Assembly: GCA_025677815.1 (NCBI GenBank)
Contig: JAIXMP010000050.1
Span: forward strand, 169,180-233,179
DNA length: 64,000 nt
Reading direction: 5' to 3'
DNA from: Phascolomyces articulosus
Taxonomy: Eukaryota; Mucoromycota; Mucoromycetes; Mucorales; Lichtheimiaceae
A program made the position numbers and the translations under genes. The notes beneath the pieces are model-generated. The model did no database searches, was not told where the DNA came from, and was given only the letters and a program-made list of their open reading frames with translations. Numbering within the stretch: position 1 is the first letter of the stretch; every line of letters begins with the position of its first letter. Positions 1 through 64,000 of this stretch are shown one piece after another.

Positions 1-2182
1 GGAAAGAACAGTATAACAAATCTATGATCATGTAAAAATACCTGATTAACACGGTTTTATAAACAGGTAACGGCATTACTTTTATTGATTAAAAAGCTTA
101 AGATTCATAAATAAAATGATCTTTATTATTAATCATTCAATCACTTTGTACATTATAATGGATTGATTAACTTTCACAAACAAAAAAAACTTCATGGCAA
201 CACACTTGATATTTTATTGATATAGTCTGTGCATCCGGAACTAATCAGTAAAAAATTGATCAATTTAAAAAACAAAAGGTCACTATTTTCCAATTGTTCA
301 AGAATAAACGATAGCGTGTTTTTATTATCAAAGACTTTTAACATGAAGCTAAACTAATAACGTCAAACACTTAAAGAAGTTTATAATAGTTATTATTATT
401 TGATTGTTGTCTTTCATGGTTAAATTCATTGTTCATGATTAAACAACAGATCAATGTTGTAAAAGAGCACGTAATAAATGCACACATATTCGATCTATAC
501 TGTTTTATTGCCATGGGGTCGGTGCATTCGAAAACCCTTCCTAAATTAAAAAACGAATCACAACACCAACAAAATAGATCTATACAATCTTTTTTTAATA
601 AAAACGGAAACTTTAAAGTTTATAATATTTAAAAAAATAAGTATTTATTTATCAAACTATTTCTATTCTATTCTATTTATTACAACAACGAGGGTGTTTT
701 ATGCCAGCAGGGTGGGGTACGCTTCCCCCATATTTACCGGACGCATGCACGGTGGCCGCCGATTTTAATATGTGGGGAAGCGAACCCCAAGAGAAAAAAG
801 GAAAAAGAGAGAAAAAAGAAAGCGCGAAAAAAAAAGGGTCTTTTTATATTTAATTAAAGCTCCGATATGTGTATCTATGGGGTGTTAATTATATGAATTA
901 AGAAGTATTAATAAAAAAAAGTTAGAGTGTGAATGTCAAAAAAAAGTAGACAATGTCGTTGCCATGGAAATAAAGTTACAAGTGATTCCTGGCGTGGTGT
1001 ACCTTGTTCACTGACCTATTTTTGTTTCAGTTGATCACAAACAAGGATCTGCATCAGTGCATATTGCTTCAGAGCACAAATACAGGTCTACTTTGCCTAT
1101 CTCCAACTCTTTTGATAAACCTTCGAGCCTTTAGGTAAAACAAATCTTAATGGGTGGATCAGATGCGATACTGAGCAGTTGGATTGTGCTTGCTTGCTTT
1201 TTTTCAGAGATTCGATGATAGATCAATTCAAGGTAATACAGCTTTGGCGTAATTTATCTGTAATCATTTTAGGGAATCAATCATTTTTTATCATACTTCC
1301 AGGAATAGAATTTAAAGAATTGCGCACTCTCATAGATAATATACATTATCTATTTTTTCTAAATATGTTTATCAAAACTGGTTGTGTCATGTTCATTTGC
1401 TGTAAAATATAGAAAATTTATACAATTGCAAGGAAAATAACGGCTAACCTAATGTTATTTCATATGTGATACTAGAGAGTAATTGAGCTATACTACATAA
1501 ATATGATATTTATTCTTTGTTTATCTTCTTCAGCTACGTCAAGTATGCTGTTATGTAAATTGGACTATGCTATTTATACCAAGGAAAAAGTAAAATTTAT
1601 ACAATTGTAAAAGGTCTATGTATAACCTTGATTGTATGCATTGGTTAAAGTTGGGTCTAAAAAGTCTAGTGTATCGTAGTAATACAATGGTTTTTTTTTA
1701 ATTTTGTTTACAAGCCCGTATTAAACTCAATAAATTATACGTACTCTTGCTATATTATAGATGGTACAAATATAGTAATTATGGATCTACTGTATAACAA
1801 CTATATATAATTCCAAAACGAGGCATTCTGACCAGAACTTTCTAGAATTACAATATGATTATAGATGAGAATAACATTTATGCTCATGAATTTGGTATTA
1901 AAAAACTTTTTATTCGAAAAAATATAATATATGATGAGATGATGGTAATAATCATGTTGAGAAATTACCAAAGATACGCATTGAAGAAGTGTAGATTATA
2001 TACATATTTGTTTGTGTAAATGATCAGTATATATACTATATGTTCTTTTTATAGTAAAGTAGATCAGGGTATTATATTTTTCATATTTTTTTTATAGAGA
2101 GTTAAAGAGTATCACGCTATTAATAATGAGATGGTGAGAGAGGGAGAAAAGGGTATTATATTGATAAACCACCATATTTTTT
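1..2182. other. gene-free AT-rich stretch with one GC-rich fold-back
   Basis: I see no convincing gene here. Open frames such as 429-632 and 1179-1412 are short, low in complexity and lack recognisable motifs or splice-linked partners. The only structured element is the inverted repeat at 714-788, listed separately. The stretch just upstream of 2183 is the 3' flank of the minus-strand gene. Confidence 0.6.
714..788. repeat. GC-rich inverted repeat (fold-back)
   Basis: The arm at 714-736 starts ggggtacgcttcccc. The arm at 766-788 is its imperfect reverse complement: 14 of the outer 15 positions pair, and the inner catatt parts pair with a one-base shift. The loop of about 29 nt is also GC-rich, in otherwise AT-rich DNA. 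It could be a solo fold-back transposon core, or a hairpin in a transcript. A related but shuffled motif occurs at the window's right end. Confidence 0.6.
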
Positions 2183-4003
2183 TTATTGAGGAGGCTTTTG
2201 ATCAGATGGCTGAGGTTGCAATGGATCATTTTGTTCATGTGGTATTACTACAGGAGTTGTTGATATTGAATGAGTATTAGGAGTCAGGTTTGGATTAGGG
2301 ATTGCAGTAATTGTTGGTGTTGATGTATTTACGGTGGATGTGGATGAAGTAGCCGGTGATGATACCATGGCAACAGTAGGTGAGATACCAGCGACGGTAG
2401 ATGAGTTACTAGGTCCAGCTGCATTTGTAGATGTACCCACTGATGTTGCTGTTGTTGCGTTATTATTTGTCGTTGTTGTGCCATAAAATCTTTCGGGAGA
2501 ATATTTTGTCTGCAAGGTTTGTAATAAGGTATGATTTTCTGGTCGTTGAAATTCACGCATGAATTCGGCCCACTCTCCGGTATTGAAATTGTGTAAAAGC
2601 TTGCGGCCCGACACCTGTTTACTTAGCAACAAGAATCCACGACCTACAATAGAACACATTTGAAAAATACGTTCTCCAATGGTTAATCGACGTCGTATGG
2701 CCTCCCAATTCGTATTCACCAAGACTTTTTCAATTTCGGACCGACATTGAACAAGAATAGGTCGAGTATCATCATTTTGTTGTTGTTGTTTTTCTAATTC
2801 CAAGTCGCGATAGGCTAAATACAGTTGGAAATATTCGAAATTGAAATATACGCCTGCATTTCTTGGTGCGAAATCACAATCATAATGAGCTGGTAAATTG
2901 GCAAATGTGGCGAATCGATGGAGTGGCGATGACAAGCTGGCTGAATTAGATCGATCTTGAATAATAAGTTTTACATCATCATCAACTACATTGGCTTGGT
3001 GAAATAAATCAGCTTCAGGTACTTTAAGTATATCTTGAATTATTTCACTTCCTATAAATTGTTTTTTTTTGTCAGTGTATCATAAAAATGGAGAGATAAA
3101 GTGAGATAATAAAGAAAGAGGAAAGGAGGATACATTACGTCGAACAGAGTATTCTTTGTCGCGTGGACTTGCCTTCTTTGGTCGTTTACTTCCATCCTTT
3201 GCATCATTCACATTACTTTTACGTTTTCCCGTTCCACCAACGGCCGGGACAGCGGGTGAGGTTACCGAAGCTAATGCAGCCTGTAATAATTGCTGAGGTG
3301 ATGCTTCTGTGCCTGCGGCTGCTGCTGCTGCCGCGGCCGCGGCCGCCGCAGCAGAAAATACCTCTTGGGTTGGATGCTGATGTTGTTGTAATTGTTGAAA
3401 TAATGAAAGAGAGGGTGTTGTTGATGATGATGCAGAAGAAGTTGGGTTATTAGCAGTAGTAGCGGCAGCTGCTGCAGCTGCTGCAGCCATTTTGAAAGGA
3501 TCATATTCGTTCGTATTCGTAGTAGCAGTAGGTGGAGGGGCTTGTGGATTGGTATTAAACAAATGATCTTGTTGAGTTGTACCGGTCACATTGACGGCAT
3601 AGACTTGACCTTCTTGACGAAACATTACTTTGGGCATATGAGGTACTTTAAGAAAGGCAACATTATCTCCTAAAGCATGACATAAAGCAAAAAACATGGC
3701 AGCTGTTTGCATAGGTGAGCGTTGCGTTTTAATATCTTTGACACACTGATAAAATCGTAATATTCGATCATCGCTAAGAATATCAGCTAACGTGGGGGAT
3801 AAGAATAAACAATCCTCTGGTTGTTGCTGTTGTTGTTGATGATGATGATGCACTGTGGATGCTGAAGGTGTTGGTGAAGATGTTACAACCGTTGGGTTAC
3901 TGGTATTATTATTATTGTTACCACCATTATTGTTATTATTCGTACCAGCAGCTGCTGACATATTAACGCGAAAAGTATCTTGTGGCGATGAACCAGGATC
4001 CAT
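2183..4003 (-). CDS. uncharacterised N/Q/A-rich nuclear-type protein
   Basis: I do not recognise the family. There are two exons, 4003-3139 and 3051-2183. The 87-bp intron (donor GTAATG, acceptor ATAG) joins an arginine codon across the splice, giving about 577 aa. Residues 1-60 hold Asn and His/Gln runs. A globular block follows (about 65-135, starting EDCLFLSPTLADIL), then two poly-Ala tracts. A bipartite basic nuclear-localisation-like segment (GKRK...KRPKK) lies near residues 263-282. Exon 2 carries a second globular block rich in Tyr, Phe and Arg, then a Thr/Ser/Asn/Pro tail. The homopolymers plus basic motif suggest a transcriptional cofactor, but that is inference. The start is the first ATG after a purine-rich leader and fits the coding block. 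Confidence 0.75.
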
Positions 4004-4639
4004 TATGCAAAAGGGTGGGGGGGAAAGAAAAGAGAGACGAGGGAGGAAGAGAAAAAAGGTGGTTTTGTTATTTCAGTTAAAAATTATAAAAAGAAAAACG
4101 CCTTTTTTGTTGCAGATTTGAAAAGTGGTTTTGTTCCTGAATATAAAAAACGTGTAATAGAATGATCAATGTGCTATCTTTCTAATTTTTTTTTTACTTG
4201 TGGATTGTATTGAGTTCAAGGACTAAATGGAGTTTCCGGTTTGGTGGAAACAGAAAAAAAAGGGAAGAAGAAGTTATGTGCGAGCCGTAAAAAATAGTTT
4301 CCGGTCGTGAAAAGAAAAGTAACGATTGGATTTTGATTAAAACAAAAATTTGAGAGAAAAAAATGGATGGATGGGAGAAACAGTCACCGGTTCGGGCCCC
4401 CTTTTCTTTCGCAATGTGCCCGCAAATGGATATCATTGCGAGGACTACACGCATTACAAAAAGAGCTTCGGAGTTCGGGACTCTTTCCTTTCTTGTTAGA
4501 TGTTTTTAATGATGTTGTTATTCGTGTCATCTTTGAATTATTATGACAGTAGTATTTTATAATATAATAAACATAATGCACGCCAATTGACGTATTCATG
4601 GGAACTTACGCTTTTATTGGTATTCAATAAAATAGACTT
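4004..4639. other. 5' flank of the minus-strand gene, no gene seen
   Basis: This is the promoter side of the gene ending at 4003, with purine runs near 4018-4060. Small open frames show no family resemblance. I see nothing else. Confidence 0.5.
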
Positions 4640-5455
4640 TAACCTTCAGTCCATAAATCATTAACTGGCAAATATCGTAACACTGCTTCTAAATTGATTT
4701 CCCCAAATATGTATGTTTTTGCCGACGAATTTTAACAATCTTTTTGGCTTAATTGCTTCTTCTAAAGTCCATAAACGTTAAAAATGTTGTTGTTCGCTTT
4801 CATCTAAAAATATTTTGCGAGAGAAATCAAGTACAAGTGCAACAGTGAAATAAGCACTTCCGTATATATGATGCATTTTGTATATTTCGTATTGTTTTTC
4901 TTCTTTATTGTCTTGATTGATGCATAATTGATCACATCATATATATTTGATGTTGAATCGTTGAGATATTTACTGAATGATGCCTTCAGCTTTGACGTAT
5001 TGAAAAGTAGTGATTATGGTTTGCCATGATTTTGAAAACTTGATATATATTTGACAGTTTACTCTTCGTTTCAATACTTTGATCTTACAGTTATATGATA
5101 CCTTGTATCGAGGAATAACCATATCAAGAAAAATATTGTCATAAAAAATAATCTCGTGCTTGCAATCATCGATTCGTTTACATTTCCTAGTGGTTCCATA
5201 AAGTAAAATATCTCCAGATTGATTCCATGAATACTATAATGCGCAGAAACCTTCGTTCACTTGAGATCCATCGACTACTGCCACGTCAGAAATACGAACA
5301 AGTTTTGAAGGCAGCATAAAGTCTGGTTTAAGCAAATCATTGGAGATTGTTATGGGTGGTTTTACAGGTTTGGTGAACTCCTTTTTGTCGTTAAAAGAAT
5401 ATTGAGCCGTCCTGTAGGTGATATATTTGTAGTTGAAAATGCAGATGGTGATCAA
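4640..5455 (-). pseudogene. HET-domain protein relic
   Basis: Conserved HET-domain blocks can be read in order on the minus strand, but in changing frames and with stops. The first is an N-terminal block with KLVRISDVAVVDG. Next come FCAL and YSWNQSGD, split by a TAG at 5236-5234, exactly inside the family's ALSYxW motif. A DQLCINQD block lies at about 4911-4936, followed by a stretch with MHHIYGSAYFTVALV. An RLWTLEE block lies near 4745-4785. These match the order of motifs in the HET gene at 58.3-60.1 kb. At least three in-frame stops, several of them TAA or TAG, rule out a functional protein. HET domains act in non-self recognition and cell death in filamentous fungi; this copy is dead. 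Confidence 0.75.
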
Positions 5456-6239
5456 AATGAAAAAATAAAAAAGCTATTGGAAGTTGACTGTAGGTAACTT
5501 GGAATCATGTACTTCAGGTAAATATCGAAAAGCTCCTCTGGATTCTAACTTGTTCTTTTGCTTTCTTTGGGTATAAATTCATCGATCTGACGTCGTACAC
5601 AGTACTTATCATATGCCATAGTAATTTGTTTGCAAAGTTGTAAAGACATGAGAAATGGAAGTAAGGTTTCGACTGAGCTCGGTAGTTCCACTCTTTCAAG
5701 ATTTACAAACGGGTATATGGTTTCGTGATGTAATGAACAAAGGTAAAAATCAACTTTGAAACCTATTTATTTCAATATTAGTAGTCAGTAGATCAGAATC
5801 ACCCTTCCAAACAAACAAGCACATACTCATCAACTACTTGGATTCCCATCGCGCACTCGACATCACCATGATCAATCGCTTCCTTGCAAAACATTGTTAA
5901 TCGATAATTATCCTTAGATTAAACATTTTTTTATTATGTGATACTAGTTTGCTAGTGTCCTTATAGGGCAAATTGGCAGACCACTTGCTGTTCTTGGAGT
6001 TGAGATTCAAGGGAAAGCATATTATACAATGACAAAGATACAAATATATACTACTAAGCTAGAATTTTGGCTGGTAATGAATTTTTCGAGTTAACGCCCT
6101 TTATTTTTTGATACCAGGGTAGTGACGGAGGGAAGAAACTAGATAAGGGATCTAGTGGACTCAGCATGGAAAACAGGACAGTAGGATACAAATGGACTTG
6201 GACATACCAAACGGCATTAAAACTCTGATTGGGCAGTAT
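5456..6239. other. no intact gene; short relic-like coding stretch
   Basis: On the minus strand around 5520-5710 one frame looks protein-like (AFRYLPEVHDSK) and resembles a block just after the HET relic (VLRYLPVNDLW, about 4640-4670). It is broken by stops. It may be another decayed member of the same family. Otherwise I see nothing. Confidence 0.35.
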
Positions 6240-6320
6240 TGGAGCCGAACTCACAACCTTCGGAGCAGAAGACAGCCGTGATAACCATTACTGGAGGGGC
6301 CGAGGTCCCCCCCCCCGATA
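6240..6320 (-). other. tRNA-like sequence, possible SINE head
   Basis: The minus strand contains AATGGTTATCACGG, like the A box/D arm of eukaryotic tRNAs. About 30 nt later comes GAGTTCGGCTCC, like a B box/T loop with changes. Between them TCTTC and GAAGG could form an anticodon stem around a six-base loop. The T stem and acceptor stem do not pair, so this is not a functional tRNA. It is either a decayed tRNA or the head of a SINE. A poly-C run of about ten bases sits directly beside it at 6308-6318. Confidence 0.35.
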
Positions 6321-6734
6321 ATTATCCTTATGTGTATCGTAATGGTGATTAACGGGTTCAAATGGTTTTACTTCGACAAAACCAGCAGCGTATACTTAGT
6401 GCATTTGTTTGGTTAAGGTCATGCCTCCATCTGGTCATTGGTTATCCGCTGCATCCTCTTTTCTGTTTAGCCTAATAATGATACAAGATAACTAATACAC
6501 AATAATAAAGCACTCTTTTTTTGTTACCTAAGACACTTACCAACGGAAGAGACGACGATTGTGTGGATCGTGGAACATTGGACTGAGAAGTAGATCAAGA
6601 CAATTGGTAAGGAGTTCCGTTTCGCCAATAACTTGTGATGTTTTGCAGGAGGGTAACTTGGAAATAATTGTAAAAGGAGAGAGAAGAATGAAAAAATTTA
6701 TGAAGGAACGGAGTAGAAAAAGGAACACTAATTA
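6321..6734. other. flank of the LINE relic, nothing clear
   Basis: A minus-strand open frame at 6537-6728 ends in SPMFHDPHNRRLFRW, which has the flavour of a retroelement fragment but is too short to place. I see nothing else. Confidence 0.3.
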
Positions 6735-7705
6735 GTTGTTTTCTTGAGTTGATTGGGATGTGAGTTGGGATGGTACTGGTGGTTCCTCAGGTTCTGGTTC
6801 ATCTTCTTCGTAGTCATCTTCAGAGTGACTTAAGCGGCCAATATCCAAGGAGAACACGGATTAGAACGAACCAGCAGTTTAACCATTTCCCACGAGATAA
6901 ACCAATTTCTGAACGTGGAAGATGGTTTATAACACAATTGAGTGGCTGCATGTCTAGTTTAAGTTCGGGTATTGCTCCAAATGTAGCTGACAGTTCATCC
7001 AGTACTTCTTCCATTAGTGGGCAAGTAGTAAAGTGTTCTCGATTTGCTGCAGGATGGCCACATCGACAATCTTCCAACGAATAAGACGGAACCAATGCAT
7101 TCTCCATTTTATTAACCTGTGTCGATCTCTTGAAGTAGCAGGAAGTATAACACGGGGTCGATCATTCTTTTATCCCAAAGACAGCGGATAGTTTTCATTT
7201 TATCAGCTCGGCGTTTATATTCTTCATCCCTTTTTTGGGAGACTGTTTGTTCAAGTGATCCTTTGGAGGGTTGTTACTATATCTCAATTTGCAGTAAAGC
7301 TGGTAAAAAGGGTTGTTTGACGTAAGATGCTTCCAATACTTATCTTTTTTCTTATTCCAGAGAAAAGAAAGTTCAATGGATCGAGCCAGTGTGGTGGTGG
7401 GTAGGTTCTAAAGTCGTGCAGCAAATTTAAGTTGTAATGTACGGGTACGGGTGTGCATTGATGGCAGGTCTGCTAACATCATTGGAACAATAGTTGGAAA
7501 ATGTGTTGCTTTATTCCGATTAAGGGCCATTTTTATACATCCTTTTTGTGCATCATGGAGTTTATTTTTTTGTGTTGCTGTAAGATTGGGAATTGCTATT
7601 CCATATTCAAGGACTGTTCTGACAAAGGTGCGGTATATTCGAAGGGCAGGCCATAAACCAATACCATACTGATGCATACCAAGTTGTCGCAGTAGAGCCA
7701 TACTT
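6735..7705 (-). pseudogene. non-LTR retrotransposon (LINE) relic, RT C-terminus
   Basis: Reading leftward from about 7700, the minus strand gives the thumb-like RT tail typical of LINEs (YRTFVRTVLEYG, then QKNKLHDAQKGCIKMAL). A TAG near 7409 interrupts the frame. The same frame then continues with LARSIELSFLWNKKKDKYW. Frames shift near 7110, where a WRMHWF block precedes the zinc-knuckle-like CRCGHPAANREHFTTCP (about 7030-7080). They shift again near 6830, before an acidic EDDYEEDEPEPEEPP tail ending near 6735. Endonuclease and palm domains are absent, so this is a 5'-truncated, mutated copy. Confidence 0.75.
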
Positions 7706-9621
7706 CCTGTTGGTTTGGTAGTGCAAGGGAAGAGTACAAGTCAGTGAACCATAATAGTATTTCTGACATCTTTATTTTTACACTATTATATACCTGAATG
7801 ATACGTTCAAGCGACAAGAAAATGTTATCGCCAAGAACGACGGATCCATCAATAAACATGTTTCGAAACCATGATCCAAAGAATTAACATTTTTGCCAAA
7901 AAATTGAGTGAATTCTTTATCGTTTGAGTTTCTGTTTAACATGATACTAGATAATGAATTTTTAAACGTATATATTAGCTATATGTTCATATATTATATT
8001 CATCAAGTGTTGATTGTTACATGAATACTTACAATAATTTTTGCAAATCGGATACCAAGTGCAAGTTAAGATCATTTGCTTGTTATAATGAATCTTTCTG
8101 ATATTGATTCCACGGAGTTGTCAGCTCTATTCCATTTAAATGACAAGTTGTTGTTGCCGGCTTTACATGGTAAAGTTCCGGGTTGTCGTTGCTGTTGCTG
8201 TTGTTGTTGTTGTTGTTGCTTGTATTTTCGCGGCGAGAACCCAATGCTGTATAATTTTTTTGGGGATTCAATGTTGTATACGTAGTTACCATTTTTTCTA
8301 CTCTTTCTTTGTTGCCAAATCTGATGTTGTTTGTCTTGGTCTTTTAGAGTTATCATTAGCTGAGAAATAAAAAATGATGAAAATCCGCGTTACAAATTGT
8401 CTTCATCTTGTAAATGATTATATATGGGTTAGATAGGCTTCAATATCAGATAAAAAAAAACAGATAGACTATTTAACAAAGCTTCTTTTACGGTCAAACG
8501 CTTTTTTTGGATTAGTGTTCACTAATTCACCAGTAAGATTCTTGCCTATATTATAAAAAATATCATATGTTATACAACTTCATATATACATTCATTCAAA
8601 AAATAAAACATCTTACAGCATATATCGTGTGGGTGTGTTGATATAAAACAAAATGAACTCGACAACATATAATTACCTTAATAATATGAGAGAAAGATAA
8701 AAAAACACCCCAACATTACTATCATGAGTATAAGTTCATTTCAATATACACAACGTGCTTCCTTTTTTTTTTTTATTTAGTTGGAAAACAAAGATGAGAT
8801 ACTACAGTACAAGAGATTTGCATGTTATTTTAACGTCGGATGTTATAAACAATTTTTATAAAAAGGGTAACCCTTTTACTTTTTCGAGAATTCTATTTTT
8901 TTTCATTGTGTTGGAACCAACAAGTCACTTTTGTTGTTTACGAACAGTGTCAAATCTTCAGTATTGGCTTTTATAATCATCGTCAATATCTTGCGTGCAA
9001 GGACAGGATAAATATTGTAACTGTGTGATATTATTTAAAAATATCAGGTTAGTGTTTTTTTCTTTCTTTACCAGTATTTTATGATTTTAATTGTATTTGA
9101 AATAGCTTGCATGGTATAATATATTTGATTTTGAAGAACCTCTTTTGCGACATCTCTATCATGCTTTTTTTCTGAATATGATGTGCTGATATATGGTTAA
9201 TGATGCCTTGCTTCCATCTCTCGCTCGCTGTTGTAGAACACGATTTTATTGACATAAGAATGACATAGATGAATCTCCAAGCTCTGTGGCTCAATTTTGC
9301 TTTGATAGCTCAAATTTGGATGTGTGGATCATTTTCGAGATGATAGCTCATTTCTAATTTCTATGGTCTAATATGACTTCTGATGCCATGTTTGTAATTA
9401 TACTTGTAACAATGACCCTTTCGAAGGTTTGATATTTATTACAATATCAACAACTGATGATGTAACGTTGTACTTTTACATCGAATTAATTTATCATTGC
9501 AGTCAAAATGATGAGATGTTACACAACAAAACAAAGAAACAGATGTTGATTTTGTATAAGGAAAGCTGCGCCTTCCTTTTCTTCTGGGAAGTTCTTTTTT
9601 TATTTCTTTTGACGAGGGTCA
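7706..9621. other. AT-rich intergenic stretch with a polyGln-like triplet repeat
   Basis: No supportable gene. Frames in 8072-8370 exist only because of the CTG/TTG triplet run at about 8188-8221, which gives poly-Gln on the minus strand and poly-Cys or poly-Val on the plus strand. The region upstream of 9622 is the likely promoter of F-box gene 1. Confidence 0.5.
8188..8221. repeat. trinucleotide (TTG/CTG) microsatellite
   Basis: This is an imperfect run of gttgctgttgttg triplets, about eleven units. It creates spurious homopolymeric open frames on both strands. Confidence 0.85.
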
Positions 9622-11674
9622 ATGAACAAAAATACTGATGCGATGAATCAAACATTCACTGGTACTTTATTATTTAATGAATTACCATTCGACATTGTGA
9701 CGAAGATCTTTTCTGGAATTAGTCAACGCGATTGTCTGACGTGTATGACGGTGTGTCGTTCTTGGTATGACCAGTTACCACAATACACTCAAGATACTGT
9801 TTGGTCCAAATTATTTATCTCCTCTACCACTGTGCTTCCTCAAAACAATCAAAGATGGAAACGTTGTATTGGAAAACATGTAAAACACATCGATTTTTCA
9901 AGTTTTGACAAGGAGCAAGAACTTTATTTATTCCTAAGTCAAATGTATGAGCTCGGCTGTGATCAAATGGAATCATTAGGTAACTATAATGCGTAAGAGT
10001 TTTCTTTTTTTAAAATAATAATAATAATAATAAGTAACTAATAGTATACATCATAATTTGATAATTTGAAATGTAGAGTTTATTGTTTGCGTTGTGCCAT
10101 CTCAATATGTTTTTCTTTCGATATTAAAACCATTACAACATACTTTAAAGAAACTAAAATTCAGGCGACATGGCTCTGATTTAAACTTTTTGGATACAAT
10201 TAAACTGTTTCCAAATCTCACACAATTTTCATTTTCACAGATGACACGTCGGGGCCCGGTGGCAACTAATGTTGGAAGAGAGCAACTTTTATCGACCATG
10301 GCGGATATGGACAACGATGACAATGTTAAGTTTCCTAATCTGACACATTTATTTATGAATAATGATACAATCATGATGCAAGAAAGACTAGCACCTATTG
10401 TACAAAAATGCCCCAATCTACAGTATCTTGGTTATGGGCACGCTGAAGGTTCTATATTTACCTTTCTTCCAACACCGGAAAGAGCATACATTGCTCCAGA
10501 AAAAATATTTTCGTGGTGTCCAAATCTTATCTATTTAGAAGCCTACAATGTAAGACTTGGAAAATATCGACAATTGGCCATCAGCCATCTTCATCAACAA
10601 CCAACACCACTGTCACAGACATTCATCAATGATCGTAACAACAAAATTTCACTACAATCTTCAGATACAATCACATATGGCGGACACTTGCGCGCTTTCT
10701 TTATTTTTGAAAGTGATCCCTATTATAAACCTGATAAAATCCACCAACTTCTTTTGGATAACACCAATACATTGGAATATCTTGGGCTAGGTCGATGTTT
10801 TAGATCGGGCACGCCATCCTCCAGTTGGTCTTCAGTACTTCAAAATTTGGGAACCATACCTGCACTTCACACTTTAGTTCTTGACAACCTTATATACGAC
10901 GAGCCAATTGATTCCGTTAATACAATGGTTATTCAATGTCCTACGTTACAAACACTCGTGATAAATAATTGTGGTAGTAAACTACAAGTACCTCGTTTAA
11001 ATTTACCTAAAGTCCTCAGACGCTTGAAGCAATTGAGGTGTTTGGATGTATGTAATATTTCATTGGATTGGATTGATGATGATGATAACAACAACAGCAG
11101 AGACGCAGAGACACGAGAATATTATGAAATGTCACGGAAACAAATCTTTTTTCAACAATTGGCGAAACAAGGATCAAAGCTTCATACCGTTCAATTACAA
11201 GATACATTTCCAGCCCTAAGAGACGACCTCATGATTGGATTGGCCTGTTTACCTACCTTGGAGGATTTATTTCTGGGTAGTGTGGGTATTTATACAAGAG
11301 AAGGATTCGATAAATTTGTAGAGACGTTACTCTATGGACCGAATAATGTCATTAAAAAAATACACATTATTAACTTGGTCGAAGATCAACTTTCTGATAC
11401 GGCTTTAACTCTTCTTGGAAAATTACCCAAGCTCCAGACATTGTTTCTTTCGGCTTCCCAATCCGTTTATCTACAGATCAAATCTTCAACTTTAATAGAA
11501 ATGCTTTCCAGTAATACAGGTTTATGGAGCATGTTTTTAGGTTTTACCGTATTTACTGATACCAACCAAGAAGACCCAGTAGAACTTTTAGAACGTCAGT
11601 TATCACCCACATACTCTTTTATAAAGCTGGCCAATGATAAATATGTTTCTTTATCACTTACTCGTGATATATAA
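9622..11674 (+). CDS. F-box/leucine-rich-repeat protein (paralogue 1)
   Basis: This is a probable substrate receptor of an SCF ubiquitin ligase. Two exons are supported: 9622-9979 and 10077-11674 (97-bp intron, phase 1, splitting a Glu codon). The F-box covers about residues 15-60 (NELPFDIVTKIFS, then CLTCMTVCRSW). Exon 2 is made of degenerate LRRs (LPTLEDLFL, LPKLQTLFL). ATG 9640 is an alternative start. The printed frame stops at 11674. A further 70-bp intron (11664-11733, donor GTGATA, acceptor AATAG) would replace the last few residues by a tail ending at 11828 that contains ISLEPIDLQIW. This resembles the out-of-frame tail of paralogue 2, so the longer form is quite possible. Substrate unknown. 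Confidence 0.85.
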
Positions 11675-11828
11675 TATAATAAAAAAGGTTCAATTATACA
11701 TATATTATTCTTTTTCATTTTATTTGCAAATAGATCACCATAATATATCACTGGAACCTATTGACTTACAAATTTGGAATGCAAATTCAGTTTACTGTAA
11801 AAAAATTATCCAAAAAGGCAAAAAGTGA

Positions 11829-12844
11829 ATATCCCTTAATACTACATGTAGTGCACCAAAAGTCGCAGCACTTGGGTATTACATGATTATTCGTGTGAAC
11901 ATGATATGCTTGAGTGAATTCACATGATGTATATCTTTTTACTTTTGTAACTTCCTTTTTCCTTCTATATTGCTAAAACCCGTTCCATTTGATATATAAA
12001 TAAACAAAAGATCTACAGATTAAAATGATTCAGTTCGACTCTGTTCGTTTCAATGGGGAGTATGCTTCACATGCTAGCGTGGCTTTGGACAGTGTTTATT
12101 TTATTTTTTTGGCTGGCTTGGTTGCATGATAATTTTATTTGTGTGTGTATTTTTCTTCCATTCATTGTGAACCCAGCAACAAATTGTTACGTAGGTACCA
12201 CCAATGATTTCTAATAATGTTCCCATGTGTTAATTAATTCAATCATATTATAATAGGATGGAAAATAATAACAATAATAATAACAACAACAGAAACAAAT
12301 AATTGTTGTCTTATTCAAGAAGTGTGATGAATCTCTTCTAATCAACTTTGTAAGAAATAAAAGAAATCAATCTTTAGTTTGGTGATAAACCTTAAAGAGA
12401 TCCGCAATTATGCTTTCTGGACCTCAAACGCCACTGTGAAACGGAACCTTTACCAAAATTGTACGTCTCTCTTGTAACTCTATTTTTATTATATTTTTAT
12501 CTTTTTTTTTACCACTTTATTGTCGTTGTTGTTGTTGTTGTTTTTCTTTTTTGTATAAACGGAACTGGAGAATAATAAGAAGCATTCTATTTTTCAGAAA
12601 CTATTTTTATTTTACATATTTTCTGTATAACTAATTATAATATCAATGATACATAGTAGTCATACCAAACAAGAGAAGGAGAGAAAGACAGCGTATTTCG
12701 AACAACAGGACAGATAATTTCGGATCTAACAACAATAGTCAATAAGTTACATCCGAGGCTGAGCCCTGTTTTTTTAATTGTTGACGCAAAGGCTTTTATT
12801 TTACTTCTCTTTCTTTTACACTTTACTTTTCCCACACAAAAAGA
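11829..12844. other. intergenic region before the glycosyltransferase
   Basis: AT-rich with short AAT/AAC and TTG triplet runs (about 12260-12300 and 12520-12545). Pyrimidine-rich DNA directly precedes ATG 12845, as expected for a promoter and leader. No gene seen. Confidence 0.5.
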
Positions 12845-15029
12845 ATGACGAAAAAATCATCACCGCATGAAGCATTATGGATACCATCGCAACCACAACA
12901 ACAACGATCGATAACACCACCATCCATTGATAATTCAAGTACTCGGCGAGCCATCTTGCTATTATTATTAACATGTCTTTTATTTTTACTTGCATTTAAT
13001 GCTCGACTCATTTCAAACGCACCCACAGACGAGCAAGATATTGTCATTCCAAATCTTTCACCATTAAATACAAACGATCCTTTCGCAAGTGTTGGTACTG
13101 ATGATAAAGAGAAAGAGGTATTATTACCAAATGTTCCCCTTCATCATGATACTCCAGCACCACCAACACCTCCAGTGCAACCAGCACCTGTAATTCCAAT
13201 TGCAGAACAACAAGAGGATACAACAGTTGTAGTAGAACCACAACCGCAACAAAAACCTCCTTTTTCAGACGAAGATGATGAAGTAGCAGCTGTAGAAACA
13301 ACGGATGGATTAACTCACTATGCGTATGTTGTAGTCATTGCCTCTGAAGCTCCGTTCCAATCACGACGGAATCTGATCCGTTCGAAATATTTTGGATTAT
13401 ACGACAATCTTAAACCTTGTATGCGATACAATACAGATGTATTTTATACCTTTTGGATTCATGGTGGTCCGCCACCGTCCAATACGCCACAACGGCGGCA
13501 ATATGAAGCCGAAAAAATGGAATGGAATGATATGGTGGAAATCCCAAGCAATATACCTTTTGAACAAGAAACTATCCTAGAATGGGTATGGATATGGCTT
13601 GTTTTTATTTTTTTATACACACACGCACAGTTTCAGTATCCTGGAATTCCTTCTTCACTTGATGATCATAACCATAGCCTTTTTGTTTTTATTTTTATTT
13701 TTACTAAATTTGTACTAGGTTGAAAATACATTAAAAACATCACGACGGATAGAGTATGATTATTTGATTATTCAAGATGTTGAAACATTTCTTCAACTCC
13801 ATGTTATTAAACGAGAATTGGATGCTGGTGTAATTGGTGAATATTCAAATATGCCTTATGTTGTTAGCATGGATCAACCTCTCAACATGCTATGGGGATC
13901 TTTCTCTGGAACAGAAGACGATAAGCATGCTGCCATTATCGGTTCTGATGCAGCCCAGCTTGTGATGAGCAAACGAGAATTAATCCAAAAACAATTTGCT
14001 GTTTCCAAACATTTATTTACCAACACTTATAATTATTATCGTGCTGTATCGGGCGTTCTCAAAGCTGAAACAGATGCCGCCTTGTTACCGGAAGAAGCAG
14101 TGGAGGAACAAGGTCGACTTATCCCTGAATTTATTCGTGAAGATCGTCTGGGGGAGACACAACGGTTCATCCGGTGGGAAAATAATGTCGAATCGGTTCA
14201 TATCGAAGATCATGCCATCACTCGTATTTACCAAGACAAAGAATTCCAAGATTTGGCACGGTGGACCAGTTTACGGCCGATCCCTGCTTGTGCTCGCCAC
14301 TATTACTCATCCGATCGACCTAATGACCGAGATCCGGCCAGTATTGCAGTCGTGACCTCCTCTTATATTTATGATGCTTGTATGGAACCTTCTGCAACAC
14401 AAGCGGCTGAAAATAAGCGTCAGTACGCACTCCAACATGGCTATTCCTTTGTTGCTCGGTCATCTGAATTTGCGCAACAGTTACTCACGCAACGCAAGAT
14501 TGTCTGGGGCAAGATCGACGTCGTGGAGAAACTATTACCTAAATATCGATGGTTGTTTTGGCTGGATATGGATGCTGTGGTGATGGATCCGAGTCGTTCG
14601 ATTGAAGCTCTGTTGGAAAAACTAAGCGATAGTTATCAAGGAAATTTTGGACAAATTGATTTGGTGATTGCTAGACCTCATCAAGATAAGATGATCAATG
14701 CAGGTGTTTTCTTGATACGGAATTCTCGTTGGAGTTTACAGTTTTTACGTCAAGTACAAGCAACCACAGAATGGTATAACCGGGGTCCATCGTTTGAACA
14801 GGGTGCTATGGCAGATGTGATCAACAGACCTGAAAATCGTAATCATGTTTTATTGTTGGATGGGGATGATCAAACTTTCAATACTTTACCCCGTTATTAT
14901 ACTCCCAATGTTTCCTTTATCGTCCATTTCGCTCCTGACAAATGTCCTAATGATGCAGTATTGAAAGGACTTCGTGCTGCTGATATTCTTCAACAAGGTG
15001 GTATTGTTTCAAATCTAGACGAAGAATGA
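12845..15029 (+). CDS. type II membrane glycosyltransferase, GT31-like plus GT34 domains
   Basis: This is probably a Golgi glycosyltransferase that adds galactose or mannose to glycans. Exons are 12845-13585 and 13719-15029 (133-bp intron, phase 0), giving 683 aa. Residues about 37-53 are a single membrane anchor (AILLLLLTCLLFLLAF) after a short cytosolic tail, followed by a Pro/Gln-rich stem. Residues about 155-330 resemble a GT31-type galactosyltransferase fold (YAYVVVIASEAPFQSRRNLI, then EWNDMVEIP, then TLKTSRRIEYDYLIIQDVETF); its metal-binding position is not a clear DxD. Residues about 440-665 are a GT34 (GMA12/MNN10-like) domain with WLDMDAVVMD (Asp530 and Asp532), NAGVFLIRN and FEQGAMADV. 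The family's donor is UDP-Gal or GDP-Man; which one applies here cannot be read from the sequence. Confidence 0.9.
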
Positions 15030-15239
15030 GAATTGATAAATTGTCTTTTTTTAGGGGAACGTATCACCATTATTGGGAAATGGATTCATAAAAAAAAAGA
15101 AGAAGAGGAATCTGGTTTTTGTACATGCACTTTTTTATTTTGTAAATATATTTTAGATAACTTGTCCTTATTTTTTGTTATAATTTTTATTATTATTATT
15201 TTTATATATTTATACCATGATTTGTTTATTATCATCTCC

Positions 15240-17355
15240 TTAGATGATACCCTGTCGTCGTAAATCTTCATATGTCTTTCTATTGAATACATTGCCTTCG
15301 TCATCTTCATATTCTTCCATGGAATCAGGAACAAAATCTTCTTGAGCATTTTCTTTCTTTAACTTCCCATACACTATATTTACACATTTATAAAAATAGC
15401 ATAGAGTTCAGTATCATATCGTCCACTTGGTATACCCATATCACTAAGCCTCGTCACACATACAACACTTTCTTTCTCTTTCATTACTTACAGGCAAAAG
15501 CATCATCAATCTTTGTAATTTCATGAAAGTGTCGAGTATTAGGAATGCCAAGACAACGCATACCATGTGCGTGTCGCCATTCTTGGAAATGCTTATCAAA
15601 GGCTTTTCGACCCATATACACATAATTGCCACAAATTTCGCAAGGATATTCCACACCCAGACCGTGAAGTTTATACAACCAGTAAGGGATGGGTTTACCA
15701 TCCCAACCAAGCGGTAATTTGAGTGGATTATAAATACGATCTTCATCTTCATCGTCCGATTCTTGCTCTGCAAGATCAATCTCCTCCTGGTCTTGTTCAA
15801 GCTATTTTTACAGTTATATAAATAAATCAGTTCTCCGTGATCTCTATTTATAAAAAGGTGATCCACTTTCCCCTTCATCGTTAAATACTTACAGTGCGTT
15901 CTTTATCTGTGAGTGCTTGTTTTCGCTCCACATTGGCCTTTGTTTCCTCTCTAATATCTGATAAACCTTCAGCATATTTTGCAATCAGTAATTCTTTCCA
16001 TGCAAGTTCTTTTCGTCGGTCTTGTTTGGTATCGGAATGACCATTTGTTTCTTCTGTCGTTTGTTCTTGCTTTAATTTTTCTGCATTCTTTCGATGCTTC
16101 TTTCCTGTCAAATGAGCATCGTATACAGTCTTTTTGGAAAATTGTTTCTGACCTAAGAAAAGGATAAAAAAAAGTAGTCAAAATAATTAAATATCCAAGA
16201 CGTAATATAAATAAATATCCATCAAGCTATATGTTTACTTACATGCATTACAGTACAACTCTGGATCTAACATCTCATTTCCAATATCCTCCCATCCAGC
16301 AATTTGACCACTTTCCCATTTTTCATCCATTTCCTTTTGTGCTTTTTCTTCCAATTCTGCAAGGTCAAATAAGGGTCTTGCTCGACGGAAAAATGAATAT
16401 AAATATTCTGACAGATCATTCAAGTATCTACAATTATCAGCGTTAATGAGTGGTCATTCACATTTTATCGATATAGACACTCTCTTTGAATTCCTTGAAA
16501 AAGAAGAAAAAAACGTACTGTTTATAATCGGGGCTTGTCTTCATCTGCTTAGGATAAGCATTTGCAAAATCATCAAATTCGCTTAAATATTGCAAATATT
16601 CCAATTTTTTGACATCCTTGAGATTGATATATTTTCCATGTAATGCGTTCATATCCAGGTACCGACCATAACTTTCTTCACCTGAAAACTTTTTCTCGAG
16701 CTCTATTTCATATACATATGTATCATAGGATAGATATAAAGAAAATATCAGTTACTCCATCGGAGAAAAGAAAAAAAAAGAAAATAGAGTATTCCTTACC
16801 ATCTTCTTCACCATCTTCAGCATCACCGCCACTGGTGAGATTCATGTGAATAAATTCCATTTCTGGTGGTTCAACAGGTTCATTAGGGTATTTTCGATGG
16901 TGATCTTTGATGACACGTAAACGTTCATAAAATTCGCTAAATTCGGTTGATGCAGAAAGCGCCTCGATTTCAGATTGTCGAAGACTTTTTTCATATATAT
17001 ATATATAAAAAACATTGAGAATTCATTAGTGCTTTCATACATTAATTGTGAAAGTGACGTGGAACGATATATTACCCATCTTTATCCTCATACATGTCGT
17101 ATAAGTTATTGCTCTTGTCAGAAATACGTGTCAAAAATCTATCAACAATGTGTTCATTGCGTAAACGGTCGCGATGTGTTTTTAAATCTTCCATAAATTG
17201 ATCCACGATCGCTTGTTCTAAACGTTCAATCTCTTCATGGAGCCTATATCATTTAAGAAAAAAATACAATTTAATAAAACACCCTAATTGATCAATTGAA
17301 AATGAATCCAATAAAATATTTTTTACCCTCTTTGTCGTTCAATCAAATTATTCAT
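15240..17355 (-). CDS. SF3A3: splicing factor 3A subunit 3 (SF3a60/Prp9)
   Basis: A subunit of the U2 snRNP SF3a complex, which acts in branch-site recognition and prespliceosome assembly in the nucleus. Eight exons fit in frame: 17355-17327, 17243-17076, 16984-16800, 16702-16519, 16427-16243, 16152-15893, 15801-15492 and 15373-15240, giving 484 aa (human SF3A3 is about 500). The N-terminal helices start [10 protein letters not shown], followed by [20 protein letters not shown] matrin-type zinc finger ([19 protein letters not shown]) and a second C2H2 finger ([17 protein letters not shown], then [19 protein letters not shown]) are the hallmarks. The protein ends in the conserved [12 protein letters not shown]. 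The first exon codes for fewer than ten residues. The gene converges with the glycosyltransferase (about 210 bp) and lies 228 bp downstream of the MAK10 stop. Confidence 0.97.
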
Positions 17356-17583
17356 TTCGTATTTTTTTTATATATGGGAAATAATAAAAAAGTTTAAACC
17401 TGTCTATTTCACTACATAAAGGATTGATAATTCTTGTCATAATTCAACTCCGTTGTTGTCCAGTTTCAAATAACCATTCATTGGTAATAAGAACATTTTG
17501 TAAGTTGACCATCTTTCTCTCTATAATACATAATAAATATACTTTTTATTTTCTACAGAGAAAAAAGCTAAGCTATTTGTACA

Positions 17584-20500
17584 TTATTTTATTTCAATGA
17601 CAGGCCAAGAGGGATGATATCTAAAGATAACATTCACTTTACTCGATCGGTTTTTCTCGTCTGTAAATAACTTCATGATGGTAATCTTATTTCCCAAATA
17701 AGTACGTTTCATTCCCATTATTTCCTAATAATCATGTTAAGAATGAGTTATTAGCTCTTAAATTAAACATCAGAATAAAGAGGATGATAGACATATGAAT
17801 ATATACCTTATTATAAGGTTCACGACACATTTCTGATCTAGTTTGTTCTTGAGACATGTTGAGCAATATTTCAATTGCTTCTTTTGCAGCTCCTAAATGA
17901 GCATCTGCTAGTTTTAACAAATTTTCAGTATCTAAACTAGCATTGGTGTCGATTGTCTTTTCTATGCTTTCAAAAGTAGGTTGAGGTCGTGGTGTTGATA
18001 AAGGTAAAAATGGTTTGAGTCGTTGACGAAATCGTGTAGGTGGATCATCGTATCGAGGTTTCAGTACATCCAATTGTTTTGTTTTATATTGAACTACAAG
18101 TAACATGTTGTATATGCCACTTGCCATTCGTATTTGGGCTTCATTGTAATATTTTTGACTTTGAATATACTGAAGAACGTGATTAAAAGATGCAACATCT
18201 TGCTGAATGTATCTATCTTTGCTTTTTTTACTTGTTTGTAGTACTTCGTTTTCTAATTGCACCATATTAATGAAAACATAAATATTCCAATTGCTCCTCG
18301 ATTTCTTTATCTCTATCTCCTTTCAGTGCCCTTTCCCATAAGGAAATAAATTCATACTTTGTAAAGTGATTTGTTCTTCGATATGGTCCAATGCTCTTTT
18401 TCGAGCTTTAAGCACATCTAATAAATATCTATTAAAAATAATAATACATCAGAATTCTTCTTTTCCCATGTTTTGCTATTTTAGTTACTCTTTTCTCCGT
18501 CTTTTCCTCAAGGAAAAAGCAAACTTACAGGTATATCATCGTATATTCATTATTGCTATATAATTCTAATTCAAATCCAAGTAAAACAACAGTTTCCATC
18601 ATTTCCAATTTGATTAAATAGGCCCATGATGAAAAGTAGGATGGTGAAAATCCAAATTCCTAATACAGTAGACGTACATATAGAGTCAGAACTGATAATA
18701 ATATGGCGATTCTCCTTTTTACTTACCGCCAAATCCTGGATCTTTGAATCAATGACTTCAGCCTATTTTGGTAAAAATGAACAGTTCAGAACCACGAGAG
18801 TATACGTACAGCGTCCATCTGTCATATTAATTAAAACTATACCTCATCTTGTAATGCATCCCATTCTTGAAGAACTTTACACAATATTCTACGTTGACGA
18901 GAGCGATTATGACATTGAATTTTAAAATAATCTACCAATGGCTATAAATAGATGCAACGATTTAGTTATCTTGTTAGAAGTTGGGTCAGTGCAGTGTATC
19001 TTTTGTTATTTACCAGAGCTGCCCGTTCAAGAAATTCGGCAAGTGCCTTTTGCGTTTCCTCTAAAAGTGGTGATGCTAATACATGATCAGGAGCACGTAT
19101 AGATCCAGGGAAAAGAATCCATCGGGGAGGTCGTACAAGCTCATCAATGGCAAGAGATACAAAATTGACTACTGATTCAGTTCCAAATACACGTAAATCA
19201 TGATATAACAAAGTCTATTTATAGAGTGTTATGCAATTATTATTATTTTTATCAAATACGTCCTGTTTTTTAACCCCTTAAGCTTACATTTAGTTTTGAT
19301 CGAGAGAATGGATCCGCATAAGGTTGTTTGGCAGCAAAACTTTTAAAGTAGTTCTATTTTTTTAAAAAAATAAATAAATAAAGAAATCATATTAGAAAAA
19401 TAGATTGATGCTTTAAGGTAACAAGAAATAACTATTCGATAAACAACGTACTAAGAGTGATATAATGGATGGGTATTGATTTACGCCACAAATTGAAACC
19501 ATTCGTTCTACTAGTTCTCTAAAATGTGTATAAGACTGATATTTTTCAATTAACCAAAATATGTACATAAAAAACCATGGTGTTGATCTATATCACTTAT
19601 ATCAGCACCATTCATTCTTTCTCTCTCACTAAAACATACTTCTTCATCTGAAGGTAAAGTGATAGGTCGTGGGGGTGCTTGTGCAGTTAATTTTCGATTG
19701 ATATTTGGATCAAAAGCTATATAACACATTTCCGATATAAATAATCCGAGCAAGACAATTGATTTTATAGATTAATCCTTTTTTTTTTCTTCTTCTCTCT
19801 GGGATTTTCCCTTTAAATTACCTCCTTCAACGACGATTCCTTTTCCAATAGTAGCTGAAATAGATAGACAATCCTCTTTTACATTCAAAAGTTGTAATAT
19901 ATTTTCAAACTCTGCCTTGGCATGAGGTAAATAAGTACACTGTGCGTGAGATGCATAAAGTAGACCAAAGAGATAAGATTTGCGCATAAACAAACGATTG
20001 TATAATGGTGCTAACTCGTCCACTGGAAATTGAGTTTGTTCTATAAAATAATGAATTCAATTTAGTCCAACTTCAATAAAGAAAAAAAAACTATTTCATA
20101 TCCCATTCGAAGATTAACAAACAAACATAACCAAAAATTACCTCCGGTATTTGCTCGATCTACTAAATCTCTTAATTCTAAAAGTGCAGTATCAATCATA
20201 TTCATGACCATGGAATCCGTATATTGTTCATACAATGATAATCCAAATAGGTTTGTTGTAAAATCTTCTTCCTACAAAATGAACATGATATATAAAGTTA
20301 TGTTTTGCCGTCTTTTTTAATTTTTTTTGCGTTTATTTTATATGATTATAACTTACCTCATATACATTGCAAACAGACATTTCATTAAAAATATGTTGAC
20401 AGCACTTGACACAACCGAGGACATATGCTTTTAATGCGTTCTGAATTGCACCTTCGGGAGTCTTTTCACATTGTTCGGATGCTAATTCTCGGATATAATG

Positions 20501-21284
20501 GAAATATGTACATGTATAGACTGTTTGTGCCAATGAATGACCTGATACCCATGCCATCTATATGAATGTGTTATCCCAACCCCATAATTATTTTAGATAT
20601 CAATGGATTCCAGAAGCCAACGTGTATGATTCTTAGTTCTTTATTACCTCACAACTTAAAAGTCGATCCATGATCCATAATAGTTCACGAGGTTCAAGCG
20701 TTCGGCTCACATTAAACGACTGAGCTGCTTTATCGTTATCGTCTTCTTCTATAAGCATACCGGTATCCATCTTGGGATCCATAATTTCAATCGCACTCAT
20801 AGCATCAAACAAAGTAAACGATTGAAGGTGAATGAGCTGTCCAACTTGAAAATCTATTCAAAGAAAACAATCGAACAGCAACGCCAATCAGTTCACTCTT
20901 ATTGCTTTTTCCCTGGCCTTTTTCACTTGTGGGTGTTACTTTATCGTATTAGAAGTTGTATAGAAATTACCATCGGTTGCATCGTCCAAGAACTTTGTAA
21001 TATCTTTCCAAGCTGGTGCAAGAAAGTTATGGCTATTTCCAGGTCGACTCGGATCGTTTGTAATGTCCATATTCGAGATTGCCTCTATTTTGTATTCATG
21101 GTGTTGGGAAAATTATATTTAATGCTAAGTTTCTTAGACGTATATGACTTTTTCTTTTCTTCTCCTGCTTCTTATTCCTATTTATACTGCCAAGTTTGTT
21201 TGTTTTTCTTTTTTTTTTAAAAAAAAAAAAAGAACATTATAGTCGTCAATATATACCTCGTAAGCTATCTGTCATGGAATCCAT
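17584..21284 (-). CDS. MAK10: NatC N-acetyltransferase auxiliary subunit Mak10/NAA35
   Basis: The large auxiliary subunit that anchors the NatC N-terminal acetyltransferase to ribosomes. The start ATG is 21284; the first exon (21284-21257) has 28 bases. The gene has about a dozen exons. Recognisable family blocks in order are FDAMSAIEIMDPKMDTGM, SGHSLAQTVYTCTYFHYIRE, ALKAYVLGCVKCC and PPRPITLPSDE. Next come the long helical middle (VVNFVSLAIDELVRPPRW) and the C-terminal block DPPTRFRQRLKPFLPLSTP. The last introns place AAG|GAA across 17807/17724, and the protein ends in FRYHPSWPVIEIK at 17584. The same-order match to human NAA35, including MDPKMD and EGHSLAQTV-like motifs, makes the call secure; exact middle exon limits are less so. 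Confidence 0.92.
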
Positions 21285-23728
21285 GGTGGTAAGAATCGAT
21301 CGTGAACGTGAAAAAAGAACTCGCTTTTAAAGTTTGACAAAAAAGAACGAAACCCAGCTTTCCTTTCCAGGTTAAGTAATATTACTATGATATGAGAAAG
21401 TTATCTGAATATGCATGTTGGTTTATACATTTGCGTGCTCGTAATTTCTCTTTAACCAATTGTTACAGAATTATGCTATCCCATTATCTTTGTTACTGAA
21501 CCTCACAATCGACAAGTTTATTAAGGCCTTTATATAGATTATGTTTTTTATTATGGATGCAGAGGTATTATATATACAAAGCAACATCGAATATCCAAGG
21601 AAGCAGTATGACAGTTGTCATGTTTATAAAAATATACAATCAGGGGCAAAGATAACAGGATGTTCTCTTGAAAAATGTTGCAAAAGAACATTCTGGAATA
21701 CATCAATTGCTTTCGAATCATTATTTAGAAAGCAATATACATCCATTCTTCTCATCCAAACTAGTAGCTATATAATATTTTCATGATATGTTAAGCATGG
21801 CCATCTATTATTATTTATAATATATGTCTTTAAGTAGTAGCCATACAAGGACGGGTACACCAGTGCATAAATTATTATGAGTCAAAGAATATATATTTTT
21901 TAAAAACTAGAAATGATAATCCTGTAAGAGCTAGTTATGTGCCGTATTGTTATTACGCCAGTTGATTTAGTTAAGTGGTAAAATGATGGGTAGAATCTAG
22001 TGATGTATATAATGTATCAATAAATCAAATATGGAGCTCAAATTGATTCGAAAAAAAGATATGGTGTATTTTATATCCTGCCGCCTTTTAGATCTTTTCC
22101 TGATATCTACGCATGTATAAACTTCCCTTCCTTCTTCCTTTTGAGTGTCGGATTTATTGAACATACTGCTATTATATAATATAAGTAACGTTAATTAAGC
22201 GATAAGTATTGTTTATTTATATATCACCTAAGAGTGCGCTGTATTATACCCAATAACTAAAAATGAACAATTAGGGGGAAAAGTACTCTGCTGAATAGCA
22301 GAATTAAATTCGTGTTGGTAATCCTACTAATTTATATTTTCGATCCGTTTAGTATCTTCACATTCAACAATTTTTATCAATCAACAAAGAACATCGTCAA
22401 TTAATAGAGTGATTATTATAATTCATAAAAAAAACGTCAAAAAAACGCTTTATACATGCCCACATTAGATTTTCTATCTTGGAAATCATTTTCTTCGATT
22501 TCAATACACCAGCAAATAAAGCATTTGAGAAATAGCGCGCAGTCATGACGTTCGTTTACTTCGTCACTGATGAAAATAAAGAAATATATCGAAGGAGTTT
22601 ATCCATTATATTAGATATCTCCATATTATGACTTAACAAAGCCATCAGTAAAAAGCATAGTAAAATCAATAGGGCTCTTCGTCCGGATCAAGCTATCGAA
22701 CAAGCAATGTTGTGATTATATATAACTTAATAATTCCCCTTCCTATATCTGTTTTCTTGATTTGTAACCCCTTTTTACGGTCGATATACCCACACTTTTT
22801 TTCCTGCTGCCCCGCAGGTTTTTCAGAACTGAGCCTTGTTAACTGACGAGAGCAAGAAGTTGCAATCAGCGTGTGCTCAATTAATTTTGTCCTTAATAAA
22901 CTTTACAATTTCAACGTACTCCTAGGCGTTAAGTACTGTGGGTTACAATTTATTTTGAGCTTGTCAGATACGTACAAAAACCTAAAGGTTTATTTATATG
23001 TTCATATAATCATTTATCAAGCATTCTTAAACTTTCTTGAATTGATAAAAAAATTGAAATGTGCGAAACGAAATGCTATACTCTAAAGAAGATGCCTCAA
23101 TAAGTAAAAAATATGCTCCTTACCCATGTTAGTCAAGAAAGTCAAGAATAGGTGAACCCTTTTCTCGTATCCATCAAATATTACTAAACAAAAAGATATA
23201 AGATGCATTAATTGTTACTCGCTCTCGCTGGATCAATACTTAATGGACTAGGACAATAACAGAAAGAGAACAGAGAAGTTATCAAATTATAATCAACATA
23301 TTGAAACTCTGTAATCGTGATTTACATATCATATTGCTATATAGCTACTCTCTTCTAATACAACTTAGCGTTATCATGCATGATTGTACAATTGAAGGTA
23401 TGAAAGATTGAATGCTATAAATAAAGTACTTCAAAGTAATAAAGTAAAAGAATCTAGGTTTCTTTTTTAATTTGATTTTGTAAGTTCTAAGATATAATAA
23501 TGGAGCAAATTATAATAAGTTTGGATGATGATGGTAATAATGAAAAGAGAAAGAGAGGGAGAGAGGAAATAATAAAAAGAATATTGAATTCTATACACTT
23601 TTTTTGTTAAGTAGATGTGAATGTGTTGTTGTTGTTGTTGATATATTAATTACGTTTTTAAAAAAGAAAATTAAAGCAAATTTTGACTGAATTGAACGAA
23701 GAAAAAGGAAGAAAGAAAAAAAAAACCT
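21285..23728. other. intergenic region between MAK10 and the P450 reductase
   Basis: This is the promoter side of MAK10 and the 3' side of the reductase. Open frames (for example 21541-21786 and 22871-23086) are short, AT-driven and unlike known families. The last 250 bases before 23728 hold the reductase 3' UTR, with a TTG run near 23622. No RNA gene recognised. Confidence 0.5.
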
Positions 23729-26117
23729 TTAACTCCAAACATCTTCTTGATATCGACCACTGTTTCTAAGGTTCTTAACATAATCATGTGCCTTATCCTC
23801 GGTCATACCACCAAATTCAATAGCAAAGTTAATGAAAGTTTGTTGAACATCCCTAGCCATGTTTTTGGCATCTCCGCAAACAAAAATTGAACCATTGGCC
23901 TGTAATAATTTCCACACTTCTTGACCATTCTCTTGTAAACGATGTTGAACGTAAACTTTCTTATCGGTTTCACGAGAGAAAGCAGTGATAATACGGGATT
24001 CTTCACCAAGAGTTTCGAACAATTCAGGCCATTCTTCAGAATATAAGAAATCTTGTTCGGAATTACGGCAACCAAAAAACAATAAAGTAGGACCCACAGG
24101 TTTACCTTCTGCCTTTTGAAGAGCACGTTCACGAACGAAACCACGGAAAGGAGCAACACCTGTACCAGGACCCACCATAATAACGGGAATAGTGGGATTA
24201 CGAGGTAACTTGAATTGAGATCGACGGATATGAACAGGCACCTTGGAACCTTGCAATGTGTTACGTGGACCAGCTAAATCATATTTGGGATAGGTTTGAC
24301 CATCTTCTACCTTGTTGGCAGCAGCATGGATTTGCCATAAGTAATTAGTGTTGACACCATAGACTGTACGTTCCGGAGTAGGATCAGGGTTGTAGGTAAG
24401 GGTAACAGCAGTGACAGCAACGGTCTTGGGAGATTCCTTAGCAGAGGAAGAGATAGAGTAATAACGAGGTTGCAAACGAGAAATACTTTCGACAATCAAA
24501 TCGAAAGGAACAGTGTTGAAAAAGCCAGGACGAGCTTCAGCACCAGCGACCAATTCAAGGACTTCACCCAAGTTACGAACAGCTTCACCAACCTTTAATC
24601 TATAAGCGTCCTTGTCCTTGGACAATTGACGTAAGGCTTCCTTTGTTTCTTCAGTAGGAGCGTATTCGACTAAAGACATCAAAGTTTGACGGGATGTGGG
24701 AGCACAGATATCAAGGTAGTGACGGAAGATGGATCGGTAGGTGGCAGGAACTGGGAAAGGATGCTTCTTGGAAGCAGTGGAATCAATAGCCTTGACCATA
24801 ACAGGAACATCAAGTTTATCGGTCAAACCGAGAATAGAAGCAAGACGTGCGACTTCATCATCATTGTTGGTAGGCCAGATGGCAATATGGTCACCTGTTT
24901 GATAACTCAAGTTGGAATCTGAAACATCTACTTCAATATGCAAACAGTGACGATCGGTATTATGGAAAAGATCGCGGGATGTAATTGGGGCGTTGTAGGG
25001 TCGCTTAGCATCATAGACAATTCTCCTAGATAATATATACTTATATCAGTCCATCTGGATATTCAGTTCTTTCTCCCCTTTAAAATATCCTTTCACTGTA
25101 AATCCTATCCAGATAATAAAAAAAAATGTAACTTACGCTCCATCCTTTGGTTTTTCGCCAATTTCACCCAAATAGACTTGATCCATGTCCTCTCCTTCAA
25201 GTTCTTCAACTGAAAATGTAGCTTGTCGAGGACCACTCGAGGCACTGCTTTCATCCACACCCAAGGCATCACAGAAAACGGGCCACATATTATCTTGCCA
25301 TGCAAGGAAATCTTCTTCAAGGGAAGCATCATCATCACCTTCACCACGTTCACCCACACGCTTGGCTCCCAATTTGGTGAGCTTCTTATCCAAAACACGA
25401 GCGACTTCATTATAATGTTCATAGGTCTTGTTACCCAAACCGAAAATAACATATCGCAAATTGTTCAACTCTTCACTTTCAGAAAATTGGGCTTCTTCCT
25501 CAGTCAACATTTCCCAGAAGTCAACAGCGTTATCGGTAGGTTCACCTTCACCATAAGTAGCCATGATAAAAAAGACCAAGCAATCTTCGGGAACAGTATC
25601 CAAGTATTGAAGATCGTACAATTCAATGTCGGCGGTCATGCAACTGACACCGTATTTTTGTTGACATTCCTTAGCTAAACGTGATGCGTAATCTTCAGCA
25701 GTACCTGTTTGGGAGCCATAGAAAAAGATAACTCTACGACCCTATATATGACATTCACATTGTGTTATTTTTCTGTTTTATTTTATCATATGGTCACACA
25801 CACAGAGAGAGTGACATATTTATATACATAATACCCTGGTTTATCTCACTTCCACACCCTTCCAATTTATTTTTTCTTTTTTTACTTATACCCGAATTTA
25901 CCTGTTCTTGCATCACTTTAACAAAATTACGTTCTCGTTTTGGTGCAGTAGCAGCATGGCCATTGCCATTCAATTTTCCATTAGCATCTTGTTCTTTTGA
26001 TCCAAAAAACTTTTCAGCAATCTGACGACGTGTAAACCAAGCGATGGTACCGAGACCAATAGTACCAAGGAATACAATGTCGAGAGTATCAAGTAAGGCG
26101 GGTGATGATTGCGCCAT
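23729..26117 (-). CDS. NCP1: NADPH-cytochrome P450 reductase
   Basis: An ER-anchored diflavin enzyme that passes electrons from NADPH through FAD and FMN to cytochrome P450s, including those of sterol synthesis. Exons are 26117-25902, 25741-25137 and 25025-23729, giving 705 aa, the usual fungal length. Residues about 10-28 form the N-terminal membrane anchor. FMN-binding flavodoxin motifs are FYGSQTGTAEDYASRLAKE, MATYGEGEPTDNA and FGLGNKTYEHYN. The FAD domain has RYYSISSS. The NADPH domain has GPGTGVAPFRGF and FFGCRNSEQDFLY, and the aromatic C-terminus (DVWS) that stacks on FAD in this family. All key motifs are intact. A purine-rich (GA) tract precedes the start codon. Confidence 0.97.
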
Positions 26118-29100
26118 TATTTAAAGACAAAGAAAGAAAGAAAAGAGGGATAGTAGGAAGTTGGGGGGAGAGAGAGAGAAGAAGAAGAAGGTGAAGAACT
26201 AGCTGGGGGAGTAGTAGAAGAAGAGGAAGGAAAAAAATGACAAGAGGTTTACAGGCACCAGAAGTATAAAAAAATCCAAAATAAAACTCAGGTTTGAAGG
26301 AGATATTAATGGATCTTCCTTTTCTAGTTGTACAAATAAAAGCATATTCGGTACCTCCATCCGTAATCTTCTGAAAATGATAATACGGACCTAAGTGCGC
26401 GGTGTCAATGATTTATTTTGATCCCATCTTATATTCATTATACGTTTTTCGATGATTAGATATTAACATTTGAGCTCATAATTGCAGCAATGCATAATAG
26501 TAGCAGTTTGTTAGTTAGATGATGAAGAAGGTTAGTAACAATAGTATTCCAGATAATAATCTCATAAATGAATAAGATATTTTACAGTAGTATTACACAA
26601 ATCTAAATCGATAACAAGAAACATCTGCTCATATTTTCGTTTTCTAATAAAGAACCAGTCATATTACAATTGTGGTATATTTTTTGTGCTGTATTACGAA
26701 ATACGACTATTTTGTTGTATAACTTTATAATCAATATTCAATCCTATCTTCTTTTCGGTCCGGTGTTGATTTTTTCATTTACTATTAATAATTATTATTC
26801 TAATTTGTTATCGACAAAGTGAATTATCTGATTTCCCAAGCCCATTTTTGAGAAAACAAATGGAGTAACTTGCATATTTTCCTTTTATATAAATTACAAT
26901 GGTATCATATCATTGTAGCGGATTTATTCATTGTGATAGAAGTTTTCTCTTTTATAAATATATATTATGAGTAACAACGGGTAGATGATGAATCGTAATG
27001 GTCCATGTCGCCAAGTATCGAATTGGCATTTTAGATTAAACAATGAAAGAATGAATTTATAGCAAAATAAAGAAAAAACTTTATTATTGTTTACGGAAAT
27101 ATGCACAGTAATTTTGTGCAGTAATATCAATGTGGAAGAATATTATTTGGTGACCTGATAAAAGGGGTATAATAAAGCTTATTTTTTTTACGGAAATAAA
27201 AACGTTTTGTAAAATGATATTATACATTACTGGATTTATTGAAAAAAAAAACGCATTGACATGGGATCCATGACATGCGTCAACCTCTCCGCACGCTTTA
27301 TTAACAAGTTATTGATCCTGCGAAGCAAGGTCTTTCAGGATTTTTCCACTTGATAAAGACTCAAGGATTAGCTACGAACATAGGTCTCACGAGTAAATAA
27401 ATAGTAATGGATTCGGAGGTTACAAGGACGCATGCAAACAATTGAACAACTGATGCCTGGAGTAATGACAGGTATAGCGTTTTAGAAGTTAAATTTGGCC
27501 ATACAAATAAAAATAGATTATAATTTGAAAATGTACCACATTTCTGGGCTTCCTCAGCAAAATTGAAGCTTTGCCAAACAAACTATAGCTATGCATTTAT
27601 AAAAACGATATGGCTATGAATTTGAGCCAAGAAATTTCATCATATATATAATAAATGATGTTGTAGTATTTTGAAAATGTTATCCATATTAAAGCTTGCA
27701 CCAGTAATCGAACGTCCTCCGATGAAGACGCATTTGATCGTGTCCGTGCGATTAGATCTATCAAATTAGTTATATCCAAGATAAGATGTCGTCTTAGATA
27801 AAATAAACTTTTTTTATCGACCATGGATAATGAATATACGAAACAATTTACACCCATAATATGAATGATGGGCATCCGTATGGTCGAGATTTTTGATTCT
27901 GGGATATATGGTCATAACTTTGAAATCTTGATTAGATGGCATTTGGTTACCAATGTAGACTTCAATTTGTCATTAAAGAATTTGACTTCAGTTTTCACGC
28001 CTTAGCTTGCAAATTCACTATTCGAAGATTCGACGTTATTAACCATGAATTGTTAATCCAACTTCACCTTCATTGTTTCTTCTTGGCAAGCTACAGACAT
28101 TGTTTCTCCACTGATAAAAGAATAAAATTTACTAGTTGTTAAGATGATAACATTGGAATAACGAATGACATACATGCCATTTGAAATTACTTACTATTGC
28201 AAAAAATTCTTTGCTTCAGTACCAAAGAAGGATTCGAAAAGTTGGCATCAATACTTAGCAACGATTGATATTTCAGAACATTTTTCAATATAATCATACC
28301 GGAGCATGTTATACCTGAAAGCATGAATATCAAATCTGATGAAGAAAATACGTACTATTATTATTAGTATGGGTATTATTATTATTAACACTATACAAAT
28401 GATTTTATGCTATTTAATTATGACTCACATGTGCCGAGAAACATTTTAAATTTTTCTTTCCCCATCATTATACATTGACATCAACAAAATTATCAACAGC
28501 AACTGCTGCTTTCTTATTAGTGATCTAAAATATCCAGATGAGTCTATTAATCTTCGTCCATCATTTTTTTTTTCTAATTCTCCTCCCTTCTCTTTTTCCT
28601 TCTCCCCTTCTTCACCCTATATTATTTCTTCTCCTCCCCCTCACCCTTTATCAATATGCACACCAATTATTATTTATCTTGGCTACTTTCGTGGTGACGT
28701 TTATTAATTCATTCCTCTTCATCTCCACGATCCCATACGCCATCTTATAAAACGACTTCGTTCCTTCTGTATAATGGGAATCCGCAAGACAGTGTCTAAT
28801 ATTAATTTTGGTCGGCATAGAGCAAGTATGTAAACCGTTTGGATTATCGTTTGTTGAAAATTCAAGACGTTGGTGTGAGAATAACATTTTTGGTTGCTTT
28901 AAATATTATTGAGTTTGTTGTAAGAAGGAATACGAATACTGTCAACCACATTTCCCTAATATTATTTGATATAAAAAAAGAATGATCATGTTAAAAGGGA
29001 GTGCATTCCAAAAAAAAAAAAAGTTGTTTATAAAAGGTCAAATCTTTCGTTTCTTGTGTTCCTTTTTGCTTTTTAATTTCATAAATAAATCATGTCCTAT

Positions 29101-30101
29101 TAGTGACAAAATATAATTTTACATAATAACTGTTTACTTTTGATTAGGAAAAATACATTTATCAATTATATGTTTTGATCATTCTATAACTGATAGGCGC
29201 TTGCTCTCATACAATTAGATATATATTCTTTTCATTACTGTATATATCAATACTTGTTTTCAATTTTTTATTTACTATTATGGCGATGAATACGCTATTG
29301 TTTCATTGCTAATTTCTTTCTTATTAAGATAATGTACAGTAAAATGGTTGACGACAAAGTGCTACCTATTTAATTATTCCAATCATCATCGTTGTTTCTC
29401 TCAAGTGCTAACAAAAGTTTTTGCTTAAATTTATTCTAAATCTAACAGTCATACTAATAACATTTAATATAACTTGATATAAGTCTGTTTCGAAACACTA
29501 AATGGCGAGGATGACCTTGATGAATACATATATGGGATCGTATCCAACCCAGAGTTGATGCAGAACGAAAAAAAAAAATAGATACATAAGTATATTGAAA
29601 AAGATGTAAGTAACTATCAAAATTACCAAGCGGTATTTTTAAAAGTCACCCCACCAACCCAAGAAACGTAAAATCCTGTACATTTGTTTGGTCGATTATA
29701 GTAATATCACGCGTACTTACTATATGTGTTTAAATCATCCATTCCGGAAGTCCTTATTTATATTTCTCGAAATAATGATAAGTCACATGCAATTTTTTTT
29801 GTTTTATGTAATGATAAAACATATGAGATACAATATGATTTATAGTTCATATAAGCACCTGTCCATTATGAATAAATACTAAGGCCATCCCCTACATGAC
29901 GTCAAAAGACCTAATGATGCGCAGTTTTTCTTGTCTTTTTTCTTTTCATCGACACATGTTCCACAACGCACTGACTTTTTTTTTTATTTGCATGACAGCA
30001 TTCATATAATAAAGTGTGGGGAAGAAAGAAAAATATTTGATCTTGGCTTTTTTTCTTTTTACTTATATATATATTTTTACTCTATATCAGGGGCCAACAA
30101 C
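26118..30101. other. 4-kb gene-poor AT-rich stretch
   Basis: I found no gene that I can support. Small frames (27597-27875 minus, 27936-28142 plus, 28538-28750 plus) lack motifs, and the last is a T/C-rich low-complexity run. The final 200 bases, with T-rich tracts and ATATATAT, are the likely promoter of F-box gene 2. Confidence 0.5.
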
Positions 30102-31840
30102 ATGTCAAGCAACTTTTTACAATTATTCAGTAACAATATTAATAGTAACATTGACGACCATCTACAAGAGCTGCTGTTGCCATTTGATATAAAAACTGAA
30201 ATTACTAGTTATCTCAGTCAAAGTGATTGTTTGACATGTATGACGGTTTGTCGTACATGGCAAAAACAAATACCGCAATACGCTCAGCCTGTTTGGTCTC
30301 AACTACGACTGCATTCATCAAATATAGTACTTCCTTATCATCAACATCAATTATGGGAACAATGTATTGGACGTCACGTCAAAAGTGTAGTGTTTGACAG
30401 TTTTCAACTTGAGGATGATGAAGAACGACTGTATACTACCATATGCAAACTCATTGATAACAGGTGTGATCGAATCCAATCCATAGGTAAACATTATATT
30501 TACAAAAAAAAGAAAAACACTTGAAACAGAAACAAACTTACCAAAAGAATATAATCAAATTAGAATTTATCGATTGCAATACACGAAATGAAGTATTACT
30601 TTTAGAACTTTTAAAAAAACTCGCATCATCATCCACCATTAAACTCCAATTCACCAGACATTCAACCGATTTATATCTCGCCCATTTGATACACACATGC
30701 CCGAACTTAACTCATTTCTCATATTCTCGGTCCTACTATAATGGTTTTCGAAAAAATAGAAAACGAAGAAATATTACGACAGCACAGCCGTATATCGCCA
30801 GACCAGAATCACCCTTTCTCCCAATGAAGATATATTGCAAAAACAACAATGAACAGCAACCCCAATTTCCGAAACTAATTCATTTTAAAGTTGAATCTCG
30901 ATGCTCAGACCCTACTGTATTGTTACAAATCAATCATATACTCCAACACAGCCCGTCTCTTGAATATTTCACCTATGAATTACGAAATGATGGTCTATTT
31001 ACATTTTGTAATGATCTTGTTAGCATTGATCTAAAGCAAATTCTTTTATCATGTCCGAATCTCCGATATTTACGAGGAAATGTATCCGACGACGACTTCA
31101 TATTCTCTAAACACACACATTATAAAGATATTGAATCATACTCAACTGTAAATGTGTCGAACAAAAAGCACCAACAACAACAGTATAACGGAGGACTTCG
31201 TTACTTTTTGGGATGTGAGACAAAAAATTATGGCCCAGAAAAAATGGAGCACTATCTCCTTCACAACGAATCCACCTTGGACTTCCTATTATTTAAAGGC
31301 AGCATGCCTGCTGTTATGGAACCATCTCGCACGGCGATGGCGTCCATGTCCAATTGGACTCATTTATTACAATCCATTCATGCCCCACGGTTACGCAAGC
31401 TTGTTTTTTACAATACTATTCTTGACAATAATCCAGATAGTATTCCAATAATGACTAGTAACTGCCCTATGTTGGAGGAACTTGTTTTAGAAGCTTATTC
31501 CCCAAATAACCAACGCACTATGGCATTAGATATTATACGACTTGCAACAAATACAAAACAACTCCAACGACTTATGCTTGCTGGTATTACTATTCATGTC
31601 AACTATCACGTATACTTTTCACTTCCTGAAGATGAAGAGCAACAAGAAGAGAACAAGGGCTATAACAACCAGATGGAGAAAATATTTAAAGCAACTTGGG
31701 TCCGATTACAAGATATTTATATCAGCAATGTGCATCTCACTTGCCCTAATGAAATGCTTTTCTATAAGTCATTGACGTGTTTACCTCAGTTAAAATATTT
31801 GAAGATTCCCAAAAGATTAGCTTTAGCCGTTACCCAATAA
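30102..31840 (+). CDS. F-box/leucine-rich-repeat protein (paralogue 2)
   Basis: A probable SCF-type substrate adaptor and paralogue of the gene at 9.6 kb. Exons are 30102-30486 and 30564-31840. The 77-bp intron sits in phase 1 at the same place as in paralogue 1, each reading into a Glu-Phe-Ile at the start of exon 2. The F-box covers about residues 20-70 (LLLPFDIKTEITSYLS, then CLTCMTVCRTW). LRR-like repeats follow (CPNLTHFSYS, CPNLRYLRG, CPMLEELVLE, LPQLKYLKI). The frame stops at 31840 after LALAVTQ. One base out of frame, a clean 47-codon extension runs to 31976 with a tail like that of paralogue 1, so the gene may have lost its C-terminus by a single-base change. Confidence 0.85.
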
Positions 31841-32999
31841 TGATGGTGCTGTTTATGTGGGAAAAAGTGCTAAAAAAAAGCATATAAGATCAATGGTCAG
31901 ACTTAATCATATCCAGATAGACAGATTGTCTCAAGAACCTTTAAAAATTACATTTAGCACAGTGTATATATATTAACAATACATCCAATATCCCACAACG
32001 TGATGAATTTTAACAAAATGATGATGACTTTTTTTATGAATATAATAAAACACGAATCATATTATTATTTATATATTATACCACTTTTATAGTCATTTAT
32101 TTTGTGTTGCATTTTGCTGTACTACAGCATGGCAATGACATAGGAGCCAGTATCTTTAAAAAAACATTTTAGTCAATTCATCAATTTATCGAAGGAATGG
32201 TAATAAAGTGATCATCATAGTGTTTTATAGGTGATATATTTTTCAAATGCAAATATCCAATGGTAATAATTTATTTGGTAGAGTTAGTTTATTGATTTAC
32301 TATAGTGACTAAAAAATGATTAACGAAGAGGATCTCAAAGATATGCATGATGTTGATTTAGTCTTTAGTAAACATCTTTTATTTTTCAGTTTATAATCAC
32401 AGCGGAAAATATTATGATAGAATTCCTTGATATATTATGCATTTACCCTTGATTTTAAGGATAGAATAAAGCTTGAAAAATGCATTTTCTTCCCTTATTC
32501 TTGTTTTAATTTTATTATATTATTAAAGAATTGAACGTATAATCCAAGTTTTATTCTTATTCTTAGATAAATTTAAGAATTCATGGTTAATCCTTATTCT
32601 TTTATAGAAGCAATAATTCAAGAGTAAATCTTATTACACAAACAATCCTGGAAGTATATGATAACATTTCACAATAATTTTTGAATAAAATGTTCAATTA
32701 CACAATAAGTAATAAAAAACTAGTGGTTTAAAATATATTATTTTTATGCTTTACTTTTATTTTTGAGGTGTAATGAGCTGATACGTAGTTAATTTAATGA
32801 TTCAACGAAAAAGAAGCAAAAATACTGTATTAAGTGACTATATGAAATTAAAGCTTGTATTATATAATGGTTTTGAAATATATAGAAAGAAATTGATAAA
32901 CAGATATGATAATATGAAAGAGAAATGTATGTCACTAAAATGAGAGAGCTATCATTATTTACTAAGAAACAAATGAATAAATGAAACAATAATTGGCAT
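31841..32999. other. 3' tail of F-box 2 and left flank of the transposon
   Basis: 31841-31976 holds the frame-shifted F-box tail. The rest is very AT-rich and probably includes the left end of the DNA transposon. I could not define a terminal inverted repeat or target-site duplication by eye. Confidence 0.45.
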
Positions 33000-33947
33000 T
33001 CAATGGAAACGACGACGACGACGGCGAGAAGGGCGACTTTGATTATCGTTACTATAATTCATTATATATAGAGGGGAAAAGTTAGTTGTCCATCCAGTAT
33101 TAAATTATTATACTTTAAAATTAACATTACCTGTTAGTTGAACTAGTAATCACATCATCTGGTGAAGAAGCCGTTGATTCATCTGTATTGCTATTATTTT
33201 CATTTTCATTTTCCTTTGGAAATTGTGTGAGATAGATATGACAATCGTTTTTAAAAAAGTAAAATCTAATACTATACATTACTGTACCTGAGCAGTTGAT
33301 AATATACTTTGTAGATTCGTTTTACGTTTGCGGTACTGGAAAAGATATCCTCATCTATATGCCACAAGGTAGGAAGCAGCCCATGAATTTTTGCATCTGT
33401 TGAGACCTATGTTTAGAGGCACTAAGCTATCCTCAAACTGCTTTATAGACTGAAGCTGTAGGGTCGGGTCAATATCACTCCAAGCAATTGTGTAGTCAGT
33501 TATTAGTAATGTGTTACGAAGGTTGTTAATGCAGTCCATTAATGCAGCGTGCATATTTACAATTGCGTTACTGCTTGCTACATGGTCACCTTGAAAAAAT
33601 TTTTGTTGTATCATTTCTTCAATGGTAGCGACGTCCAGATTAAGTGCACGCCGTTTACCATTCATAACTCAGAATGGACGATCAATGTCCCTTATTACAT
33701 TTACAGTAGACTGTACAACTTCATCTTCCAAATTATCTTCCAGTTCTTGGTCCTGTGTATAAGCAAGCTGCTCTATGATAAGACGCATTTCATCTTGAGT
33801 TTGGATAACGGTTGATAAGGAGTTGCTTAGTTCCTCTTGTTTTTCTTGCATTTGATTAATTTTGTCCGTGAGAGCGTTAACATTTTGAGCAATGGATTGG
33901 ATATTATCGAGTAGGCTGTTAATATTAGTACGGGAAAGTGGTGCCAT
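33000..33947 (-). pseudogene. transposon-linked coiled-coil protein, two in-frame TGA codons
   Basis: I do not recognise the family. The frame starts at ATG 33947 and reads a heptad-like helical region (INSLLDNIQSIAQNV, then INQMQEKQEELSNSLST). It meets TGA at 33671-33669 and continues in the same frame through MNGKRRALNLDVATIEEM. It meets a second TGA at 33353-33351 and again continues (YLFQYRKRKTNLQSIL). Two short introns then give an acidic/Asn-rich segment and an Arg-rich tail (RPSRRRRRRFH) ending at 33000. Both TGAs could come from CGA (Arg) by C-to-T change. It is divergent from the transposase with a 28-bp repeat array between them, so a TnpA-like accessory DNA-binding role is a reasonable inference. 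Confidence 0.6.
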
Positions 33948-34066
33948 TATAAAATAAAAGAATAAAAAAAACAGTGAAGAAGAAAGAAAAGAGAAAAAAA
34001 GAATAAACAAGTAAAAGAGAGATATAATGACGTGATGGTTCAGAACTTCTTTTGTATTAATATGTT

Positions 34067-34168
34067 ACGCGTTCCGCAGCGTTACGATACGAAAACGCGC
34101 TCCACAGCGTTACGGTACAACTACGCGTTCCGCAGCGTTATATTACAAAGACGTGTTCCGTAGCATTG
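34067..34168. repeat. 28-bp tandem array in the divergent transposon promoter
   Basis: Four copies of an 18-bp core (acgcgttccgcagcgtta and variants) start at 34067, 34095, 34123 and 34151, an exact 28-bp period. Each core begins ACGC (ACGT in copy 4), and in copies 1-3 it contains a matching GCGT, forming an imperfect dyad. The 10-bp spacers vary. The array lies between two divergent transposon genes, as expected for binding sites of an element-encoded protein or a shared regulatory region. Confidence 0.9.
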
Positions 34169-34240
34169 TTGTTACTATATTTTCATTGATACTGCAAACT
34201 TTAACATCACTCTTTTTTCCTTTTATAAACCATACTCACA

Positions 34241-37200
34241 ATGACTTTTGGTTTGCCAAACAAATATCGTAAACGTCAAAAACAATCATTAAGTACTACA
34301 GAAAGAATAACTTGTGGTTGGTGTCATCAACAAGTGCTCAAGGATTATTTTCGCACTCATGCGAATGCCTGTCTTCAGGCACACCGACAGAAAAAAAGAA
34401 AGTTGAATAACCATAGTAATAGTAGCTCAACCTCAAGCTCAACCTCAAGCACGAACTCACGTTCAGGTTCGAGGTAATATTTTCTCATACTTCTCCGTTC
34501 GTATCGACAACATCCAAATTATTAACCTGTGCACAATAGCCAAATGCAGGAACAGCACTTCATAAGATCTCATTCAAGAATCAATCGAGAACATCACGAA
34601 CTGGATGATCAATTCATACGTGAAAATAGCGAATCGTCTACTAATAATGATGTCACAGAAATAAATACTACAGCTGACAATCTTCCATTGAACGATTCAG
34701 TAATTAGTTATGATCAAGATGAGTCAATGAATATCCATCGAGTAAATCAACAAGAACACGTAGAGGAGATAATAAACGAAAATGGTATGCATATTATATT
34801 TTGAATAGGTCAGAATATTTTACGTCTAATTTTTAGTTGATTTTTGTAAGTAGAAAACAAAGAAAGTAACAGTGCAAGACTAAGATATGATTTTCCAGAT
34901 GGTGTTACTCTAAGAGCCACAGAAATAATAAGCCTAAAAGCTCAAAGAATTTATGAGAATTTCCCAAATTCAAGAACAGCTCACCTACAGTATATTAAAC
35001 TCATGAACGAAATTATAACAAGCATTGATCCATGTAGGTAAATTCCCAATGAAAATCCTTATAAAACCTCTAACGTTTTATTTATATTACAGCTCACGAA
35101 CACATCTATTCAATACATCGATCAAAGGATTTAATGGAAACTATATATCCAGTAAAACCTACAATTTATCATATGTGCGAAAATGGATGTAAGATGTATA
35201 ATGAAGATGATTCAAGCCTTACATGTGACGAATGTTCCACACCAAGATATATCGAAGGATCAGATTCATTACCACGTGCAACTATCGAACAGCTTCCATT
35301 AGGTTCCCAACTTGCATATTTATTGTACAATCCAGACACTCCTAAACTTCTAAATTATCGACATACACATACTCACACTGAAGGAGTATTTTGTGATATA
35401 TTGGATGGATCAGTATATCAAAGCATGAGACATGATTTGTTTAATGGAGAGTATGACATTGCCGTAGTGCTTTATGCAGATGCATTCCGTCCTTTCGATA
35501 AAAATTCTCGGTATAAGATGACTATTATTCACTGCACAATTTTGAATCTGGATCCATCCATCAGGTATAAAAGCTGTTATAAAGTGATCAAAAGTAGGAA
35601 AAAACATAGAAGAGGGATAAGGTTATAACTAATCACTTATTGTATATATGACAGATATGAAAAAAATAATATGTTACAGATATGCCTGACTCCGGGTCCA
35701 CGTAAACCAAATGATATTTGGAGCTTCCTAAAGCCCACAATGAAAGAGTTGGAGATATTGCAAAGCGAAGGAATGGAAGTACATACCTCTGATAATAAAC
35801 ATATTCGTGCGCGGGTACACCTTCTTTTGGCTACTGGTGATATACCTGGTGTAGCAGCACTAGCATGCCACAATGGACATATGTCGTTTTATGGATGTCG
35901 TTTGTGTTTGGTAAAAGGGATTCATCCTGATGGTAACAATAGAGGTGGGATGTATTTTCCTGACTTGTCTGCAGCATGGCGTACAAAAGATGGATATAAA
36001 AATAAGAGTGAAGTAAGTATATACATATATACCTGTAACTTTATGTTATTTAAATTAGCACATAATCTTACTACGTAGTAAATTTTCATGTTAATTACTC
36101 TTTTAGCCTGGTATCACAGCAAAATCTCTTTTAGCAGATTTGAAAAGCTTTAAAGGGCCAGAATTCTATGGGCTGGATGAAATGCATTTACTTGGGCATG
36201 GTATTGCAGAGCAATTATTCCAGTTATTTTCTGGAAAATATACAGTTGTTCATGCTAACAATGTAGCAAAATCTAATCCTTTTGATATTCAAAGAGACGT
36301 TATTCAAAAAGTCATGAACGATATGGAGCATTCACGGAACCAAATACCAACTGCATTCGAAGGGAACTTTTATAGCTTGATTGGCCCATCACAAAATAGA
36401 GCGGTGGACTGGCTTGACTTCATGATTTATATTGTATCTACACTCATTGCACCTCATATTAAGAATGATATAGCAAGAATGAAACTTTTGGGTCTTATTC
36501 GTTCATGTCAGCTGTCTCTACAATACTCGATACATGAAAATGATATTGAAACTATCCGCACGTAAGTGAAAATGTTTAGTCATACTATAATGATCCTAAA
36601 CTAATTTATTTATGGTATATATTAGCGGTATTGACCAGTGGCATGCATATTTGAAAAAGCTTATACAAATCGACAAAGTTATTTCAGTATCAATATTTAC
36701 AGCAAATCAACATTACTTAACGCATATCCCTGAAATGATTTTGAAAATGGGACCACTGCGTTACTATAGTGCACGATGCTTAGAACGTATGATTGGATGG
36801 TACAAGCAACATATAAATTCCACCACTAACCCTGGAATAAATGCATCTAACGTTATGCTTTCGTTGGCCAGAGCACGATATATAGATACAGTTGTCGAAA
36901 ACGATAGATCTGAAAATAACAATCCAGAGTTGCAGCAGTGTAACGAAATATCAACAGAGCCATCATGGAAATACGGGGAAAAGCAGGATGGTACAGCTCC
37001 AGAATTATGGAGTACTATTAAAAGGCTGAAACTGGATGAATATGCAGATACAATTGCAGGTGTCACCAAAGAAGTTTTTTGTGATGCTCTTGAAACATAT
37101 CGTACACGTATAAATGAAACCGGTGATCTTACAGGGCCCACAACAGATATTCAAATCAGTGGACAGTTGTGGTTCAACCACAATGTCTACTCAAGTATTC

Positions 37201-37689
37201 TGCATCACACCTCAAAGCAACGGATGGCATACATGGTGCGATTAGAGATAGATGTTGACAGGTATTATAATACTGGAGTTACACCAATGAAAGCAGCCAG
37301 AGTAACAGGAGTTTTTATAATTAAAAAATAGGAGAGCGCGGCGTGGTCTAAATTCAAGTGTGATCTTCGAAAAAAAAGCATATTTTGGCAAAGTTTACTT
37401 CTATTTTACATATGCTAAAACGAGAAGTACTTCAATTATCGACAGCAGCAAAAAGTTGGCCATTATCGGGATATACCAACCTCTAGTTGAAAATTCTACA
37501 GGATCCTTGTATTTAACTCAATCAAGTACAGAAAAGATGTATATAGTAGATGCAGAGTCAATAACTGACTTCGTTGGTCTTGTCACTGAAACAAGAGGAA
37601 ATCAGATATTTAGGCAACATTTAATTTGGCCAGGAATGGTAAACGGAAAGCATCACCAAGAGACCCTGGGAGTAAGAAATAGATTATAG
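34241..37689 (+). mobile_element. CACTA/Plavaka-type transposase gene (Tnp2-like), frameshifted
   Basis: A DDE-type transposase of the Tnp2 (Transposase_21) kind. Seven exons fit in frame: 34241-34473, 34540-34784, 34854-35033, 35093-35564, 35655-36012, 36107-36561 and 36626-37331 (882 codons). The N-terminus has a CGWC...HANAC zinc-binding motif. An acidic linker, a short Cys cluster (MCENGC, then CDEC) and the catalytic core follow: VVLYADAFRPF, LTPGPRKPNDIWSFLKP, LLATGDIPG with CRLC, and FYGLDEMHLLGHG. The frame stops at 37331 after an A run. A frame one base away continues with YFGKVYFYF and LIWPGMVNG to 37689, as expected for the family's C-terminus. A single-base shift therefore probably truncates it. 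Confidence 0.75.
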
Positions 37690-38621
37690 TTTTAGGTGTC
37701 AGAAACAATTTAAAGCAAATGTTTTTTTTCTTCATTTATTAAAGTATCAATCCATGAACAAAAGAAGAATAAAGTGAGAAATCTTGTCATATTACACAAT
37801 TACTCTTAAAGATTGAATTACATCATCTTTTATGGAATCCATTAACATAGAATTTTATAATTATTCTATGTTCCAGAGAACAAAGTTTTAAACTGGAATT
37901 AAAGATTTTATCCAAGCCTTATCCATGATTTTACTTATAATTCTAGAATGCGCTCTTTATTAATAATAGACAACGTAGAATACTTTTCTGGAACCTGTAA
38001 TTATCGTATAATATTTTCCACTGTGAATACACATTCATACTGTACTACTCCTTTTGCTGCATGGTCATTACTACGACCATCAACATCAGTATCATTATTC
38101 ATAAAAACCTTGTCGTTGTTATTGAAATTCAATAAAAGGTATACCATCACAATCAATCGGATGTTAGAAAGATGATAACAAGCATTTATCAATAGGTATT
38201 GTACAAAGATGATGATAAAGCATTTTAGTAATCCATTGTTGTACAAGATCGTCATTAAACATCTTAGTGATAACAATTCTACTTCTGGGACGTATCAATC
38301 CATCATTTAAAAAACATACAGTGTTTACAAGTATAACAAGATGGTAATGTTATAAAATGCTATACCTAATTACAAAGCATACTTGAACTTGAAAAAAAGA
38401 AAATTTCTAGTATCATCATACGTCAATGCAAATTTTTTTTTTCAATCGGAACATCGATCACCCTATTTTATTTCCTTTTCATTATTTCAATCAGTAACAC
38501 ATAAAAAGGACACGATATCAGCTTTTTCTGGCGTTCTCTTTCTCTTTCTTTCTTTCTTTCTTTTTTTTTTCTTGCTCCCTAATTGTAATAGTTCATATAC
38601 CTATTTTTTATTATTATTTCA
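37690..38621. other. right flank of the transposon and promoter of the WW gene
   Basis: AT-rich. A local inverted repeat around 37845-37872 (catagaatttt...aattattctatg) could be a hairpin. T-rich and TTTC tracts at 38530-38575 precede ATG 38622. No gene supported. Confidence 0.45.
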
Positions 38622-41546
38622 ATGAGTTATCGTACGTCCGTCTTTAATCGACTGGGTCGAAGTCGAAGACCTCCAAGTGAATCTCCTTCACCGGAACGTA
38701 CTGAGGATCAGTACTATGACAATCAAGACTATTATTATGAATCTCACCAAGAATATGACCGAACTCCTTGGCCCATGGTGAACAATTCAACTGCTACACC
38801 ATCACCACCCCCACAAAGTAGCAATTCCATTTCTTTTCGTACTCGTCATTATACTCCAGAGAACGACACTACACCACCACCATTACCACCACCGTCTAGG
38901 TCTTCCAAAATCAGCTTTACTGGCAAAAAACGTTCACGACCTAGTCCAAGTAACTTAATCATAACTGCCAATGGTAATGATCGTCATGTCTCTTCATCTA
39001 CTGCATATCCTTCTTCTCCATCTTCGTCAAACCAGGTATTGACTCAGCAACAGCCAGAACAACTTCAATCATACTACCCAGCACAACCTTCTGGTAGTAC
39101 GCCACCTATAGTAGATAGTCGACCAGTGGTATGGATGGAAGACGATAGAGGAATTGAAATTCCTGTACTAGTCAATTCATCTTTTTATGATCACACAAAA
39201 GAGCCATTAATGTCGCCTCCTATTGATCAGCAAGTGCATTATCAACAATCGCAAGGAGACACGTATATTCCACATTATTCCCGGTTGCATCGTCATCACC
39301 AGACAAAGCAATTGCAGGAACAGGAACCACACCCATCATCATCAAAAAAAACCAGGAAACGTCAAGATAATAAAAACCATAAAATCAGTAGCAGTACTAG
39401 TGGTAGTAGCAGCAAAAGCAAAAGCTCTGTTACTAAAGAACAACCAACAATAAAAAAAATTCGACACTCTGTACCTACAACAACAATACCTTCAACCCCA
39501 CCCACATCACTATCCCCCATAGGAGTCGATCGTAACGACCCACAGCAACAAAATATCTCTCAACCATCCCCTATCGATAATATTCCACCTCCTAATGCTA
39601 CTATCACAGCAAACGTTTTCCCTGTAACATACCAACAGCAATCAGTGGAATCCATGAACAATTATTATAACCAAGATAATGAATCCGTTGTTTCCATGGA
39701 TACAGAAAATACAAACCTGATGCTTCCCGATTGGGGTGAAGATTCGGACAATGAAGCTAAATTACAAGCCATTGCATTCGCTGAACGACGACGCTACGAA
39801 GAAAAAGAAGCATTACGACAGCAAAAAGAACTTCAAGAAGAATCCCGTCGATTTGTAGAGGAACAAGAAATGATCCGACGCAAAGCAGAAGAACAAGAAA
39901 AACGTCAACAAGAGGAACTACGTCAAGCTCGATGGGAAGCATTTTTACGTAAAGAACAAGAAGAGGAAGAAGCAAGACGTAAAAAGGAAGAGGAGGAAGA
40001 AAAAGAACGATTGTTACGTGAAAAGCAACAAAAAAAGGAAGAGGAAGAACGACTACAACGTGAAAAGCAAAAACAACAAGAAAAAGCACAAAAGCTTCTA
40101 GAAGAACAGGAACAGAAACGATTTGAGGAATTAAGGAAATACCAAGAAGCAGAACGGAAACGAATTTCTGAAATGAAACAAGCCGCCATTGATCGTGAAC
40201 GAAAAGAACAAGAAGAACGTGCTTTGGAGCGAAAACGACGACGAGAGGAAGAAGAGCGACGTCGAGAACGTGAACGACAAGAACGTGAAACAGCACGATT
40301 AAAACGACGTAGGGATGAAGAAGAGGAACGAAGACAACGTCGAGAAGAGGAACGAAAGAAACGTGAAACAGCACGATTGAAACGACGTAGGGATGAAGAG
40401 GAGGAGCGGAAAAGACAGGAAGAAGCAGAACGAAAGAAAAAACAACAGGAAACAGAGGAACTTTTAAAACGTCATCAAGTAGCAGCAGAAAAAGTACAAA
40501 AAGAGATTGATGAGGCAAAGGAACTCATATTGCTTCATGAACAACGACAGTTGCACAGGAAACAGCAGGAACAGGAACGACAGCAAGCTTTAGCAAAACA
40601 GCTTTCACAAGTACAAAGTGGAAATGATCTATCTCCTAACGGGAATCCGTTATCACAAGAGACTGAAGAACGTAAGATTCGATTTGCAGAATGGGAAAAA
40701 AGGGGTGAAGAACGAAAGCAACATGTACAATATGATGAAACACAACGACAGCAATCACATTCATTACAATCCCAGCAACAACATCAAACGAATGATATGC
40801 CTATACATGAAGAGAATCCCCCCGTTGTTAAACAGGAACCCGTACCAGATGCCACGACAGATGGAAACTCTGAAGAGAAATCGAACCAAGACCTAGTACA
40901 AAATAATAATGAACCTTTACCAGCACCATGGATACCTATGCACCCAAGAAGTGCACCAGATGAGACTTATTATTATAATCCAGAAACGGGTGAAAGTACA
41001 TGGGAGCGACCTATTGCAGTGAAGAAGAATGATAATAATGATGTTCCACAAGTTCCTAAACAACAGGAAAAAAATAACTCTAATGAAGAGCATGAGGATA
41101 ATAATAATAATGAAGAAGTTATAGATATTCCAAAAGCACCAGAACTGTCAGATCCTGAACCAAAACAAGTTGTTGAACAACAAAGACAACAGCAACAACC
41201 GGTGCTTACAGAAATCATATTTCCTCACAAAGTACTCACAGAAGTAACGCCTCCTTTACCTACCAACAAACCAACCGAATCGCGTGATCCAAGAATACAG
41301 ATCATGAAAAAATTGCAAGAAGATACTTGTCTTGATCAAAAGGGCCAGTACCTTACAGCAACACCATCATCACCAACAACGTCCGATCATCAACATAATA
41401 ATCACCACCACCAACAAACGACAACAGCAACCATTAACAAAAAGAAGGATGATACGAATAGTGGTCACTCACCATCACTGTTCATGCAAGGAAAAAAAGA
41501 CACATATATACCAAGCATTCATCGTTCTCATGTTTACCCAAAGTAA
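38622..41546 (+). CDS. WW-domain protein with a long charged coiled coil
   Basis: A single-exon gene of 974 aa. Residues 1-370 are disordered, with Pro/Ser/Tyr/Gln (RRPPSESPSPERTEDQYYD). Residues about 375-680 form a very long Glu/Lys/Arg/Gln coiled coil. A WW domain lies at about residues 766-800 (LPAPWIPMHP...YYYNPETGESTWERP, with both Trp and the aromatic triplet), so a Pro-rich ligand is expected. The tail contains a SRDPRIQIM motif and ends in HRSHVYPK. The Arg/Ser-poor charged helix plus WW resembles RNA-processing or transcription-elongation adaptors, but I cannot name an orthologue. The coiled coil contains a 78-bp internal duplication. A 253-codon antisense frame here is a codon-bias shadow. 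Confidence 0.85.
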   Translation: MSYRTSVFNRLGRSRRPPSESPSPERTEDQYYDNQDYYYESHQEYDRTPWPMVNNSTATPSPPPQSSNSISFRTRHYTPENDTTPPPLPPPSRSSKISFTGKKRSRPSPSNLIITANGNDRHVSSSTAYPSSPSSSNQVLTQQQPEQLQSYYPAQPSGSTPPIVDSRPVVWMEDDRGIEIPVLVNSSFYDHTKEPLMSPPIDQQVHYQQSQGDTYIPHYSRLHRHHQTKQLQEQEPHPSSSKKTRKRQDNKNHKISSSTSGSSSKSKSSVTKEQPTIKKIRHSVPTTTIPSTPPTSLSPIGVDRNDPQQQNISQPSPIDNIPPPNATITANVFPVTYQQQSVESMNNYYNQDNESVVSMDTENTNLMLPDWGEDSDNEAKLQAIAFAERRRYEEKEALRQQKELQEESRRFVEEQEMIRRKAEEQEKRQQEELRQARWEAFLRKEQEEEEARRKKEEEEEKERLLREKQQKKEEEERLQREKQKQQEKAQKLLEEQEQKRFEELRKYQEAERKRISEMKQAAIDRERKEQEERALERKRRREEEERRRERERQERETARLKRRRDEEEERRQRREEERKKRETARLKRRRDEEEERKRQEEAERKKKQQETEELLKRHQVAAEKVQKEIDEAKELILLHEQRQLHRKQQEQERQQALAKQLSQVQSGNDLSPNGNPLSQETEERKIRFAEWEKRGEERKQHVQYDETQRQQSHSLQSQQQHQTNDMPIHEENPPVVKQEPVPDATTDGNSEEKSNQDLVQNNNEPLPAPWIPMHPRSAPDETYYYNPETGESTWERPIAVKKNDNNDVPQVPKQQEKNNSNEEHEDNNNNEEVIDIPKAPELSDPEPKQVVEQQRQQQQPVLTEIIFPHKVLTEVTPPLPTNKPTESRDPRIQIMKKLQEDTCLDQKGQYLTATPSSPTTSDHQHNNHHHQQTTTATINKKKDDTNSGHSPSLFMQGKKDTYIPSIHRSHVYPK
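40283..40408 (+). repeat. 78-bp in-frame tandem duplication in the coiled coil
   Basis: The 48 bases at 40283-40330 recur at 40361-40408 with only a few synonymous or near-synonymous changes. Both encode RETARLKRRRDEEEER, with a 26-codon period. This is recent expansion of a coiled-coil segment by whole codons. Confidence 0.85.
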
Positions 41547-42703
41547 AATACCTATATACTACTACTATTAGTATCAGTATTATTTATACCATTGCTATTA
41601 CCATTGCATTTATCACGTTATCCCTAAAAAAAAAGCAAACCGCTGAAACATAAAAGCGTCTTTGTAAATATTCATCCTTGTCTTTTTTTTTTGTCCCAAC
41701 ATCATCCTCATCATCCTTCAACATCCTTGAATACACACGAAAAAAAAACATACTTTTTTCACACCATACTTTGATATTCTAGCTTAATGCATCCTATTTC
41801 TATTCACTGCTTTTATCCGTGCCTTTGATGGAGGCTTTTAAAAATTATTAACAATATATACTGCACCATCCAATTCCGTGGGGATTCCTTCTTTCCATGT
41901 ACTCCTGTAATATATGATCACCGATATTACTAACATTTCAGTCAATTTCTCTTTATTTTTACCATTGCTAACATATTGATATAGATATATAAGAAATAAT
42001 ATAATCTGCAGAGGAATGGGTATGGCGGTGAGAGTTTACATATAGGGAGGGATAGAGATTTTATAATTGTGCGTTACTTTTTGATTTCACTGTTTCTAAC
42101 GAAAAACATCCCTGTTGGTATACATTCACATTATTACATAAAACATAAAACATTATAAAACATCAATGATTCTATATAATATCCTATAGTGATATATTGA
42201 TAACATTGATTACATAAAAAAATTGAGTGTATTGCATTTAATAAATATATTTGTCTTGTGCTATTGGATTGATTGGATCGGTTATTAGAGAGAAATCATT
42301 CAATTTTATTTTTTATAACATATCGATACTTTTGAAAAATCCCCTATTTGAACGGTTTTGTGTTATTTGCGTTTAGTTTCATGATAATATGCACAAAATA
42401 TATTAGGACGGATCCTTCGGTACTAATGCATACAATAATCCTATACTTTCTACACTTTTTACTGCGGATCAAAAATTTTGGTTGTAACGAATAAAGGCAA
42501 TTGAGTATATAAAAATGTGTGATACAATTAGACAAGATTCATGATTGAGGCTGTGCCTTTTTTTTTTTTGTTTCTTATAAAAACGATTAAATGAATCGCT
42601 CCTTTTTTTCCCTTTCACACCCACTTTATATATATATATATATATACTCAGCTTTTGATCCAATACATCAAAAGATCACAGTGAACACCCAATAATATTT
42701 ATA
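41547..42703. other. intergenic region between the WW gene and F-box 3
   Basis: AT-rich, with a (TA)n run at about 42629-42647 shortly before ATG 42704. No gene or RNA recognised; small frames such as 42344-42535 minus have no support. Confidence 0.5.
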
Positions 42704-43343
42704 ATGACTATTACTACCACTGCCACGCAATCACAGCATTTTCTACATCCACTTCCTTATGATATTGTCAACAACATTGTTTCATTCCTCGATCCAAAAG
42801 CTTGTCTTGAATGTATGGCAGTGTCCGCAATATGGTTGAATGATTTATCACAATATGATATGAAACACGTTTGGGGAAGAATACGGATCACGGATGAATC
42901 ACCTATTTACAATAAACGATGGGAACTATGTATGGGGAACCATGTCAAGCATGTTAAACTTCAATTCAAGGACACACATCAACAATATTTTGCAATGCAA
43001 ATGCTTCTTGACACTGGTTGTCATCATATTCAAACCGTCAGTTCGTATCTATTCTATCATTTATTACATGCCTAAAAAAATATAAATACTACCGTATCAA
43101 AGTTACTACTATCGTTACTTACCTATTTCCATCGTATATTCAGCGTTTATTCCAGCATGCCATGTATGGGGAGAGCCACAATTTCGACCCCTTATAGAGC
43201 AATTGGTACCTGGTTGTTGGGGTGTAGGTGAACCGTGGTTAGATATTCCTTATTATGTACCAATGAGGTTTGCAAGAAATTATCCTAAAAATCGGTATAG
43301 TCCAGCCATACTCCCTTTTATAGATAATGATGAAGATTTTTAA
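42704..43343 (+). CDS. short F-box protein (paralogue 3)
   Basis: A 178-aa relative of the two F-box/LRR proteins, cut down to the F-box and one following segment. Exons are 42704-43040 and 43144-43343. The F-box covers about residues 14-60 (PLPYDIVNNIVSFLD, then CLECMAVSAIWLNDL), followed by the family's WELCMGNHVKHVKLQF and GCHHIQTV blocks. The phase-1 intron falls at the same point as in the other two genes, but the donor is GTTCGT, not the usual GTA/GTG. Exon 2 begins with Thr-Phe-Ile and lacks LRRs; it has VWGEPQFRPLIEQL. It may be a functional F-box-only protein or a truncated copy. Confidence 0.7.
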
Positions 43344-44203
43344 AATTGAAATATTATATATTTAATAACCACTACCATATACTAATCCGATTTTAATGTA
43401 TTCCTTTATAAAAGTTGATTCTACTATTTTTTTCTTGTAATTCTAACAATATATAAATATCGTATCATATTCTTTGTACATTGTTTTACTTTATTGCATA
43501 ATTTTTATATCAGTCTCCTTTTTTATAGTATAATAATAAAATAATCAGATCTATCGGAATTAATATTCCAATAAAAATCAACGTGTCATTTTTTTTTTTT
43601 ACATACGTCAAATTTATACACAACACTACTATGCGCATTGACGTAAATATTTGTGCTTTCAATATTAAAATAATATTTACTATGTACACATATTTTATTA
43701 ACTTTCTAATAGTAATAATGATATTATATTGGTATATGATTTGAAGTACTTCTTTTTAAAATATACGTAACTTGAGAAAAAGTACTGTATATGGTCAATA
43801 AGTCTACAATGGTTCCATCTGGAATCTGATGATCAAATCCAAGGGCCTGATTTTTTTTATAATATATAACATCATCCTTTCTCTATTAAAGTACAACGTT
43901 TAAAAGTTCAACAATAATGAAAATAAGATAAGTCTTGTTCAATGGCAAAATTAGCGCAGTGACATAATTTTTTTTTAAGGGGATCATCTTTTGTACCTTT
44001 TGTACCTAGACTATCCTAAATTAGAAACGAATGATTAGATTAAAAAGCCTGACCACAAGTGACATTTTTGCTATATATATATGTATGCATCCTCTGTTTT
44101 TACTACTCTCTTCTTCTTTCTTTCTGTCATTATCAACTTCATTTAACCGACGATACAACATATATTATTCTATACCGAGTTTTTTTTATTATAAAAAGAA
44201 ACA
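43344..44203. other. intergenic, AT-rich
   Basis: I see nothing gene-like. A short pyrimidine/TATA-like tract (44070-44130) lies upstream of the antiporter start. Confidence 0.5.
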
Positions 44204-46508
44204 ATGGATAGTGACACTTTAGTCTCAATTATAACAGCAGCACTAGGTGGATTCTGTATTGTTTTTGGATTATATTCCCTCGTCATTAAAGAAAAGTTAT
44301 ATATATCTGAGGCAGGTATGGTGATTATTATGCAATGTTATCTACTTTTTTTTTTCATACACTTTATTCAGCCGGATAATAATTTTTTCACGAATTTTTT
44401 TTTATATTAATATTTAGTTGTTGCAACATTATGTGGTTTGCTTATTCGAATTATCGCTACCAATGATTCAACACCATTATGGGAGAATCAAAATGACTTA
44501 AATCGACAATTCAGTCGCATTGTTATCGCAATCCAGGTAAAGTACTTATTAGTTTTACTCGTTGTTGGTTTTTGAAAATAGAAAAACGAGGCAAGAGTCC
44601 TTTCAAACCAATTATTTTATCATGACATATCTTGTGATCAAAACGTCGTCCAAAGCGTGTGAAGTAATCTAATTATACTGAATGTTTGCTTTTTTATTTT
44701 TCATAGGTGATGGCAACCGGAGTTGCTTTACCAAAAAAGTACCTTTGGAAAGAATGGAAATCACTTATGACGTTGTTGATCCCAGTAATGAGTTGGATGT
44801 GGTTAATAAGCGGTGCATGCGTATGGTGGTTATTGCCGGATTTAAAGTTTGTAAGTTGGTTTTTAGTAAATAAAGAAACGACCCGTTATTCCATAGGATA
44901 AACGGCCACAAATCTAATTCTATTTTGTATATACATATAGTTAGAAGCCTTAATGATTGCATCATGTTTTACCCCTACTGATCCGGTATGTACAGAAATC
45001 CATGTTTTCATTTATCCTATACATACATTATATCTTGAAAAGATAGGTTGTATTATATAACTGAAAACTATTTTAATATTCCATTATTAGGTATTGGCTA
45101 ATTCCATTGTGCAGGGTCATTTCGCTGAAAAATATGTTCCACAGCATATTAGGCACTTGATCGCTGCAGAAAGGTAAAATATTATGTCATGCTCATATTT
45201 GGATAAGCTCATAGGTTGAAATAGGTGCTAATGTATCTTATCTTCTATAGCGGTGCCAATGATGGATTAGGGTTTCCATTCTTGTTTTTAGCCATATACT
45301 TAATTCAATTCTCTACCGGTGATGCATTGGCTGTATGGGGATACAAAGTCATGTTTTATGAAATTGCCGTTTCAATAGCGTGCGGTGCTATCGTAGGTTA
45401 TTTGGGTCGAAAATTACTCCGCTTCTCGCATGAAAAGTAAGAAGAAAAGAAAGTTGTTCTATTCACATTGTCGTTGATTCTGTGCATAGTTTAATGAATT
45501 TATAAAATGATAGAAAATTGGTAGATGAGGAGTCATTTGCATTATATCCTGTGATACTTGCGGTAAGTTTTTCCATTCCTATTACCCGGGTTCAAAATCA
45601 CCAAATAAAAAATTAGCATAGATAGGGCTAACATTTTATTTTGATATATGCTGTTTTAATAGTTATTTTTAGTGGGTACCTTGGGACTCTTAGGAAGCGA
45701 TGATTTACTAGCATGCTTTATTGCAGGCAATTCTTTTACGTGGGATGGATGGTATCATGTTGAAACTAAAAACGCTGCGGAAATCATGAAATCAATTGAG
45801 ATGTTGTTAAACTTGAGCATCTTTATGTATATTGGATTTATCATGGTAAGTTATAATAAACATGCTATCGATACGTATCTATAAATATTCGACTAATAAT
45901 ACACTTATGCGATATACTTGAAAAGCCATGGTCATCATGGGTTGAAATAGGTTTCTCGCGTTTATTGCTTATGGCAATACTAGTACATCTGTTCCGACGA
46001 TTACCAGTAATCGTACTGCTTTACAAGAAATTTATTCCTAGTATTCGATCTATTTCAGAAGCAGTGTTTACTGGATGGTTTGGTCCCATGGGTGTTGGAT
46101 CCATGTTTTATTGTGCAGTGGCAGTGGAGATTATTCAAAATAATATTGATAATGCCATTTTCTCAAATCAAGTAGCAAAATACACTGAACCTATTGTCTA
46201 TTTTATTGTTCTTACATCCATCATTTTTCATGGTTTGAGTATTCCCATATATCAAGCTGTAAAGTATATACCTAAATATTGTTTCGGATATAAGCAATAC
46301 GAAGCAATTATAGAACAACATCCATCTTCTTCTGATCTAGAACGTGCACCGGTAAGTGTAAATATAATCATTTGGTTGATTAAAATGATTCTGTATATAA
46401 TTGATTTTTATACTGATTACATCTCTTTTACTTTTGTATTATGGTACGCAATAGATCAACCATCAACATAATGCTGTTGGATATGGATCATCCTCATCCG
46501 TTATTTAA
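44204..46508 (+). CDS. NHA1: Na+/H+ antiporter, fungal Nha1/CPA1 type
   Basis: A membrane cation/proton exchanger for sodium or potassium and pH homeostasis. Ten exons fit in frame: 44204-44315, 44418-44536, 44707-44850, 44941-44985, 45091-45173, 45251-45436, 45514-45562, 45663-45845, 45926-46351 and 46455-46508, giving 466 aa. About a dozen hydrophobic segments are present. Family motifs are ASCFTPTDPVLANSIVQG (the substrate-binding TDP region) and ESGANDGLGFPFLFLA (antiporter signature). LGSDDLLACFIAGNSFTWDG and the Arg-rich RRLPVIVLL with FTGWFGPMGVGS follow. The yeast protein has a long cytosolic C-tail; here only about 50 residues follow the last membrane segment, so this is a short form. 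The last exon's acceptor is the least certain. Confidence 0.9.
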
Positions 46509-46788
46509 AAAAAAATCCCATTGTGTTTAGTTTTGCTCTTTTTAAATAAATCTCTTTATTATTTAATATCCAATTTCATTATATATCATAGTTTGATCCT
46601 TGAATTCCCTTTTGTAAACCAATACTTTATATCATTTTTACAAATACAATAAAAATATTCTCTTTGATTTGCTTCAAGAATGGAAATTTAAAAGGCCGGC
46701 GGTGGGTCCGGTCCGGAGTGGAAGTTGACAAGTGAGTTGAATCCATGAAGGTCAAGATTCCTCCTCTTTTTGCATATCCACGGCAACG

Positions 46789-47716
46789 ATGAAGTAAGCA
46801 TGGGGATAGAGGAGAAAAAAAAGGAACACACGAAAACGATGCAATAAACGTGATGAGGATGACAATACATTCATGGATCGATGGATGGATGAACAGAAAG
46901 AACGATGGACACGAAAACTAAATGGATGGATACTTTTTTTTGTTATCATTAGGCTCGAGATTTGCTCCTTCTCCGGCTACAAGATCTACCCCTCTAAGGG
47001 TAAGGTTTACGTTCGCAGCGACAGCAGGTAAAAAGAAATTTTGGTTCATTGTTTTTGTTATATATATATATATATCAATGAAATATATATATACCATTTT
47101 ACTGACTCTAATTTAATTTTTCTTATAGAGTGAGTAATAATAATAATAATAAAAACAGCATTCAAATTCGACGAACAGACGCGAAAAAGAAATTATAATT
47201 GGAAAAAAAAATAACGTGATAATTAACCCAGTGATATGAATATTTTTATTTTTATGACGAAAATGATAGACCTTCCGTTTCATTAACGGTAAGGCTGAAT
47301 CCTACTTCCTTCAACGTTTGAGCCCTCGTAAGATCCGCTGGACCCAAATCTACCGTCGTCTTAACAAGAAGGGTGTCACTGAACAAATTGTTAAGAAGCG
47401 CACCCGCCGTACTGTCAAGGCTGAACGTGCCGTTGGTGGTGCTTCCTGGGATGAAATCCGCGCCAAGCGTAACGAAAAGCCCGAAGTCCGTGCTGCTGCT
47501 CGTCAAGCTGCTATTGAGAAGAGCAAGGAAAAGGCTAAGGCTAAGGGTGCCAAGAAGGTAATTAGTTTGAGGATATTGGAGAGAGAGAAAAAAAGAAGGG
47601 GGGGAATTCAAGAAGAACTATTTTTGGCGTGTATATGGATATGAAAGTGAATGAAAGAAGATACGCAAATATTAACGAATGACCATCATTTTTAATATTA
47701 GGCTGGTAAGCAATAA
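46789..47716 (+). CDS. RPL24: 60S ribosomal protein eL24
   Basis: A component of the large ribosomal subunit near the intersubunit bridge. Exons are 46789-46793 (ATGAA only), 46953-47027, a required single base A at 47129, 47270-47557 and 47702-47716, giving 127 aa. The splice gives MK|LEICSFSGYKIYP, matching the family N-terminus. The protein runs on through VYVRSDSR, FRFINGKAESYFLQ, SPRKIRWTQIYRR, KKRTRRTVKAERAVGGAS and RNEKPEVRAAARQAA to a Lys/Ala tail. Joining 47027 directly to 47270 shifts the frame and stops soon after. Inserting A47129, which has an AG before it and GTGAGT after it, restores it. Coding bases favour C- or G-ending codons (TTC, AAG, GTC), unlike the neighbours, as expected for a highly expressed gene. 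Confidence 0.93.
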
Positions 47717-49913
47717 ATTTTGCTAACTTAATTACCATCCAAGCCGTTTTCAACTTTTTTACTATGCCCCTCTATTTTGCATAAATAATAATAAAATAAA
47801 ACGCGAACCTCTTCTTCCTCTCTCATTTATTAATGTATATTCAATTGTTTGTATTAAGATATGATTATTTTAAATTTCTATAATTGATAATTATCATACA
47901 AAATCTAAAAGAAATGAAACCACATGTGTTTATCTATAAAACATATCATTGATGAAATGGAATAATAGTTATGCCGGTTGATAAACTCGTTCTAAAGCTC
48001 AATTAAACTAGTAAGAAATATTGTATTAAACCCGGGTATATATTACCATGGAAGACACCGTTTGAATGTACGTTGACGGCCCGGTTATTCCAAATTGGTT
48101 CGCCATTGCAAATATCAACATTAGTACTCAGGTTAACATTTTTGATAATTATCACTATTTTTTTTTTCACAACGTGTATTTCATTTTTTGGGATTGTTTT
48201 TCCCTTTATGAGTTGTTAACCTTGAAATCTATTACTATGAAAGTGTAATGTATGCTATTATCTATACTATGAAAGGGTATTAAAAAACCAAGGTGGAGAA
48301 ATGATGATAGTAAAGACAACATGTTGATGCTATCAAGGAAGAAATTTGATAAGATATTTAAAGATGATTAATTATTATGGATGGAATATAAACTCAAGAT
48401 AGGTTAATCACCATGTGTTTTGATTATGCAAATGAAAAAATTGAATTATGAGGTAAATTATCCCTTTTACATATGAGAACTATTATTACGTATACAGCTA
48501 ATGGTATATACATGGTCATTATATAAAATAGAATATGCGGCGATAGAAAATGGGAGTATTTTATATTTATATAATGTATAAGGAACACAACTCAGTTTTG
48601 CAAGATGAAAGAACCATTGGGTATAATAATATGTAAGCGTACAGTCATGGATTACAAAACAATAGGTAATAGTAATGTGTGGTGAAGCAGTAAAACTTGT
48701 ACTTTTATATATATATAAAATAGTACAAGTGTATAATCTATTATGCTTTTTGTACTACTGAAATATTCTTAATCAAGGAATCATTTCTATAAACAAGTTT
48801 ATTTTATCCGTGTATGTAAGTGTAGATTGATGTTGTTCTTTTTGTTCCATTTATTATATAATTATTAGTTATTAGTTATAACAATCATAAAAATCAAATA
48901 TACATCAACAAGTCTATTATCGATGATGAATGTATTTATATATCATTTTATTTTGACACTAGTTCATTTATAAATGAGACTAAAAAAAGAGTTATAAAAT
49001 GGGCCCTGGGTTTGATCTGCGGTTTTAAATGTTTAACGCCTATTTAAATTTTTGGAGTTTTATAATAGTAGCCCAGCTAAAACAAAAGTAAAACCAACAT
49101 ATTGAAACAAATGAATAATGATTGTATTACTATCATATGTAATGAAATAGATGATGGTATACTGGAAATGATAAGATGGTACTACATATAATAAAATTGA
49201 CGTGGAACGATATGAAATGGATAATTTTTTTTAAAAAAATAGGCCCTGCTTAATTCGGGAACCAATTTAACCGATGGATTTTTATAAGATCGACATATAC
49301 AACGAAAAATAAACTGTTCAAAATTAGGTAGTTAACAGTTCACACACGTGGAGCTTTAAATAAAAAAGTTATTTTTCCCGCCAACTAAACATCATTTTTT
49401 GGTACCTGGTCCTTTTTTTTTAACTTTAAAATCTCTTCCTCATTCTCTCTCTTTTTTCTACTGCGACTTACTCTAAATCTAAAGGGCTTGCCTCTTTGTA
49501 ATCATACCTTCCTTTTTTTCTTCTTTTTTTTTTTTCTTTTCCCTTTGTCCTCACCATAAACATCCGTCCATAAAAAATCATTCCCTTTCTCTTTTCGCGT
49601 CAAACGAAAAAGAAGTCGATTTTATTACTAATTACCCTCTATATCCCGTTTACTTCTTCCCTTTTTTTTTTAATATTTCATGCACTATTAAAAGGTACTG
49701 CTAAAAAAATACAAAAAAAAAAAAAAAATAAATAGAAAAAGGCATATGACTGAATTCTTTTTTTTTAAAAAATAAAAATAGTTCATTTATTCCTTCCCTT
49801 AAAAACAACAACCACAGCAACATTGACACCATTCATTTTGACCGATTGACGACACTTTTTTTATTTATTTATTACCAACAGCTCATTCAAATTAAAAATA
49901 ATAATAAATCACC
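47717..49913. other. 2.2-kb intergenic region before the flippase
   Basis: No gene supported. The last 500 bases are strongly strand-biased (long T/C tracts at 49405-49560, then A tracts near 49710-49735), typical of a promoter and 5' UTR for the ATPase. Confidence 0.5.
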
Positions 49914-52900
49914 ATGGGGAAACAACGAGTACGTTTCAAGTCAGCTTTTCGACGAAAAAATAGAAACGAGGGCGACGACGATATGGATGATATATCTGGT
50001 GGCGATGGTTTAAGACGTATGGATTCTCGATCATCTTATATGCAGCAACGAAAAAGTATCTATGTCAACATGGAATTACCTTCGAGAGAATTTGATGAAA
50101 AAGGAAAACGGAAAAACAAACTCAATGTCTCAAATCGTATTCGAACAGCCAAATACACACCTCTTTCATTTATACCCAAGAATTTATTCGAACAATTTCG
50201 AAATGTTGCCAATTTGTACTTCTTGTTTTTGGTCATTCTTCAATGTATCCCTGTCTTTGGTGTCGTTCAACCTGCTGTTTCTGCCTTACCATTAATTGCT
50301 ATCTTGGTCATTACAGCTATCAAAGATGGTATTGAGGATTTGAAACGAAATCAAAGTGATAATCGTGTCAATAATGCCAAGACCTTGACATTGAATAATT
50401 GGAAAAATGTGAATATGCCAGATACTACCGGTGGTTTTTTTGCATCCTTTATTGGATTCTTCTATGTCATGGCAGGTATTGATAATAAATATTCACTTGC
50501 CTATCGAACCTCTTTGGCCAAACGTAAAAATAAGAAGAATAACAACAATAGCAACAAGAATGAACGACCTCGTCGAGGTACCGAGGATAAATTACCATTG
50601 ACCGATTTAAATTTGCCCTCTTCTTCTGCTTCATCACAACATCAACTTGAACATCCCTTACCGGCTTTTCATCATCGACCCATGCGTAACAGTAGTAAAT
50701 TCTCTTTACGTTCCAATACGTTACGTTCCATGTTTCGACCTCCACGTAAACCTTACAATCCCAACAAAGTACGACATTCTGTCTTGTATCGTATCGACAG
50801 CACCCCTGCACCTTCCTCGCGTCGAGGATCGACAGTGCATCCAGCATTATTACCCCCGATCAAGACACCCTTAGAGGGACCCTTGGCAGCCAATGGTGAT
50901 GTAGCATGGGAACCAACGGCATGGAAAAACGTCAACCCGGGAGATTATATTTTAATTCGAAACGATGAAGATGTTCCTGCCGACGTGGTGATTTTATCCA
51001 CTTCAGATCCTGATCATATCTGTTATATCGAAACACAAAATTTAGATGGTGAAACCAATCTCAAAGTACGTCAAGCTTTGGTGGCCACTAGTGAAATTAG
51101 TTCGGTCAAGGATTGTCAACATGCCGAATTTTATATAGAGAGCGAACCTCCCCATGTCAATTTGTATCAATACAGTGGTGTTTTAAAATGGCAAATTCAA
51201 GATCAACATTCTATGAATTCAGAAGTTGCTCATGAAAAAACAGAAGCAGTGACCTATAATAATATATTGTTGCGCGGCTGTGTTGTACGTAATACGGAAT
51301 GGGTCATTGGTGTTGTTGTCTATACTGGTGATGATACCAAGATTATGATGAACACTGGTCGAACACCCTCCAAACGAAGCAAGATGGCAAAAAAGACAAA
51401 TCCTCATGTAAGTATCTATTTTTTTTTACTCTGTATTACATGACCATGTTGTATTATATTGTTTTTTACTGGTGATCACTCATATAATATATTATTTATA
51501 TATACGTATAGGCTATTGCTAATTTCGTTATTTTGGCTATTATCTGTATTATCAGTTCAGTCATGGATAGTGTATTATTTAGATCAGAAGGGTCTCCTCG
51601 ATTCTTTGATTTTGAAATTAGTGGCACGAATGGTTCTTATGATGGTTTCATGACTTTTTGGTAAGTAATATCTAACTATGTGTATTAAAATATTGAATTC
51701 TTTATTAATATTCAATTATCATTTTTTTTCTAGGGTTACATTAATCTTGTACCAGAATATCGTCCCTATTTCCTTGTATATTTCCGTTGAAATTGTGAAA
51801 ACATTTGCTGTAAGTTACAATATATATATATATATATATTTTGGTTATAAACAACATGAACAATTTTTACTCATACACAAAATCTTATTTAGGCATATTT
51901 CATTTATTCGGACATCGACATGTATCATGCAGAGACAGATACACCATGCGTTGTCAAAACATGGAATATTTCTGATGATTTGGGTCAAATCGAGTATATA
52001 TTTTCTGACAAGACCGGTACCTTGACTCAAAACGTCATGGAATTTCGAAAATGTACCATCAACGGTGTCAAATATGGTTTAGGTACAACTGAAGCCTCAA
52101 TGGGAGCTAAAATCCGAGAAGCTGTTGAAAAACGACAATCGAAGCACCAGACCGATGATGGCAACGCATTTTATGACAACAAAGATAATGACACCAAAAC
52201 ACTCAACAACAATGATTCAACTGCAGTATTGGATCAAGCCAAAAGAGAAATGTATCAAAAACAAGCTCAATTATTTACTAACAACCATGTGGGACCAAAT
52301 CCTACATTTATCGATCCTAAACTCTATGACGATTTAGCTGATTCAGACACAGACCAAGCTAGTTTTGTCACGCATTTCTTCATGACGCTTGCTTTATGTC
52401 ACACTGTCATTGCTGAACGACCCGACGAAGAAAACCAAGATAGAATTGAATACAAGGCTCAAAGTCCCGATGAAGCTGCTTTGGTGGCCACGGCAAGAGA
52501 TTGTGGGTTTGTTTTTGTGGGTCGTGAAGCCAATACCGTTCATGTTCAAATCAAGGGTGAAGACAAGTATTTTGAAATTCTCAATGTATTGGAATTTAAC
52601 TCGACAAGAAAGCGTATGAGTGTTATTTTGAAACCTCATGATAGTGACAAGATCATTTTGTTGTGTAAAGGAGCTGATTCCATTATTTATGAACGCTTGT
52701 GTGAAGAATTTGGTGGACAAACTGAATTGCAAAAATCCCAAGAAGAACTTCGGGAATCCACGAGCGTTCATTTGGAAGATTTTGCTAACGAAGGTAACAT
52801 TTTATCCATGAGACAACTTCATTTTTTAAAAAAAGAAAAAAAATATAGTCGAGAACGCATAATAATATAAATCATGTTAATATTTATAGGTTTACGTACA

Positions 52901-54439
52901 TTGTGTCTTTCCTATCGATTTATCTCTATGGAAGAATACAAACCTTGGAATAAGCGCTACCTTGAAGCATCAGCAAGCATTTATAATCGTGAAGAGAAGA
53001 TTGATGAAGCCTGTGAAGCCATCGAGACCAACATGTTACTTATGGGTGGTACAGCTATTGAAGATCGTCTTCAAATCGGTGTTCCTGAAACCATTGCTGA
53101 ACTTGCCAAATCTGGTATCAAACTTTGGGTTTTGACGGGTGATAAGACTGAAACAGCCATCAATATCGGTTTTGCATGTAACCTTCTTTCCCAAGACATG
53201 GATCTCGTGATTGTCAAAGGCCAAACCCGTGAAGAAACCAGGGCACAACTGGAAGAAGCTCTTCGTACGACAAATACAAAGGATGACCGTAAACGAGCAT
53301 TGGTGATTGATGGTACTACGTTGAAATATGGTTTGGAGCCCAAGACAAAGAATATGGTATTGACTCTGGGTATGCGTTGTAACAGTGTTTTATGTTGTCG
53401 TGTTTCACCAAAGCAAAAGGCTCAAGTGGTTGCCATGGTAAAGAAGGGTTTAAAGGTCATGACATTAGCCATTGGTGATGGTGCCAACGATGTATCGATG
53501 ATTCAAGAAGCCAATATTGGTATTGGTATTTCCGGTTTAGAAGGTCGTCAAGCTGTCATGGCATCCGATTACGCTATTGCACAATTCCGTTACTTGCACA
53601 AACTATTGCTTGTCCATGGCCGTTGGTCCTACATTCGTACTTCTGAAATGATTATGGGTTTCTTTTACAAAAACATTGTTTGGACCTTTATATTGTTCTG
53701 GTATCAAATCTTTTGTCAATTTACGGGTAGTATGATGTTTGAATATGCGTTGGTGACACTTTACAATTTGGTTTTCACTTCCCTTCCAATTATCTTTTTG
53801 GGTATCTGGGATCAAGATTTAAGTGCCAAGATTTCACTCATGTATCCAGAACTCTATCGAATGGGTCTTCGCAATGACATGTTCAAGACCTGGCGATTCT
53901 GGTTGACCATGCTTGATGCAATATATCAATCGGCCGTGTGCTTTTTCTTTCCTTACATGTTATTGATTGGCGGTGGTGCGTACCCTATTGGTTTAGATCA
54001 AAACGGTATTTATGAATTTGGTACCTTGGTATCCAGTATTGCTGTATGGGTTGCCAATTTCTTTGTCGCTGCCACCTTATACAGTTTCACATGGCTCCAA
54101 GTGGGTATCATTTCCCTGTCGATCTTGGTGTATTATGCATTTGTATGCATTTATGCCCAGTTTAATACGTTTATTTTTGCTGGCCATAGTCGAGTCTTTG
54201 CCACAGGCATGTATTGGCTTATCTTAATTTTGACCATCGTTGCTTGCTTTATTCCACGTTATATTGCCATGCATCTGTTGCATCAATACAAACCCTATGA
54301 CAATGATATTGTTCGTGAAATTGAATTGGTACAAAAGAAAAACAAAAAGAAATCCGCCGACAAGTCATCTCCCATAGAGGATCCATCTACGCATCCTGAT
54401 GGTGAAGGAATGTACGGTATCAAATTACAAGAACGATAA
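49914..54439 (+). CDS. DNF1: P4-type phospholipid-translocating ATPase (Dnf-like flippase)
   Basis: It flips phospholipids from the outer to the cytosolic leaflet of plasma or endosomal membranes. Exons are 49914-51407, 51512-51660, 51734-51809, 51893-52793 and 52890-54439, giving 1389 aa. The N-terminus is basic. NRIRTAKYTPLSFIPKNLFE and FRNVANLYFLFLV mark the P4 family. A Lys/Asn/Ser/Pro-rich insertion (about residues 200-330) interrupts the actuator region before IETQNLDGETNLK. The phosphorylated Asp612 lies in FSDKTGTLTQN. The nucleotide domain has QSPDEAALV and LLCKGADSIIYERL. The hinge has TGDKTETAINIG and GDGANDVSMIQEANIGIGIS. Six C-terminal membrane spans follow. All catalytic motifs are intact. 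The insertion and layout favour the Dnf1/Dnf2 group over Drs2, but I cannot prove this. Confidence 0.95.
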
Positions 54440-54468
54440 ATCCTTTTTTTCATTCTGCCTTTTTTTTA

Positions 54469-54499
54469 ATTATTATTATTATTATTATTATTATTATTT
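54469..54499. repeat. ATT microsatellite
   Basis: About ten ATT triplets in a row in the 3' flank of the flippase gene. Confidence 0.9.
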
Positions 54500-55864
54500 G
54501 GTTATTGTACAAGTAATATTCATTTTTTCTTTCTACATCCTATCTACCTCTCTTACTACTTGTCATATTTTTTTTGATACACCCTTTTATATAGAACCCT
54601 TTATCTCTCACAAACATCATCTTCTTCTTTATATCTAACGTTCTGCCTCTTTTTTCTTAATCTACACTGTTTTTTTTTATTTAAAAAAAAAACGGATTCT
54701 ACGAAGCTCCTCCAATTCCTCTCCCTCCAATTTATCCTCCTTTACACCATGTTTTTCTATTCTATCTCTATCTACCTTTCATTCTTGTTTCACTATTTAT
54801 TGAAATTTTTGTTTGTGTGTACATAAAAGAACTTTTTTTTATCTATTTCAAAAGGTCTTGAGTTATATTCTGGTTTTTCTCTTGATGATATGGTGTGACA
54901 TGTTGAATGAATCTACATATACAAATGGGTGAAGAAGGTCGGCTGTTGTATTATAGATACTACTAGTTATCTTTTATTGACGAATATTATATAGTGTACT
55001 ATTTTTTTTTAGTTTGTACTTCTACTTAATATACCAAAGTATACCACAATGCGATATACACATGCCAAAAGTTTTGAGAACTTTTAATTATTTTTCAAAC
55101 GGTGTGTTTATTTTTTAAGGCAATCGTATTTCCTTTTTAGACCCTTTTCTATGTGAAAACATGCTCTTTTGCCCATGGAAAAATTTTGTTAATAAAAAGT
55201 AGAAGTATCTTTTACATTGTTCATTTCAAGTTTGTTTGAAACAAATATACCACCATTGTCAAATGCGGGAAGGACATTGTTGTGCCAATGCACAGTATTT
55301 TTTTATTTTGGAGGGCGAAAGAGGTAGAGCAGATTAAGAAACAAAAAAAATACAATTGGCCTGTGATACTACATAATATGCTTTTTGGTATTATGCTTAT
55401 ACGTCCCTTTTCTTAATTATGCAAAATTGTCGAAAAAGACTAAAATAAGATAATTATTGTAGCTTCAATATAAGGATATAGAAAGTTTTTCCAAGAAAAG
55501 TAATTTGATAAATGTCAAACTAAAAGGACTGGTTACTTTTGAGAGAATCCTAGTAGAACTGATTTACCACGTACCTTTTTTCGTTGGGCAAAAAAAAGCA
55601 TTGTTTACGGCCATCAATGCATAATGGCGATAAATTTCAAGCACAGCAGTGGTTCCTAGTATATAAATAATTTCTGCCATATCATTATATTAATTCTTTC
55701 TTTAATTTTTTATTTCCTTTCCCTGTAAAGGCGATCAATCAAAACCAGCGGATCGCAGGTAAAAGAAATGAAATAAATGGTGCTTGGTAACAGTGTTGCA
55801 TTTGTAACAATATTAATAACAATGTTTTTATTAATTTATGAATACTATTAATTTTAAAAATACT

Positions 55865-56036
55865 AGTGACATGCTCACATGCAACAAAAGCGTGAAATAA
55901 GACGAGAGTTGATACAATGTAAGTTGACAGCAGTATCACTTGGAAACAATAATAACATTTACGCATTTATTAATTCACGACTACCATTTTCTTTAGTAAC
56001 ATGCTCACACGCAGCAAACGCGTGAAACAAGATGAG
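55865..56036. repeat. diverged direct repeat, 130-bp period
   Basis: The 42 bases at 55865-55906 (agtgacatgctcacatgc...) recur at 55995-56036 (agtaacatgctcacacgc...), with about 36 of 42 identical. The changes are almost all transitions. The preceding 30-40 bases (attaattt...) are also alike, so the unit is probably an old tandem duplication of about 130 bp. Confidence 0.75.
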
Positions 56037-58294
56037 TGTGCTCTATGATCCGTACCTTCGGGTTCCAGTCAAGTCCTCTTGGTTGAATCATTTTGGTTGA
56101 GTCCTTTTATGGGCTAGATTTCTGAAACTGCCCAGAGTCAAGTTGTGTTTGTAAATGCCGTCGAAGCCTTTCTGGTTCAAGTTCTTTTGGCTAGAGCTGT
56201 CATGATTCTGAACAATTTATGAATTACAACTGTATTCTGCGCGTAATCAACCACGGGTTAGTTTTCTGAACTTGCACAAAGATCAATAGTAATCCATAAA
56301 TGATTATTACATAATTATTTTTCCTTTTGGGAATCTAGGCAATACATGACCTCCTCGTTGGTGTTTCCCGGGCAACATGTTTATAAAAATAACATGGCCA
56401 AGAAGTATCGCACCTATATATATTTTTAATAAACTGATTTATAATGAATAATAAAATCTATTATTGTTTGCTAGACGTATACGTACATCTTGTTGTCCAT
56501 CTTCGGACAAGATAAATAACAGGGCTTTTAATAATCACTGGCATAAATAACCTTTTCATTTCGTCTCCAATTCCTTAATTCTTTCAAAATTTTAATATGT
56601 GCTTCTACTATGAGCATTCTTTCGTTTTGTTTTTTCCTAATTTAATTATATATATACTTTTTTCTTTTATATATTAGTCCCATTGAGTCTATATAGAGAT
56701 CAAAATAAAAACGACATGGTTCAAGAGTAGCGATATTTTTGTTACAAGAGGTTTCAGCAACATTTACCGTTGTAATAATAATCCTCTTAATGCCTTTCCA
56801 TCGTCAGATAAATATGACTACTCACCGTCAAATTCTTGTTGAAGTTACAAATTAAACCCTCAGAACTACATCTTTCCGGTGATTACAAATTGGTCGTGCT
56901 ATTAATATTAATACCGCATTTGTTTCAATTTGAAGATTACTATGGGTTGTAATTTCTATATAGCTACCATGATAGATAAATTTAAATTTTAAAAATCATT
57001 AGCATCTATAGTTTTACGCACGATAATGTGTGCATTATGATGTAAATAAATATTCTTTCATAAATAAGTCATCAACAAATATATACTAAAACATAATAGT
57101 AACCTGTAGAATAAAAATTCAAAATCAATAAGGATATAATGCAAACATAAACAATATGTGCTACCAAGCAATAATCATTAATAATATTAACAAGTTCTAG
57201 TAAGGGAAAGGAAATTACAGACGTAATAATAAAAGCGCATTTGTTTCCAAAAAAAAAAAGTATAAGAAAGTTGAAGTATGAAAATATAGTGGTTCGTTTA
57301 TAACTCTATAGTACTATGCTATATTAAATAAAGTATTGGTAAAAAGAAGACCATTATCAGGAGGATGACGCAGTAAAGGCACGAACATCTTCATTTACTA
57401 TTAATATTATTAGCACGCATAAATGTATACTGTGAACAAATAAAAAGAATACACTAGTACCCTTTTTTTATAATATGAATATTGGTACGATGGCGTGGTT
57501 TCTTCCAAGATGATTGTTCTTGTTTTAGAATCGTAGTTAAGTTAACTATACTTTTTAAAATATAAAGTTTTTTTTTTTTTTTCATTTTCTGCATGTGCTG
57601 CTGCTGTTTATGTAATATACATTGTTCGACCTAGTCTATATTATTAAAATCACGTGTTTTACGACTTACCTTTGCCCTCTTACAAAAAGGGAAACATCCT
57701 CCTTGCGGCGCGACCTTGTTAAATGGCACGAAGCGAACTATTTATTATAAAATAGGAACTCTTTTTTTCATGTAAACATTACACAAGTTTAAAATTTATT
57801 TTTTATTATTACTGTGGAAGATTAGTTGACCTGCACCTGTAGGTACATGGTCACTTCCTTTCGGTTTGATAGGTATATGGTATAAAAATTAATTGAATGA
57901 GCGATTAGCTAAGAGGCAAGACTGAAAAAACCTCTAATAGAGGAAAAAGTAATGCGTGATTACGTTATACAAAGTATTGATAATGGAGATATAAAAGTAA
58001 CGTATAAAATATATATTGTGGGGAAAGAGAGAAAGGGGGAAGGGGTGGTAAGATAAAAATTATACAGCATCCAAACAATGCTATTTCGGCTTAGCAATGA
58101 ATCATTCATTCTTTTTATCATTGTTTCTTTTTATCTTTATATCTTTGTCCTCAATTATCAACATTTTTTTCTTATTCTTCATCAAGCAAACTTTTTGTAT
58201 ATCGCGAAACAGCATTGAATAACAGCGAAAACAAGGTAATTATCATCAAATTATGCTGTTAGGCAATATTCTTAAACTTTTTTTGCTCTAAAAC

Positions 58295-60062
58295 ATGAAA
58301 ATTTTCAAAAAGAATATGTACATTACCTATTGCCGCAACCAAAAATCACTAAATGTAGTGGATACTACACAATATCGACGTGATGCCATTGCAGGAGAAT
58401 ATCGGCCTACATACCTCATTCGTGTTTCAGATTGGGAGAAAGTCCCAGGCAAACAAGTAGAAACTGGTTACTGTGCTCTCTCCTATGCTTGGGAACAATC
58501 TGGGGATGTTGTGCAAAAAGAAAACGGTGAATATGACTGCATCGACAATGGAAGACATTGTATTGTTGAAGGATATGATATGAACAAAGGGGATCTTACC
58601 ACCATGACACTTACAGAAGAAGAAAAGTACGAAGTCCAGTTTTTACCATCCACCAGGAGCAAGGCTACTATAAAGCATGTGACATACGAAGAGCTTCTTC
58701 AACAAATATGCAAAGATTTCGAAATCCAATATTTGTGGTACGATAAAATATCATTGATCAATCTGACGATGAAAACAAACTACGAGAAATCAAACAAATG
58801 TATAAGATCTACAGCAATACGTGTTATACTGTGGCCATTATACCTGAAGTCCATATTTATGATCCAAAACATTTTGATGATGTCAACCCAATGCGTGACT
58901 TCAAAGTAGCAAGCACAAGAACTTTGATTGATATGGGGCAAAAATCACTTTGGTGGAAACGAAGTTGGACATTAGAAGAAAAAATGTCATCAAAACGTAT
59001 ATTAGTGATCGGGGCAGACGCTCATCTATGGCAACACAGCTTTCACACATGCAATATACCTACTTTATATTATTATTTTTCAGAATGGATGCTTGATTAT
59101 GCTAACCAAAAACAAGGAGGAGGAAGTGTCAATCAAGCACTCAGCCAGGCCCATTTTTGGAACGAGTTCAAAAGAACATGACAAAATTATTTTTTTTGGC
59201 CAACATTTTTCCTGATTTATTTAAAAGTATGAAAATCAACTATAGAATCAATATTAAAACAACCTTCCATCACTTTTATCGGACTATTGCAACCCATGAC
59301 CTATCCATTCTTTGCTTCGGTTCGAACCTCTTTTTCAATGGTGAGGAGTATCCTGCCAATACAATGAAGAATCATGATCTACCTTCATGGACTGGTGTTT
59401 CTGGCTTGCATCTCTATAAGCGTGTTACCACCACAACCACATGGCTTCGACCCCAGCATTCTATCTGTGATGATATGCTTCTTCACATTTCAACCAAATA
59501 TTACAAAACTATATCGGTTGTACAGTATGATTGTGGACGCTTCTCACCGTTATCTCACGACATAGATCAATGGGACCAACAGATTGATAACTTTGAGAAG
59601 CGGGAGGCAGTGAAAGGTCCATCCCCTAGAGTTGAAGAGGATAATGCTTTAATAGATTGGGCAATTCAAATGACAAGAGTTTCAGGCTTTTATGCCACTC
59701 ATTATTATCAACCACAAGATGCTCCCGTCACGCAAGCAAGACCACTCTCATTGACTGAAGATTGTGATAAATGTATTATTTTGCCTACTTTGCTCAAATC
59801 TTATAGTTTACTTGCTAAGAGGACAGAGGAATTTCCACCATTAAGACTTTTTGATGGTTATGCACATGACTATTTCCTTCCTGTTATCAAGAAGTATGTG
59901 GATACTGCAAACGGCACAAAAGGACGGTACAAGGCCATTGGTATTTATTATCTTGGGGGTATGCTCAACAAGGATCTTATTTCGGATAATCCAGATGAAA
60001 TTTTAATCTCGGTCTTTGGAGATAATGTCCATAGTGAAGCAAAAGAGTTTATCATTCAGTAG
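58295..60062 (+). pseudogene. HET-domain protein gene, frameshifted
   Basis: HET-domain proteins mediate non-self recognition and cell death in filamentous fungi. The N-terminal frame from ATG 58295 carries YLIRVSDWEKVPGK and GYCALSYAWEQSGD, then LWYDKIS at about 58735-58755. There a single missing base moves the reading to another frame, which continues with the expected IDQSDDENK, SLWWKRSWTLEE and HFWNEFK, up to about 59170. A further shift or shifts near 59170-59200, around a T8 run, lead to the last frame (LANIFPDL, DLSILCFGS), ending at 60062. No intron with proper GT...AG fits either break. All domain blocks are present, so it is either a very recent pseudogene or carries assembly errors. 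It is the best relative of the relic at 4.6-5.5 kb. Confidence 0.75.
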
Positions 60063-60643
60063 AGTTTTTTTTTATTTAAAAGCAAACAAATGTAAATTCC
60101 TTAATAAACATATTATTACCTTCTGTTATACTATCAAAGAAGACAAAGAGATAATAACAGTGAATAAGTGCAGATTAGATAATTAAGTAACGAGTAGCAA
60201 ACACTTAATTTATTTATAGATTCGTGGATTGTCTGATTGAAGTATATACAAGTAAAAGGTTAGTCTAATAGTATTTAAAGCCATATATGTACGCTGTTAA
60301 TACATATAATATTCTATTTTACATGTTCTATTTTTTCATTTTATCCTATCATCTCTTATTACGTACAACATCACGTATCTAATATATATGTATATTTGAA
60401 TAGTTAGCCAACAAATTATAAGAAGTTTTATTACCATCATAAAAACAATAGGATAAATAATGGCAAAGAAAAACGATTTATACGTACGTAATAATAATAA
60501 TAATAAATAGCATCAGAGAAAGACAGGAGACGAATTGTTAATATATATAAAGGTAAATAATAATCAAAGAAAGAAGGTGACGGGGGGTATATACATGATA
60601 CGGTAGCTGTTTTATATGTAAATTATGGATAACAGGGGAAAAC
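60063..60643. other. convergent intergenic region
   Basis: 3' flanks of the HET pseudogene and the WDR24 gene, AT-rich, with a short (AAT)n run near 60491-60506. I see nothing else. Confidence 0.5.
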
Positions 60644-63600
60644 TTAGAGTGTTGCCATAGCATTTGTAATATGTTGGATTGTTTGTTTTGATGCAGGAGG
60701 AGACCCCAGAGTAACAAGCGAGGGCAGTGTACAAGAATGACCACAACCCGTGGGACATTTATTTTCACTATTAAACCATTCTCTCATATGTTCCAAATGA
60801 CCACCATGATTACATCCTTGACACCAAACATATAATCCTCTCACTGTTTGATGACTATCCATATTGTTTTATATCATTAATAAAAGATGACTAATCACTA
60901 TTGCTCAAAAATACCATTGTTATCGAGAAATTGTCATCACTTACCATATTGAACAAGGATTTAATAGTCGATGACACTTATCACATGCCCATGCTCCTTG
61001 AGGTGTGCCCATCACAAGTTTAAAGCAGTTATTACATGCAATATTAATTGTAGTAGCGTTCTATTTTTTTTTTTTTGGACAGATGGGAAATGAATTGTTT
61101 AGCAAGTCAACATTTTCTTTTATATAGTTAATACGTGATATATAAAAAAAACTAACCTCGTTTCGTTCTCTTATTCTTACAATAGGACATGCATTAATCA
61201 CGGCCGTTGCAGTTGTCCAAAGTTTAAATCGATGAAGAAGATCTAATAAAAAAAATAAAGACTTTAGGCAAGAACTATTGGGAACATATATGATTAAAGA
61301 AAAATATCGTATATAAATATTTACCGATATAAGCAGCAAACCAATCCTCCAAACGATCGGCATTTACTTGAATGTGGTGTCTAAGTACAAGATATAATGT
61401 TACGCACATTTGTACATCACCCTATAAAAAAACATTTTTTTTCATAATCAATTTGGTATTCTTATAAAAATCCTTTTCTCACCGAAGAAAGTACATTAAA
61501 GATATTATCAAGATTTAGCAATAGTACCTCTTCCGTATAATAATCCATGAGGTCATTCACAACACCCTGATGCTGCCAAGTTGACCAAAGTTGAGACATA
61601 TCTTCTGAAAATACGGCACTTGATTCCGTTTCAGACTCTTCTATACTATTTTCTGTGCCCTCTTCATCTTCTTCTTCCTCGGAGGATGTGGATTCTGATT
61701 CACTCGATTCATCCTCCTAAATTATAAATATACAAGAGCCAAGTTGAATAAAAGAAAGAAAAAGGAAAAGCAATACTTTATTATCATTTGTTTTTCTATT
61801 TACCTGTAACAGTAGTGATAATTGTTTTGACTGTTGTTGATGTTGAGACCCCTCCTTATTTCCATCCTGTCCCTCATCATCCTCTTCTTCGTCTTCGTCT
61901 TCTGTATCACCAGGTTGAAATAATAACGCAATAATTTTCCAAGTTTGTGCTGTTCTATATCGACCCAATTTAAATGCAACATCACTATTCTTTTCACATG
62001 AATCCAAAACGTCGTCCCCTGAAATATCATAATGTTCGGCAAATAAAGAAAAAGCTTCAAAATCAAACATGGGCAAGTGAGAAATACCACAGCTTTGCGG
62101 TGGCACATATTGAATGAATTCATCTTCAATCGATAATTTGGAAGTGCCTTTTTTCCATTTTTTGGATTGTGTTGAGGTAGGTTTGGTTGGCACCAAACTT
62201 TCATCCACAAAGCTATCTCGTGCACTTCGATCCACCGTAAATGCAAGATCCCCTTGAATATTCCATCCCATACCGTTGCGTCGTAGTACAGTGACAGGTT
62301 GATAGGCTTGATGAATTTCTTGTCGTACAAACGTTTTGTCTTTACCACATGAATACAAAACATCAGAATTCAGCCATTCACACCCTAAAAAAAATAGACA
62401 TAGTCCATTTAGCTTTTTTTAAGAGAGAGAGGGAAATAAAAAGGGTTTTCTTTTTTTTTTTTTACCTGTAGGTGGTTGATCATGAAAATCAAAAGCATAT
62501 TTTGCAATATGAGGTCGACGAATATCCCATACATGGATACGATTATCCGTTAATAAAGCACAGGATGTGATTTCATGTTCATAGCCTGGTCGCCATTGAA
62601 TGCGAGAGACAGAAGCCATCGTACGAATCGTATACATGGGTCGTCGACTATCCACACTCATATCCCATACTTTAATTGTCTTGTCACGTCCACCACTTGC
62701 CACAAATCGTCCAGAAGGATGCCAATCGACAGTCAGACAAGGTCCATTATGTGCGCTGAATTTACGATCATAAAGTGCTTTTGGATTTCGCATATCCCAT
62801 TTCTATTATATATAAAATAATAGATCACCTTCCATTATTACTATTATTGCTGTCCAATGATTGGCCTCTTCATTGTACACGCCTAATCCTCATATCACAT
62901 GAATTAAATTTTTTAATACCTGGATTGTACCCATTTCGAACGCAGCGGCAAATTCATGCTGATGTACTGGATTAAACTGAACATCACGCACAGATTCTGA
63001 TTTGCCTTCGAATCGATAGCGTGAAGCAAGTTTTGGATCTCGCAAATCCCAACATTTCATTGTTCCATCTTGAGAAGCACTTAATAAGATATTACCATTA
63101 TCAGGTTGAAAACAAACTCGATTCACAGCACGGGAATGTTCATTAATCACACGTTCTATAATGAAATGATGGATTACACATCAACATATATTAGCAACAC
63201 TTTTATATAAATATCAGATTTATTCATTGCCTGTTTAATTTTGTTTATAATACCTGCTCTTCGACCAGTTGTTCTATTTATATCCCATAAAATAATAGCT
63301 CCATTGTTTGATGCTGTTGCCAATTTACTTTTCGTTGCTATTTTTTTTAATGTGTATCATCCATATCAATCACTTGTAAAAATAATCCATCATCATCATC
63401 GAAATAAATATGTGTTCAATTTACCATTATTTCCCCATTTGACGTCATTGCTATTATAATTTGTGCTCAAGTGACTACCAGCACGTAGGTTTAATACTTC
63501 GCGTACCTGACTTGGATTGACTGCCAAGATCTTCAATACTATTATTAAAAGGAATAAAAAAAAGGTTTACTCTTTATGAATTCAATAGAGATTCCCTTAT

Positions 63601-63911
63601 TTAAAATGTCATGGCACCATTATTGGAAGGAAAGAAAGGGGTATATATTATTATTGTTTTAATTTACCCTCACGTCCAGCAACGGCTACTGCTTCTTTCT
63701 CTGGTGAAATGGCAATTGAAGTCAATGGACCATGTAAACGGTAACGTACGAGACCATCGTGACCACTCCCACCTCCATGATAATCAGGTTCACTGTTCAT
63801 TGTATCTGAAGAAAGTCGAGCTGTTGCTTGAGAAACGATGCGTTGCATGCGACCACTATTAGTTGATCCAGTTGAATTAGGCCTATTGGACGATTTGCGT
63901 ATACTATTCAT
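60644..63911 (-). CDS. SEA2: WD-repeat protein WDR24/Sea2 (SEACAT/GATOR2 subunit)
   Basis: A subunit of the vacuole/lysosome-associated complex that regulates TORC1 in response to amino acids. The start ATG at 63911 opens a Ser/Asn/Arg-rich leader. Exon 1 ends at 63668, and the following exons start at 63538 and so on. WD40 repeats follow (LATASNNGAIILWDI, ILLSASQDGTMKCWDLRDP, FVASGGRDKTIKVWDM, ITSCALLTDNRIHVWDIRRP), then the SEA2-specific helical region with acidic Glu/Asp/Ser stretches (62.0-61.6 kb). The C-terminus is a zinc-binding RING-like domain: NIACNNCFKL, ACDKCHRLLNPCSIC spliced to HQTVRGLYVWCQGCNHGGHL, then CPTGCGHSC. The last exon is 60854-60644. The order of WD repeats and RING matches human WDR24. 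About ten introns; middle limits are approximate. Confidence 0.92.
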
Positions 63912-64000
63912 ATTCTATTTTTTTTTATAAAAAAAAGCAGCAAAAAAAAAAAAAAGATTCCGAATTGGCCAAAATTTAAGGGGGTTCTCCCCGCTTCCAT
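63912..64000. other. window edge, 5' flank of the WDR24/Sea2 gene
   Basis: A-rich tracts, then a GC-rich string at 63980-63998 (gggggttctccccgcttcc) that resembles a shuffled arm of the inverted repeat at 714-788. It is cut by the end of the window. Confidence 0.4.

Follow-up and report, generated by a model that had tools for sequence, protein, structure and literature searches.

How the coding exons of the gene for ribosomal protein eL24 (L24e) of Phascolomyces articulosus come to share one reading frame is the question raised by this locus. The gene lies on contig C57 of the 47.4-Mb assembly of this fungus, which NCBI places in Mucorales, Lichtheimiaceae, within the contiguous stretch of 64,000 nucleotides that was analysed (the window). 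Its product is related to solved eL24 proteins over most of its length, the best match being chain 9axt_Bi ('Large ribosomal subunit protein eL24B'; residues 1–124 of 127, E-value 2.1e-42). All features of the gene are on the + strand. Coding begins with exon 1 (46789..46793, ATGAA), which is set by the reading frame and by the identity of the joined product to the deposited protein P0001, followed by intron 1 (46794..46952; 159 nt, GTAAGC...TTAG) and exon 2 (46953..47027), which ends in phase 2 (GAC AGC AG; GACAGCAG/GTAAAA, where a slash marks a splice site). Exon 4 (47270..47557), so numbered since the element discussed below would be exon 3, starts in phase 0 (ACC TTC CGT; ATAG/ACCTTCCGT); it is followed by the last intron (47558..47701; 144 nt, GTAATT...TTAG) and by the last coding exon with the stop codon (47702..47716, GCTGGTAAGCAATAA). 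Direct joining of 47027 to 47270 is out of frame, yielding ...SDSRPSVSLTV... and a stop at codon 44, just as an earlier note on this DNA had claimed in saying that the two exons cannot be joined directly.

The two flanking exons are off by exactly one base, both here and in a second copy of the gene described below. The 242-nt gap between them contains a single AG-N-GT, and the base enclosed in it, A47129, lies in the context TATAG/A/GTGAGT. With A47129 added, translation runs uninterrupted to the natural stop (MKLEIC...YVRSDSRTFRFING...) and the product is identical over 127 aa to P0001, in agreement with the claim of the earlier note that one extra base completes an Arg codon (AG + A). This codon, Arg27, sits in the conserved stretch VRSDSR-TFRF, and alignments to three solved eL24 chains have no gap at the junction; the base thus yields the conserved protein with no residue gained or lost. 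It divides the gap into intron A (47028..47128; 101 nt, GTAAAA...CTAATTTAATTTTTCTTATAG) and intron B (47130..47269; 140 nt, GTGAGT...GATAG), both with canonical GT-AG ends and of plausible length; the other introns of the two eL24 genes measure 159, 144 and 77 nt. A branch-like CTAAT precedes A47129, read by eye in the earlier note and in our reanalysis alike, and the exon coordinates, the position of the base and the lengths of introns A and B given in that note were all correct. With a probability of roughly 94%, we consider A47129 (47129..47129), the third base of Arg27, to be a real one-nucleotide exon between GT-AG introns of 101 and 140 nt, and probably a constitutive one. Its use in RNA, the order in which the introns are removed, the decay of mis-spliced products and the occurrence of this exon in other Mucoromycotina we infer from sequence.

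Whether such a site is to be expected by chance depends on the quality of its donor. In dinucleotide-preserving shuffles of the window gap (20,000 cases, with the first six and last three bases fixed and at least 45 nt on each side of the motif), any AG-N-GT was so placed in 12.8% of cases, against 0.045% (4.5e-4) for AG-N-GTRAGY; the latter frequency was 1.1e-3 for the gap of the second copy. A bare AG-N-GT is not rare; one with a good donor is. The 64-kb window has a single + strand match to HAG-N-GTRAGY, at A47129, and three matches on the − strand; the three remaining introns of the two eL24 genes are free of AG-N-GT. The longer pattern CTAAY..YAG-N-GTRAGT was found at 14 places on both strands of the 47.4-Mb genome (about 3.6e-5 per 242 nt) by a search that passes over very common words. 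Thirteen of these places lie elsewhere than C57:216287, for example C34:1396724; since the reversed-pattern control gave more places (57), they are probably mostly due to chance.

The strongest evidence for the one-nucleotide exon is a paralog with the same arrangement. This second eL24 gene was found by a six-frame search on contig C89 (region L007:444-1103), and both eL24 genes are among the 29 places in the genome that match the pattern of the exon 2 end. Compared with the window gene, its exons are identical at 67/75 and 272/288 nt. Exon 2 ends at L007:600 (GACAGCAG/GTAATA) and exon 4 starts at 801 (AATAG/ACTTTC), and the same single base as in the window gene is absent between them. The corresponding site, GATAG/A/GTAAGC with its A at L007:712, splits the gap into introns of 111 and 88 nt. 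Two further AG-N-GT in the paralog gap, at 638 (AG/C/GTTTTT) and 647 (AG/A/GTTGAC), are likewise able to bring back the frame, but with poor donors and without a counterpart in the window gene. Between the copies, intron A aligns no better than its shuffles (33 versus 36.9 ± 8.5), intron B exceeds them by little (22 versus 14.9 ± 6.3) and intron 1 scores clearly above them (−21 versus −32.6 ± 5.0). Outside the exons, the two copies are not wholly saturated, intron 1 being still alignable. Given the poor alignment of introns A and B, AG/A/GTRAGY has persisted through the turnover of most of the sequence around it, so that conservation of the element at the DNA level is documented for one homolog, this paralog. 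The deposited model of the paralog, P0003, lacks VRSDSR as well as the single base and is the exact product of using GTCCGT at L007:584 as donor. It is very probably wrong, the one-nucleotide exon restoring VRSDSR, and looks as if the annotation pipeline could not bridge one base.

The paralog bears directly on the proposal, made in the earlier note as a possible refutation, that the frame is broken by a one-base assembly or sequencing error and that the true genome reads AG/AACC or similar, with a single ordinary intron. The absent base would adjoin an A, and loss of one base from a short run is conceivable. However, the copy on C89 is without the same base and has its own AG/A/GTRAGY, so that the error would need to have occurred twice, on two contigs, each time with this element in the gap; moreover, the models of 18 further genera are damaged at the junction, though the causes need not be the same. 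Much of the force of the proposal is thus lost, and assembly error or chance is very unlikely as the cause of the arrangement. Equally hard to credit is removal of the whole 242-nt gap as one intron, for which GT-AG ends are formally available, with a −1 ribosomal frameshift supplying the base or with no full-length protein being made from the gene: the join AGC AGA CCU is not, as judged by eye, an X XXY YYZ slippery site, both gene copies have the same problem, and the deposited protein is full length, although a deposited model does not prove a product. Other single introns were also enumerated, with GT-AG or GC-AG ends and a minimum length of 40 nt, taking donors from exon 2 through the first 40 nt of exon 4 and acceptors as far as 60 nt into exon 4. 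Five such introns in the window gene and six in the paralog keep the frame free of stops, and all of them delete conserved residues.

A one-nucleotide exon at A47129 would place particular demands on splicing. Introns as short as these would be recognised by intron definition, and their removal would be sequential, since a single base leaves no room for an acceptor and a donor complex at the same time. Since AG is the end of exon 2 as well as of intron A, the context of the intron B donor, AGA/GT, is the same before and after removal of intron A: TTATAGA/GTGAGT becomes CAGCAGA/GTGAGT, and in the paralog the AGA before this donor is likewise unchanged. The donor of intron B may in this way keep its context in either order of removal, and the strong intronic part of the donor (GTGAGT, GTAAGC) may offset the lack of exon sequence of its own. 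Errors would be costly to the message. Skipping of the one-nucleotide exon leads to a stop at codon 44 and retention of intron A to a stop at codon 28 in both genes, while retention of intron B leads to a stop at codon 50 in the window gene and 34 in the paralog; mis-spliced products, stopping within codons 28–50, would probably be destroyed by mRNA decay. Probable stepwise removal, together with the back-to-back layout, brings AG/A/GT close to a recursive-splicing (ratchet) site, at which one intron is removed in two steps and no exon exists. A ratchet point, however, is a zero-length AG/GT that leaves no base in the mRNA, whereas here AG and GT are separated by one base that has to remain for the frame to be kept; this explanation is accordingly most improbable.

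Deposited eL24 models of relatives point to the same junction. Three protein searches (best 120 of 233, 354 and 766 matches) yielded 176 distinct proteins, which were scored by a pattern for the conserved motif at the junction and grouped by printed species name; Phascolomyces and Umbelopsis were confirmed as Mucoromycotina, and the other genera listed as such are taken to belong there. Among these best-listed matches, 47 of the 66 Mucoromycotina models are damaged at the junction and 19 are intact, compared with 3 damaged and 85 intact among 88 models from other named fungi. Sources without a species name, kept apart, contributed 22 models, 20 intact and 2 damaged (P0111 and P0159, both without normal sequence before the junction). 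Because FSGxKIYP is intact in 51 and PRKIxW in 61 of the same 66 models, the damage is centred on the junction. It affects 19 of 27 Mucoromycotina genera, and in Umbelopsis all six models. An earlier tally of the first 120 proteins had counted 33/52 damaged Mucoromycotina models versus 0/55 others; failures in the control group rose from 0/77 to 3/88 after the third search, whose query (P0125) itself lacks the six residues. Fisher values of 1e-22 (earlier set, 0/77 control) and 2e-20 (3/88 control) overstate the certainty, as the sequences are non-independent. Two of the three failing models from other fungi, P0164 and P0165, have the same six-residue skip, and the third, P0168, has one residue absent.

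The damage takes several forms. Eleven models skip VRxDSR, joining the point after [YF] to TFRF or a variant of it (ten by the first pattern, P0035 by a wider one), two read DSR-Y, as expected if an exon 2 donor AG/GTAY is translated, nine use exon 2 in the wrong frame, and 18 of the 47 fall into a mixed class. In eight models from five genera (Absidia, Lichtheimia, Rhizopus, Mucor and Rhizomucor), DSR is followed by V and then by S, R or C. Translation through AG-N-GTNNG would produce this: provided that AG is the end of exon 2 in these genes as well, Arg-Val requires AG-R-GTN, one base followed by GT, and S, R or C as the next residue is consistent with G as the fifth intron base. With intron B kept, the window gene would read DSR-VS, like the eight models. 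The one-base frame error of the direct join in the paralog (DSR-LSAS) is also seen in P0129 (Rhizopus) and P0137 (Mucor hiemalis), which have DSR-LSVS, and P0113 (Rhizopus stolonifer), one of the eight DSR-V models, has exon 4 sequence in the same wrong frame further along (RLSNS). In P0048 (L. corymbifera), the insert ...LNPFRLYCR-TFRF would be compatible with a branch-like CTAAY and a pyrimidine run, followed by TGYAG/R directly before TFRF. The 19 intact Mucoromycotina models fit either presence of the one-nucleotide exon or loss of the intron. DNA of relatives was sought by pattern in viral contigs (36 matches) and prokaryote genome contigs (29 matches), and none of the matches encodes a relative.

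These models also bear on a single non-canonical intron that keeps one base, either TA-AG retaining G47028 or GT-TA retaining G47269, with AGG in place of AGA as the Arg codon. Such an intron would give exactly the same protein, so that identity to P0001 cannot discriminate, and is formally possible in the paralog too. Yet TA-AG and GT-TA intron ends are extremely rare; moreover, such an intron neither needs nor explains AG/A/GTRAGY in both diverged gaps, and it leaves the DSR-V[SRC] models of other genera unexplained. We regard it as improbable: the TA...AG intron that the earlier note had named as a possible refutation is weakened by the conserved element, though on sequence alone it keeps a small share of probability.

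The reading of A47129 as a one-nucleotide exon, first put forward in that note, is thus borne out by the paralog, the identical deposited protein and the pattern of damaged models in relatives. The simplest account of the latter would be that the exon is common to Mucorales and Umbelopsidales, and its conservation across Mucoromycotina is likely but indirect. We lean towards the view that the exon arose before Mucorales and Umbelopsidales split and was retained in most Mucoromycotina, and in both copies where there are two; as every mis-splicing event shifts the frame, it may serve as a splicing-dependent brake on eL24 output.

Spliceosomal single-nucleotide exons have been published for plant APC11 (PMC4674806, PMC8831610), plant VPS55 (PMC8831610) and Fusarium CYP621A (PMC12940212), to which the eL24 exon adds a new case. 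The statement of the earlier note that such exons are very rare and that one is described in plant APC11 therefore stands as regards APC11, which is not the sole case given VPS55, CYP621A and the mitochondrial examples below. The APC11 exon of Arabidopsis and most land plants is alike in being one base, A, between two GT-AG introns, frame-essential, wrongly annotated and long kept (PMC4674806, PMC8831610), and stepwise intron removal was proposed for it (PMC4674806). It differs in belonging to a plant gene with a 422-nt gap and in having been proved by cDNA and reporter constructs, whereas the eL24 exon is fungal, has a shorter gap and is known from sequence. The land-plant VPS55 microexon likewise has a conserved GTRAGT donor, is kept in distant lineages and was missed by annotation; unlike the eL24 exon, which both P. 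articulosus copies have, it is reported as used alternatively in some plant lineages and as lacking from one flowering-plant copy (PMC8831610). According to that plant study, the reference annotations lacked the one-nucleotide exons in every species it covered (PMC8831610). Closest in kingdom is CYP621A, a fungal nuclear case inferred from out-of-phase exons, conserved in orthologs and, as its report states, confirmed by 18 SRA reads; its base is G (AG/G/GT), the gap is 139 nt and the gene is a rarely expressed P450 of one genus (PMC12940212). By contrast, the eL24 exon is an A in a ribosomal-protein gene and probably extends across Mucorales and Umbelopsidales. The authors of the CYP621A study present it as the second such exon and as the first from a fungal gene (PMC12940212), although VPS55 was described in 2022 (PMC8831610). 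The mitochondrial single-nucleotide exons are one in rnl of an Ophiostoma-group strain, flanked by group II introns (PMC12308204), and one in placozoan cox1 (PMC5436844). They share a single base between two introns, but the fungal rnl introns are of the self-splicing group II type and do not use the spliceosome. Recursive-splicing ratchet points, named in PMC4674806, share the back-to-back acceptor and donor and the stepwise removal, and differ in being of zero length. The eL24 exon is set apart from the published cases by gene class, expected expression level and likely age. Judged by titles or the start of abstracts, a search of a literature collection on single-nucleotide or 1-nt exons returned no ribosomal-protein case, and papers on microexons in Mucorales contained, by title and abstract, nothing on a one-nucleotide eL24 exon. 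Besides the rnl report, a second paper on fungal mitochondria came up, which only cites the Arabidopsis study. Searches of the same collection for papers on the Phascolomyces articulosus genome, on fungal 1-nt microexons and on a ribosomal protein L24 intron in Mucorales found none.

If the one-nucleotide exon is real, it lies in a ribosomal-protein gene, a class that is usually strongly expressed, and the spliceosome must use it accurately very often. The short introns and the two natural versions in one genome would make the order of removal, fidelity, and the choice between intron and exon definition directly measurable. It would also mean that many eL24 proteins deposited for Mucoromycotina carry errors at a conserved position. 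Further exons of this kind might be found simply by looking for residues at which the annotated orthologs of a whole clade break together. The description of eL24 as an essential gene in the earlier note is doubtful, as yeast reportedly survives without it.

Several minor observations concern other parts of the gene and its relatives. Intron A of the window gene contains two TA-repeat runs (47059-47094), able to pair as a hairpin in the predicted fold; the repeat is absent from intron A of the paralog. The folding energies predicted for intron A of the two copies, computed without shuffled sequences for comparison, were −13.3 and −11.3 kcal/mol, and the folds show no obvious shape in common. 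The models P0164 (Thamnocephalis sphaerospora) and P0165 (Saitozyma podzolica) have their skip directly before SFRL or TFRF, which may be accidental or mean that the intron layout is more widespread; the two hint that the same layout may be older still. Finally, the first coding exon is ATGAA, with five coding nucleotides, in both copies (46789-46793; L007:444-448), and the odd or absent N-termini in several models of relatives fit such a tiny first coding exon.
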